Assembly: GCA_013151865.1 (NCBI GenBank)
Contig: JAADHN010000098.1
Coordinates: 1 to 42,181, forward strand
Direction of reading: 5' to 3'
Origin: Kiritimatiellota bacterium
GTDB taxonomy: Bacteria > Verrucomicrobiota > Lentisphaeria > Oligosphaerales > JAADHN01
DNA: 42,181 nt
The notes under the pieces were generated by a model. It was given only the letters and a program-made list of their open reading frames with translations, was not told the origin of the DNA and ran no database searches. The stretch's first letter is position 1, and every line of letters begins with the position of its first letter. This document shows positions 1 through 42,181 of this stretch, one piece after another. A program made the translations under genes and the position numbers.

Positions 1-421
1 ATGCGGACGCGCCCATGGGTGGAGGAAGTTGACGACTCGTTCGGCGATCTCCCGATCTTGGCAAGCGTCACAACGACCCCATGTTTTTTTGGACGGCCAA
101 GTGGATGCGGAGGCAGGCGTCGACTGTGCGAGCCTGGGCCGCATGCCACGGCGCGAAGTCCACGAATTATCGCGGATGGACACAGATGGGAACGCCGAGA
201 GTGAGAGACGCCAAAGCTGCAACGGCGTCCCGCCCCGCCGTTTTCGGGGAAACACCGCACGGGAGTGGACCCACAGCCTGTAATCGGTCGGTTGGATTGG
301 CAAGCCCGGAGTTGCTCGTGCGTTGCGTGGTTGCTCCGGGCTGGTATGTTCTTCGCCGACGGCGGAGAGCGCAAAGCGGCAACGGCGTGCCCGGTGCAAA
401 CACAGCGTGGAGGTGACTGAG
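1..421. other. Upstream intergenic region with repeat and hairpin
   Basis: I see no convincing gene here. The region holds one copy of a short direct repeat (169-195), a GC hairpin at 221-242 followed by TTTT (AACGGCG/CGCCGTT), a GAAACACC motif at 249-256 and a weak promoter-like pair before the first gene: TTGCGT at 323-328, a 16-base spacer and TATGTT at 345-350. A minus-strand frame from 144 runs open off the left edge, but it has no ribosome binding site and matches no family I know, so I do not call it. Confidence 0.5.
169..195 (+). repeat. Short direct repeat flanking the first gene, left copy
   Basis: ATCGCGGATGGACACAGATG and what follows match 2875-2901 (ATCGCGGATGAACGCCGATG and what follows) at 22 of 27 positions. 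Each copy is followed within about 30 bases by a GC hairpin with a T-run (221-244 and 2928-2950). Confidence 0.65.
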
Positions 422-2674
422 ATGTTGAAACAACGCATGTCCTCGTTCCTCGTGCTTGCCGCGGTCTTGGGCTCGGCGCTGTCGTGGGCGCCGCCGGCGG
501 TGAGGTCGTTGACCGAATTCGGCGACCTCTCCAACGCGGGCGCGGCGCAGCTCGCGTTGGAGCGAGCCGTCAAAGAGTTGATGGCTGAAGGGGGAGGCGT
601 TGTGACGGTGCCGCCCGGGGCGCCGGCGGAGTTGTCGATCCGGAACATGTCGCAAACGGACCGCAAGGGGCCGGGCGTGACGATCATCGACTATCGGGAC
701 GGATTTGTCGCCTACCATCTGGCCCCCATCGGGAAGCATCAGACGGGAACCTGGGCGGGGATGCGGCTGGACCGGATACTGAATCTGGCCCCCAACAGCC
801 TGCCTCACTGTGGGACGCAAGCGAACGAAGCGATCCAGAATTATATCGTCAGCGGGGCCACTTCGTACATGGCGACTCTCAAGGGACCGGTGACGGCAGG
901 CAACGACCGGAGATGCTATGTGGACACCATTCGGGGTATCTGGGTTGGGCAGTTTCTGACCGTCACCAGCAGTGTCATGGGCTATGCGCCGCCCTACGAC
1001 CGCATTCGCGTCAAATCCATCGGATGGGACAAGCAACGTCGGGAGAACTATTTCGTGGCCGACTTCAAGTACGACCACCCCGCCGGGGTGCTGGTGTACA
1101 ACAAACACGTCGTCAACAGCCTGGAGATCGACGGTTTCTCGAACTGCGACAATCAATCCATGGAACTGAACGTTCGTCGCAACCAGTATGCCGTCGGCGA
1201 TTCGTTCGTGATCAGCGGTGTGTTGAAGTACATGAGCGATGTCTTTAGCGGTTTCGGGGACGAAGGGGGCATCGTGCTCAACGCCGAAACCGTAGGCGTC
1301 TTGGACAGTTTCCGGTCGACAGTCGCCGCCGTGAACTGGAAGGTCGACGAACTGACCTACGCGCCCGGCAAAGTGAATGCGCATTCTTTGAGTAACTCGC
1401 GGCCGCTCATCAACATGAACCGAGCCAAGTGGGTCACTCGTGGGCGCGTGTTCATCGTGCCGCCCGACAAAGAATACCGCGGACTGCGCAATCCGAGTGT
1501 CATCGGCGGCCCCGGAAACGTATTCAACTATCAAGGTGGATTGATTCTCGGTACTCCCGACTGTACCTGGAACGCGGACATCGTCGGGCGATTCTTCGCC
1601 GTAATCGAGCCGACGGAGACGATCCTGCCGAATGACCCCTCGACCGCCGGCGGGTACGCAAAACTGCCTGACCGTCCGATTTACCGCTGGTATTGCATCA
1701 AGCAATTCAAGCGTCTCTCCAACGGAATGAAGCAGCTCAAGATCTTGCGGGTGCGCTGGTCTGCCGTGGCGGCCGGAGCGCCGAAGCTGTTTCTCGACGA
1801 GAACTATACATGGGACGGTCATGAACGTCCCCTGCGCTACGCCATTGCGCCCGGGGCGTGGGTGTACGACATCAGTCGGGGCTGGGCCGACAGCATTCCG
1901 ACGGGAGGTTTTGTGGACAAGAAGCACCCCCGTCGGTTGAAAGTAACCCCAACCGGCGACCGGGGAACGAAGTACGACTTTGAGGCGGGCGACCCCATTG
2001 AGCAAGCGGTGGGGGCTGATCCGTGGCAACCGCGACCGCTGCGGATCCGGCAGTTCGACCAACTCCCCACGACCATGGACAACGCGGCCATCGAGGTCCA
2101 GCAAATGGGCCGCGTGCAAGTGCCTTACTGCCTCAGCCTGACGGGAATTATCACCTCCCGAAAAGAACTTGCGCGGCGAAAAGACGGCAAACCTCCCTAC
2201 CGCACCATCATGCGTATTCGTTCCCTGGCAGATGTCGGTCTCGATTTCGAGAGCGAGGTATTGGACGCTGCCATCATTTTCCGCCAGCCCAACGACTTGC
2301 CGCAACCGATTCGGTGGCGGAACAACGTCACCGGCTCCAGTTCGCTCGTGGTGGAACCGGGGACGGGCAACTTTGTGCTGCAGGGGGGCGATATAGACGT
2401 GAGCGGCAAAGCGGTGAAGCGGGTGCGGGGTCTCTCGGCCACCGGGACCCCTGCCGCGAACCTGCGGGGAATCGACATAGGCGTGAAACAGGGAGCCGAC
2501 CGGGTACAGGTCGTGTTCTCGACCCCGGAGCAGGACGCGCACTACGCCGTTTCTATCACGCCTTCCTGGATGACAAACCTGTGTGTGCCGGAAAAGACCG
2601 CCACCGGGTTCGCCGTGCAGTTTGCCGTCCCGGCGCCGAAAAAGGCCCGGATGGACTGGGTGCTGGTGCGGTGA
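422..2674 (+). CDS. Secreted protein of unknown function, beta-helix-like N-terminus and YAVSITPSW C-terminal domain
   Basis: This 750-residue protein starts with a signal-peptide-like segment (basic MLKQR, then a hydrophobic stretch to about residue 25). Residues 30-60 (FGDLSNAGAAQLALERAV..GGGVVTVPPG) resemble the opening of pectate-lyase-fold proteins. The last 60 residues (VVFSTPEQDAHYAVSITPSW..DWVLVR) match a small C-terminal domain I associate with secreted and phage-tail-like proteins. The middle is unassigned, so the enzymatic activity is unknown. The start at 422 is chosen because GGAGGTGA at 409-416 sits six bases upstream; the frame is open for 99 bases further but without a better site. 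It stands alone, with a terminator-like hairpin 250 bases downstream, and lies between two copies of a short repeat (169-195 and 2875-2901). Confidence 0.8.
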   Translation: MLKQRMSSFLVLAAVLGSALSWAPPAVRSLTEFGDLSNAGAAQLALERAVKELMAEGGGVVTVPPGAPAELSIRNMSQTDRKGPGVTIIDYRDGFVAYHLAPIGKHQTGTWAGMRLDRILNLAPNSLPHCGTQANEAIQNYIVSGATSYMATLKGPVTAGNDRRCYVDTIRGIWVGQFLTVTSSVMGYAPPYDRIRVKSIGWDKQRRENYFVADFKYDHPAGVLVYNKHVVNSLEIDGFSNCDNQSMELNVRRNQYAVGDSFVISGVLKYMSDVFSGFGDEGGIVLNAETVGVLDSFRSTVAAVNWKVDELTYAPGKVNAHSLSNSRPLINMNRAKWVTRGRVFIVPPDKEYRGLRNPSVIGGPGNVFNYQGGLILGTPDCTWNADIVGRFFAVIEPTETILPNDPSTAGGYAKLPDRPIYRWYCIKQFKRLSNGMKQLKILRVRWSAVAAGAPKLFLDENYTWDGHERPLRYAIAPGAWVYDISRGWADSIPTGGFVDKKHPRRLKVTPTGDRGTKYDFEAGDPIEQAVGADPWQPRPLRIRQFDQLPTTMDNAAIEVQQMGRVQVPYCLSLTGIITSRKELARRKDGKPPYRTIMRIRSLADVGLDFESEVLDAAIIFRQPNDLPQPIRWRNNVTGSSSLVVEPGTGNFVLQGGDIDVSGKAVKRVRGLSATGTPAANLRGIDIGVKQGADRVQVVFSTPEQDAHYAVSITPSWMTNLCVPEKTATGFAVQFAVPAPKKARMDWVLVR

Positions 2675-2749
2675 CGGTTGGAGCGGAACTCGGGGAGGTT
2701 CAGGCGCACCGACCGCCGGCGAGCAGATGGGCGGCAGGGTATTGGGTCG

Positions 2750-2841
2750 GATGCGTCAGGCAGCGTATATTGACCGATGAAATTGGGGTGCGAGAGCAAG
2801 CCGATCATTTGTTTCCGGGCTTGCCTGGCGTCTGACGCATC
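2750..2841. repeat. Nested inverted repeat downstream of the secreted-protein gene
   Basis: GATGCGTCAG at 2750-2759 is the exact reverse complement of CTGACGCATC at 2832-2841. Inside it, GCAAGCC and GGCTTGC form a second stem around 2800-2827. A transcript reading through would fold into a closing stem with an internal hairpin. Function is unknown; it could be an RNA 3' structure or a protein-binding repeat. Confidence 0.55.
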
Positions 2842-2874
2842 GGGACCGGTCTGCGGTTCGAGAACGCGAAAAGA

Positions 2875-2901
2875 ATCGCGGATGAACGCCGATGGGAGCG
2901 C
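2875..2901 (+). repeat. Short direct repeat flanking the first gene, right copy
   Basis: This is the right-hand partner of 169-195, in the same orientation, on the other side of the secreted-protein gene and followed by the 2928-2950 hairpin. Confidence 0.65.
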
Positions 2902-2927
2902 ATGGTAGGGTGGGGCCGCCGAAGTGG

Positions 2928-2950
2928 ACACGGCGTTTCGCCGTGTTTTT
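2928..2950 (+). terminator. Rho-independent terminator-like hairpin
   Basis: ACACGGCG (2928-2935), loop TTT, CGCCGTGT (2939-2946) form a perfect 8-bp stem, and the second arm runs into a T-tract ending at 2950. It lies 253 bases after the secreted-protein stop, so it either ends a long 3' untranslated region or belongs to the repeated element at 2875. Confidence 0.65.
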
Positions 2951-3158
2951 CTTGCTCGCGAATACGCGGCCGTCCGCTCGGGAAACGACTCGTGAGGCCA
3001 TGCGATGAAAGCAACGGCTCGAAGGAGTCTCGCCCTTCAGAGCGCACGGCTCTACAGCTCGGCGGGATCGACTAGATCAAAACGCGGAGAAGGCGGTGCG
3101 ATTCGCCGTGCCGCGACACAGGCAGAGCTGAAGGGGGACAGGCCTTCGGGCCGGGAAA

Positions 3159-3235
<77 letters not shown>

Positions 3236-3261
3236 ACCCGGAGAGAGGGAAAACGCTCCAT

Positions 3262-3289
3262 ACCATAAGAGCGTGCGTTGGCTTGTCAA
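3262..3289 (-). promoter_or_regulatory. Sigma-70-type promoter of tRNA-Val
   Basis: On the minus strand a perfect TTGACA (3289-3284) is followed by a 16-base spacer and TATGGT (3267-3262). The tRNA 5' end is 26 bases beyond the -10 box, which fits a short precursor leader. Confidence 0.7.
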
Positions 3290-3385
3290 CCCCCATTGGT
3301 TCCATTACCCTACCTGAAAACCAGACCCTTGCCGGCGGGCCGGGAAGCTTGTTGGAGTCCCCGTCTTTTCAGGAGATCTCGTACA

Positions 3386-4837
3386 ATGGCGATTCTGGCG
3401 ATTGACCAGGGAACCACCGGAACGACGACCGTGGTCTTTGGCGCGGACGGGCAACCTTTGGCCAAGGCGTATCGCGAGTTCACCCAGCTTTTTCCACAGC
3501 CCGGCTGGGTCGAGCACGACCCGCTGGAAATCTGGCACACGGTCGAAGAAACCGTGGCGGACGTGCTGTCCCGCACTCGCACCAAGATCGATGCGGTCGG
3601 CATCACCAACCAACGCGAAACCACTGTCCTGTGGGATGCGAAGACCGGCGAGCCCGTCTGCAACGCCATCGTTTGGCAGTGCCGGCGAACGGCTCCGATC
3701 TGCGAGCGGCTCCGCGAGTTTGAGCCCCTGTTTCGGCGTCGGACCGGACTGCCGCTCGATCCGTATTTCAGCGGCACCAAGATCCGTTGGGCGCTCGATA
3801 ATGTGGCGGCCGCCGCCACAGCGCACCTTCGCTTCGGCACAATCGACACGTGGTTGATCTGGAAGTTGACCGGCGGTGCGGTCCATGCCACGGACCCCAC
3901 TAACGCTTCACGGACGTTGTTGTTCGACATTCACGAGCAGCGCTGGGCCTCGGAATTGTGTCGAATCCTGGGGGTGCCGCCCGAGATCCTGCCTGAGGTC
4001 CGCGGGTCTGTGGGGAATTTCGGAAACGTCGTCTCCCTGCCGGGGCTCGCCGGGATCCCGATTCTTGGCGTGGCCGGTGACCAACAGGCAGCCTTGTTCG
4101 GTCAGACCTGCTTCGAACCCGGGGAGGCCAAGAACACGTACGGGACCGGCTGTTTTCTGCTTTTCAACACCGGGGCGCACGCCATCGACTCCCATCACGG
4201 ATTGCTGACCACGCTGGCGGTCGACGGCCGGGGGCGGACGTGCTATGCGGTCGAGGGGTCGGTCTTCGTGGCGGGCGCCGCAGTGCAGTGGCTCCGGGAC
4301 GGTCTCGGACTGATTCGGACTGCCGCCGAAAGCGAAGCTGCGGCCCGGGCCGTGCCCGACAACGGCGGGGTCTACCTCGTACCCGCCTTTGTGGGACTCG
4401 GCGCTCCGCATTGGGACCCGGAGGTTCGAGGTGCGCTGGTCGGTATCACGCGAGGCACGTCCCGGAAGCACGTGATTCGGGCGGCGCTCGAAGCCATTGC
4501 GTTTCAAACGGTGGACGTGGTGCGGGCCATGGAAGAAGACGTGGGCCGCCCGGTACGGAGTTTGGCCGTGGACGGCGGGGCCGCCGCCAACGATTTCCTC
4601 ATGCAGTTTCAGGCCGATGTCCTCGATCGCCCGGTCCAACGACCCCAGATCATCGAGACGACTTCCCGGGGCGCCGCGTTCCTTGCCGGGCTCGGGGCAG
4701 GGGGTTGGAAAGATGCGGAAACATTGCGGTTGCTGACGAAAACCGAACGCACGTTTGTCCCGAGTATGGCGTCGGAGGTCCGCGAGGCATTGCTGAAGGG
4801 TTGGGGCAAAGCACTTCGCCAGGTCCGGACCCGTTGA
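3386..4837 (+). CDS. glpK: Glycerol kinase
   Basis: The 483-residue FGGY-family kinase phosphorylates glycerol to sn-glycerol 3-phosphate with ATP in the cytoplasm. The family hallmarks are visible: phosphate loop DQGTTG at residues 7-12, the substrate-contact motif TNQRETTVLWD near 75-85, the catalytic aspartate in GVAGDQQAALFGQ near 231, and the TYGTGCF adenosine-site motif after it. The length is close to the usual 495-505. The start at 3386 is supported by AGGAG at 3371-3375 and by alignment of MAILAIDQGTTG with other GlpK N-termini. A glycerophosphodiesterase follows after 160 bases in the same direction, consistent with use of phospholipid-derived glycerol and glycerol phosphate. No glycerol facilitator or G3P dehydrogenase is in this window. 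Confidence 0.97.
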   Translation: MAILAIDQGTTGTTTVVFGADGQPLAKAYREFTQLFPQPGWVEHDPLEIWHTVEETVADVLSRTRTKIDAVGITNQRETTVLWDAKTGEPVCNAIVWQCRRTAPICERLREFEPLFRRRTGLPLDPYFSGTKIRWALDNVAAAATAHLRFGTIDTWLIWKLTGGAVHATDPTNASRTLLFDIHEQRWASELCRILGVPPEILPEVRGSVGNFGNVVSLPGLAGIPILGVAGDQQAALFGQTCFEPGEAKNTYGTGCFLLFNTGAHAIDSHHGLLTTLAVDGRGRTCYAVEGSVFVAGAAVQWLRDGLGLIRTAAESEAAARAVPDNGGVYLVPAFVGLGAPHWDPEVRGALVGITRGTSRKHVIRAALEAIAFQTVDVVRAMEEDVGRPVRSLAVDGGAAANDFLMQFQADVLDRPVQRPQIIETTSRGAAFLAGLGAGGWKDAETLRLLTKTERTFVPSMASEVREALLKGWGKALRQVRTR

Positions 4838-4997
4838 CTCATGAGCGGATGCGCCTGAACCGACAGGTTCATTCTGAGATTCATCCCGGGGCCGGCGCCC
4901 CGTTTGGACTTTGGTTGCGGATTTCGTCTCGCAAGTCGGCTTGCCGGGATCGAGACCGGTCCGCACTCGATCCAACAAGTATGCCAGGAGGAAACAG

Positions 4998-5756
4998 ATG
5001 TCCCTCAGCAACGGTCCGGTCGTCGAAGCCCACCGCGGCGATAGTGAGAACGCCCCCGAAAACACGCTTGCCGCATTCAAACAAGCCATGGCCTTGGCCG
5101 TGGAATGGATCGAATTGGATGTGCATCCCACGCGGGACGGCCGACTCGTGGTGCTTCACGACTCCACCGTCGACCGGACAACCGACGGGAGCGGCCCGGT
5201 CGCCGAAATGTCGTCCGCCGAGGTGCGCGAGTTGGACGCGGGCTCCTGGTTCGCACCCGAGTTTGCCGGGGAACGCGTACCGACTCTCGAGGAGACGGTC
5301 GAGTTGACGGCCCTCACGCCGACTCGGCTGAACATCGAGGTCAAAGACGCCCCTGGGATCGAGGCGGTCGCCCGGGAAGTGGCCGGGCTGCTGCGCCGGG
5401 CCGGATGCGAACGCGAGTATGTGGTTTCTTCGTTCGATTCGGCTGCCCTCAATGCGGTCCGCAAAGTCGCTCCCGAAATTACTCTGGCCCTGATCGGGAA
5501 CGGCCCGGAGATCCTCGACCGTGCTCGGTCGGAAGGGATTCCATGGATCCATGCCAATTGGACCACGGCCTATCCGGACGTGGTCGGGGCGGCCCATGCG
5601 CACGGGATCAAAGTCAACATTTGGACCATGGACGATCCCGCCCTATACGCCCATTGGCGCCGCCGCGGGGTCGACAAACTTTGCACCAACCGTCCGGCAC
5701 GGATGCTGGCTGCGGCTGTGGCCCCCGAATCGATTCCCGCCTATCTCGCCCCGTGA
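4998..5756 (+). CDS. Glycerophosphodiester phosphodiesterase, cytoplasmic type
   Basis: The 252-residue protein has the GDPD TIM-barrel signature: HRGDSENAPENTLAAF near residues 12-27, IELDVHPTRDG near 37-47, VVLHDSTVDRTTDG after it, and IEVKDAPG near 115. The two histidines and the ELD acidic residues are the known catalytic and metal-binding positions. It would hydrolyse glycerophosphodiesters to sn-glycerol 3-phosphate and an alcohol. There is no signal peptide, so it acts on imported or internal substrate like UgpQ. AGGAGGAA at 4986-4993 fixes the start. It follows glpK in the same direction and may share its transcript. Confidence 0.93.
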   Translation: MSLSNGPVVEAHRGDSENAPENTLAAFKQAMALAVEWIELDVHPTRDGRLVVLHDSTVDRTTDGSGPVAEMSSAEVRELDAGSWFAPEFAGERVPTLEETVELTALTPTRLNIEVKDAPGIEAVAREVAGLLRRAGCEREYVVSSFDSAALNAVRKVAPEITLALIGNGPEILDRARSEGIPWIHANWTTAYPDVVGAAHAHGIKVNIWTMDDPALYAHWRRRGVDKLCTNRPARMLAAAVAPESIPAYLAP

Positions 5757-5973
5757 GTCCGCGTTCTGAAGCGTCCGTGCCTGCCGCTGGACCGATCCGG
5801 GGCCGCGCACTGAGCCGGTCCGGGTCGTCATGGCGGAGACCGGTCCCGCGTCGGTCGTCTTGACGACGGCAGGACGGGCGTCCCGGTAGCGCGATCTCTC
5901 CGTTGAGCAAGTGCATCCGTGGATTCAGTATCTCGAGTCCGCCCACGCCGCGTCAGGTTCTTCGACTCTCCCC

Positions 5974-6002
5974 TTGTATTCTTCTATCTCCCTGACTAAT
6001 AT
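5974..6002 (+). promoter_or_regulatory. Candidate sigma-70 promoter in AT-rich island
   Basis: TTGTAT (5974-5979), a 17-base spacer and TAATAT (5997-6002) lie in the only clearly AT-rich patch of this region. A transcript would run through repeat A to the small basic gene at 6459, giving a leader of about 450 bases. Confidence 0.4.
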
Positions 6003-6205
6003 AGAGATTATATCTCCGGGGCGGGGCGTGCTCTCCCGGAAAACCAAGCGGACAGACGCTGCGGCGTCGCGGGAATTGCAAGCGCTGTCCAGCACTCGAG
6101 AGTCCAGCCTGCCAAACCCGTTGTCAACTGGATGACATGAACGCCTCCGACGACAAGCGAACAGGCAAAACCATTGATCGACTCCTGAAAAAGGCCAACG
6201 TGTTG

Positions 6206-6372
6206 GCAAGGCGTTGCCTTGATGGATTCATGAACTTTTTCGCGAGAGGGCGCAGTTTATACGGATTCAAGTCATTGCGTCGAACGCCGGTCGAGGCCGT
6301 GCTGAAAACACCGCCTCGGTCGGTGGGCGGCAGCAATGTCCTGAACATGCGTGAGATACGTCATCGCAGCAG
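6206..6372 (+). repeat. Dispersed repeat A, copy 1
   Basis: This 167-base stretch aligns with the minus strand of 13262-13428 at roughly three-quarters identity by hand. The best blocks are TCGCGAGAGGGCGC, TACGGATTC, GCAGCAATGT and TCGCAGCAG. It points towards the small gene at 6459 and ends 86 bases before it. Confidence 0.75.
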
Positions 6373-6458
6373 ATGGCGCGTGCATTGTTCACGTTAGACG
6401 GCCCGAACTCGCACTTGCGGTGAAATGCAACGGACCCCCCCCGGAAAGGAGTCATCCC

Positions 6459-6608
6459 ATGGGCGACAGGAAAGGCAAGAAGGACAAGGCCAAAGGAAAG
6501 AGGCAGAAGGAAGCCAAACTAGCGAAAGCCGCCAAACGGAAACAGGATAAACAGCAACCCCGAATGCCTGAATTGGAGCCGGCAAAACGGATGCGTGGAA
6601 CACGATAG
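6459..6608 (+). CDS. Small lysine-rich basic protein, 49 residues
   Basis: The product is 49 residues and very basic: MGDRKGKKDKAKGKRQKEAK, then alternating Lys/Ala and a KQDKQQP stretch. I know short proteins of this MGxxKGKKDKAK type as conserved hypotheticals, but no function is established to my knowledge. The composition suggests nucleic-acid or ribosome association, which is inference. A clear AAAGGAG at 6445-6451, seven bases before the ATG, makes translation likely despite the size. It converges with the zinc-binding-protein gene 120 bases away, with no obvious terminator between them. Confidence 0.7.
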   Translation: MGDRKGKKDKAKGKRQKEAKLAKAAKRKQDKQQPRMPELEPAKRMRGTR

Positions 6609-6727
6609 AATGCCTGGACGTGCGCCGCTCGTACCATGATTTTGGCGCAGACGTCGGCGGCCAACAGCCTGTTTTCCCGGTCCCGGCGGGGCGCGTCGGG
6701 TCTTTCGGGCTTGTTTCGCACGATGGG

Positions 6728-7717
6728 CTACCGTGTACTGAGGGCCTTACGCACTTTTCGGGCCATGCTTCGAAGGTTGTCCAGATAATCGCGGGCCAGC
6801 GGATCCATGGGAACCACGGCCCCATGAATGGCCTTGGCGACGGCTTGGGCGGTCCGGGTCGAAAACTGCGGCTGGACAAAGATCACGCGCACTCTGTCCC
6901 GCCGTGCCCGTGCGATCAGTTCTGCAAGTCGTCGAGCCGTGGGTGCCCGTCCCCCGAGTTCCACGGCGACTTGTTTCAGGCCGTAGGCTTCCGTGAAATA
7001 GCCGAAAGCCGGGTGGAAAACCAGGACCTCCCGCCCCTTGACCGGGGCCAGGGCCGCCGCAATCTCCCGATCCACAGCGTCCAAGTCGGCCAGGAATTGC
7101 TGCAGGTTGGCCCGGTACAGCTCGGCCCCGGCCGGGTCTTCGGCCTCCAGGGCATGGGCGATGTTTCGGGCCATGATCTTGACGTTTCGGGGGCTCATCC
7201 AAGTATGGGGATCGGGATAGCCTCTGGCGTCTTCCGCCTCGGTCCCGTGGCCGCCATCGTGTTGACTGTCATGTTGTTCCGCAGTTTCTCCGTGGGACAC
7301 TTGCGTCTCGGCGGGGCCGTGGTGATGGTGCCTGCCGGCGGCGGTCATGTACCTCAGCGAAACACCCCGGCGGATATTCACGAAACGGAGGTTGCGGAAG
7401 GTGGCGCCGATCTTTCGCACCAGCGTGTCCTCGAAAGGGAAGCCGATGGCGAAGTAGAGCCGGGCCTTGCCGAGACGGACCAACTGTTTCGGGGTCGGTT
7501 CGAAATTGTGCGGCTCTCGGCCGGGCCCAACCAGTACGGAGACGCGGACACGGCCGCCCCCCACGCGCTCGACGAAGTACGCCTCCGGGGGGATGCTGAC
7601 GAATACCGGCAGTTTTCCGGCGTCCCGTCCCGCCGGACGGGCGGCGATCCGTCCCGTCATCAGAACGGCCAGGGCGGCCGTCCCGGCTGCCAGGCGAAAG
7701 CTCGGTCGTTTGAGCAT
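6728..7717 (-). CDS. znuA: Zinc/manganese ABC transporter substrate-binding protein, ZnuA type
   Basis: The 329-residue protein begins with a signal-peptide-like segment and has the cluster A-I metal-binding ligands: His70 in GPGREPHNFEPTP, His171 in DPHTWMSP, His235 in VFHPAFGYF and Asp305 in MDPLARDY. Residues 130-157 form the histidine-rich loop (HHHH, then HG, QHD, QHD, GHG) typical of zinc-binding ZnuA. It should capture Zn2+ outside the membrane and deliver it to an ABC permease. Unusually, no ZnuB permease or ZnuC ATPase gene lies within the window, so the partners must be encoded elsewhere. The start at 7717 follows GGAGAGGA. Repeat B copy 2 lies immediately upstream; I find no clear Zur box. 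Confidence 0.9.
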   Translation of the reverse strand: MLKRPSFRLAAGTAALAVLMTGRIAARPAGRDAGKLPVFVSIPPEAYFVERVGGGRVRVSVLVGPGREPHNFEPTPKQLVRLGKARLYFAIGFPFEDTLVRKIGATFRNLRFVNIRRGVSLRYMTAAGRHHHHGPAETQVSHGETAEQHDSQHDGGHGTEAEDARGYPDPHTWMSPRNVKIMARNIAHALEAEDPAGAELYRANLQQFLADLDAVDREIAAALAPVKGREVLVFHPAFGYFTEAYGLKQVAVELGGRAPTARRLAELIARARRDRVRVIFVQPQFSTRTAQAVAKAIHGAVVPMDPLARDYLDNLRSMARKVRKALSTR

Positions 7718-7740
7718 GGCAGGTCCTCTCCGGGTTTGCT

Positions 7741-7806
7741 GATCCGCTCGAAATAATCCGGGGCACTGGCGAACTCGCAGTTTCTGCAACATTCTCCAGA
7801 TAATTC
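7741..7806 (-). repeat. Dispersed repeat B, copy 2
   Basis: On the minus strand this reads GGAATTATCTGGAGAATGTTGC, an inner part with CCAGTGCCCC, then GGATTATTTCGAG. It aligns with copies at 27131-27224 (minus), 26224-26311 (plus) and, more weakly, 16895-16994 (plus). It ends 24 bases before the znuA start and points towards it. Confidence 0.6.
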
Positions 7807-7934
7807 CGAGACACTCTGCAATGCACGCAGTTGTCTTGTTTGTAATGCGGCGCCCGCCGCTTCGTCCGCGTTGGGAATTGTCTCGACGCCGTCGGCAAGC
7901 CGTGCCGAAGGCCCCGGCAGCACTCGGCGACCCG

Positions 7935-8699
7935 TCACGGCATGACGCCGATTCCCTGTAGATACGCCACACACTGTTTGAGGAAATCGAGGCGTTGGTC
8001 GGGCGACAGTCCCTGGACACGCCCGCCTTCGATTTCCATCGTGTACGGTCCGGTAAACCCGGCGCGTCCCAGAATGCGGAAGACGGCCGGGAAATCCACG
8101 ACCCCCTGGCCGAGCACCGGGAAGTTCCCGCTGCGATAGCCGCCGTCCGTGTCTTTCAGGTGCACCGAGCCGACCAAGTCGACCACTTTCTCCAGTTCCG
8201 TGGGGGTATCCGCATCTTCGTTGTAATAGTAGATGTTGGCCGTGTCGAAATTATAGCGGAACGACGGGTGGTCGACGGCCTCGAGGGTTTTTCGGGCCAC
8301 CTCGGCATTGGTCCCGAATCGGGGGTGTGTTTCCATGCAGATCACCACGCCGTGCCGGGCTGCGAACTCCGCAGTCCGGCACATGCGTCGAACGGCATCT
8401 TCCCACGGCGTTTCCGTCGGGGCCTGAGCACTGACGAAGATCTTCGGGACCCCGATTTCGCCTGCGCCGACAATGACGGGATCGAGTTTCGCCGCCGCTT
8501 CATCGCTCTCGAGGTGGAATTGGGTGGCAAGAGTGGCCAGAGTCACGCCGGCGTCAGCGGCTTTTCTCGCCAGGGCCGCGTAATCTCCGTCCGGAGGTGG
8601 AGGGACCTCGGCAAACCGGATGCCGGCTTCCGGGAAGCGGCGGAGGGCTTCTTCCGCGCTGCCGAAGACTTGCACTCGACATGAGATGATGTTGGACAT
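7935..8699 (-). CDS. Sugar phosphate isomerase/epimerase-like TIM barrel
   Basis: The 254-residue protein belongs to the xylose-isomerase-like TIM barrel (AP endonuclease 2) superfamily. The usual metal ligands can be placed: Glu in ICMETHPRFG, Asp/Asn in RYNFDTANI, His in GSVHLKDTDGG and Glu in YTMEIEGG. The substrate is not determinable from sequence; relatives act on sugars, inositols or hydroxypyruvate. The start at 8699 follows GGGAG. It is the last gene of a minus-strand run: a small lipoprotein ends 34 bases upstream, with a SAM hydroxide adenosyltransferase before it. The 217 bases beyond its stop lead to znuA. Confidence 0.88.
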   Translation of the reverse strand: MSNIISCRVQVFGSAEEALRRFPEAGIRFAEVPPPPDGDYAALARKAADAGVTLATLATQFHLESDEAAAKLDPVIVGAGEIGVPKIFVSAQAPTETPWEDAVRRMCRTAEFAARHGVVICMETHPRFGTNAEVARKTLEAVDHPSFRYNFDTANIYYYNEDADTPTELEKVVDLVGSVHLKDTDGGYRSGNFPVLGQGVVDFPAVFRILGRAGFTGPYTMEIEGGRVQGLSPDQRLDFLKQCVAYLQGIGVMP

Positions 8700-8733
8700 T
8701 TTCTGCTCCCTGTTTTGGTTGGTTTGGGATAGG

Positions 8734-8934
8734 TCAGAACGGGGCCTCGTCGATGACCGAAGCGGCCTCGTCCAAGGTCTCATGGGCAGCATCTCCGGCG
8801 TACGGGATAATGGTCAAGGCCGCCCCGCCGACCCGCATGGGCACGGTGGCGACCCGGGTGAGAAGGCAGCCTTGCCCGACGCTCAGCAAAGCAAGAGCGG
8901 TCACGATGATTCCGAACCGAGATTTCGCGTACAT
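8734..8934 (-). CDS. Small predicted lipoprotein, 66 residues
   Basis: The product has a basic N-terminus, a hydrophobic core and a lipobox-like VGQGC ending at Cys23, followed by only about 43 residues (LLTRVATVPMRVGGAALTII..). Short lipoproteins with a C-L-L..P..V.G.A pattern are common conserved hypotheticals in Gram-negative bacteria; the role is unknown. GGAGAA lies ahead of the ATG. It sits 21 bases after the SAM hydroxide adenosyltransferase stop and 34 bases before the TIM-barrel gene, so the three are very likely one operon. The Gln at -2 and Gly at -1 are acceptable for lipidation, but Val at -4 makes the lipobox less than canonical. Confidence 0.72.
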   Translation of the reverse strand: MYAKSRFGIIVTALALLSVGQGCLLTRVATVPMRVGGAALTIIPYAGDAAHETLDEAASVIDEAPF

Positions 8935-8955
8935 CGCATTCTCCGGACGTGTCGT

Positions 8956-9780
8956 TCAGGGCGTACGCGGTTGAAGCAGCACTTCGTCGCCGACTCGGAT
9001 CCCGAACGCTGCAGCGGCACTTCCGTTTCTGACCGCTATTTCGATATAGCCCGTGCCGCCGATTACAGCGAGGACGTTGCCGGCGGGCACGCTCGCGTAT
9101 GTGTCCCGGAGGCGCACGAGGAGCCGGCCTCGGACTTCGAGCGCCCATTCGGAACCCGCCCGGGCCCATTCCCCGGGGAGGTCGGTCACGCAATTTCCAA
9201 ACCGGTCCACGTGGCAGACTCGACCTGCCGCGGCGCCATCCGGCTGGCGAACGGGAGGGGGCACATTCAGCTTGACCGGGTCCATGATTGACGGCCCCAA
9301 TTCGTTCAGGGGCACACCCGCGGCGAGATGGGCCGCGGCCGGGGCAAAGATATCCCGGCCGTGAAAGGTGCGGCTGACTCGGGGCAAGCGGTAGGCGGCG
9401 GCTCGCACTTCGACGATCCGTCGCGGTGGATCGACCGCCATGGCCCGGGTCAGCACGCCGTTGTCCGGCGCCACGTACATGGCCCGGTCGCCGGCGGCCG
9501 CAATGGCGCGACGTTCGCCGCCGACCCCGGGATCCACAACCACCAGGTGAATGGCGCCCGGAGGAAAACAGCCGAGGCACCCGCCGAGCAGGAACGCGGC
9601 CTGTTCGACGTTTTGGGGCTGGACGTCATGGGTGAGGTCGATCACCAGGGCATGGGGCGCAATCCCGAGGATCACGCCTTTCATCATCCCCACGTATGGG
9701 TCGGACAGACCGAAATCCGTGGTCAGCGTGATGATCGGCGGATGCTCCGGGGCCGCGTTCTTCAGATCGTCCGTAGTCAT
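8956..9780 (-). CDS. S-adenosyl-L-methionine hydroxide adenosyltransferase family protein
   Basis: The 274-residue protein carries the full DUF62 signature: TLTTDFGLSDPYVGMMKG near residues 18-35, DLTHDVQPQNVEQAAFLLG, VVVDPGVGGERRAIA, the RTFHGRDIFAPAAAHLAAG block, and VDRFGNCVTD in the C-terminal half. Characterised members hydrolyse SAM to adenosine and methionine using a conserved Asp-Arg-His set; chlorinases and fluorinases are specialised relatives. Nothing here indicates a halogenase, so SAM hydrolase is the safer call. The ATG at 9780 follows GGTGAG; an in-frame GTG three codons upstream is an alternative. Its upstream region can form two mutually exclusive hairpins (9820-9866). A lipoprotein and a TIM-barrel gene follow closely. 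Confidence 0.92.
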   Translation of the reverse strand: MTTDDLKNAAPEHPPIITLTTDFGLSDPYVGMMKGVILGIAPHALVIDLTHDVQPQNVEQAAFLLGGCLGCFPPGAIHLVVVDPGVGGERRAIAAAGDRAMYVAPDNGVLTRAMAVDPPRRIVEVRAAAYRLPRVSRTFHGRDIFAPAAAHLAAGVPLNELGPSIMDPVKLNVPPPVRQPDGAAAGRVCHVDRFGNCVTDLPGEWARAGSEWALEVRGRLLVRLRDTYASVPAGNVLAVIGGTGYIEIAVRNGSAAAAFGIRVGDEVLLQPRTP

Positions 9781-9819
9781 CCGGCTCACCCGTCTGTCTC
9801 TTCCGCTTCGCTCTTTTTT

Positions 9820-9866
9820 CCGGACCACAGGCCGCTCGACGGCCGGTTCCGGAGGGGCGAACCGGC
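9820..9866 (-). promoter_or_regulatory. Leader with two mutually exclusive hairpins
   Basis: On the minus strand, GCCGGTTC (9866-9859) can pair with GAACCGGC (9849-9842). Alternatively CCGGAACC (9852-9845) can pair with GGTCCGG (9826-9820), enclosing GGCCG/CGGCC. The shared CCGGAACC segment cannot be in both. A purine-rich tract (AAAAAAGAGCGAAG) follows before the start codon. This is compatible with an attenuator or riboswitch expression platform but matches no riboswitch family I know. Confidence 0.35.
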
Positions 9867-9881
9867 GACTCTGCCGAGACG

Positions 9882-11006
9882 TTACGCCCCTCCGTCGGGG
9901 AAAGGCGCATACTCGTCGAGGGACACGACGCGTTTTTCCTCGACCGCACGCTCGGCGGCCAACGGGACGACCGTACTCCACCACGCCGACACAACGTCCG
10001 TCAAGGGCCGGCTCCCGGCGCGGATGTTCTCCGCAAAGGCGGCATGTTCGAGGTAGACGGCGCCGGCGTGGCTGAGCTTCCGGATGTCCGGCGCCAGCGT
10101 GAGATCCAGGACTTCCTCGCTGCCGTCGCCCCGGCGGAAGATGCGCAGTTGGTCCGTGGCCCCGGTGGTGGCGATCATCCAGCCGTCTGTGCCGACAATG
10201 CCGATTTCGAGCCCTTCACGGTACCCGGTACAATACATACAGAGAAGGAGCGCCGCAACGGTCCCGCTGCGATACTGCACCAGAACCTGGGCGTTGTCCA
10301 GCACGTCGGGGGTCACGCCTTCGAAGCGCTCCGGTCCATACACCAGATCCACCGTGCCGAAGGCGGCCACCGATTCCGGAAGATCGTCGGTGAACCAGTT
10401 GAACAAATCGAAGTGATGGCAATCCTTCTCGACCAGCGCCCCGCCGGTATGTTGTTTCTGGGTGATCCATTGTCCGACTTTGAGGGCCCAGGGGCCGCGG
10501 AATTCCTTGCACCACAATTGACGGACCCGGCCGATACGTCCCTCTCGAAGCAGGGCGTGCACCTTCTGCCAGATTGCCTTGTAGCGCAGCTCGAGCCCCA
10601 CCTGGTAAATGGTCTCGGCCGATTCCGCCGCCCGCAAGAGCCGATTGCAGTCCTCAAGCGTTGAGGCCATGGGCTTTTCGGCCAGAACGTGGAGGCCCGC
10701 GGCCAAGGCGTCGCAGGCAATGTCCGCGTGCGTATCGTCCGGGGTGGCGATCACCACCGCGTCCAACTCCTCCCGCTCGAGCAGTTCCCGATAATCTCCG
10801 TACGCCGGGATCGGGCCTCCCAGCGCCTCGACGCCTTTCGCGAGGTTCTCGGGGAACGAATCGGCCAAAGCTGCGATCTCGACGCCGTCGAGTCGTTTCA
10901 CCACATTCAGATGCCCGCCGCGGCCCATTCCGCCGACCCCGATCAAGCCATAACGCAAGGGTCGGTGGGACGCTCCGGCGACGGGATCAGTGGGGTGTGC
11001 AGTCAT
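9882..11006 (-). CDS. Gfo/Idh/MocA family oxidoreductase
   Basis: The 374-residue protein has an N-terminal NAD(P)-binding Rossmann fold (YGLIGVGGMGRGGH near residues 19-32), the family motif AEKPMAST near 110, and the C-terminal domain motif GGALVEKDCHHFDLFNW near 195-211. The lysine of EKP and the histidine of the last motif are the catalytic residues in characterised sugar dehydrogenases. It probably oxidises or reduces a cyclic polyol or sugar; the substrate cannot be read from sequence. The start at 11006 is chosen for the GGGAGGG upstream; a further in-frame ATG lies about 13 codons earlier. It leads a minus-strand run into the SAM hydroxide adenosyltransferase after 101 bases. Confidence 0.9.
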   Translation of the reverse strand: MTAHPTDPVAGASHRPLRYGLIGVGGMGRGGHLNVVKRLDGVEIAALADSFPENLAKGVEALGGPIPAYGDYRELLEREELDAVVIATPDDTHADIACDALAAGLHVLAEKPMASTLEDCNRLLRAAESAETIYQVGLELRYKAIWQKVHALLREGRIGRVRQLWCKEFRGPWALKVGQWITQKQHTGGALVEKDCHHFDLFNWFTDDLPESVAAFGTVDLVYGPERFEGVTPDVLDNAQVLVQYRSGTVAALLLCMYCTGYREGLEIGIVGTDGWMIATTGATDQLRIFRRGDGSEEVLDLTLAPDIRKLSHAGAVYLEHAAFAENIRAGSRPLTDVVSAWWSTVVPLAAERAVEEKRVVSLDEYAPFPDGGA

Positions 11007-11442
11007 TCCGTCGGCCCTCCCAGTTGCATCGTTGCACGACATGTCCGAAAACCGACCGCCAACGTGTCCGGCGGCGGCCTGCTCGGTAAAGCACGGGCGC
11101 ATCCGGCCGAAAGCCTGCTCAACAGGTCCCTGCAAAAGGCCTTCGCGAATCCCGGCCGGCCGGAGCGGGCAAGACCGCCGGCCGCGTCGGGGGCTTTGCC
11201 GGGCATTCGTCCATTCCACAAGGGGTGGACGGGGTGTACCATCCATCCGCAAGAGGTGGCTTTCAACCGTAGCGCCGCCGATTCGCGTTGCCGCGGACGC
11301 CTCCCGGTTTTCGGGCCTCGCCGCAGTGGGCAGGTCGGCCGAAAAGCGAGAGAACGGGGCGCTTTTTCCGAAACAGTTGCTTGCGGATGGGGCGGGGCAG
11401 GCTAAATTACAGATTCGTTTTCGAGTTGCGGACGATTGACCT
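11007..11442. other. Intergenic region before the tRNA pair
   Basis: The region contains no supportable gene. Its right end holds the likely tRNA promoter (11381-11408). The rest is GC-rich sequence in which I see no clear structure. Confidence 0.5.
11381..11408 (+). promoter_or_regulatory. Candidate promoter for tRNA-Arg/tRNA-Phe
   Basis: TTGCGG (11381-11386), a 16-base spacer and TAAATT (11403-11408) precede the first tRNA by 34 bases. The spacing to the tRNA fits a stable-RNA promoter. Confidence 0.5.
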
Positions 11443-11519
11443 GTACCTGTAGCTCAATTGGATAGAGCATCTGGCTACGGACCAGAAGGTTCGGGGTTCG
11501 AGTCCCTGCAGGTACGCCA
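11443..11519 (+). tRNA. tRNA-Arg (anticodon ACG)
   Basis: The cloverleaf is complete: acceptor GTACCTG/CAGGTAC, D-arm GCTC/GAGC, anticodon arm TCTGG/CCAGA with loop CTACGGA, T-arm GGGG-TTCGAGT-CCC, discriminator G and encoded CCA. Anticodon ACG would be edited to ICG to read CGU, CGC and CGA. tRNA-Phe follows 12 bases later and is probably co-transcribed. Confidence 0.96.
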
Positions 11520-11531
11520 GCCTTGTGCCGT

Positions 11532-11607
11532 GGCGAGGTAGCTCAGTTGGTAGAGCAGGGGACTGAAAATCCCTGTGTCGGCGGTTCGATTCCGCCCCTT
11601 GCCACCA
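11532..11607 (+). tRNA. tRNA-Phe (anticodon GAA)
   Basis: The cloverleaf is complete: acceptor GGCGAGG/CCTTGCC (one G-U), D-arm GCTC/GAGC, anticodon arm GGGGA/TCCCT with loop CTGAAAA, T-arm GGCGG/CCGCC, discriminator A and encoded CCA. A short T-run follows at about 11608-11612. Confidence 0.96.
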
Positions 11608-11786
11608 TTTTTGTCGAACCCCGGCAGCGCACGTCTCCGGCAGCCCTTTCGATTTTGTTCATCGGTGTCCCCCCTCCCCCCTCCTCCGATGACGCGGAAG
11701 GGTTGCCTTTTTTCTGGTCGCACCGCGCGTTGGCGCCAGCCCGTCTTTGGGGCCGACGGAGGGCGAAAACCCGGGTGTTGTCACGC

Positions 11787-13220
11787 TCAAATCTCGACCT
11801 CTTCCACCCCGGCTTCCGGTCCTGCGGACTCGAGGACCGGGTCCACACACTCCTCGAGGAAGGTCCGGACTTGGGACGGGGCCCGGCCGATGAAGCCTGC
11901 CGGATCGAGCAGGTCCGCGAGCCGGTCGGCCACCGGGGCGAATATCGGGTCCCGGGCGAGGCGTTCGAAAAGATCGTTCGGAACGCCTTCTTCCTTTACT
12001 CTGCGTGCCGCCTCCATGGCGTGACGGCGAACGGCCTCGTGCACTTCCTGGCGGTCGCCTCCGGCCTTGACGCAGGCCATGATCACGGTTTCGGTCGCCA
12101 TGAAGGGCAGTTCCTCGTTCAAGTGTCGCCGCACCACTTCCGGCCAGACATGCAGGCCGGCAGCAACGTTGGCCAGGGTCGAACAGATGACGTCCGCGCC
12201 GAGAAATGCCTGGGGCAGGCTGAGGCGACGATTGGCGGAATCGTCAAGCGTGCGTTCCATCCACTGGGCGGCATGTGTGTGGGCCGCGTTGTCCGCCAGG
12301 GAGATCACAAACCGGGCCAGCGAACAGACTCGTTCGCAGCGCATGGGGTTGCGCTTGTACGCCATGGCGCTCGAGCCGATTTGGTTTCGACCAAAGGGCT
12401 CTTCGACTTCTTTTAAATGTGCGAGCAGTCGGATATCCGTCGCGGCCTTGGCCGCAGATTGCGCCAGACCGGACAGGGCGGCCAAGACACGGTAGTCGAA
12501 CTTCCGAGTGTACGTTTGGCCGGATACCGGCACGCGTCGGGGAAACCCCATAGCTTCCGCCACCAAGCGGTCGAGTTCCTCGACCTTGGTTTCATCGCCG
12601 TTGAAAAGTTCCAAGAAGCTGGCCTGGGTGCCGGTGGTGCCTTTGACGCCGCGGAAGGGGAGTCGTGCAATCCACCGGTCGAGTTCTTCGAGATCGAGCA
12701 GGAGATCGTAGGTCCACAGGCAGGCGCGCTTGCCCACGGTCGTCGGTTGCGCCGGCTGGAAATGAGTGAAACCGAGCGTCGGCATGGCACGAAACTTCCA
12801 AGCGAATTCCCGAAGACGGCGGACGAGTACCAGCAGTTTGCCGCGAAGGATGCGCAGACCGTCCCGAATCAGGATCAGTTCCGTGTTGTCGGTTACGAAG
12901 CAGCTCGTGGCCCCGAGATGGATGATGGGGCGGGCCGCCGGACATTGCACGCCGAATGCATAGACGTGACTCATCACGTCATGGCGCACCTCTTTTTCGC
13001 GGGCCTCCGCGACTTCGTAATTGATGTCGTCGAGGTGGGCCTCCATTTGGGCAATCTGCTCGCCGGTGACGGGAAGGCCCAGTCGGGCCTGGGCCCGAGC
13101 CAGGGCCAACCAAAGGCGCCGCCAGGTGCGGAATTTCTTCCCCGGAGACCAATTGGCGTTCATTTCGCGGCTGCCGTAGCGAAAACTCAGCGGGTTCTCG
13201 TAAAGATCGTGCGTGTCCAT
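11787..13220 (-). CDS. purB: Adenylosuccinate lyase, eukaryotic-like subtype
   Basis: The 477-residue fumarase/aspartase-superfamily enzyme acts twice in purine synthesis, removing fumarate from SAICAR and from adenylosuccinate. The signature loop GSSAMAYKRNPMRCE near residues 285-299 carries the catalytic serine. THFQPAQPTTVGKRA and QWMERTLDDSANRR follow the wording I know from animal ADSL more than the shorter Bacillus or E. coli enzymes. The residue after GSSAM is Ala where Pro is usual. The start at 13220 (MDTHDLYENPLSFRYGSREM) matches the family N-terminus, with GGAGACC upstream. The gene stands alone on the minus strand, with repeat A copy 2 ending 42 bases before its start and pointing towards it. 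No other purine gene is nearby. Confidence 0.95.
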   Translation of the reverse strand: MDTHDLYENPLSFRYGSREMNANWSPGKKFRTWRRLWLALARAQARLGLPVTGEQIAQMEAHLDDINYEVAEAREKEVRHDVMSHVYAFGVQCPAARPIIHLGATSCFVTDNTELILIRDGLRILRGKLLVLVRRLREFAWKFRAMPTLGFTHFQPAQPTTVGKRACLWTYDLLLDLEELDRWIARLPFRGVKGTTGTQASFLELFNGDETKVEELDRLVAEAMGFPRRVPVSGQTYTRKFDYRVLAALSGLAQSAAKAATDIRLLAHLKEVEEPFGRNQIGSSAMAYKRNPMRCERVCSLARFVISLADNAAHTHAAQWMERTLDDSANRRLSLPQAFLGADVICSTLANVAAGLHVWPEVVRRHLNEELPFMATETVIMACVKAGGDRQEVHEAVRRHAMEAARRVKEEGVPNDLFERLARDPIFAPVADRLADLLDPAGFIGRAPSQVRTFLEECVDPVLESAGPEAGVEEVEI

Positions 13221-13609
13221 TGCCGAGGTCTCCGGTTTGGTCTGAATAATGCCTCAATCGCCTGCTGCGACGGCGGTTCTCAATCGCCTTCGGAACATTG
13301 CTGCAGCCCGCCGATCACGGTGGTGTTTCGGCACAGCCTCGTCCGGCACACGACGCAGCGCCCCGAATCCGTACAACCGGCGCCCTCTCGCGACGAAGTC
13401 CATGCATCGATCGAGCCAGGACTTTGCGTGGATAGCCGTCCAACGTCCGCAGCAGGGCGCGGCAGTGAATCGGTGCCGGCGTCGTCTCTTGCAGCGCGGC
13501 GGGGAACGGGCCCACCACTGCGCGTTCGATGTGCGATAAGGATCGCGAACGGCGCCGTGACCTCCCTGGGCGACCGTCCAGCCTTCTCGGGCGTAGCCCG
13601 GACCGGGGG
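13221..13609. other. Intergenic region with repeat A copy 2
   Basis: Between purB and the enolase-superfamily gene I see no supportable gene. Most of the purB-proximal half is repeat A copy 2 (13262-13428). The remainder (13429-13609) shows no structure I can name. Confidence 0.5.
13262..13428 (-). repeat. Dispersed repeat A, copy 2
   Basis: Read on the minus strand, this 167-base stretch aligns along its whole length with 6206-6372, with one or two compensating single-base gaps. Shared blocks include TCGCGAGAGGGCGC, TACGGATTC, GCAGCAATGT and TCGCAGCAG. It points towards purB. In one frame both copies could encode LYGF..LRR..P.EAV, but neither has a convincing start. Confidence 0.75.
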
Positions 13610-14914
13610 TCAGCGAGCGCCGGGAAACAGCATTTCGGCATAGTGCGGGGATTCTTCGAAAATGCCGCCGCTCCGCGCATAGAAGTCCTCGTCCAATTCG
13701 AAAAGTCCCTGCCGCGTGCAGGTCCAGGCCGCGCCGGCGCAGGGATGATGGGAACACATTTCCGGCCAGCGCGCATAATTCTGATGGCCGTTCGTTTCCA
13801 GCACTCCCACAGTCATTCCGGGCAGGGGGGCGAGTCGGGCCGCCACGTTCTTGTTCCAATCCACCAGGACGGGGCCCACCGTGAGGTCCGCGCAGAACAT
13901 GGGGACCCCGGCGTCGTAGGCCGTCTTGGCGATTTTGAGGGTCATGCTCAGGGTCTTGGCGATGGGCTTCAAAGCGATGGCGCCGTACCCCAACTCGATT
14001 CGTTCCGCCGCGTCATGGTCGGAGTGGGCGCTCTCATCCGCCGCGATTCGGACGCCGAGATCGTCCACCGGGACCCTGTAGTCCTCCGGGAACGGTTCCT
14101 CGAGAATGGCGATTTGATCGAATGCCCCGATCTTGCGGGTATGGTCCAAAAATCGGGCGAGGCGTTCTTTGCTGTCGTATCGGCCGTTGGCATCGAAGTA
14201 ATAAGGGACTTTGCCGTCGCGAGTGTGCGGAATCCGCACATGCCCTATGGCCCGATGGATCGCTTCGACCCGAGCCATGTCCCAGGCCAGCATTTTTTCC
14301 GGATCGCCATCTTTGTCGGGATCGGCCCCGATCTTGATTTTCAGGAAGAAATACCCGTCGGTTACGGCGTGTTCGATCTCGTCGAGCGGAATCCCGTACG
14401 CCATGAGAGGGATGCTGGCCAGCTTCGCGTGCCGATGCGACAGGGCAGGGCGGTAGGCGGCGGGGAGCAAGTCGTCGAAACTGGAAACCCCCCTCTCTCG
14501 GGCATAGAGCAGCCAAGCGGCGAAATCAAGGCCCACCAGGGCGTTCAAAGCAAAGGTCAGGCGCAGATCCCGACACCCCGTGATTCGACAGCCGTATTCG
14601 TGTGTGGCGGGCAGGAGTGTCTCGAGCAGGTCGATCGGTGTCTCGAATTCCACCTCGAGCGCACGGCGCAGGGCGAACTCGGTCATGGCGAACATGAGGC
14701 TGTTGCCGGCGGCTTCGGATGTGGCGGCGAAGACGCGGGCGTCGGACCAAAGTACGCTTTGGGTGCAAAGCCCCGTTGTCCTGTGGCCGACTGCGGATTC
14801 CAGGCCCGCGACGGTTTGCCAGATTTCCCGCATATACCCCCCCTTGAACCCGAACGGGCGCACAAGGGGTTCACGCTCGAAGTTGCTGTCGACTGCCGTG
14901 ATTCGAAGGCTCAT
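13610..14914 (-). CDS. Mandelate racemase/muconate lactonizing enzyme family protein (enolase superfamily)
   Basis: The 434-residue protein has the enolase-superfamily layout: a capping domain over residues 1-150, then a TIM barrel with the K-x-K base motif (FLKIKIG near 200-206). Its metal ligands are Asp in YYFDANGRY, Glu in AILEEPFPED and Asp in IAADESAH. A second lysine in IALKPIAKTLSM is placed as the opposite-face base. Characterised relatives are racemases, epimerases and sugar-acid dehydratases; which reaction applies here cannot be told. AAGGAG precedes the ATG by 12 bases, slightly long. It is third in a minus-strand group after the epimerase and phosphatase, 117 bases below the latter. 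Confidence 0.9.
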   Translation of the reverse strand: MSLRITAVDSNFEREPLVRPFGFKGGYMREIWQTVAGLESAVGHRTTGLCTQSVLWSDARVFAATSEAAGNSLMFAMTEFALRRALEVEFETPIDLLETLLPATHEYGCRITGCRDLRLTFALNALVGLDFAAWLLYARERGVSSFDDLLPAAYRPALSHRHAKLASIPLMAYGIPLDEIEHAVTDGYFFLKIKIGADPDKDGDPEKMLAWDMARVEAIHRAIGHVRIPHTRDGKVPYYFDANGRYDSKERLARFLDHTRKIGAFDQIAILEEPFPEDYRVPVDDLGVRIAADESAHSDHDAAERIELGYGAIALKPIAKTLSMTLKIAKTAYDAGVPMFCADLTVGPVLVDWNKNVAARLAPLPGMTVGVLETNGHQNYARWPEMCSHHPCAGAAWTCTRQGLFELDEDFYARSGGIFEESPHYAEMLFPGAR

Positions 14915-15031
14915 GGTTTTTCCGTTCTCCTTGGATTGGCGGACACGTTGTTGTCGGACCCGCCTGCGTCCGGCGGGGTGTCCCCCCTCGGTGGAATGCC
15001 CTGTGCCGAGATCGGGGACCGCCCGGGGAAA

Positions 15032-15502
15032 TCATTTCCGGGGCGGAGATTGGGGCGCCAAACGTTCCGCCAGTGTTTCGAGTGCGGGCTTCATGCGTGC
15101 CAGGCAGTGCACGTAATCCTCTACGCTGCCGCCGAAAGGATCTTGAATGTCGCCGTCCGCGCCGGAATAGCTCAACAATGTCCGCACACGGTCGGCGATT
15201 TCGGGGAAGCGCTCGCGGACGGAGCGAGCGTGTCCCCGGGTCATGGTCAGGATCAGGTCGGCCGAACGCGCCAGATCACGGTCGACTTGGCGGCTGCGGT
15301 GAGCGTCCGTACGAACCCGGATGCCTTCGTTCCAAAGTGCGAACCCAGCCTGCGGACTCATGGCGGCGCCGGTGGTCGCGGCCGTCCCGGCCGAGAACAC
15401 CTGGATATTCGCGGCGCCTTTTTCCGCCAGGCAATGACGCAGCCAAGCTTCGGCCATGGGACTTCTGCAAGTATTGCCGGTGCAGACGAAAAGGACCCGC
15501 AT
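15032..15502 (-). CDS. Low-molecular-weight protein-tyrosine phosphatase
   Basis: The 156-residue protein opens with the catalytic loop CTGNTCRSP (Cys7, Arg13), and has the general-acid motif DPFGG near residue 119, both diagnostic of LMW-PTP. In bacteria such phosphatases often act on tyrosine kinases of polysaccharide export or on arginine-phosphorylated proteins. Its ATG lies four bases beyond the stop of a sugar-nucleotide epimerase, so the two are translationally coupled, which fits a role in polysaccharide synthesis. No tyrosine kinase is in the window. Confidence 0.94.
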   Translation of the reverse strand: MRVLFVCTGNTCRSPMAEAWLRHCLAEKGAANIQVFSAGTAATTGAAMSPQAGFALWNEGIRVRTDAHRSRQVDRDLARSADLILTMTRGHARSVRERFPEIADRVRTLLSYSGADGDIQDPFGGSVEDYVHCLARMKPALETLAERLAPQSPPRK

Positions 15503-15506
15503 AACA

Positions 15507-16445
15507 TCAATTGCCCGGTTGGTTTACGGTTCGCAGTGTGCGGTAAAAGGCAATGGTCGCCTCCAGGCCGCGGTCGAAATCGCCGGTCGGACGGAAGCCG
15601 GCGCCCTCGAGGCGTCCGATGTCCGCCGTGGAGTGGCGCACGTCGCCAGGTCGTTCCGGCGCGAACAGGACCGACGACGTCGAACCGGTCAGTTGGATGA
15701 CTCGTGCGGCCAGGTCGTTGATGGTCATGCATCCGCCGTATGCCACGTTGTACACGCCTGCGCAATCGGGCCGGCCGGCCAAGTGGACATTGGCCGCGAC
15801 CACGTCTTTTACGAAAATGAAGTCCCGTGTTTGCCCGCCGTCCCCGTATACGGTCAGGGGAAGTCCGTCCAGGGCGCGCGAGATGAAGATCGGCACCACA
15901 GCGGCGTACCGACTGCCCGGGGCCTGTCGCGGGCCGAACACGTTGAAGTACCGGAGGCAGACCGTATCGAGCCGACCTTCGCGCCGGAACATGTCGCAGA
16001 AATACTCGCCCGACAGTTTGGTTACGGCATAGGGGCTCTTGGGGTCCGGGAGCATGTCCTCCCGCTTCGGCGTCACCGGGTTGTCGCCATAGACCGCCGC
16101 GGACGAACTCAAACAGAGCTTCTCGACGCCCGCGTCGGCAGCCGCCTCGAGCACATTGAGCGACCCCAATGTATTGACACGGACACACCGCGCCGGGTCC
16201 GCCATCGATTCCGGCACGCTGACCATGGCCGCCAAGTGGAACACATATCGGGCGCCGTCCACGGCAGTCCGGACCGCCTCCGGATCGAGGATCGAGCCCG
16301 TTATGAGTTGAACGTCGAGCCCGGCCAGGTTCTCGCGGCGCCCGGAACTCAGATCGTCCAACACCACCACCTCGGCACGCCCGGCGAAGTGCTCCGCCAG
16401 ATGGCTGCCGATGAATCCCGCGCCGCCCGTGATACAGACTTTCAC
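15507..16445 (-). CDS. NAD-dependent sugar-nucleotide epimerase/dehydratase
   Basis: The 312-residue extended short-chain dehydrogenase has the NAD motif GGAGFIGSHL near residues 6-15, the HLAAMVSVP motif, the catalytic Ser-Ser-Ala with Tyr-x-x-x-Lys (SPYAVTKLSGEYF near 143) and the RYFNVFGPRQ motif. It resembles UDP-glucose or UDP-GlcNAc 4-epimerases; substrate specificity is inferred only. I choose the GTG at 16445, because AAAGGA sits eight bases before it. The in-frame ATG four codons upstream directly abuts that site and leaves no spacing. It probably makes an activated sugar for surface polysaccharide, and the coupled phosphatase gene supports this. Confidence 0.9.
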   Translation of the reverse strand: MKVCITGGAGFIGSHLAEHFAGRAEVVVLDDLSSGRRENLAGLDVQLITGSILDPEAVRTAVDGARYVFHLAAMVSVPESMADPARCVRVNTLGSLNVLEAAADAGVEKLCLSSSAAVYGDNPVTPKREDMLPDPKSPYAVTKLSGEYFCDMFRREGRLDTVCLRYFNVFGPRQAPGSRYAAVVPIFISRALDGLPLTVYGDGGQTRDFIFVKDVVAANVHLAGRPDCAGVYNVAYGGCMTINDLAARVIQLTGSTSSVLFAPERPGDVRHSTADIGRLEGAGFRPTGDFDRGLEATIAFYRTLRTVNQPGN

Positions 16446-17012
16446 GACAGACATCCTTTCAGGACCCATGCAAGAATTCGCCACCCCGCTCGATTGTCAC
16501 TGAGCGCCCCAAATGTACTTCTCGCCGGCTTGAAAAACCACCGCACTCGAACCGACAGGAACTGATCATTGCCCTGCCTGAGTGCAACGGACTCCCGGAG
16601 ATGTGCCGGGAGATTGTGCGACACGGCCGAAGTGCGGTTGGGACTCCCGCGTTGCGGGATCGCTTTTCCCGAGATGGTTGCCCGTTTCACGCGGGTCCGG
16701 TTCTCAGCGTCCCGGTCCGTGGGCTGACAACCGGTGCGGTAGAGGGCTCCAACTGGAAATGAGGACGGTCCAAGATACATTGAAGGTTCACAACAGCACT
16801 GCGCTTCGCGCCGGCGCCGAATGGATAATCGATGGGCTTGTGCGCCGGATCGTGGACGGCCTGCGAGGCGAACTCTTTCGGGCGGCGGCAGTCGGGCCCT
16901 TCTGGTTGCGGAGCGTCGCGGAATCGACCGGACGGTTCCATATGGGCTGCAAATCCGCTCCCCCCGCAGATCGCAGCTCGGCTCGAGACGATCGTATCGG
17001 GATACTCGATGA
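16446..17012. other. Divergent intergenic region with hairpins and repeat B copy 3
   Basis: No gene is supported. Two small hairpins lie at 16592-16612 (CTCCCGG/CCGGGAG) and 16646-16658 (CCCGC/GCGGG, then TTTT at about 16664). Repeat B copy 3 occupies 16895-16994, directly before tatC. A long open frame from 16582 is out of frame with tatC and overlaps its start; I regard it as chance. Confidence 0.5.
16895..16994 (+). repeat. Dispersed repeat B, copy 3 (most divergent)
   Basis: TTCTGGTTGCGGAGCGTCGC, then GGAATCGACCGGACGGTTC and CTCGAGACGATC match the minus strand of 27131-27224 (TTCTGGCGGAGCGTTGCAG, AACGATTC, TTTCGAGACGAG). It points towards tatC and ends 18 bases before its start. Confidence 0.5.
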
Positions 17013-17873
17013 ATGGCTGAAAAGCACATTCCGGACAGCACGGAAGAATTGGATCCCAGGGTCATGGATTTCTGGGACCACCTTGAGGAACTCCGTTGGG
17101 TGGTCTTCAAGAGTCTCCTGGCTTTGATGGTCGGCGTGGGCGTGGGGTTGATGTTCACTCGATCCATTTACGCCGTGCTGCTCTTGCCGCTCCAGACGAT
17201 TCAGGACAAGACGCATATCGTTCTCCGATACGACGGCCCGCTGGATGCTTTTTTGATAAAGCTGAAAATGGCCGTCTTGGGCGGCGTGGTGCTGGCCGTG
17301 CCTTTCGTGGCGTATTTCATTTGGACTTTCGTGGCGCCCGGGCTCAAAGCGCGCGAGCGCAAAGCCGTTTACATCGCCGGCAGTGCCGGATTGGGATTCA
17401 TGTTGTGCGGGATCGCGTTCGGGTATTATCTCCTGACGCTGGTCCTGCCGATTCTCGGCAAGTTCGCCGACCCCGGTGTCCAGAACCTCTGGCGCTTGAA
17501 GACCTACATGGATTTCGCCTTTCGTCTGCTGCTGGGAGTGGGCGTGGCGTTCGAACTGCCGGTCGTTCTATTCGTGCTGGTGCGTTTGGGGTTGGTGAAA
17601 CTGGAGGCCTTGCAGAAAGGGCGTCCGTATGCCATAGTCATTGCGCTTATCGTGGCCGCCGTGCTCACACCGCCGGACGTGTTTACTCAACTCATGCTCG
17701 GCGTGCCCCTGGTTCTGCTCTACGAACTCGGCGTGCTGGCAGCCCGGTGGCAGGAAAAAGTCGTACGGCGCAGACGCGAGGTCGAAGCTGCGGGGACGGA
17801 ACACGACGGGGACGAGGACCGTCGGGAGTCCGCGAACCCGCCGGTCGACCGAAACGGCGACCTCGAGCCGTGA
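17013..17873 (+). CDS. tatC: Sec-independent protein translocase subunit TatC
   Basis: The 286-residue inner-membrane protein has the family opening DFWDHLEELRWVVFKS near residues 19-34, six hydrophobic spans between about 28 and 245, and the conserved WTFVAPGLKARERK loop near 100-115. TatC recognises twin-arginine signal peptides and, with TatA, moves folded proteins across the membrane. A charged tail of about 40 residues follows the last span. No good ribosome binding site precedes the ATG at 17013, and the Met at residue 18 is a possible alternative start, so the exact N-terminus is uncertain. tatA follows 65 bases downstream. Confidence 0.95.
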   Translation: MAEKHIPDSTEELDPRVMDFWDHLEELRWVVFKSLLALMVGVGVGLMFTRSIYAVLLLPLQTIQDKTHIVLRYDGPLDAFLIKLKMAVLGGVVLAVPFVAYFIWTFVAPGLKARERKAVYIAGSAGLGFMLCGIAFGYYLLTLVLPILGKFADPGVQNLWRLKTYMDFAFRLLLGVGVAFELPVVLFVLVRLGLVKLEALQKGRPYAIVIALIVAAVLTPPDVFTQLMLGVPLVLLYELGVLAARWQEKVVRRRREVEAAGTEHDGDEDRRESANPPVDRNGDLEP

Positions 17874-17938
17874 CCGCGACGCCTCGGCCTAATTCCCCGT
17901 AAGTTCAGTACAACCGAATCCCGACGGGAGTGAAGAAA

Positions 17939-18241
17939 ATGGGTACTATCGGCTATCCGGAACTGATCGTTATTTTTCTGATCGTGCTGCTGCTGTTCGG
18001 CGGGCGGAAGATCCCGGAAATCGCCCGAGGGTTGGGCAAAGGCATCCGGGAATTCAAGAAGGCCCGGGACGATATTCGGGACGCCATCGAAACAGAAGCC
18101 GAGTCTCCGCCGCCCGCACCTCCCGGCGCGCCCGAGGCTTCACCCGGGACCAACGGCGAGGAAGTCCCGCCGTACGCGGAGACGCAAAGCCCCGCGGCGG
18201 ACCGGAACGCCGACTCGAAGTCGGGCCCTGTTGGGCCGTGA
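17939..18241 (+). CDS. tatA: Twin-arginine translocase subunit TatA/TatE family
   Basis: The 100-residue protein has the classic layout: a short N-terminus, one membrane span ([13 protein letters not shown], residues 7-19), the [24 protein letters not shown] amphipathic helix and a Pro-rich, acidic tail. It is the pore-forming partner of TatC. GGGAG at 17926-17930, eight bases ahead, selects the ATG at 17939; an in-frame GTG at 17930 overlaps that site. I see no separate TatB, so a single TatA may serve both roles, as in many minimal Tat systems. Confidence 0.95.
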
Positions 18242-18383
18242 CGGTCCGGGTCGGCGGCAGTCAGAGATGAACCGCGCCCAATTGATCCCGGTTCCGGGAA
18301 GACGGGCTCGCCGCCCCGGGGGCGAACTCCACTTGCTCAGCTCAGCCCATTCCGCATCCCCGCGTCCAGGAAAGCGCCTTCTC

Positions 18384-19076
18384 ATGGATTTCAAAGACCC
18401 GGAAGTCGCCGCAGGGGCCACTCGGAACATTCCATGCCCCCATTGCGGCCGCGTACACTGCGTCACTCCGGTTGCCGTACTCCGCCCCGGAGACCCGGAA
18501 CTCAAAGAACTGTTCTGCGGACGTCTCAACGTAATTCACTGCCCCGACTGCGATCGGCGTTTCACGCTCAATGTGCCGTTGCTCTATCGCGACGACCCGC
18601 GGCGGATGCTCATTTACTGCCTGGTGATGGACGACCCCAGTCGCTGGCGGGAGACCGAGGCGCAAATGCGAGAGCTGATTCTGCGGCTTTTCGAGGGTGC
18701 CGCGCCGGAGGAAGTCCCGCAACTCCGCCTGACACTCTCACGGCGCGGATTCATCGAAAAGATTGCCCTGCACTCGAAGGAGTTGGACGACAGGATCATC
18801 GAGTTCTTGAAGTTCCAGCTCTTTCGACGCAAAGAGGGACAGATCGACCCGGAAGAATTCGAGCTGCTCTACGATTTTTCTTCGGACGATGCGGAAAAAC
18901 TGGTCTTGCTGCTATTCGAACGCCGGACAGGGAAACCCGGCGGCGCCGTGCACTACCCGATCGAGGTGTACCGGGAATTGGCGGAACTGTTCAACGGGGA
19001 GGAGGATTGGCGCAAAGAACTCGAGCTGTTGTTTCCCTCGTATTACGTTAATGTGGACCGACTCTTGTTCGAGTGA
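18384..19076 (+). CDS. CpXC domain protein
   Basis: The 230-residue protein has two zinc-ribbon-like knuckles near the N-terminus, CPHCG (residues 18-22) and CPDCDRRF (near 57), which together define the CpXC domain. The remainder is largely helical and acidic with no recognised motif, including several LL/FE repeats. Function is unknown for this family. AGGAAAG at 18368-18374 precedes the ATG; a longer in-frame start at 18267 is possible but adds a Pro/Arg-rich stretch with no family resemblance. It follows tatA by 142 bases in the same direction and converges with a Gfo/Idh gene. Confidence 0.85.
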   Translation: MDFKDPEVAAGATRNIPCPHCGRVHCVTPVAVLRPGDPELKELFCGRLNVIHCPDCDRRFTLNVPLLYRDDPRRMLIYCLVMDDPSRWRETEAQMRELILRLFEGAAPEEVPQLRLTLSRRGFIEKIALHSKELDDRIIEFLKFQLFRRKEGQIDPEEFELLYDFSSDDAEKLVLLLFERRTGKPGGAVHYPIEVYRELAELFNGEEDWRKELELLFPSYYVNVDRLLFE

Positions 19077-19159
19077 GCCCCCGCCCCGCGCCCCGGTCCG
19101 CTCTTTTCGCTTGCGACGCCGGCAATCGCGTTCTTCTGTTCGAAACACGGCCTCCCGGG

Positions 19160-20212
19160 TCATTCATCCGTTGAGAACGCCACGGGCGCTCCGGAACGTC
19201 CCGACCGATAGATGGCTTCCACTATTTCAACCGCACGCATTCCCCCTTCGCCGTTGACGGCGGGTTCGCGGTTTTCGGTTATGGCTTCGATCATGTCCTG
19301 AATCTGGCCTTTGTGCCAGGTGATGGGAAAAGCCATGGGATCGGAAGCCCCGGTCCCCAGCGGTTCCTGAGCTTCGGTCTTGATCCGTTCCTCGTCCATG
19401 CCGTCCACCGCCCACCGGACCACCGCGCCGCCCTCGATGACGACCGTCCCCTTTTCGCCGTGGACTTCGAGGCGCTCCGGTAATCCCGGTTGCAGGGCGG
19501 TCGAGCCCTCGATCACCCCGAGGGCGCCATTGCGAAAACGCAGCGTCGCGACGCCGAGATCGTCCACCTCGATCCGGTGAAGACACGTGGTGGTGAAATA
19601 CGCGAACAGCGATTCCACCGGCCCCATGATCCACTGGAGACTGTCGATGGTGTGAATCGATTGGTTGATCAGGGCGCCGCCGCCTTCCCTGTTCCAAGTG
19701 CCGCGCCATTCGCACGAGTCGTAATAGGACTGAGGTCGAAACCATTTGACGTACGCGTCCCCGAGCAGGAGGCGACCGAGTCGTCCTTCCGTCACGGCGT
19801 TCTTCAAGAGAGCATAGCTCCGCTTCCAGCGGCTTTGGAAGACGACCCCGAGTTTCACGCCGGCCTCCCGGCACGTCTCGGTCAGGCGGCGGGCACGTGC
19901 AACAGTTATCTCGATAGGCTTCTCCACCAAAACGTGTTTTCCCGCTCGGGCCGCGGCGCCGGCGAGATCAAGGTGCGTAAACGGCGGCGTGGTGAGGCAG
20001 ACGAGTTGTATATCGGGACGGGTAAGCATTTCCCGGTAGTCCGTCGTCCAGTCGCAGTCGAATTCGGCGCCCGCCCGCCGGGCCCGGTCTTCGGCGACAT
20101 CGCAGATCACCCGCAACTCGGCCCCCGGCAATTCCTGCGCGCATCGCGCGTGTACAGGCCCGACCAAACCGAGCCCGACAACCCCCACACCGACCGTCTC
20201 GTTTGCCGCCAT
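19160..20212 (-). CDS. Gfo/Idh/MocA family oxidoreductase
   Basis: The 350-residue protein has the dinucleotide-binding motif GVVGLGLVGPVHARC near residues 8-22, the catalytic-lysine motif VEKPIEI near 98, and GGGALINQSIHTIDSLQW near 175-192 with the conserved histidine. It is a cytoplasmic NAD(P)-dependent sugar or polyol dehydrogenase of unknown substrate. It is not a close copy of the other family member in this window (9882-11006). AGGAGG lies nine bases before the ATG at 20212. The gene stands alone; 231 bases separate it from the primase stop, and these carry a GAAACACC element oriented towards it. Confidence 0.91.
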   Translation of the reverse strand: MAANETVGVGVVGLGLVGPVHARCAQELPGAELRVICDVAEDRARRAGAEFDCDWTTDYREMLTRPDIQLVCLTTPPFTHLDLAGAAARAGKHVLVEKPIEITVARARRLTETCREAGVKLGVVFQSRWKRSYALLKNAVTEGRLGRLLLGDAYVKWFRPQSYYDSCEWRGTWNREGGGALINQSIHTIDSLQWIMGPVESLFAYFTTTCLHRIEVDDLGVATLRFRNGALGVIEGSTALQPGLPERLEVHGEKGTVVIEGGAVVRWAVDGMDEERIKTEAQEPLGTGASDPMAFPITWHKGQIQDMIEAITENREPAVNGEGGMRAVEIVEAIYRSGRSGAPVAFSTDE

Positions 20213-20310
20213 CTGGTTTTGCCTCCTGTGTCCATGCCCGCAGTGCAACTCGGGGCGGCCCGAAGACTCTCGCAGAAGCCGCAGGCTCGCAGATGCTCCG
20301 ACTCTTTTCG

Positions 20311-20351
20311 AGACGCTCCGTGGGTGTTTCGCCCAAGGCGGGACGAACCGT
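20311..20351 (-). repeat. Short element C, copy 2 (GAAACACC core)
   Basis: On the minus strand ACGGTTCGTCCCGCC is followed by GGGCGAAACACCCACGGAG. The region upstream of the first gene (222-265) reads ACGGCGTCCCGCC, then GGGGAAACACCGCACGGGAG. Both lie about 100-170 bases before a start codon and point towards it. Confidence 0.45.
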
Positions 20352-20444
20352 AGCACACCTCCGCGGTTTTTCCAGCCTCGCATCAAAGCGCCGGCGGCAA
20401 GGATGGGGAACACGCCGGGATCGGCGTCGGCGGATGTCGGCGCG

Positions 20445-22355
20445 TCAGTGGGGGCCGTCCCCGGGGGATGTGCTGCGCTGAAGCTGGTCGCGCTGGCGAA
20501 TCAAGGCCTGGTACTCGCGGAGCAGGTCCCGGGCGGTTTCGCTGTCTAGTTCTTCTTGGAGGCGTTGTTCGGCTTCTGCGATGCGCCGGGTCAAGGCGGC
20601 ACGTTCGAGTTCCGCCAGGCAATCTGCCGCGGCGCGCTCCAGGCGCAGCTCCTGCTCGGTGGATAGCCCTTCTCCGGGGGGCGGAGGCGGGAACTCAGGG
20701 CTGACCAGGACCTTGGCGATTTCAGGGACCCGCGCCAGGGCGGTATCGGCGGTCAGTGCCGTTGCGGCCGTTTCCCAATTGTCCCGGGCCGTCTGATCCA
20801 AGACCCGGTGCAGGGCCTGGCTGACCGCGCCGTTGTCCAGGTGCTCCACCAAGATTTTCTCGCACAACTGGTGTGCGATGAACCCATGGTGCAGAGCCAA
20901 GTCCAGGAGTAGGGTCCGGGCACGCTCCACTCGCGCCGGGGCCTCGGGCCGGGGCGGGCGTTCCGGGTCCGCAACACGGCCCGCAACCGGGCGGGCGCCG
21001 CTCCGCCGGCGAAAGGTGCGGCGAAGCACGTTGAGTTCGTCGATCAGCGCCTGTTCCGGCACTCGCAATTGCCGGCTCAGCCATTGGCACTGGGTGACGC
21101 GTCGGACGGGGTCCGGGATGACGGCAACGGCATCGAGTATCTCGCGTACTGCCGCAGTACGGCCGCCCGGCGTGGTCAAGTCGTGGGTTTCCCGGGCAAG
21201 TTGCAACAAGAAGGCAAATCCCGAAGCGGGGTCGTTCAGTATTTCCAGGAGTTTCTGGGGGCCATGTTCCCGCAGCAGACTGTCCGGATCGCCGCCGACC
21301 GGCAGCCGAACCGCAGAGACCTCGAGGCCGATTCCAAGCGAAACCCGCAGGCTGCGGACCGTGGCCGAGACACCGGCGCTGTCGGCGTCGAAGGCAAACA
21401 CGACATGACCCGTGCTGCGTTTGAGCAGGCGGGCATGTTCCTCGGTGAACGCCGTGCCCTGGGGAGCCACGGCGTGGGTCAGACCCGCACGATGACACGC
21501 GATGACATCCAGTTGGCCCTCGCACACCAACGCATGACCGGCCTCGCGGAATGCCTGACGGGCCATGTGAAAGGCATACAGCAGACGACCTTTTCGGAAA
21601 AAGGCGGTCTCGGGCGTATTGATGTACTTGGCCGCCTTCGCTTCCGGGTCGAGCGTTCGTGCACTGAACCCGACCACCCGGCCGAGTTCGTCCCAAATGG
21701 GGAACATGAGACGGCCGCGGAAACGGTCGTAGAAGCGGTCGTGTCCGGACTGCCCGTCCTCGCGAGTCACGACCAGACCCGCGGCTTGAAGCAATTCGAT
21801 CCCGAACCCGTTCCGGCGACCCCAGGCGATGGTTGCATCCCAGGCGTCCGGAGCATACCCGAGCCCGAACCTCGCGATGTCCTGTGCCGACAAACCCCGG
21901 GCCTCGACATATTCCCGGGCCTTCCGGCCCTGCTCCTCTTTCAGGAGGCTGCCGTACCATTGCGCTACGTTCCGGAGCAACTTGAGGACGTCTTCCTTGC
22001 GCGGACCGCTCTCCTCTCCGGCGGCGCCCGGAGCGGTGGGGTCGCGACGCACCGGTCGCTCCGGTATGACAATCCCGGCGCGTTGCGCCAGCAGGCGCAC
22101 CGCCCCCACAAAGTCCACGTTCTCGATGTCCATGATGAAGTGGAATACGTTTCCACTTTTTTGGCACCCGAAGCAATAGAACGCTTGGTGCGACGGACTG
22201 AGCTTGAACGACGGGGTCTTTTCGTCGTGAAAAGGGCACAGGCCCCAATAGTCCGATCCGCGCCGTTTGAGGGGAACGTAAGCCTCGACCACGGAAACGA
22301 TGTCGCTGCGGTCGCGAATTTCGCGGATGGTTTCGTCTGGGATTCGGCCGCTCAT
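20445..22355 (-). CDS. dnaG: DNA primase
   Basis: The 636-residue protein makes RNA primers for chromosome replication. Domains in order: the zinc-binding domain with CPFHDEKTPSF (near residues 40-50) and FYCFGCQKSGN (near 60-70); the catalytic core with EGQLDVIACHRAG (near 270) and FAFDADSAG of the TOPRIM fold; and a C-terminal coiled, charged region of about 150 residues expected to contact the replicative helicase. The start at 22355 (MSGRIPDETIREIRDRSDIVSVV) fits the family, though only a weak GAGA precedes it. The usual rpoD and rpsU neighbours are absent, so the macromolecular-synthesis operon order is not kept here. Confidence 0.97.
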   Translation of the reverse strand: MSGRIPDETIREIRDRSDIVSVVEAYVPLKRRGSDYWGLCPFHDEKTPSFKLSPSHQAFYCFGCQKSGNVFHFIMDIENVDFVGAVRLLAQRAGIVIPERPVRRDPTAPGAAGEESGPRKEDVLKLLRNVAQWYGSLLKEEQGRKAREYVEARGLSAQDIARFGLGYAPDAWDATIAWGRRNGFGIELLQAAGLVVTREDGQSGHDRFYDRFRGRLMFPIWDELGRVVGFSARTLDPEAKAAKYINTPETAFFRKGRLLYAFHMARQAFREAGHALVCEGQLDVIACHRAGLTHAVAPQGTAFTEEHARLLKRSTGHVVFAFDADSAGVSATVRSLRVSLGIGLEVSAVRLPVGGDPDSLLREHGPQKLLEILNDPASGFAFLLQLARETHDLTTPGGRTAAVREILDAVAVIPDPVRRVTQCQWLSRQLRVPEQALIDELNVLRRTFRRRSGARPVAGRVADPERPPRPEAPARVERARTLLLDLALHHGFIAHQLCEKILVEHLDNGAVSQALHRVLDQTARDNWETAATALTADTALARVPEIAKVLVSPEFPPPPPGEGLSTEQELRLERAAADCLAELERAALTRRIAEAEQRLQEELDSETARDLLREYQALIRQRDQLQRSTSPGDGPH

Positions 22356-22723
22356 GTTGTCTCGTTGCCGGGAACGGCTGTTCTCTTGCCTGCGGTCGGG
22401 GGAACTGGGCCCCCATAGCTTCCAAGGCCCGCGAGAGGTATACGGCGCCCCGCCGTCCCGAGAACACCGCCGTGCACGGGATGCTCACCGAGCGTCGCCG
22501 AGTCAAGCAAAGGAGGATCGGGGGCCGAGGTAATCGGTCGTCGGCAATCGGCGAGGCCGCAAATCGATGGCCCACGGCGTTGCGCGCTCACCGGAAAACA
22601 GCATACACCCGTTGCCGGAATACGCCACCGGAAAAGGGGCATGATCGCCGGAACGCAATGTCGATGCGACCCCCGCCGTTCCCCCGGGCAAAAGCACTCC
22701 CACGCTCCCTCCCGGCGAGGCGG
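22356..22723. other. Intergenic region with spaced CCGGAA motifs
   Basis: No gene is supported between dnaG and the CocE-type hydrolase. Four CCGGAA hexamers at 22591, 22615, 22628 and 22648 lie in a 63-base window. I see nothing else. Confidence 0.45.
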
Positions 22724-24400
22724 CTACCGCGTCCTTGCACGCCGTGGAAGTACGAGTGTCGCGGGTGTGCCCGGACCATGGTGAACGGTCACGTTGAGGT
22801 CCAATGCCGTTGCCGGGTTCCAAAAGTCGTCGCCGGTATGCGGGTTCCGTTCGTAACGCGGGTAGTTTCCCGAACCCAGGATGAGGGTGAGGCGGTGGTC
22901 GCTGCCGAACGTGTACGCCATGGACGGAAAGTCGAGCCTGATCTCGTAGGTGCGCCCCGGCTCGAGGAGGCTCGCGCCACCGGTGCGAAACTTGGCGCGT
23001 TGCGCGGCGTCGGCAACCAGGATCAAGTCCCCGTTGGGGCGCTCGTCGCACAGGCGCGCGGTGAAATCGCAGTCGACGCGATCACAGGAAAAGCGGAACG
23101 TCAGCGACGCTTTGCCGTTGAGTTCCAGCGGACGTCGAAGTCGATCAGTCCTGTAAACCAGCAAGTCCTTCCTCCGCAATAGACTGTTCTGACGTGTCGG
23201 ACCGTGCTTCAGCGGCGGCAGGTTTGCGCCACCGAGGGTCGGCGTCGGCTGTTTCGGGTCGTAACGGTACCTGAGGTCCGTCTTTCGACCGACCCTGCCG
23301 CGGCCCGGGTCGATACGGCCGGGACTGAGAACCAGCCGCTGGTCTCGACGCCGGATTCCGGTCCAGGACTCGGCGTCGCACCAAACGTCTTCGCCACACT
23401 GCCAGTAGCGCACCCTCGGGTTCCGGTCCCAACCGTTTCCGAGGTCGCGGAGATGAAAGTCGAAGAAGGCCTTCGCGGCGCGCGCCGACGCCAGTTCGGC
23501 CCCGGGGAATTCGAGATCGCCCTGCTTGGCGAGCCCCACCCCGACATGGTCCCACGGCCCCACGAGCAGTCTCGAGTCGGCCCGGGCGCGCGCACCGCCT
23601 CGTGCGACAATGTCCTCGAAGGTTTGGATGACTGCGTCCGGATAATTGTCCCACCAGCCGGTGATCAGCAGACAAGGGACCTGAATGTCCTGCGGGCGGT
23701 AGGTGATGGCTGAAATCCAACGCCAGACTCGGGCGTCGGGCCGCGGCGACGACCGGACCTTTCCCGAGACATTGTAGCCGAGCGAGTCCAGCCTCTTGAC
23801 ATGCGCCTCGAGCGGAATGCAGCCCTCGTAATAAAACTCGTAGCGCTGGCCCATGGCGGCAATCAACGGCACACAACAGACCAAGTGCGGCGGCCGTTGA
23901 GCCGCCGTATCGAATTGCTGCTTGCCCAGCGCGCTGCCGCCCCACGTCCCGATCCGCCCGTTGCTCCAGGATTGCGCCGCACACCACTCGACGCAATCGT
24001 AGCCGTCATACCCGCGTTTCCATCTCCGTCTCTTGACGCCGCGCATGGCCGACTTGCTTCCGTAGAAGCCGCGCCAGTCGACCACGACGTAAGCGTAGTT
24101 CGCCCGGTCCAGGAGCCCGAGTGTGTCCGATATGCTGCCGCGCCCCACGGCAGAGCGGTTTGTAACATCTCCTGAAATCGGTGCACTCAAGTACTTCTTG
24201 TTGTATGGAGTCTGAATCAGAATGCACGGATATCTGCCCGGCCGCGACGGGAGGAACACGTCGGCGGCCAGTCGCTTGCCGTCGCGCATGGGGATGCCGA
24301 TGTCCCGTTCTACGGTCAGCCAAGTCGATGCAGCGCGCCCGCAGAAGCTGTCGGCGATGCACAAACTCAGGATGAGAAATCGACGTCGATACGACCGCAT
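22724..24400 (-). CDS. Secreted CocE/NonD-type X-Pro peptidase family hydrolase
   Basis: The 558-residue serine hydrolase has a probable signal peptide (RRRFLILSLCIADSF), the family opening GIPMRDGKRLAADVFLP, and a placeable triad: Ser156 in GTWGGSALG, Asp251 in TGWWDNY and His285 in VGPWDHVG. The C-terminal 200 residues form the jelly-roll domain of the family (FRFSCDRVDCDFTARLCDERPNGDLILV, then YEIRLDFPSMAYTF..HRLTLILGSGNYPRYERN). Relatives hydrolyse cocaine, glutaryl-7-ACA or X-Pro dipeptides, so the substrate is open. The ATG at 24400 is preceded by GAGGG; an in-frame GTG at 24472 is less likely because the signal peptide would then be internal. It stands alone on the minus strand. Confidence 0.9.
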   Translation of the reverse strand: MRSYRRRFLILSLCIADSFCGRAASTWLTVERDIGIPMRDGKRLAADVFLPSRPGRYPCILIQTPYNKKYLSAPISGDVTNRSAVGRGSISDTLGLLDRANYAYVVVDWRGFYGSKSAMRGVKRRRWKRGYDGYDCVEWCAAQSWSNGRIGTWGGSALGKQQFDTAAQRPPHLVCCVPLIAAMGQRYEFYYEGCIPLEAHVKRLDSLGYNVSGKVRSSPRPDARVWRWISAITYRPQDIQVPCLLITGWWDNYPDAVIQTFEDIVARGGARARADSRLLVGPWDHVGVGLAKQGDLEFPGAELASARAAKAFFDFHLRDLGNGWDRNPRVRYWQCGEDVWCDAESWTGIRRRDQRLVLSPGRIDPGRGRVGRKTDLRYRYDPKQPTPTLGGANLPPLKHGPTRQNSLLRRKDLLVYRTDRLRRPLELNGKASLTFRFSCDRVDCDFTARLCDERPNGDLILVADAAQRAKFRTGGASLLEPGRTYEIRLDFPSMAYTFGSDHRLTLILGSGNYPRYERNPHTGDDFWNPATALDLNVTVHHGPGTPATLVLPRRARTR

Positions 24401-24508
24401 GTTCGGACCCTCGGGTGGGGTGTGGGGGTGACGCGCGCCCTGATACTGATACATGTGCAATAGGGAATGCACGACGTCGAGGCTCGTGTCGTTCTTGCGT
24501 CACAGCCG

Positions 24509-24533
24509 CCGCGAGAACACGGTATTCTCGCGG
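24509..24533 (-). terminator. Perfect hairpin between FAD oxidoreductase and CocE-type genes
   Basis: CCGCGAGAA (24509-24517) and TTCTCGCGG (24525-24533) form a 9-bp perfect stem with a 7-base loop, 17 bases beyond the FAD oxidoreductase stop. There is no T-tract on either side, so it may stabilise the mRNA end rather than terminate by itself. Confidence 0.45.
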
Positions 24534-24549
24534 GTAATCCTGCCGGTTT

Positions 24550-25899
24550 TCACGGGGCCGGTCGCTTTTCCGGCGGCATGCCCAACTCTCTCTGGATCGG
24601 CCCGATGTCGACATCGGGAACATCGCAGCGGACCGCGGCGCATTGTGCCGCGGCCGATCCGGCGGCGTGGCCGAGTGCGATCATGGTCCGGGAGAGACGA
24701 CAGCTCGAGGCGGCGATATGGCTGAAGCCGGCGCCGCGGCAGGCAATGAGCAGGTTTCGCCAACCTCCTTTCGGGACCAGGCAGCGGAACGGGATACCGT
24801 ACGGTGCAGACACCTTCCCCAGACTTCCGCCGGCGCCGTGCGTGTCCATGGGATGATCGGCAATGGCGATAATGTCGTCGTGCGTCTGTTTTTCGATGCC
24901 TTCGATCAGGTCGATCTGAGTCAGGACATATTCGCAGACGATTCGTTGGGCTTCTCGGACCGCGAGCATGGGAGAGAATCGGTCGAATTCGTACCTTGGA
25001 TAGTATTCCTTCTGGAGCCAGTGCCAGTGGGACAGGACGCGTCGCTCCAGTTCCTTCCGTGCACCGATCCATCCCTTTTCCATCAGCAGCCATCCGGGAG
25101 CCAAGCCGCCGCAGGTGTTCACAAAACGTCCGCCCGAAGGCTGGGGCCACGCCCCCCCGCCACGTCGCGGTTCCATGCCTGACGGAAGGTCTTGGCGGAT
25201 CGGATCTTTGCTCGGCCGGATCCGATAGATCAGCTCGATGGCATTCAGGCGCTCGACCGGCGCCGGCGGGGCCGCGGGTTCCCCGAAACGATCTCTGGAC
25301 TCCGCCCCCAGCATGACATCGCAACCCGCCGCCTGGCACAGGAAACCGCTGCCGGTGCAGTCGATGAAGACACCGGCCCGGATACTGTACACCGTGCTGT
25401 CGGGACGGGTGGCGCGGAGTTCAACAACCCGCCGATCTCGCGTGTTCACGGTGACTTCGGTGAAGGTTGTATTCAGCAAGACCCGGCAGCACCCGGTTTC
25501 CCGCAACATGTCCGTTACCACCCGATGGAACTTGTCCGGTTCGAACTGAATGTGGCCGTTGCCGGCTCGGGTCAGAGTTTCGTCGTAAGTCGGTTTGTCC
25601 ATGATCACAGCTTTGGGGGTTTTCGAGAGGCGCTCGAAAATCTCTCTGGCAAACGCGTCCCCTGGCCCCGGCTCCCAGTTCGAAACTCCACCCGCGGTGC
25701 TCGTGCCGCCCAGAAGGCGTTCGCGCTCCACGACAATGACGCTGGCCCCCTTCCGGGCCGCAGCCAGTGCAGCGCCCAGACCGCCCGAGCCGCCACCGGC
25801 CACGCACACATCGGCCCGCAGTTCGCACCCTGCGCGCCTTGCATCCATCGTCGCGGCCGGAGCGGGCGGGGCCCCACGGATGATGTCGAGTCGTCCCAC
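24550..25899 (-). CDS. FAD-dependent oxidoreductase
   Basis: The 449-residue flavoprotein has a dinucleotide-binding motif DVCVAGGGSGGLGAALAAARKGASVIVVE near residues 29-57, followed by LLGGTSTAGGVSNWEPG, and ends with the FAD-contact block LLIACRGAGFSHIAASSCRLSRTMIALGHAAGSAAA. This is the FAD-dependent oxidoreductase family abundant in PVC and Bacteroidota bacteria; substrates are mostly unknown. I choose the GTG at 25899 because AAAGGA lies seven bases upstream. An ATG 17 codons later has no ribosome binding site, and the longer upstream frame is not protein-like. It is transcribed away from the prepilin gene, from a region containing palindromes. Confidence 0.88.
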   Translation of the reverse strand: MGRLDIIRGAPPAPAATMDARRAGCELRADVCVAGGGSGGLGAALAAARKGASVIVVERERLLGGTSTAGGVSNWEPGPGDAFAREIFERLSKTPKAVIMDKPTYDETLTRAGNGHIQFEPDKFHRVVTDMLRETGCCRVLLNTTFTEVTVNTRDRRVVELRATRPDSTVYSIRAGVFIDCTGSGFLCQAAGCDVMLGAESRDRFGEPAAPPAPVERLNAIELIYRIRPSKDPIRQDLPSGMEPRRGGGAWPQPSGGRFVNTCGGLAPGWLLMEKGWIGARKELERRVLSHWHWLQKEYYPRYEFDRFSPMLAVREAQRIVCEYVLTQIDLIEGIEKQTHDDIIAIADHPMDTHGAGGSLGKVSAPYGIPFRCLVPKGGWRNLLIACRGAGFSHIAASSCRLSRTMIALGHAAGSAAAQCAAVRCDVPDVDIGPIQRELGMPPEKRPAP

Positions 25900-25951
25900 G
25901 TGCAATTCCTTTCTGCTGCCGGTGGTCGAAGCGGTCTCATAGCCGAATTCT

Positions 25952-25964
25952 AAATCGTCGATTT
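25952..25964. promoter_or_regulatory. 13-bp palindrome, possible operator
   Basis: AAATCG and CGATTT around a single T form a perfect palindrome 53 bases upstream of the FAD oxidoreductase GTG. Position and symmetry fit a repressor site, but no regulator gene is adjacent. Confidence 0.3.
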
Positions 25965-26223
25965 GGACTATAGCGTCGTTGCCGGCATGGACCACCGGTG
26001 CCGCAACGGGAGGTTGGAGATTCCCCCAGGAGCAATTGCGCCGCAATTGTTGGTGTGCGGGGCGCTCCGGAGTGATTGAGCGACACGACGGCCTGCCCCG
26101 GAAGACGCTGTCCCGAATCCTGCACGTGAAGTCACAAGCCCCAAAAAAGGTGATTCCCCGCCCCAAGAACCGGTTCCCTGCGAAAGTCGGGTTAAATGGA
26201 ATTGCGAAGCGTGCACCGACTGC

Positions 26224-26311
26224 CGAATTATTGCCGGGGGTCGCAAAACGGTCCGAACGATATTGTCGAGCCGACCAGTCCGCCTGGGCTCGGGGTTGTT
26301 TCGAGACGACC
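26224..26311 (+). repeat. Dispersed repeat B, copy 4
   Basis: CGAATTATTGCCGGGGGTCGC, then CCGAACGATATTGTC and GGGGTTGTTTCGAGACGACC align with the minus strand of 27131-27224. It points towards the prepilin gene and ends 26 bases before its -35 box. Confidence 0.55.
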
Positions 26312-26337
26312 GCTGATGGTGGAATTCACCGGGGGAC

Positions 26338-26366
26338 TTGCCGAATGTACTTCCAAACGCTACAAT
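26338..26366 (+). promoter_or_regulatory. Strong sigma-70-type promoter of the prepilin gene
   Basis: TTGCCG (26338-26343), a 17-base spacer and TACAAT (26361-26366) are near consensus in an AT-richer patch. Transcription would start near 26373, giving a 5' untranslated region of about 180 bases. Confidence 0.7.
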
Positions 26367-26554
26367 AAAACTCGACAGTCGCCCGTTATGTCTGCTGTAA
26401 GTTCAACGACCCCGTCCCGTGCTGCGGAAACGCCGGGTGAGAGGTGCAGTGGGAGTTTTGGGCGCTGTTCCAGGCGGCATCATCCCCGTTTATTACTTCG
26501 GATTGCAAGAGTCTCAGAACGGCAAGAAAACATCGGCGAAGGAGATCACTGACG

Positions 26555-27127
26555 ATGGACGCACAGAGGAAGAGATTCACGCTGATCGAGTTGTTGGTCG
26601 TGATCGCAATCATTGCGATCCTGGCGGGCATGTTGCTGCCCGCGTTGCAGAAGGCGAGAGAAAAAGCGCGGCGCGCCACCTGCATGAATCACCTCAAACA
26701 AATGGGCCTCGCCTTGCGTATGTATTCGAGCGACAGCGACGAGAAGTTTCCCGGCGGCGCCGGGGGGTACAATGACACGACGTACGACTGCGCTCCCGGC
26801 CTGAACCTGTTGATTACACAGGACTACCTCGCCAGTGGACGTATGTACGTCTGCCCCAGTTCGGATTCGAAGCCGACCACATCGACCTTGAACGAGAATA
26901 GCCTGGACTATTATTATGACGGCAACGAAACCGAGCGCACCATCGGCACCGACACCGGTATCGTGGCAGACCGCCGCGGCAATGCCGCCTCGACTGTCTG
27001 GAATCATGAGAAGTTCGGAAATATCCTCTTCGGCGACGGCCACGTCAAAGGGTATACCGGGGTCACCTGGATCGAAAACGCTCTCAAATGGCCCGTTCCC
27101 GTCACTACGGGCAATCAGAAGTTCTGA
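26555..27127 (+). CDS. Prepilin-type protein with H-x-G-D-G-H tail
   Basis: The 190-residue protein has the type IV pilin N-terminus [20 protein letters not shown] (residues 6-25), a helix to about 55, a variable middle and the C-terminal motif [14 protein letters not shown]. It is of the type II secretion or pseudopilin class that is expanded in PVC genomes. Glu is kept at +5, but the residue before the cleavage site is Arg, not the usual Gly, so processing by a standard prepilin peptidase is uncertain. AAGGAG at 26539-26544 supports the ATG. It is monocistronic: a strong promoter lies upstream and a terminator 100 bases downstream. No assembly ATPase, peptidase or other pilin gene is nearby. 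Confidence 0.92.
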
Positions 27128-27130
27128 GTC

Positions 27131-27224
27131 GAGCTGTTGCTCGTCTCGAAATAACCCGGAGCACGGGCGCGCCCCGTGCAGAATCGTTCAATTGATTCTG
27201 CAACGCTCCGCCAGAAAAAATTCC
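27131..27224 (-). repeat. Dispersed repeat B, copy 1, with two internal hairpins
   Basis: Read on the minus strand it runs GGAATT, TTCTGGCGGAGCGTTGCAG, GATTCTGC, GGGTTATTTCGAGACGAGC. It contains two stems: GCACGGG/CCCGTGC (27161-27179) and GCAGAATC/GATTCTGC (27178-27201). Unlike the other three copies, it does not precede a gene on its strand; it follows the prepilin gene. Confidence 0.6.
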
Positions 27225-27226
27225 AT

Positions 27227-27265
27227 GACAGCCGGCGACCCCGTAACGGGTTCCGGCTGTCTTTG
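27227..27265 (+). terminator. Rho-independent terminator of the prepilin gene
   Basis: GACAGCCGG (27227-27235) pairs with CCGGCTGTC (27253-27261), with an inner ACCC/GGGT stem, followed by TTTGTATT. It lies 100 bases after the prepilin stop, just beyond repeat B copy 1. Confidence 0.8.
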
Positions 27266-27405
27266 TATTGACAGGGCACGGTGCGGACCCCATTCGGGCG
27301 TGCGCCGGAGGCCCCGCCCCTCGGCGAGCAGCCGCTGGAATTCGGTGCAGGGCGGCCGCAATGTCCCATGATGCGATATGAGCGATCCAACCCGGAGGTC
27401 CCTGG

Positions 27406-30400
27406 ATGCAAACGACGTTCAGCCCCCGAAGCAGTCCGCGTGTAAACTCCTTCCGCCGCGCTTTGGTGGTTGCAGTGTCGACCGCCGCGACGGCATTGCC
27501 GTCGCTCGGGGTTGCCGTGCAAATTGAAACTAAGTCCATCCGTATCCTGCTGGACCGCGGATTGCCCACGCAACTCGAGAATCGCCTGACCGGCGAGATC
27601 CTCCGACTGACCCGCACCCACCGATCCGGCCTCAACTTGGTTCGCAAGAACGGGGCGGTCCGGCTCGAGACGCACCCCCACGCCGCGCCGGGCAACCGAA
27701 GCGAGCCCGTGTCCTGGCGTCTTTCGGGTCCGTCCGGCGAAACCGGTGTCGTGACGTACGCGGCCGATGCGGCCACGGGCGATCTGCGCATCACACAGGA
27801 GGTACGTTCGAAAAAGACCGGGGTCGAAGGCGTCCAATGGGGCCTTTTCGGAGTGCCGGATGACGACGTCGCCGTGATCGTCCCCGGTCTCTCCGGGGTC
27901 GCTTTCCGACGCGGCAGGGCGCCATTCTCGAGTCTCGGCTTGGCCTGGCCGGGTTCCTGGGAAGCCGGAATGGTGCTGCTCCAGGGGCAGAAAGGCGGGT
28001 TCTTGATCTGGGCGGAAGATCCTGAACTTCATTACAAGAAACTGAGATTGAAGCATCGAAGCGGTGGATTCGACTTGGTTTTTGAATATACCAATTTCGC
28101 CCCGTTCGAGAAGCACTCCCGGGCCCGGTCCTTTCCCTGGCGGATCACACCCTACAAAGGCGACTGGCGCGCCGGGGCCGCCATCTACCGGAAGTGGATG
28201 GCACGCACCCTGCGGCCGATCCCACTCGAGAAACGCCGCCCCACATGGGCCGGGCAAATCCGTTTCCTCGCCATTACCGGCTTGGACACAGAGGTGATTC
28301 GCCGTTTGGCCCGTTACGTCGACCCCACCGCCACCCTCTTGTACGTGCCCGCTTGGCGCCGGGATCGGTACGACATGAACTATCCGGATTACACGGCATC
28401 CGACAGCTTTCCCCCCTTCCTCCAAGAGGCGCACCGGCTAGGGTTTCGCGTCATGGTGCACGTAAACTATTTCGGCTGTGACGAAAAGCACCCCCTCTAC
28501 CCCAAGTTCGAGAAGGACCAGCTGCGGGATCCGCGCACCGGCGGGAAGCTGTGGTGGATTTGGCCGCGGAACCGGCAGCAAGGCCAGCCGCCCACGATCA
28601 AATTCGCCTATATCCATCCCGGCAGCACGACGTGGCGACGCCTATTGATCTCCCGCTTCAAAGGCATTGTCGACAAATACGGCGTGGATGCCCTGCACCT
28701 CGACCAAACCGTCGCCATGCCCAACCATGCCGGCGGCCGCGTGGACGGTTTGACCGTCCCGGAAGGCAACCTTCTGCTCCATAAAGAACTCCGGGAGGCA
28801 CTGCCGGACACCGCCCTCTCCGGGGAAGGACTGAACGAGGTGACCCTGCCGTACGAGACGTTTGCCCAACGGCACGCCGGGCGGGCCGTGGATCATGTCG
28901 GCGGGACTTGGAACGACGATTTCATCGCCTGCGCTCACCCCATCAGCTCGTTCCTATTCCTGCCGTACACGACCATCTATGGGTACCTGGGTATGAGCGG
29001 CCCGGGCACCCCGGGACTCTATCGCGCCTGGATTCGGGTGTACGAGCGTTGGGGTGTCATCCCCACTTTCGCCCGGCCGACCGTGGGACAACTGACCCGG
29101 CCGGTTGCCGACGCGCGCATCTTGCTGGAACAGGCTGGACTTTGGACAAAGTACCGGATGAAACCCGATTTCAGCGGAGACTGGTCGGCGCCGGTACGGT
29201 TCCGATATACTGGCGCAAACGGGGCTCGAGCAGCCGTTCTGGGCCTGCCCGGCGAGGGATCGAGATGCCTCTTCGAAAAGGGCGGAGACCAACAGGAAAT
29301 CTACCGGTATATCCGCGGTGGGACCCAGTATGTCGGGACGGGCAGCATCGAGGGCTGGCCGGCGTACACTGCCGGAAAAACGTTGGGACTGCCGCCGAAC
29401 ACGACCTTCTTGGTCGAACCCCGCCCACCCGATCTGCACCTGCCACATGTCTCGCACCTGCCGGAGACCGTGACCATCACCCGCTTCCGAAGGGCAAAAG
29501 GCCTGTTCTCGGTCAGCCTGGATGACGTACGCGCGGAACGTTTCTTCGATTTGGTCGACCATCTCGATGAGGCACGCGTGGGGGAGATCTCGGCCAAAGG
29601 CGAATCGGAACTGTCCTCCGGCGGCACGTTCGAAGCCGTGGATGCGGTATGCGCCGGCGGCCGCAAGCGAGCGATCTTCGCCCATCCGCCTTGGAAAGGC
29701 GTGCCGGGGCAGACGGTCAAAGGCAATCGGCGGACATTTGGGGAATACACCATCGCCCTGCCCAAAGGACGCCGGGCGGAGTTGCGTTTCAGTATCGCCC
29801 TGCGCGACGGGGTCAACGGTCGTAGCGACGGGGTGACGTTCCAAGTCTTGGTCGACGGGCAATCCGTGTTTCGCCGACACTGGGCTGAAAGCCGTTGGCG
29901 GGATTGCCGAGTGGATCTGGCCGCGTTTGCCGGCCGGACGGTCCGCGTGCGACTGGTGACCGGGCCCGGCCCGGACCGCGACATCAGTTTCGACTGGGCC
30001 CTCTGGGGATCGCCCCGGATCAGCCTGCAACCGGACCCGACCCCACGCCGGGTCGAGTACGCGACGCCGACGCCTCTCGAGGCCATCCTCTCCTCGCAGG
30101 GGAAAGTCGCTCCACTCAAACCGGCACGGACCGACGGCGGCATCCTTTCGTACGCTTTCGATACGCCGGTCCCAGTGACCTTGATCTTCCTCACCCGCCG
30201 TCCGACGCCGGTGCAACTCCCCCTCGAACTGGCTCGGACGCATTTTTCCGTGGCGGCGGAAGTCCAGGGACAAGCAGTGCCGTTGCCCATGCGGCCCGTG
30301 ACCTTCGCGCCGGGCACAGGCACGGCAAGCGGTGTGCAACGGCCCGGGTTGACGGCCCATCCCCCGAACGGTGGTCGGGTTTACGCGGACTACTACCTGC

Positions 30401-30684
30401 GCCTTCCCCCAACAAGCGGTGCACCCAGGTTTACGTTTGCCGTGGCCCTCCAGGATGGGGCCCTCAGCAACGGCTGCCGTTTCCTGGTGTTCGTAAACGG
30501 CCGGAAACGCTTCGATTTCTTGGCCCGCGGCCCCGGCCCGTGGCATGTGGGACGCGTGGATCTCTCGGACATGATCGGCAAAGCGCTGCTGCTGACGCTC
30601 GCGGTCGATTCCGATGGACCTTACCGCTTCGACTGGGCACGGTGGGCCGAGCCCGCAATCCGTAACGCAAACGCCGCCGACTGA
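27406..30684 (+). CDS. Large secreted glycosidase-like protein, DUF6259 type with two C-terminal jelly-roll domains
   Basis: The 1092-residue protein has a signal peptide (FRRALVVAVSTAATALPSLGVAVQ). A beta-rich domain follows to about residue 245, then a TIM-barrel-like region (about 270-600) with WAGQIRFLAITGL, GFRVMVHVNYFG, YGVDALHLDQTVA (near 427) and SGEGLNEV (near 471). The aspartate and glutamate in the last two are candidate catalytic acids, by analogy with GH36/GH101-like enzymes; I recall this wording from DUF6259 proteins. The C-terminus has two related beta-sandwich units, about 785-872 and 1005-1085, each ending in F-D-W-A-x-W. GGAGGT precedes the ATG. It is followed after 58 bases by an aldo/keto reductase in the same direction. 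The sugar substrate is unknown. Confidence 0.85.
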   Translation: MQTTFSPRSSPRVNSFRRALVVAVSTAATALPSLGVAVQIETKSIRILLDRGLPTQLENRLTGEILRLTRTHRSGLNLVRKNGAVRLETHPHAAPGNRSEPVSWRLSGPSGETGVVTYAADAATGDLRITQEVRSKKTGVEGVQWGLFGVPDDDVAVIVPGLSGVAFRRGRAPFSSLGLAWPGSWEAGMVLLQGQKGGFLIWAEDPELHYKKLRLKHRSGGFDLVFEYTNFAPFEKHSRARSFPWRITPYKGDWRAGAAIYRKWMARTLRPIPLEKRRPTWAGQIRFLAITGLDTEVIRRLARYVDPTATLLYVPAWRRDRYDMNYPDYTASDSFPPFLQEAHRLGFRVMVHVNYFGCDEKHPLYPKFEKDQLRDPRTGGKLWWIWPRNRQQGQPPTIKFAYIHPGSTTWRRLLISRFKGIVDKYGVDALHLDQTVAMPNHAGGRVDGLTVPEGNLLLHKELREALPDTALSGEGLNEVTLPYETFAQRHAGRAVDHVGGTWNDDFIACAHPISSFLFLPYTTIYGYLGMSGPGTPGLYRAWIRVYERWGVIPTFARPTVGQLTRPVADARILLEQAGLWTKYRMKPDFSGDWSAPVRFRYTGANGARAAVLGLPGEGSRCLFEKGGDQQEIYRYIRGGTQYVGTGSIEGWPAYTAGKTLGLPPNTTFLVEPRPPDLHLPHVSHLPETVTITRFRRAKGLFSVSLDDVRAERFFDLVDHLDEARVGEISAKGESELSSGGTFEAVDAVCAGGRKRAIFAHPPWKGVPGQTVKGNRRTFGEYTIALPKGRRAELRFSIALRDGVNGRSDGVTFQVLVDGQSVFRRHWAESRWRDCRVDLAAFAGRTVRVRLVTGPGPDRDISFDWALWGSPRISLQPDPTPRRVEYATPTPLEAILSSQGKVAPLKPARTDGGILSYAFDTPVPVTLIFLTRRPTPVQLPLELARTHFSVAAEVQGQAVPLPMRPVTFAPGTGTASGVQRPGLTAHPPNGGRVYADYYLRLPPTSGAPRFTFAVALQDGALSNGCRFLVFVNGRKRFDFLARGPGPWHVGRVDLSDMIGKALLLTLAVDSDGPYRFDWARWAEPAIRNANAAD

Positions 30685-30742
30685 CCGTGCGCCGCGCAAC
30701 TACAGACCCTTTTCTAAAGCCAGCAAGGAGTTATCGGCCCAG

Positions 30743-31873
30743 ATGATCTATCGCACCTTGGGAAAAACCGGACTGCGGGTGTCGCAACTCGGATTCGGCG
30801 CCATGCGCCTGCCCATGACCGGACGCGGAGCCGAAGCCCACGTGGACCGTGATTTGGCCGTTCGCATGATCCGCCGGGCCTTCGAGGCCGGAGTCAACTA
30901 CATCGACACCGCAGTGAACTACTGCAACCAAGACAGCCAGCGGGTCGTGGGCGAAGCCCTTAAGGGCTGGCGTGACCGGGTCATCGTCTCCACTAAAAAC
31001 CATTACTACGGAGAAGACGAGGGAGAATGGCGACGCCTTCTCGAAGACAGTCTGGAGCGGCTCGGGGTGGACTGGATAGATATCTATAACCACCACGGCA
31101 TTAGTTGGCAAAGGTACATCAATGCCGTGAAACCGCGCCTTGCGAAGTGGATGCGGAAAGCACGAGACGAAGGACTCATTCGGCACATCTGCTGTTCGTA
31201 TCACGACAATTGCGAAAACCTGAAGCGCCTCGTGGACAGCGGGTACCCGGAAGTCATCACACTGCAGTACAACCTGTTGGACCGTTCCTTGGAAGAAGGC
31301 ATTGCGCACGCCGCGGCAAAAGGCGTGGCGGTCGTCGTCATGGGCCCGGTCGGCGGTGGGCGGCTGGGCGCGCCGAGCCCGGTCCTGGAAGCGATGGTCC
31401 CCGGTATCCGACGCGTACCCGAGTTGGCGCTGCGCTTTGTCCTGGCCAACCCCGACGTCTCGGTCGCCCTGTCTGGGATGAGTACCATGGAGCAGGTCGA
31501 GGAGAACCTGCGGACAGCCTCGGACCCCACACCCCTGACCGAGCAAAACCGAACGGCCATCGCCGAGCACCTCGTGCGGCTGCGAAAACTGGCCGAACTG
31601 TATTGCACCGGTTGCGGTTACTGCGTGCCATGCCCCGCCGAAATCGGTATTCCGGACACGCTCAGCGCCTACAACACAGGACGGGTCTATGGTCTGTGGA
31701 ACGCCGCGCGCACTGCGTATCGCCGACTCCTCAAACGCCCCGGCCAAAAGGGGGTCGACGCCTGCATCGACTGCGGAAAGTGCGAAGAAAAGTGTCCGCA
31801 GAATATCCCGGTCCGAAAATACCTGCAGGAGGCCCATGCGGCGCTCACCGGGGACTCAGCCACGCCGGCATGA
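30743..31873 (+). CDS. Aldo/keto reductase with C-terminal two-[4Fe-4S] ferredoxin domain
   Basis: The 376-residue protein has an AKR barrel with the tetrad in place: Asp and Tyr in NYIDTAVNY, Lys in VIVSTKNHYYG and His in IYNHHGISW. This is followed by CTGCGYCVPCPAEIGIP (near 295-310) and CIDCGKCEEKCPQNIP (near 350-365), which bind two [4Fe-4S] clusters. Fused AKR-ferredoxin proteins are common in anaerobes and may pass electrons between ferredoxin and a carbonyl substrate; no product is known for most. AAGGAG lies 12 bases before the ATG. It is probably co-transcribed with the glycosidase-like gene upstream, which suggests a sugar substrate. It converges with a flavin reductase gene 25 bases away. 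Confidence 0.94.
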   Translation: MIYRTLGKTGLRVSQLGFGAMRLPMTGRGAEAHVDRDLAVRMIRRAFEAGVNYIDTAVNYCNQDSQRVVGEALKGWRDRVIVSTKNHYYGEDEGEWRRLLEDSLERLGVDWIDIYNHHGISWQRYINAVKPRLAKWMRKARDEGLIRHICCSYHDNCENLKRLVDSGYPEVITLQYNLLDRSLEEGIAHAAAKGVAVVVMGPVGGGRLGAPSPVLEAMVPGIRRVPELALRFVLANPDVSVALSGMSTMEQVEENLRTASDPTPLTEQNRTAIAEHLVRLRKLAELYCTGCGYCVPCPAEIGIPDTLSAYNTGRVYGLWNAARTAYRRLLKRPGQKGVDACIDCGKCEEKCPQNIPVRKYLQEAHAALTGDSATPA

Positions 31874-31898
31874 CCCCAACCCGTCGGGATCACCCCGG

Positions 31899-32435
31899 TC
31901 ACGCGCGAACCACCCCGAAACGGTAGCCGCCCTTCTCGAGAAGAAAATCGTAACCCCCGGCATGATCGATCGAACAAAGCGGGCGCGTGGGCGCTTCGCT
32001 GAGCCAAACAGCCACGATCTCACCGGCAAAGACGGTGTGGTCCCCCGTGGTCATTGAGTTGACGAGCCGACATTCGAGGTTCGCGATGCACTCTCGGACC
32101 AGGGGAGCGCCCACGGTCCGCGCCGGCAGAGGCGTGAGACCGGTCACGGCGAATTTGTCCACGTCCCGACCGCTCTGCGTACCGCAGTACAGGGTCTCCT
32201 CGGCCAGGTCTTCCCCCGGCCAAGCCAGGACAAACTCGCCCGATTCGACGATCAGCCCGTGGGTGAATCTTGCCGGGGCAACACTGATGGCCATCATCGG
32301 CGGACTGCCGGACGTGTTCATCTTCCAGCCCAGCGGACAAATGCTGCGGCGCCCCCCGTGAGCGGCAACCGCCCATACAACACGCTCGGGTCGCGCACAA
32401 TGCTTGCGGAATTCGTGCCATGAGGATTCGTGCAT
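31899..32435 (-). CDS. Flavin reductase-like (FMN-binding split barrel) protein
   Basis: The 178-residue protein has the flavin-reductase-like opening with WKMNTSGSPPMMAISVAPARFTHGLIVESGEFVLAWPG (near residues 38-75), a CGTQSGRDVDKFAVTGL block and the FMN-domain ECRLVNSMTTGDHTVFAGEIV. It binds FMN and probably reduces it with NAD(P)H or acts on an unknown flavin-dependent substrate. AGGGAG precedes the ATG at 32435. It is a lone minus-strand gene convergent with the Fe-S aldo/keto reductase; both are redox proteins, but no shared pathway can be shown. Confidence 0.88.
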   Translation of the reverse strand: MHESSWHEFRKHCARPERVVWAVAAHGGRRSICPLGWKMNTSGSPPMMAISVAPARFTHGLIVESGEFVLAWPGEDLAEETLYCGTQSGRDVDKFAVTGLTPLPARTVGAPLVRECIANLECRLVNSMTTGDHTVFAGEIVAVWLSEAPTRPLCSIDHAGGYDFLLEKGGYRFGVVRA

Positions 32436-33131
32436 CAGACTATCTCCCTGATTTCGGCGATGTCGGTTCGGAAGCCCGCAAGAGTGAAGCCCCACGTCCG
32501 GCGCCAGCCCCGTCCTCGTGCTCGTCCTCGAACGCGCTCGGCGGGACCGCGCGGGTAATCGAGTCCGTTCCCGGACGCCGGGCAGCATCGAGGGCGTGCC
32601 AACACGGAACGCTCCGTGAGTGTCCCGGTCCCCCTCGCGACCACTGACCGGTGATTTTTGGAGTTCGGCTTGCCGCGCTCCTTCCTGCGCGGGCAGGCGA
32701 CTCGACGGTCACCGCTTTCTTGTCGGAGCCCGTCCGAAACGGAAACGGGCGTGTGTCCGCGCACGAGCACAGTTTCGGGGAGATTTCGTTCCCGCCAAGC
32801 GGGCCCCGGCGATGCAGCCCCTCAGCGGCAACATTTCGCACAGACTGTTACTATAACCGCAATCGGACAAGTCGGACAAACCGCACGGACAATGACGGCG
32901 CGGACAATAGCCATCCGCTTGCCGACCGGGGGAGGGGACACGTTTACAGCTGGACCGACGCGTCGAAATCCGGAAAATCGGCGTTACAGTTTCTGCCTGG
33001 CAACCTTCTCGGCCTCGTCCTTCGCACCGGCGTCTTAACCTGAATTATTCATGAGCCATCCGCTGCGATGTTCGCGGATAATCCGGGCTGACGGCGACCG
33101 GCGGTCAAGTCGCGCAACGGGAGAACCGCTT
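32436..33131. other. Divergent intergenic region with CGGACAA repeats
   Basis: In almost 700 bases I find no supportable gene. CGGACAA occurs four times at 32864, 32873, 32886 and 32901. Short plus-strand frames over 32620-33043 have no ribosome binding sites or family resemblance. The rest is featureless to me. Confidence 0.5.
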
Positions 33132-33890
33132 ATGAAACCGATTCCCATTTCCCTTCAGTTGTATTCGCTGCGTGAAGACGCCGCCCACGATTTCCCCGGC
33201 GTGTTGGCCAGGGTCGCGGACATGGGATACGTCGGCGTCGAGTTCGCCGGCCTCCACGGCATGCCCCCTGCCGAGGTCCGCGCCGTTCTCGACGACGTCG
33301 GCTTGGTCGCCTCCTCGACCCATGGCCCTCTGCCCACCGCCGACAATGTCGAGGAAATCGTCGAGACGGCCCGAGTGCTGGGCTACACCCGTCACATCGC
33401 CGGTTTCGGGCCTCAGCAGTTTGAGACCCGGGAAAAAACCCTCGAGGCCGCCGAAAAGGCGCAGCGGGCCGCCGAACTGCTCCAACCCCATGGCCTGACC
33501 TTCGGACTGCATAATCACTGGTGGGAATTCAGTACCCGGATCGACGGCCGCTACGCCCACGAACTCCTGATGGAAGCCGCCCCCGGAGTGTTCGCCGAAA
33601 TCGACACGTATTGGGTCAAGGTCGGCGGGGCCGACCCCGCCGCCGTCGTGCGCCGGTACGGGGCACGGGCCCCGCTGTTGCACATCAAGGACGGCCCCGG
33701 TGTCCGCGAAGCCGCCATGGCCGCCATCGGAACCGGCGTCATGGACTGGCAGGCCGTCGTCGGCGCCGCTGGCGAATACACGGAATGGCTGATCGTGGAA
33801 CTGGACCGCTGCGATTCCGACATGGCCGAGGCCGTGGCCGCAAGTTGCCGGTACCTCGTTTCCAACGGGTTCGCCAGAGGTCGCGCCTAA
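33132..33890 (+). CDS. Sugar phosphate isomerase/epimerase-like TIM barrel
   Basis: The 252-residue protein belongs to the same xylose-isomerase-like superfamily as 7935-8699 but is clearly distinct. It opens ISLQLYSLREDAAHDFPGVLARVADMGYVGVEFAG, typical of the family, and has FGLHNHWWEF (near residue 120), FAEIDTYWVKVGG (near 155), LLHIKDG (near 178) and LIVELDRCD (near 222), which supply metal ligands and base. Substrate unknown. GGGAGAA lies ahead of the ATG at 33132. A small cysteine-cluster gene follows 86 bases downstream in the same direction. Confidence 0.9.
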   Translation: MKPIPISLQLYSLREDAAHDFPGVLARVADMGYVGVEFAGLHGMPPAEVRAVLDDVGLVASSTHGPLPTADNVEEIVETARVLGYTRHIAGFGPQQFETREKTLEAAEKAQRAAELLQPHGLTFGLHNHWWEFSTRIDGRYAHELLMEAAPGVFAEIDTYWVKVGGADPAAVVRRYGARAPLLHIKDGPGVREAAMAAIGTGVMDWQAVVGAAGEYTEWLIVELDRCDSDMAEAVAASCRYLVSNGFARGRA

Positions 33891-33976
33891 GGAAAGATGA
33901 AAATACCGAGAGGCGGCCCGGAATAGCCGGAGCGCCCCCGTGCATCAGGTGCCGTAGGAAGAAAGGCGACACACCC

Positions 33977-34300
33977 ATGGTGCGACTTCGACTGCTTTGG
34001 GGAAAAATGCGCCGCCTCTGGCTGTGTTCCTTCCATCGGAACTATGTGAAACGGCAGATCGCCCTCCGGAAAGGCGAGTGCCGACAGTGCGGTACATGCT
34101 GCGATCTGGGCTTTCGCTGCGTGTTCCTGAAACACGACGGGCTGTGCCGCATCTACCACTCTCGATTCCGTCCGGTCCCCTGCGTGGAGTTCCCCATAGA
34201 CCCACGCGATATCGCGGACGTACGCTTGGCAGCCGGACGCGAGTGCGGGTATCGCTTCGAAGGTCCGGCGCCAAGCGTGCCGCCTGGCAAGAATCCTTGA
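33977..34300 (+). CDS. YkgJ-type cysteine cluster protein
   Basis: The 107-residue protein has the CxxCxxCC core (CRQCGTCCDLGFRCVFL, residues 36-52), followed by GLCRIYHSRFRPVPCVEFP. This is the zinc- or iron-chelating domain of the UPF0153/YkgJ family. Function is unknown in general; the basic N-terminal 34 residues (RLRLLWGKMRRLWLCSFHRNYVKRQIALR) could be amphipathic. Only a distant AAAGGCGA precedes the ATG at 33977, so the start is less certain. It probably sits on the same transcript as the TIM-barrel gene. Confidence 0.85.
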   Translation: MVRLRLLWGKMRRLWLCSFHRNYVKRQIALRKGECRQCGTCCDLGFRCVFLKHDGLCRIYHSRFRPVPCVEFPIDPRDIADVRLAAGRECGYRFEGPAPSVPPGKNP

Positions 34301-34395
34301 GCAGCATGGATACCGGAGGCGGTTCGTAGCGCCACGGCTTTTTTCCGGGGGGGCAACGGTGACGGAGAGGCTTCTCGCGCCAGCGAAACGCAGCC

Positions 34396-34920
34396 CTATC
34401 GCCCCCCGTTCCCGCCCCCATTTCCACCGCCCCCGCCGTTGTCGCCGTGCTTCAGGGCTTTGAAACGTTTGCGGGTGCGGAAGGAGCCGATCACCCCGGG
34501 CTCCACCGGGTAGAAACGGGTCTCCATTTTCCCGAGGGGAACACCGCGGTCGGCGATGATCACCGCATAATCCTCGATCTTGTACTGCAAACCCGCCGCC
34601 ATGCACACGTAGCGGATTGCCTCGGAGAGTGGCAGGCTCCGTAAATCCAGGGGGATCTTCGGCCGAGCAGCGGCCGTGACCCGCCGGTCGAGTTCAAGCA
34701 AGAAGTTTACCCCTTCGCCGTCCGGATCGAGCCGCTTCGATTGCTGCTGCAAGAACTGAACCACCTGTTGGATCGTGGCATCCTCGAACTTGAGTCTGGG
34801 CACCACGAGCTTGCGGACCTTTTCAGGGGTCTTGCCGCCCGCGGCAAGCAGAGAAAACGCCGGAACCACCGAGCACAGTCCCAGCAGCGAGACAAAAAAG
34901 AGACGTCGCCGAGCTTTCAT
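34396..34920 (-). CDS. Secreted secretin/STN-domain-like protein with Gly/Asn-rich tail
   Basis: The 174-residue protein has a signal peptide (RRRLFFVSLLGLCSVVPAFSLLAAG), then a single domain: LVVPRLKFEDATIQQVVQFLQQQSKRLD near residues 38-66, IPLDLRSLPLSEAIRYVCMAAGLQYKIEDYAVIIAD near 88-125, and a final GDNGGGGGNGGGNGG tail. The pattern is that of the small periplasmic domains found before secretins and in TonB receptors, but here the outer-membrane secretin part is missing altogether. It may be a stand-alone periplasmic or envelope protein. GGAGG precedes the ATG at 34920. It is transcribed away from the FGGY kinase gene, with an inverted repeat between. Confidence 0.82.
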   Translation of the reverse strand: MKARRRLFFVSLLGLCSVVPAFSLLAAGGKTPEKVRKLVVPRLKFEDATIQQVVQFLQQQSKRLDPDGEGVNFLLELDRRVTAAARPKIPLDLRSLPLSEAIRYVCMAAGLQYKIEDYAVIIADRGVPLGKMETRFYPVEPGVIGSFRTRKRFKALKHGDNGGGGGNGGGNGGR

Positions 34921-35068
34921 CGCGTCCAATCCTCCGCCGGAACGCACTCCGTGCATCCATCGCACCGAGCGCGGGTCGCGTCCAGCGTTGCGAACTCCGC
35001 ACGGCTTTGACCGAGACCCGTTGCGCGGCCGGAAGTCGCACTGCCGCGATGATTTCGCAACCGTGACC

Positions 35069-35115
35069 TACTGTACGTGCCGGAATTGTGCCGCGCAATT
35101 CCGGCACGTACAGTA
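35069..35115. repeat. Perfect 20-bp inverted repeat in divergent promoter region
   Basis: The arm at 35069-35088 (TACTGTACGTGCCGGAATTG) is exactly repeated in reverse complement at 35096-35115, with a 7-base loop (TGCCGCG). It ends 30 bases before the FGGY kinase ATG and starts 148 bases from the divergent gene's ATG. It could be an operator, a hairpin in the kinase leader, or a small mobile palindrome. No T-tract follows, so a simple terminator is unlikely. Confidence 0.85.
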
Positions 35116-35145
35116 CACCGCGGAAAACACACCACCCCCCTGGCC

Positions 35146-36591
35146 ATGAGTGCAGCAAACAGCAACCACGTCGGACCTCGTCTCGGACCCGGGTCCGAAA
35201 CCGCACCGTCGGACTGTCTGTGCGGTATCGACATCGGAACTTCCAAGGTCGCCGCGGTGTTGATCGATCACGAGTGCGGCCGCACTGTGGCGGCGGCATC
35301 CAAGGAACACCACGCAACAGTTCCGGGGCTCGCCTCGAGGTGTGACGAACAGCGGGTCGACGTCCTGCTCGACACCGTTTGGGCCGTCTTGCGCGAACTC
35401 GGACCCACGGTCCTGGCCCGCACCCGCGCCGTGGGCGTCACGGGCCAGATGCACGGCGTGGTGGTGCTGGGTTCCGAGGGGCAACCGCTGACCAACCTGA
35501 TCACTTGGCAGGACCAACGCTGCGACACGGCTTTTCTCGATGCCCTGCACCGAGCGACTGGAATACGCGGACTTCGTACCGGTTTCGGCGCGGCGTCCCT
35601 GGCGTGGCTGCGGAAGAACCGCCTGCTCCCCGACAATGCCGCCGCGACCGCGGCCATTCATGATCACGTGGTTCAGCGCCTTTGCGGCCTTTCCCGGCCG
35701 GTGACAGATCCCACCGACGCCGCGAGTTGGGGCCTGTTCGACCGCCGAACCGGCACGTGGCGCACCGAGGCATGGATTGCCTGCGGCATTCGTCCCGAAC
35801 TGCTTCCCCGGGTTCGGCCCTGCGGCGACTGCGCGGGCCGAATCTGCCCGAACACCGCCGCCGCAACGGGACTGCCGGTCGGCACGCCGGTTGCCGTGGC
35901 ATTGGGGGATAACCAAGCCTCACTGCTGGCCGCCTTGCACGACCGGACGCCCGAACGTGTGTTGGCCTTGACCCTGGGGACGGGCGGGCAGCTTTCGGCA
36001 GTCATGCCGGCCGACTTCGACCCCCCGGAACCACCCGAGGACGCCGCCTTCGAATATCGACCGTTTCCGGGGCGGCGCGTGGCGGCCGTGGCCGCTGCGC
36101 TCTGTGGCGGCAGTTCTTTTGCATGGCTGGTCACGACGGTTCGAACATGGTGCCGCGAACTCGGGCTCCCCATACCGGCGGAGGGCGCTCTGTACGAACT
36201 TCTGGACCGGCTGGGACAAGACGCCGACGGCGGCGGCCTCGAAGTGTCCCCCCGGTTCCTCGGAGAACGTCATGTCCCGGAAGACAGGGCTTGGATCAAG
36301 GGGATCGCGCGCACAAATTTCACGCCGGCAAACTTGGCGCGCGCCCTGGCGGTCGGAACCGTTCGGAACCTCAAGGAAATGCTGCCGACGGCCTGTTTCG
36401 AAGGCCGCGACCGCGTGGTCGGCAGCGGCAACGCCATTCGCCGGTTGCGGCTCCTGCAACAGGCCGCGAGTGAAACCTTAGGCCTCCCGTTGGAGATTTC
36501 GGCTATGCGCGAGGAAGCCGCCGTCGGGGCGGCGCTCTTGGCCAAACCCCTGGCACGGCGACCCCGGCGCAACGACCCGGGACCATCGTAA
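35146..36591 (+). CDS. FGGY-family carbohydrate kinase, sedoheptulokinase-like
   Basis: The 481-residue FGGY kinase has GIDIGTSKVAAV (residues 27-38), GVTGQMHGVVVL (near 100), LITWQDQRCD (near 120), the catalytic aspartate in ALGDNQASLL (near 255), LTLGTGGQ (near 279) and GSGNAIRRL near 425. The segment IHDHVVQRLCGLSRPVTDPTDAASWGLFD and the later FLGERHVPE are much closer to what I recall of animal and bacterial sedoheptulokinase (SHPK) than to xylulokinase, so sedoheptulose is the best substrate guess. No Shine-Dalgarno sequence precedes the ATG at 35146; an in-frame GTG at 35077 lies inside the inverted repeat. A phosphomannose isomerase gene follows after 109 bases. Confidence 0.85.
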   Translation: MSAANSNHVGPRLGPGSETAPSDCLCGIDIGTSKVAAVLIDHECGRTVAAASKEHHATVPGLASRCDEQRVDVLLDTVWAVLRELGPTVLARTRAVGVTGQMHGVVVLGSEGQPLTNLITWQDQRCDTAFLDALHRATGIRGLRTGFGAASLAWLRKNRLLPDNAAATAAIHDHVVQRLCGLSRPVTDPTDAASWGLFDRRTGTWRTEAWIACGIRPELLPRVRPCGDCAGRICPNTAAATGLPVGTPVAVALGDNQASLLAALHDRTPERVLALTLGTGGQLSAVMPADFDPPEPPEDAAFEYRPFPGRRVAAVAAALCGGSSFAWLVTTVRTWCRELGLPIPAEGALYELLDRLGQDADGGGLEVSPRFLGERHVPEDRAWIKGIARTNFTPANLARALAVGTVRNLKEMLPTACFEGRDRVVGSGNAIRRLRLLQQAASETLGLPLEISAMREEAAVGAALLAKPLARRPRRNDPGPS

Positions 36592-36700
36592 GTGCGGCGA
36601 GATTCGGGGAGGTGAGTGGCCGGCGGCGACAGCAACCCCGGGAAAAAAAGACTCGCGGCCGCCATGACCGCGGCGACCGTTCAGCACGAGAGGAAACCCC

Positions 36701-37777
36701 ATGCAACCGTTCCGCTTCGCCGAGAACCGAGTCTGGCGCTGTTACTTGGGCGGCAAACTGATCGATGAACTCCGCGGGAAGCCGGTCGGGCAAGACTCGC
36801 TCTTCCCGGAGGATTGGATCGCGTCGGTGGTCGAGGCCCGAAATCCGCAGCACCCCGTCCCCGGCGAGGGGATCAGTACGGCAGTGTTCGGCGACCGCCG
36901 GATGTCATTTTCCGACTTGGCCGAACGAGAGGCCGACGCCCTGTTCGGTCCCGCCCACACAACTCGCCACGGACGGACCCCGGCGTTCTTGACCAAGCTC
37001 CTGGATTCCGCCATCCGACTGCCGCTCCAGGCGCACCCGGACCGGGCCGCGGCCCGGCGGCTGTACAATTCCGAATTCGGCAAGACCGAAGCCTGGATCG
37101 TGCTGGGTACACGTCGGATCCAAGGGGAAGATCCGTACCTGCTCCTCGGATTCAACGAGACCTTGGATCCCGAACTCTTTGTGCACGACTGTATTCGCGG
37201 AGAAATGGAACGCCCCCTAAGCATGGTCCACAGGCACCCGGTCAAGCCGGGCGATGTCCTGTTGCTCAGCGGCGGTCTGGTCCATGCCATCGGACCGGGC
37301 GTTTTTCTGGTGGAAATCATGGAACCCACGGACTGGGTGACGCAGCCGGACCCGGTGTGCGGCCTCCAGCCGTTGACCCGCGAGGACCGGTTCGGCCCTC
37401 TGCCGCCGGAAAAGGCCATGGAAGTGTTCCATTTCGAGCCGGCCGCACGGGAGGAAGCCTGGGGTGCTGCGGCTTTGACCCCGCGGATCGAAGGGACCCA
37501 GGGCCGGAGCCGCATGGCGCGACTGATCGGCCCGGAAACCACCACGCTCTTCGGCGCGCTCCGTCTCGAGGTGAACGGGGCATGGCAAGACGATACCCGC
37601 CGTGCCGGCTGCTTTGCCGGAGTGGTGATCGAAGGCGAAGTCGAACTGCGCACCGGGCCGGCAGACGCCCCGCTGCACCTCCGCTCCGGGGATGCTTTCT
37701 TCATGCCGTACTCGACTGGCGCCTACACTTTCGCTGGGAACGGGGTGATCATCTGCGCCCTGCCGCCGGCGTCATAG
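36701..37777 (+). CDS. manA: Class I mannose-6-phosphate isomerase-like cupin
   Basis: The 358-residue protein interconverts mannose 6-phosphate and fructose 6-phosphate if it follows its family. Zinc ligands are visible: Gln-x-His in IRLPLQAHPDRA (near 110), Glu in KTEAWIVLG (near 130) and His in GGLVHAIGPGVFLVEI (near 190-205). A second cupin-like half (EGEVELRTG..LRSGDAFFMPYSTGAYTF) closes the protein. GAGAGGAAA precedes the ATG. It is probably co-transcribed with the FGGY kinase; the two would feed a heptulose and a hexose phosphate into central metabolism. Its stop overlaps the stop of the convergent BatA-like gene by six bases. Confidence 0.88.
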   Translation: MQPFRFAENRVWRCYLGGKLIDELRGKPVGQDSLFPEDWIASVVEARNPQHPVPGEGISTAVFGDRRMSFSDLAEREADALFGPAHTTRHGRTPAFLTKLLDSAIRLPLQAHPDRAAARRLYNSEFGKTEAWIVLGTRRIQGEDPYLLLGFNETLDPELFVHDCIRGEMERPLSMVHRHPVKPGDVLLLSGGLVHAIGPGVFLVEIMEPTDWVTQPDPVCGLQPLTREDRFGPLPPEKAMEVFHFEPAAREEAWGAAALTPRIEGTQGRSRMARLIGPETTTLFGALRLEVNGAWQDDTRRAGCFAGVVIEGEVELRTGPADAPLHLRSGDAFFMPYSTGAYTFAGNGVIICALPPAS

Positions 37778-40768
37778 GCCGGCGCCGAATTCCGCGGCCG
37801 TGCCGCCGGACACGGTCGACCGGGGATCGGGGAGTTTGTGGAGCCGCCGCTGGGCGGTGCTCCAGCGCGACAGTGCGATCTCCGCAATCAGCAGCAGGAG
37901 AACCGCCGCGGCCGCATAATCGGTGAAATCCGTCCCGCGGACATCCCCGGCCATCGCGGCGTCGAGGTCCTCGAGGCTGTCCGCCCAGAGCACCGGGACC
38001 CGCGCCTCGATCTTGCGGCGGTCCGCTTCGGTGAGAGGGGTCAGAACGCTCTCCGCCGCACTCTCGGTTACGACAAACGGCAGTTCTGCGGAGTCCGCAT
38101 TCGGCTGGCTGCCGATGTCGTAGACACTGGCGCGTTTGGCGAGCCGAAGCCGGTACAACCCCGGCGCGGTCGTCTCGGAAAACGCGATGCGCAAGTCGCC
38201 GCCTACCGCCTTCACCCGGGCCGGCTTCTTCTCCCCAAACGGCGTCAAAACCGAAACGGCCTTGGTCGAAAAAGACGCTCCTGCCGCCGCGGTCGCAGGG
38301 ACCATGGCGCCGGGGCCGGGCGCCGCGTAGAGGGCCGTGGAGGGAATTGGGACCGGGGCCTGCCCCTCCCCGCTCCAGCGCAGACGGATCTCGGCCTCGC
38401 CCGAATTCTCATAATACTCGAGCTGGATGGGATAGCGCCGGCCCGGTTCGAGGCTGACCGAGGCCTTGAATTCGGTAGGGTAATGGTCGGACCATTCGTT
38501 GATGATGCGCCGGCCGCCGACCCAGAGGCGGACACCGTCGTCGACAACCGTATGAAACGTGGTCGGCCCGCGAAACGCAGCTTCGATCCAGCCGGTCCAG
38601 CGGACGGAAAAGCGGTCGGCCGGCACCCCGGGGGCCGGAGCGCCCGCGCCCCACTCGAAATCGACTGTCGGGTCGACGCGCATCAACCGGGATTGCTGAA
38701 ACTCCGTGCCCTCGAAGTACTCCCCGAACAGTCCGGAACCCCTGGTGGTGGATTTGCCCCGGGAGCCCGGACGCAGGATGAACACCACTTCGGTCCCGGG
38801 GCGAACGTTGGGGGGCGTGCCGGCAGCCGCACCAAGGGCACCGACCAGACCGTCCATGGTGGGAACGAAAGACGGGTGCAGCGGCAGACTGGTTGCGGAC
38901 GGATTCAGGGCGCAGGCGGTCAGAATAACACGACCACGGCCCAGGTTTTTCTCCACCAGGAAAGGTGCGCCGTTGTCCAGACGCGCCCCGATGCGGGCGG
39001 AGCCGGCCCGGTCGTCCACCTCGAGACGCCACCAGCGACTCACCGTGACCGCCCGTGCGTCGGCCTCGAGGGCCTGCCGCAGGAACCGCAGGGCCGGATG
39101 ATTCATACTTTCCGGAAGAAGCGCCGCCCGCTGGCGGTCGAGCAGGCGTTGCGCTCCCCGAAACCGCGCCGGGCACACCGCCTCGCCGGCCGGCGTGTAC
39201 CAGGCATTGTAGAAGGCGGAATCAAGTTGCGGTCCGGGGACGATCAGCAGCCCGGCCCCACGCCGCACGTGAGCCGCCAAGCGACGGGCCGCGGCATCCG
39301 GGAGCGCCCGCACCCCGGCCAGGATCACCACCGGCCACGGCCCCAGATCTCCGAGCTGCGTGAACGCCCCTGCTGAAAGAACGGTCGGGCGCACCAGCGT
39401 GCGGACTGACCGTCCGCCGCCGCCTGAGCCATCCAGACCTGCGCTCCGCCGGGACGCAACACCGGGACCGGGCCGCAGCGCCACCGCCATGTAGTCCGCC
39501 GCCCCGGCCAGGGGCCGTGTCCCCGCCGCGCTCTCCACCAACAACACCGGCAAGACGTCCAGCACCCGTACAACCCGACGGCACGTGTCGTCCGCGGACA
39601 GGTCGTCCGCTGCGGCCACCCGCGCGGAAACGACAAAACGGCCGGGCGTGAGAAACCGGTACCGCAATTCTACCGACTGAGCAACACCCGCCGGCAGGCT
39701 CGTCCGGAACAGTTTGCGGGCCACGGTGGTTCCGCCGACCGACAGCTCGATCGCCGCGGGACGCACGGGGACAGTCCCCGTGTTCGTCACTTTCGCCGTG
39801 ATTCCCACTTCGCGGTCCGTGCCGATAACACGGCGTGAAAAAGTCAGGTCGGCAAGCGTGAGGTTCCGAACGATCCGCGGCGGAGGCAGTCGACGAACCA
39901 ACAGGCGAGGCCGAAGTGGCAGGGCGGCGAAACGGCGTTCCAGAAAACGCCACGTCTCGTCGCTGTCAATCTGCCAACCGTTCCGCTGGCCGTCGGTGAA
40001 CATCACGATCTCGCGGCTGGCGTTCCGCCCGTTTTCCAGGGCGGCCAATGCGGCGAGCAGGGCTTGGGGAACGTCCATACGCCCGCCGACCGGCTCTTTC
40101 AGGTCGCGGATGACGGCGGCCAGATCGGCGCGGTCGTACGTCGGCCGGGAGACCAGGGCCCGAGGCGCCGGACCCGCTTGAATCAGACCCGCCGCGTCGC
40201 CCGGACGCATGTCGGCCGCAGTCGCGCGCAGTTCGTCTACGGCCCGGCTGTAATTGCTGCGCCCGCCCCCGGCCGGAGTCAGACTCATCGACCGGGACGC
40301 ATCCAACACGAAGATCACGTCCCGACGTCCCCCGACCGGCATGTGGGACTGCCGACGAAACCATTCGTCCGCAACACCGGCGGTTACGGCAACAGCCAGG
40401 AAAAACGCCGAAGCGGCGAGAAAAAGAGCGCGACGGACCGGAAACGACCAGAACGCACCCGCAGACCCCAGCGCGATAAGGGACGCGGCCCCGCACACCA
40501 GCACCACCGGCCAGGGAACGGACGAGGCGGACGCCAACAGGGGCCGAGCCATGGCGAAAACGAGCAGGGCCACCACGAGACATCGTACCAGGAGTAGGAG
40601 AAGTTCCTCGAGTAGGATCCGGTGGTTCCGGGCCGCCATCGACGCCAGTAGAAAACGCATGGCCCCCCAAGACACCACCCGGGCCCGGCGCCGGTTCAGT
40701 AGGTGAATGAGCACCGGCGCAAACACGCCGATCAGGCCGAACAACATGATGGGCTGCAGAAAAGTCAC
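37772..40768 (-). CDS. BatA/VWA membrane protein with internal PA14 domain
   Basis: The 998-residue membrane protein begins with the BatA domain (TFLQPIMLFGLIGVFAPVLIHLLNRRRA, residues 2-29), with further spans at about 55-77, 86-107 and 112-132. It continues with a VWA domain with the metal site DASRS (156-160) and FTDGQ, a CARDB-like segment, and a glutamine-amidotransferase-like region (VVILAGVRALPDAAARRLAAHVRRGAGLLIVPG). A PA14 domain follows (about 675-810: GLFGEYFEG, FSVRWTGWIEA, VVDDGVRLWVGGRRII, YYENSGEAEIRLRWSG), then a last span near 945-968. The GTG start overlaps the upstream DUF58 stop as GTGA. PA14 usually binds carbohydrate, so this may sense or bind envelope glycans. Adding PA14 to a BatA-type protein is unusual. 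Confidence 0.88.
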   Translation of the reverse strand: MTFLQPIMLFGLIGVFAPVLIHLLNRRRARVVSWGAMRFLLASMAARNHRILLEELLLLLVRCLVVALLVFAMARPLLASASSVPWPVVLVCGAASLIALGSAGAFWSFPVRRALFLAASAFFLAVAVTAGVADEWFRRQSHMPVGGRRDVIFVLDASRSMSLTPAGGGRSNYSRAVDELRATAADMRPGDAAGLIQAGPAPRALVSRPTYDRADLAAVIRDLKEPVGGRMDVPQALLAALAALENGRNASREIVMFTDGQRNGWQIDSDETWRFLERRFAALPLRPRLLVRRLPPPRIVRNLTLADLTFSRRVIGTDREVGITAKVTNTGTVPVRPAAIELSVGGTTVARKLFRTSLPAGVAQSVELRYRFLTPGRFVVSARVAAADDLSADDTCRRVVRVLDVLPVLLVESAAGTRPLAGAADYMAVALRPGPGVASRRSAGLDGSGGGGRSVRTLVRPTVLSAGAFTQLGDLGPWPVVILAGVRALPDAAARRLAAHVRRGAGLLIVPGPQLDSAFYNAWYTPAGEAVCPARFRGAQRLLDRQRAALLPESMNHPALRFLRQALEADARAVTVSRWWRLEVDDRAGSARIGARLDNGAPFLVEKNLGRGRVILTACALNPSATSLPLHPSFVPTMDGLVGALGAAAGTPPNVRPGTEVVFILRPGSRGKSTTRGSGLFGEYFEGTEFQQSRLMRVDPTVDFEWGAGAPAPGVPADRFSVRWTGWIEAAFRGPTTFHTVVDDGVRLWVGGRRIINEWSDHYPTEFKASVSLEPGRRYPIQLEYYENSGEAEIRLRWSGEGQAPVPIPSTALYAAPGPGAMVPATAAAGASFSTKAVSVLTPFGEKKPARVKAVGGDLRIAFSETTAPGLYRLRLAKRASVYDIGSQPNADSAELPFVVTESAAESVLTPLTEADRRKIEARVPVLWADSLEDLDAAMAGDVRGTDFTDYAAAAVLLLLIAEIALSRWSTAQRRLHKLPDPRSTVSGGTAAEFGAGL

Positions 40769-41718
40769 TTCTTCAGATTCCGCCGGTGGGCAAGGTACGT
40801 GGCCAGGGACAAGTCGAAATCGATCTTGGTACTCATGGCCGCGTAATCGATGTGGAGGCGCCCGCATTCCTTGCGGATACGGTCGAAAAACCGGCCCACC
40901 TCTTCCAGGTACTGCGCTCGAATGGTCAGCGGATCGACAGGCAGACGGCCCCGCGGCGGTTCGAGATCCTCGAACACGCTCCAGGTCTCGAACGGAAAGG
41001 TCCGCTCTTCCTCCGCCGTCACGTGGAAAACCACCACCTCATGCTTCCGATACCGGAAATGGTGGAACGCGCTGACGATCTCGTCCGGATCGTCGAACAG
41101 GTCCGAAATGAGAATGATCAGTCCCCGCCGACCCGCGCGTTCGGCGACTTCATGGAGCACCGGTGCCAAACGCGTGTCCCGGCCCGGTGTCGTGCCGGCC
41201 AGAGCGTCCAGCATGACCCGCAGGTGCCCCGTCCGGGCCCGGGCCGGAATGTACGTCTGAATGTCACGGTCGAAAGTGAGCAATCCCACCGCGTCCTGTT
41301 GATGAATCAACAGGTACGCCATGGTTGCGGCCAGGTATCGCCCGTACTCGAACTTGCTCAGGGACCGGCCGGCGCGCGGCGCCGCGGCGCCGCCGGTGTA
41401 CTTCATCGAGCCCGAACTGTCGAGCACCAGGACGGCCCGCAAGTTGGTCTCGTCCATGTAACGCCGGATGGTATAACGGTCGGATCGGCCGTACACACGC
41501 CAATCGAGATTGCGGAGATCGTCGCCCGGCACATACTGCCGGTGATCGGCGAACTCGACCGAAGAACCGCGAAACGGACTGCGATGACGCCCGGAGACGG
41601 ACCCGGCCACCAGGCCGCGGGCAATGAACTCCATGCGCCCGAGCCGGGCCAGGGCCTGCCGGTCCAACAAGGCCATTCCCGGCCCGCGGTCCAGGGCAGT
41701 GGCTTCATTCAACGCCAT
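40765..41718 (-). CDS. DUF58 family protein
   Basis: The 317-residue protein has the DUF58 core YVPGDDLRNLDWRVYGRSDRYTIRRYMDETNLRAVLVLDSSGSM (near 70-115), with a VWA-like metal motif DSSGS, and LIILISDLFDD near 215. These proteins pair with BatA-like and MoxR ATPase proteins in the Bat and MoxR systems for envelope stress or enzyme maturation. Here the BatA-like gene overlaps its stop by four bases (translational coupling), but a MoxR ATPase is not found within the 460 bases upstream that I can see. The ATG at 41718 has only a distant GAGG; an ATG 15 codons later is an alternative start. Confidence 0.93.
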   Translation of the reverse strand: MALNEATALDRGPGMALLDRQALARLGRMEFIARGLVAGSVSGRHRSPFRGSSVEFADHRQYVPGDDLRNLDWRVYGRSDRYTIRRYMDETNLRAVLVLDSSGSMKYTGGAAAPRAGRSLSKFEYGRYLAATMAYLLIHQQDAVGLLTFDRDIQTYIPARARTGHLRVMLDALAGTTPGRDTRLAPVLHEVAERAGRRGLIILISDLFDDPDEIVSAFHHFRYRKHEVVVFHVTAEEERTFPFETWSVFEDLEPPRGRLPVDPLTIRAQYLEEVGRFFDRIRKECGRLHIDYAAMSTKIDFDLSLATYLAHRRNLKK

Positions 41719-42181
41719 GAGCGGTTGCTTTCCCTCACCTGGATTGTTCACGAATTTCGAAGCGGGACGGTGCGGCTCTTGTGCACATTCAGGTTGTCGC
41801 GTCGACCAAACCCCCGCTTCAGTCGTGGGGCGCCGCACTTCGCATACGGTTTCGCGATGTCACGTCCGGGCGCGATTGCCCGCCCTCGTACCCCCACAGT
41901 CGGCATCTCCGAAAGTACGACGGGTTCCCCCGGAGTCAAGCGCCCCGCCCCCGCGAGCCGGAGCCCGTGAGAGAGAAAGCGCCCTCTCGGTATCAGGGTT
42001 TATCTGCGACCATCTACGGTTTTCTCGAACAGCCCCGCGCACAGCGCGCAAGCCGCAGAGGGCGGGCGGTGGACCAGACCTCAGTAGATTGAGCTTGGAG
42101 CTCTGTAAAGTTGGGTTCCCTTTTTTGGACGGATTCCCGGGAATGGGTGTGGGCGACTGCCTTACAGTTTCGTGCGAATTT
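41719..42181. other. Right-end intergenic region
   Basis: I see no supportable gene in this last 463 bases. Perfect palindromes lie at about 42093-42105 (GAGCT-TGG-AGCTC) and 42133-42144 (ATTCCCGGGAAT). An ATG at about 42143 is open to the window end but has no clear ribosome binding site. Confidence 0.4.

Follow-up and report, generated by a model that had tools for sequence, protein, structure and literature searches.

In the 42,181-nt stretch of Kiritimatiellota DNA analysed here (the window), a gene for an FGGY carbohydrate kinase is divergent from one for a small protein that appears to be exported, and the interval between the two holds a near-perfect palindrome (Table 1). This placement between divergent genes (34396-34920 on the minus strand, kinase ATG 35146 on the plus strand) is as described in the original prediction, which was made from the sequence alone. 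The leftward gene, whose product has a weak match to STN (secretin/TonB short N-terminal), carries GGAGG 10 nt 5' of its ATG. The kinase is followed on the same strand by a ManA-like gene, which possibly shares its transcript. The FGGY domain starts about 25 codons past ATG 35146 and the start of the kinase is thus uncertain: an in-frame GTG lies at 35077, within the palindrome, and the gene caller, a simple codon-score script whose gene starts are approximate, put it at 35257, a position that falls within the FGGY domain. The lack of a Shine-Dalgarno sequence before the kinase had been singled out in the original prediction. None is indeed present in the stretch from the palindrome to ATG 35146, but this is unexceptional, since only about 56% of the called ATG genes of the genome carry one (background 11%). 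Elsewhere in the window, at 3386-5756, lies what looks like a glycerol operon: another FGGY kinase, this one clearly a glycerol kinase (GlpK), and after it a glycerophosphodiester phosphodiesterase.

Table 1. Genes, palindrome and predicted promoter elements of the locus
Feature	Position	Strand	Remark
Small, apparently exported protein, weak STN match	34396..34920	-	STN match below Pfam cut-off
Near-perfect palindrome, 47 bp	35069..35115	.	20-bp perfect arms, loop 35089-35095, centre 35092
Predicted -10 box TACAGT, leftward-gene promoter	35070..35075	-	Genome-trained model; 17-bp spacer
Predicted -35 box TTGTGC, kinase promoter	35086..35091	+	Genome-trained model
Predicted -35 box TTGCGC, leftward-gene promoter	35093..35098	-	Genome-trained model
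Predicted -10 box TACAGT, kinase promoter	35109..35114	+	Genome-trained model; 17-bp spacer
Predicted kinase mRNA leader	35122..35145	+	Short, unstructured, without Shine-Dalgarno; placed from -10 box
FGGY carbohydrate kinase	35146..36591	+	Closest to xylulokinase, well below NCBIfam cut-off
Class I mannose-6-phosphate-isomerase-like (ManA-like) protein	36701..37777	+	Both matches below curated cut-offs

The palindrome reads TACTGTACGTGCCGGAATTG-TGCCGCG-CAATTCCGGCACGTACAGTA and ends 30 bp before the kinase ATG. Its arms (35069-35088 and 35096-35115) are complementary without a mismatch over 20 bp and enclose a 7-nt loop; around C35092, 22 of the 23 positions pair, the single T/G mismatch being counted. 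The position, perfect arms and loop length originally reported are correct, as is the claim that no palindrome of the window is stronger: it is the highest-ranked inverted repeat there. Its arms are also the longest in the 2.37 Mb sampled of the same 6.2-Mb genome, having already ranked first in 1.70 Mb, and three order-2 Markov control sequences of 1.7 Mb each reached a maximum arm of 15. The hairpin and promoter statistics given below are drawn from these 2.37 Mb, about 38% of the genome.

Predicted promoter boxes within the palindrome

A promoter model was trained on upstream regions of this genome, from which those of the two genes flanking the palindrome had been excluded, and run over the 226 bp between these genes (34920-35145). 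On both strands the best predicted promoter of the interval lies inside the palindrome, with a score of 10.5 on the plus strand (runner-up 2.9) and of 10.9 on the minus strand (runner-up 6.2). In a palindrome, one strand gives no evidence that is independent of the other, and the boxes were spotted before the model was built, so that the test is partly post hoc. The two -35 boxes stand back to back over the centre of the palindrome and the -10 boxes form its outer ends. Each arm reaches one base past the -10 box at its outer limit and stops at the TTG of the -35 box at its inner limit, and the palindrome therefore coincides almost exactly with two overlapping divergent core promoters. With a box spacing of 17 bp on both strands, within the 16-17 bp typical of this genome, and a match to the genome's own model, the predicted pair has the box arrangement of sigma-70-type divergent promoters, and the divergent orientation of the flanking genes fits this reading, which requires it.

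The boxes follow a pattern that is common in this genome. TACAGT occurs 15 times upstream of genes, against 3.2 times in shuffles, and TTGN3-N-TAN3T upstream of called genes gives 29 and 39 hits at spacings 16 and 17, as compared with about 4 in shuffles and only 4-10 at other spacings. At spacings 16 and 17, the same pattern is eightfold denser in intergenic DNA (0.82 per kb) than in coding DNA (0.10 per kb). TTGN3-N16/17-TAN3T is thus a genuine, normal sigma-70-type promoter signal of this genome. Scores of 10.5 or more were reached by 0.15% of random palindromes of genome composition and by 0.32% of arm-shuffled versions of this palindrome, and the top promoter score among the other long hairpins tested (n=17) was 4.5. 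Upstream regions scoring 10 or more numbered 35 in the real set and 10 in the shuffled set, which puts the share of single hits expected by chance at roughly one third. Other observations speak against a promoter: each -10 box agrees with the general consensus in only four of six positions, the -35 boxes agree with it mainly in TTG, and no promoter was called in a generic scan that used an E. coli-type cut-off. Pairs of divergent promoters whose -35 boxes are neighbours occur nine times in the genome versus 1.4 times per shuffle, and the pair at 35069-35115 alone is a long palindrome. Strong overlapping divergent pairs that are not palindromic (scores 11-15) lie near position 4958 of contig L107 and near 5666 of L114; the -35 boxes of each pair, like those of the palindrome, overlap or lie next to each other. 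Directly observed are the sequence of the palindrome, its uniqueness, the scores of the promoter model and the controls.

On these grounds we consider it on balance likely that the palindrome forms the core of a symmetric, mutually exclusive sigma-70-type divergent promoter, written as a mirror image, whose symmetry is unusual and whose function is probably ordinary. RNA polymerase would bind the palindrome in one orientation or the other, never in both together; since its footprints at the two sites are bound to overlap, competition between orientations is to be expected. Facing right, the polymerase would transcribe the kinase gene, possibly together with the ManA-like gene; facing left, it would transcribe the gene for the small STN-like protein, giving an mRNA whose leader, about 140 nt long, has a good Shine-Dalgarno sequence. 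Both start sites are predicted 6-8 bp past the -10 boxes, near 35122 (plus strand) and 35062 (minus strand), beyond the palindrome. The activity of either promoter, the start sites, the competition, any regulation and the origin of the palindrome are deduced here from sequence.

With both predicted starts beyond its ends, the hairpin would be a feature of the DNA and part of neither local mRNA. The original prediction had offered a stable leader hairpin as one of three options, and the predicted starts of both genes disfavour it. As RNA the palindrome is very stable (-47.7 kcal/mol, z -9.4) and lies 30 nt 5' of the kinase ATG, features that would suit a hairpin in the 5' leader of the kinase mRNA acting on stability, translation control or attenuation. 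However, the best predicted promoter starts transcription downstream of the hairpin, no plus-strand promoter above 2.9 is found upstream of it within the interval, and the hairpin has neither an Rfam match nor a T-tract, which together make this role unlikely. An Rfam search of the window at gathering score returned three tRNAs only and no structured leader, and RNA from 35121-35220, where the kinase mRNA is predicted to begin, folds less stably than shuffled versions do on average. A conspicuous hairpin 5' of a gene is not necessarily an RNA element; the position of the promoter decides. An intrinsic terminator was also considered and rejected: the scan found none, there is no T-tract, and genes start on both sides.

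Spacer symmetry and the origin of the palindrome

The mirror symmetry also takes in the ten inner bases of both spacers. Promoter boxes alone explain the symmetry of the boxes and leave the mirror identity of the spacers unaccounted for. Most likely, the spacers are identical either because one promoter was duplicated in inverted orientation or because the palindrome houses a symmetric operator. Both are compatible with a divergent promoter. A recent inverted duplication, by template switch or quasipalindrome correction and with little selected function beyond at most a second, mirror promoter, is tentatively suggested by the perfection of the arms, by the presence of other unique long hairpins of unrelated sequence in the genome and by the nearest homologues of the kinase. 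No long or comparable hairpin lies upstream of these homologues, and in one of them (L058) the kinase ATG comes one base after the stop of a co-directional gene, so that the divergent arrangement seen here is not obviously ancestral. On the other side, intergenic DNA makes up 16% of the total yet holds 12 of the 17 hairpins whose arms measure 14 bp or more (p about 1e-6), and such hairpins are therefore not randomly placed.

A large symmetric operator, on which one or two dimers of a regulator would control both genes, is likewise possible but doubtful. The spacer portions of the arms are mirror-identical though promoter boxes need no such symmetry, and the genes are divergent, one of them in sugar metabolism. 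Yet 47 bp is long for a single dimer, no DNA-binding regulator was recognised among the scanned window proteins, and the other genome matches to the core dyad, with 2-3 mismatches out of 18, lack the arms, which would leave the regulator with one target. For a repressor operator, further sites or a conserved site in relatives could be expected; neither turned up in this genome or in the relatives searched, none of which is of the same family. Of the three options originally proposed, the large operator nevertheless came nearest, in that the palindrome coincides with a predicted divergent promoter and may contain an operator as well. An E. coli-type LexA/SOS box (CTGT-N8-ACAG) was rejected, since 35 bp separate the CTGT at one arm end from the ACAG at the other. 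It is rather unlikely that the symmetry was itself selected as a coin-flip promoter, with a core mirror-identical down to its spacers serving the kinase operon or the exported protein at near-equal, exclusive odds and possibly switched by extrusion of a cruciform or by a single symmetric regulator.

The remaining option of the original prediction, a palindromic mobile unit, finds no support. A search of the whole 6.2-Mb genome for further copies of the arm, allowing up to 3 mismatches, recovered nothing beyond the palindrome's own two arms and one scattered single match with 3 mismatches, and the 15-bp arm end gave 18 hits against 29 for the reversed control. The single copy, with arm ends at control level, rules out a REP/BIME/MITE family, the outcome that many identical copies would have indicated. 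The palindrome was not found in 98 related genomes (none of the same family), in 288 other genomes of the phylum, in an exact search of GTDB species contigs, or in phages and plasmids; three viral contigs carry a single arm with no dyad symmetry, as chance matches. Although the palindrome ends in TA...TA, as a TA-flanked Tc1/IS630-type palindrome would, these results already largely refute a MITE-like or insertion-sequence relic, which we regard as very improbable. An assembly or fold-back artefact is equally hard to credit. The metagenome-assembled genome is in 176 contigs and fold-back chimaeras can yield perfect hairpins, but the palindrome is internal to a 44.5-kb contig, has a 7-nt loop and unrelated flanks on either side, and contains promoter boxes.

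Other long perfect hairpins of the genome, with arms of 16-19 bp and unrelated sequences, are located at L159:5911-5953, L092:444-483, L162:15239-15275, L193:10990-11022 and L160:13445-13477. Some of the genome's other long hairpins lie between convergent genes. As a group, these other hairpins are without promoter boxes and probably comprise both terminators that have no clear T-tract and elements of unexplained nature. On contig L137, a 65-base hairpin (ATCCGCGTCCATCCGCGG...) is present in two near-identical copies within 400 bases (35-99 and 364-427), which suggests a repeat family.

Comparison with known systems

Overlapping divergent promoters with shared operators, of the tetR/tetA kind, face away from each other in a short intergenic region and have dyad DNA lying over them. 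The locus described here is similar in its two predicted divergent promoters, its single short intergenic region and its dyad DNA over the promoters. It differs in that a single dyad takes in both promoters, boxes and spacers included, and in that no regulator gene is adjacent.

If confirmed, the palindrome would be a natural case of near-complete promoter symmetry, reaching beyond the -10 box and driving two opposite genes, and it would permit a clean test of how RNA polymerase chooses its orientation between almost identical sites.

Perfect inverted repeats have been surveyed in bacteria and are enriched upstream of gene starts and, more strongly, downstream of gene ends, where they are terminator-like (PMC13155455). 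The palindrome resembles the surveyed repeats in its perfect arms, short spacer and intergenic location; unlike the most strongly enriched class, that of gene ends, it sits between gene starts and contains promoter boxes. Warman, Grainger and colleagues have described bidirectional promoters in E. coli and Salmonella (PMC12825309, PMC10268837). In these, the two transcripts begin 7-25 bp from each other, at positions surrounding or inside a -10 element common to both (PMC10268837). Common to these promoters and to the divergent promoter proposed here are symmetric DNA, a polymerase that can bind in either orientation and the exclusion of one binding event by the other. In contrast to the shared -10 class, from which it is excluded by predicted starts about 60 bp apart, the palindrome has separate predicted -10 boxes, and its two predicted -35 boxes stand back to back.
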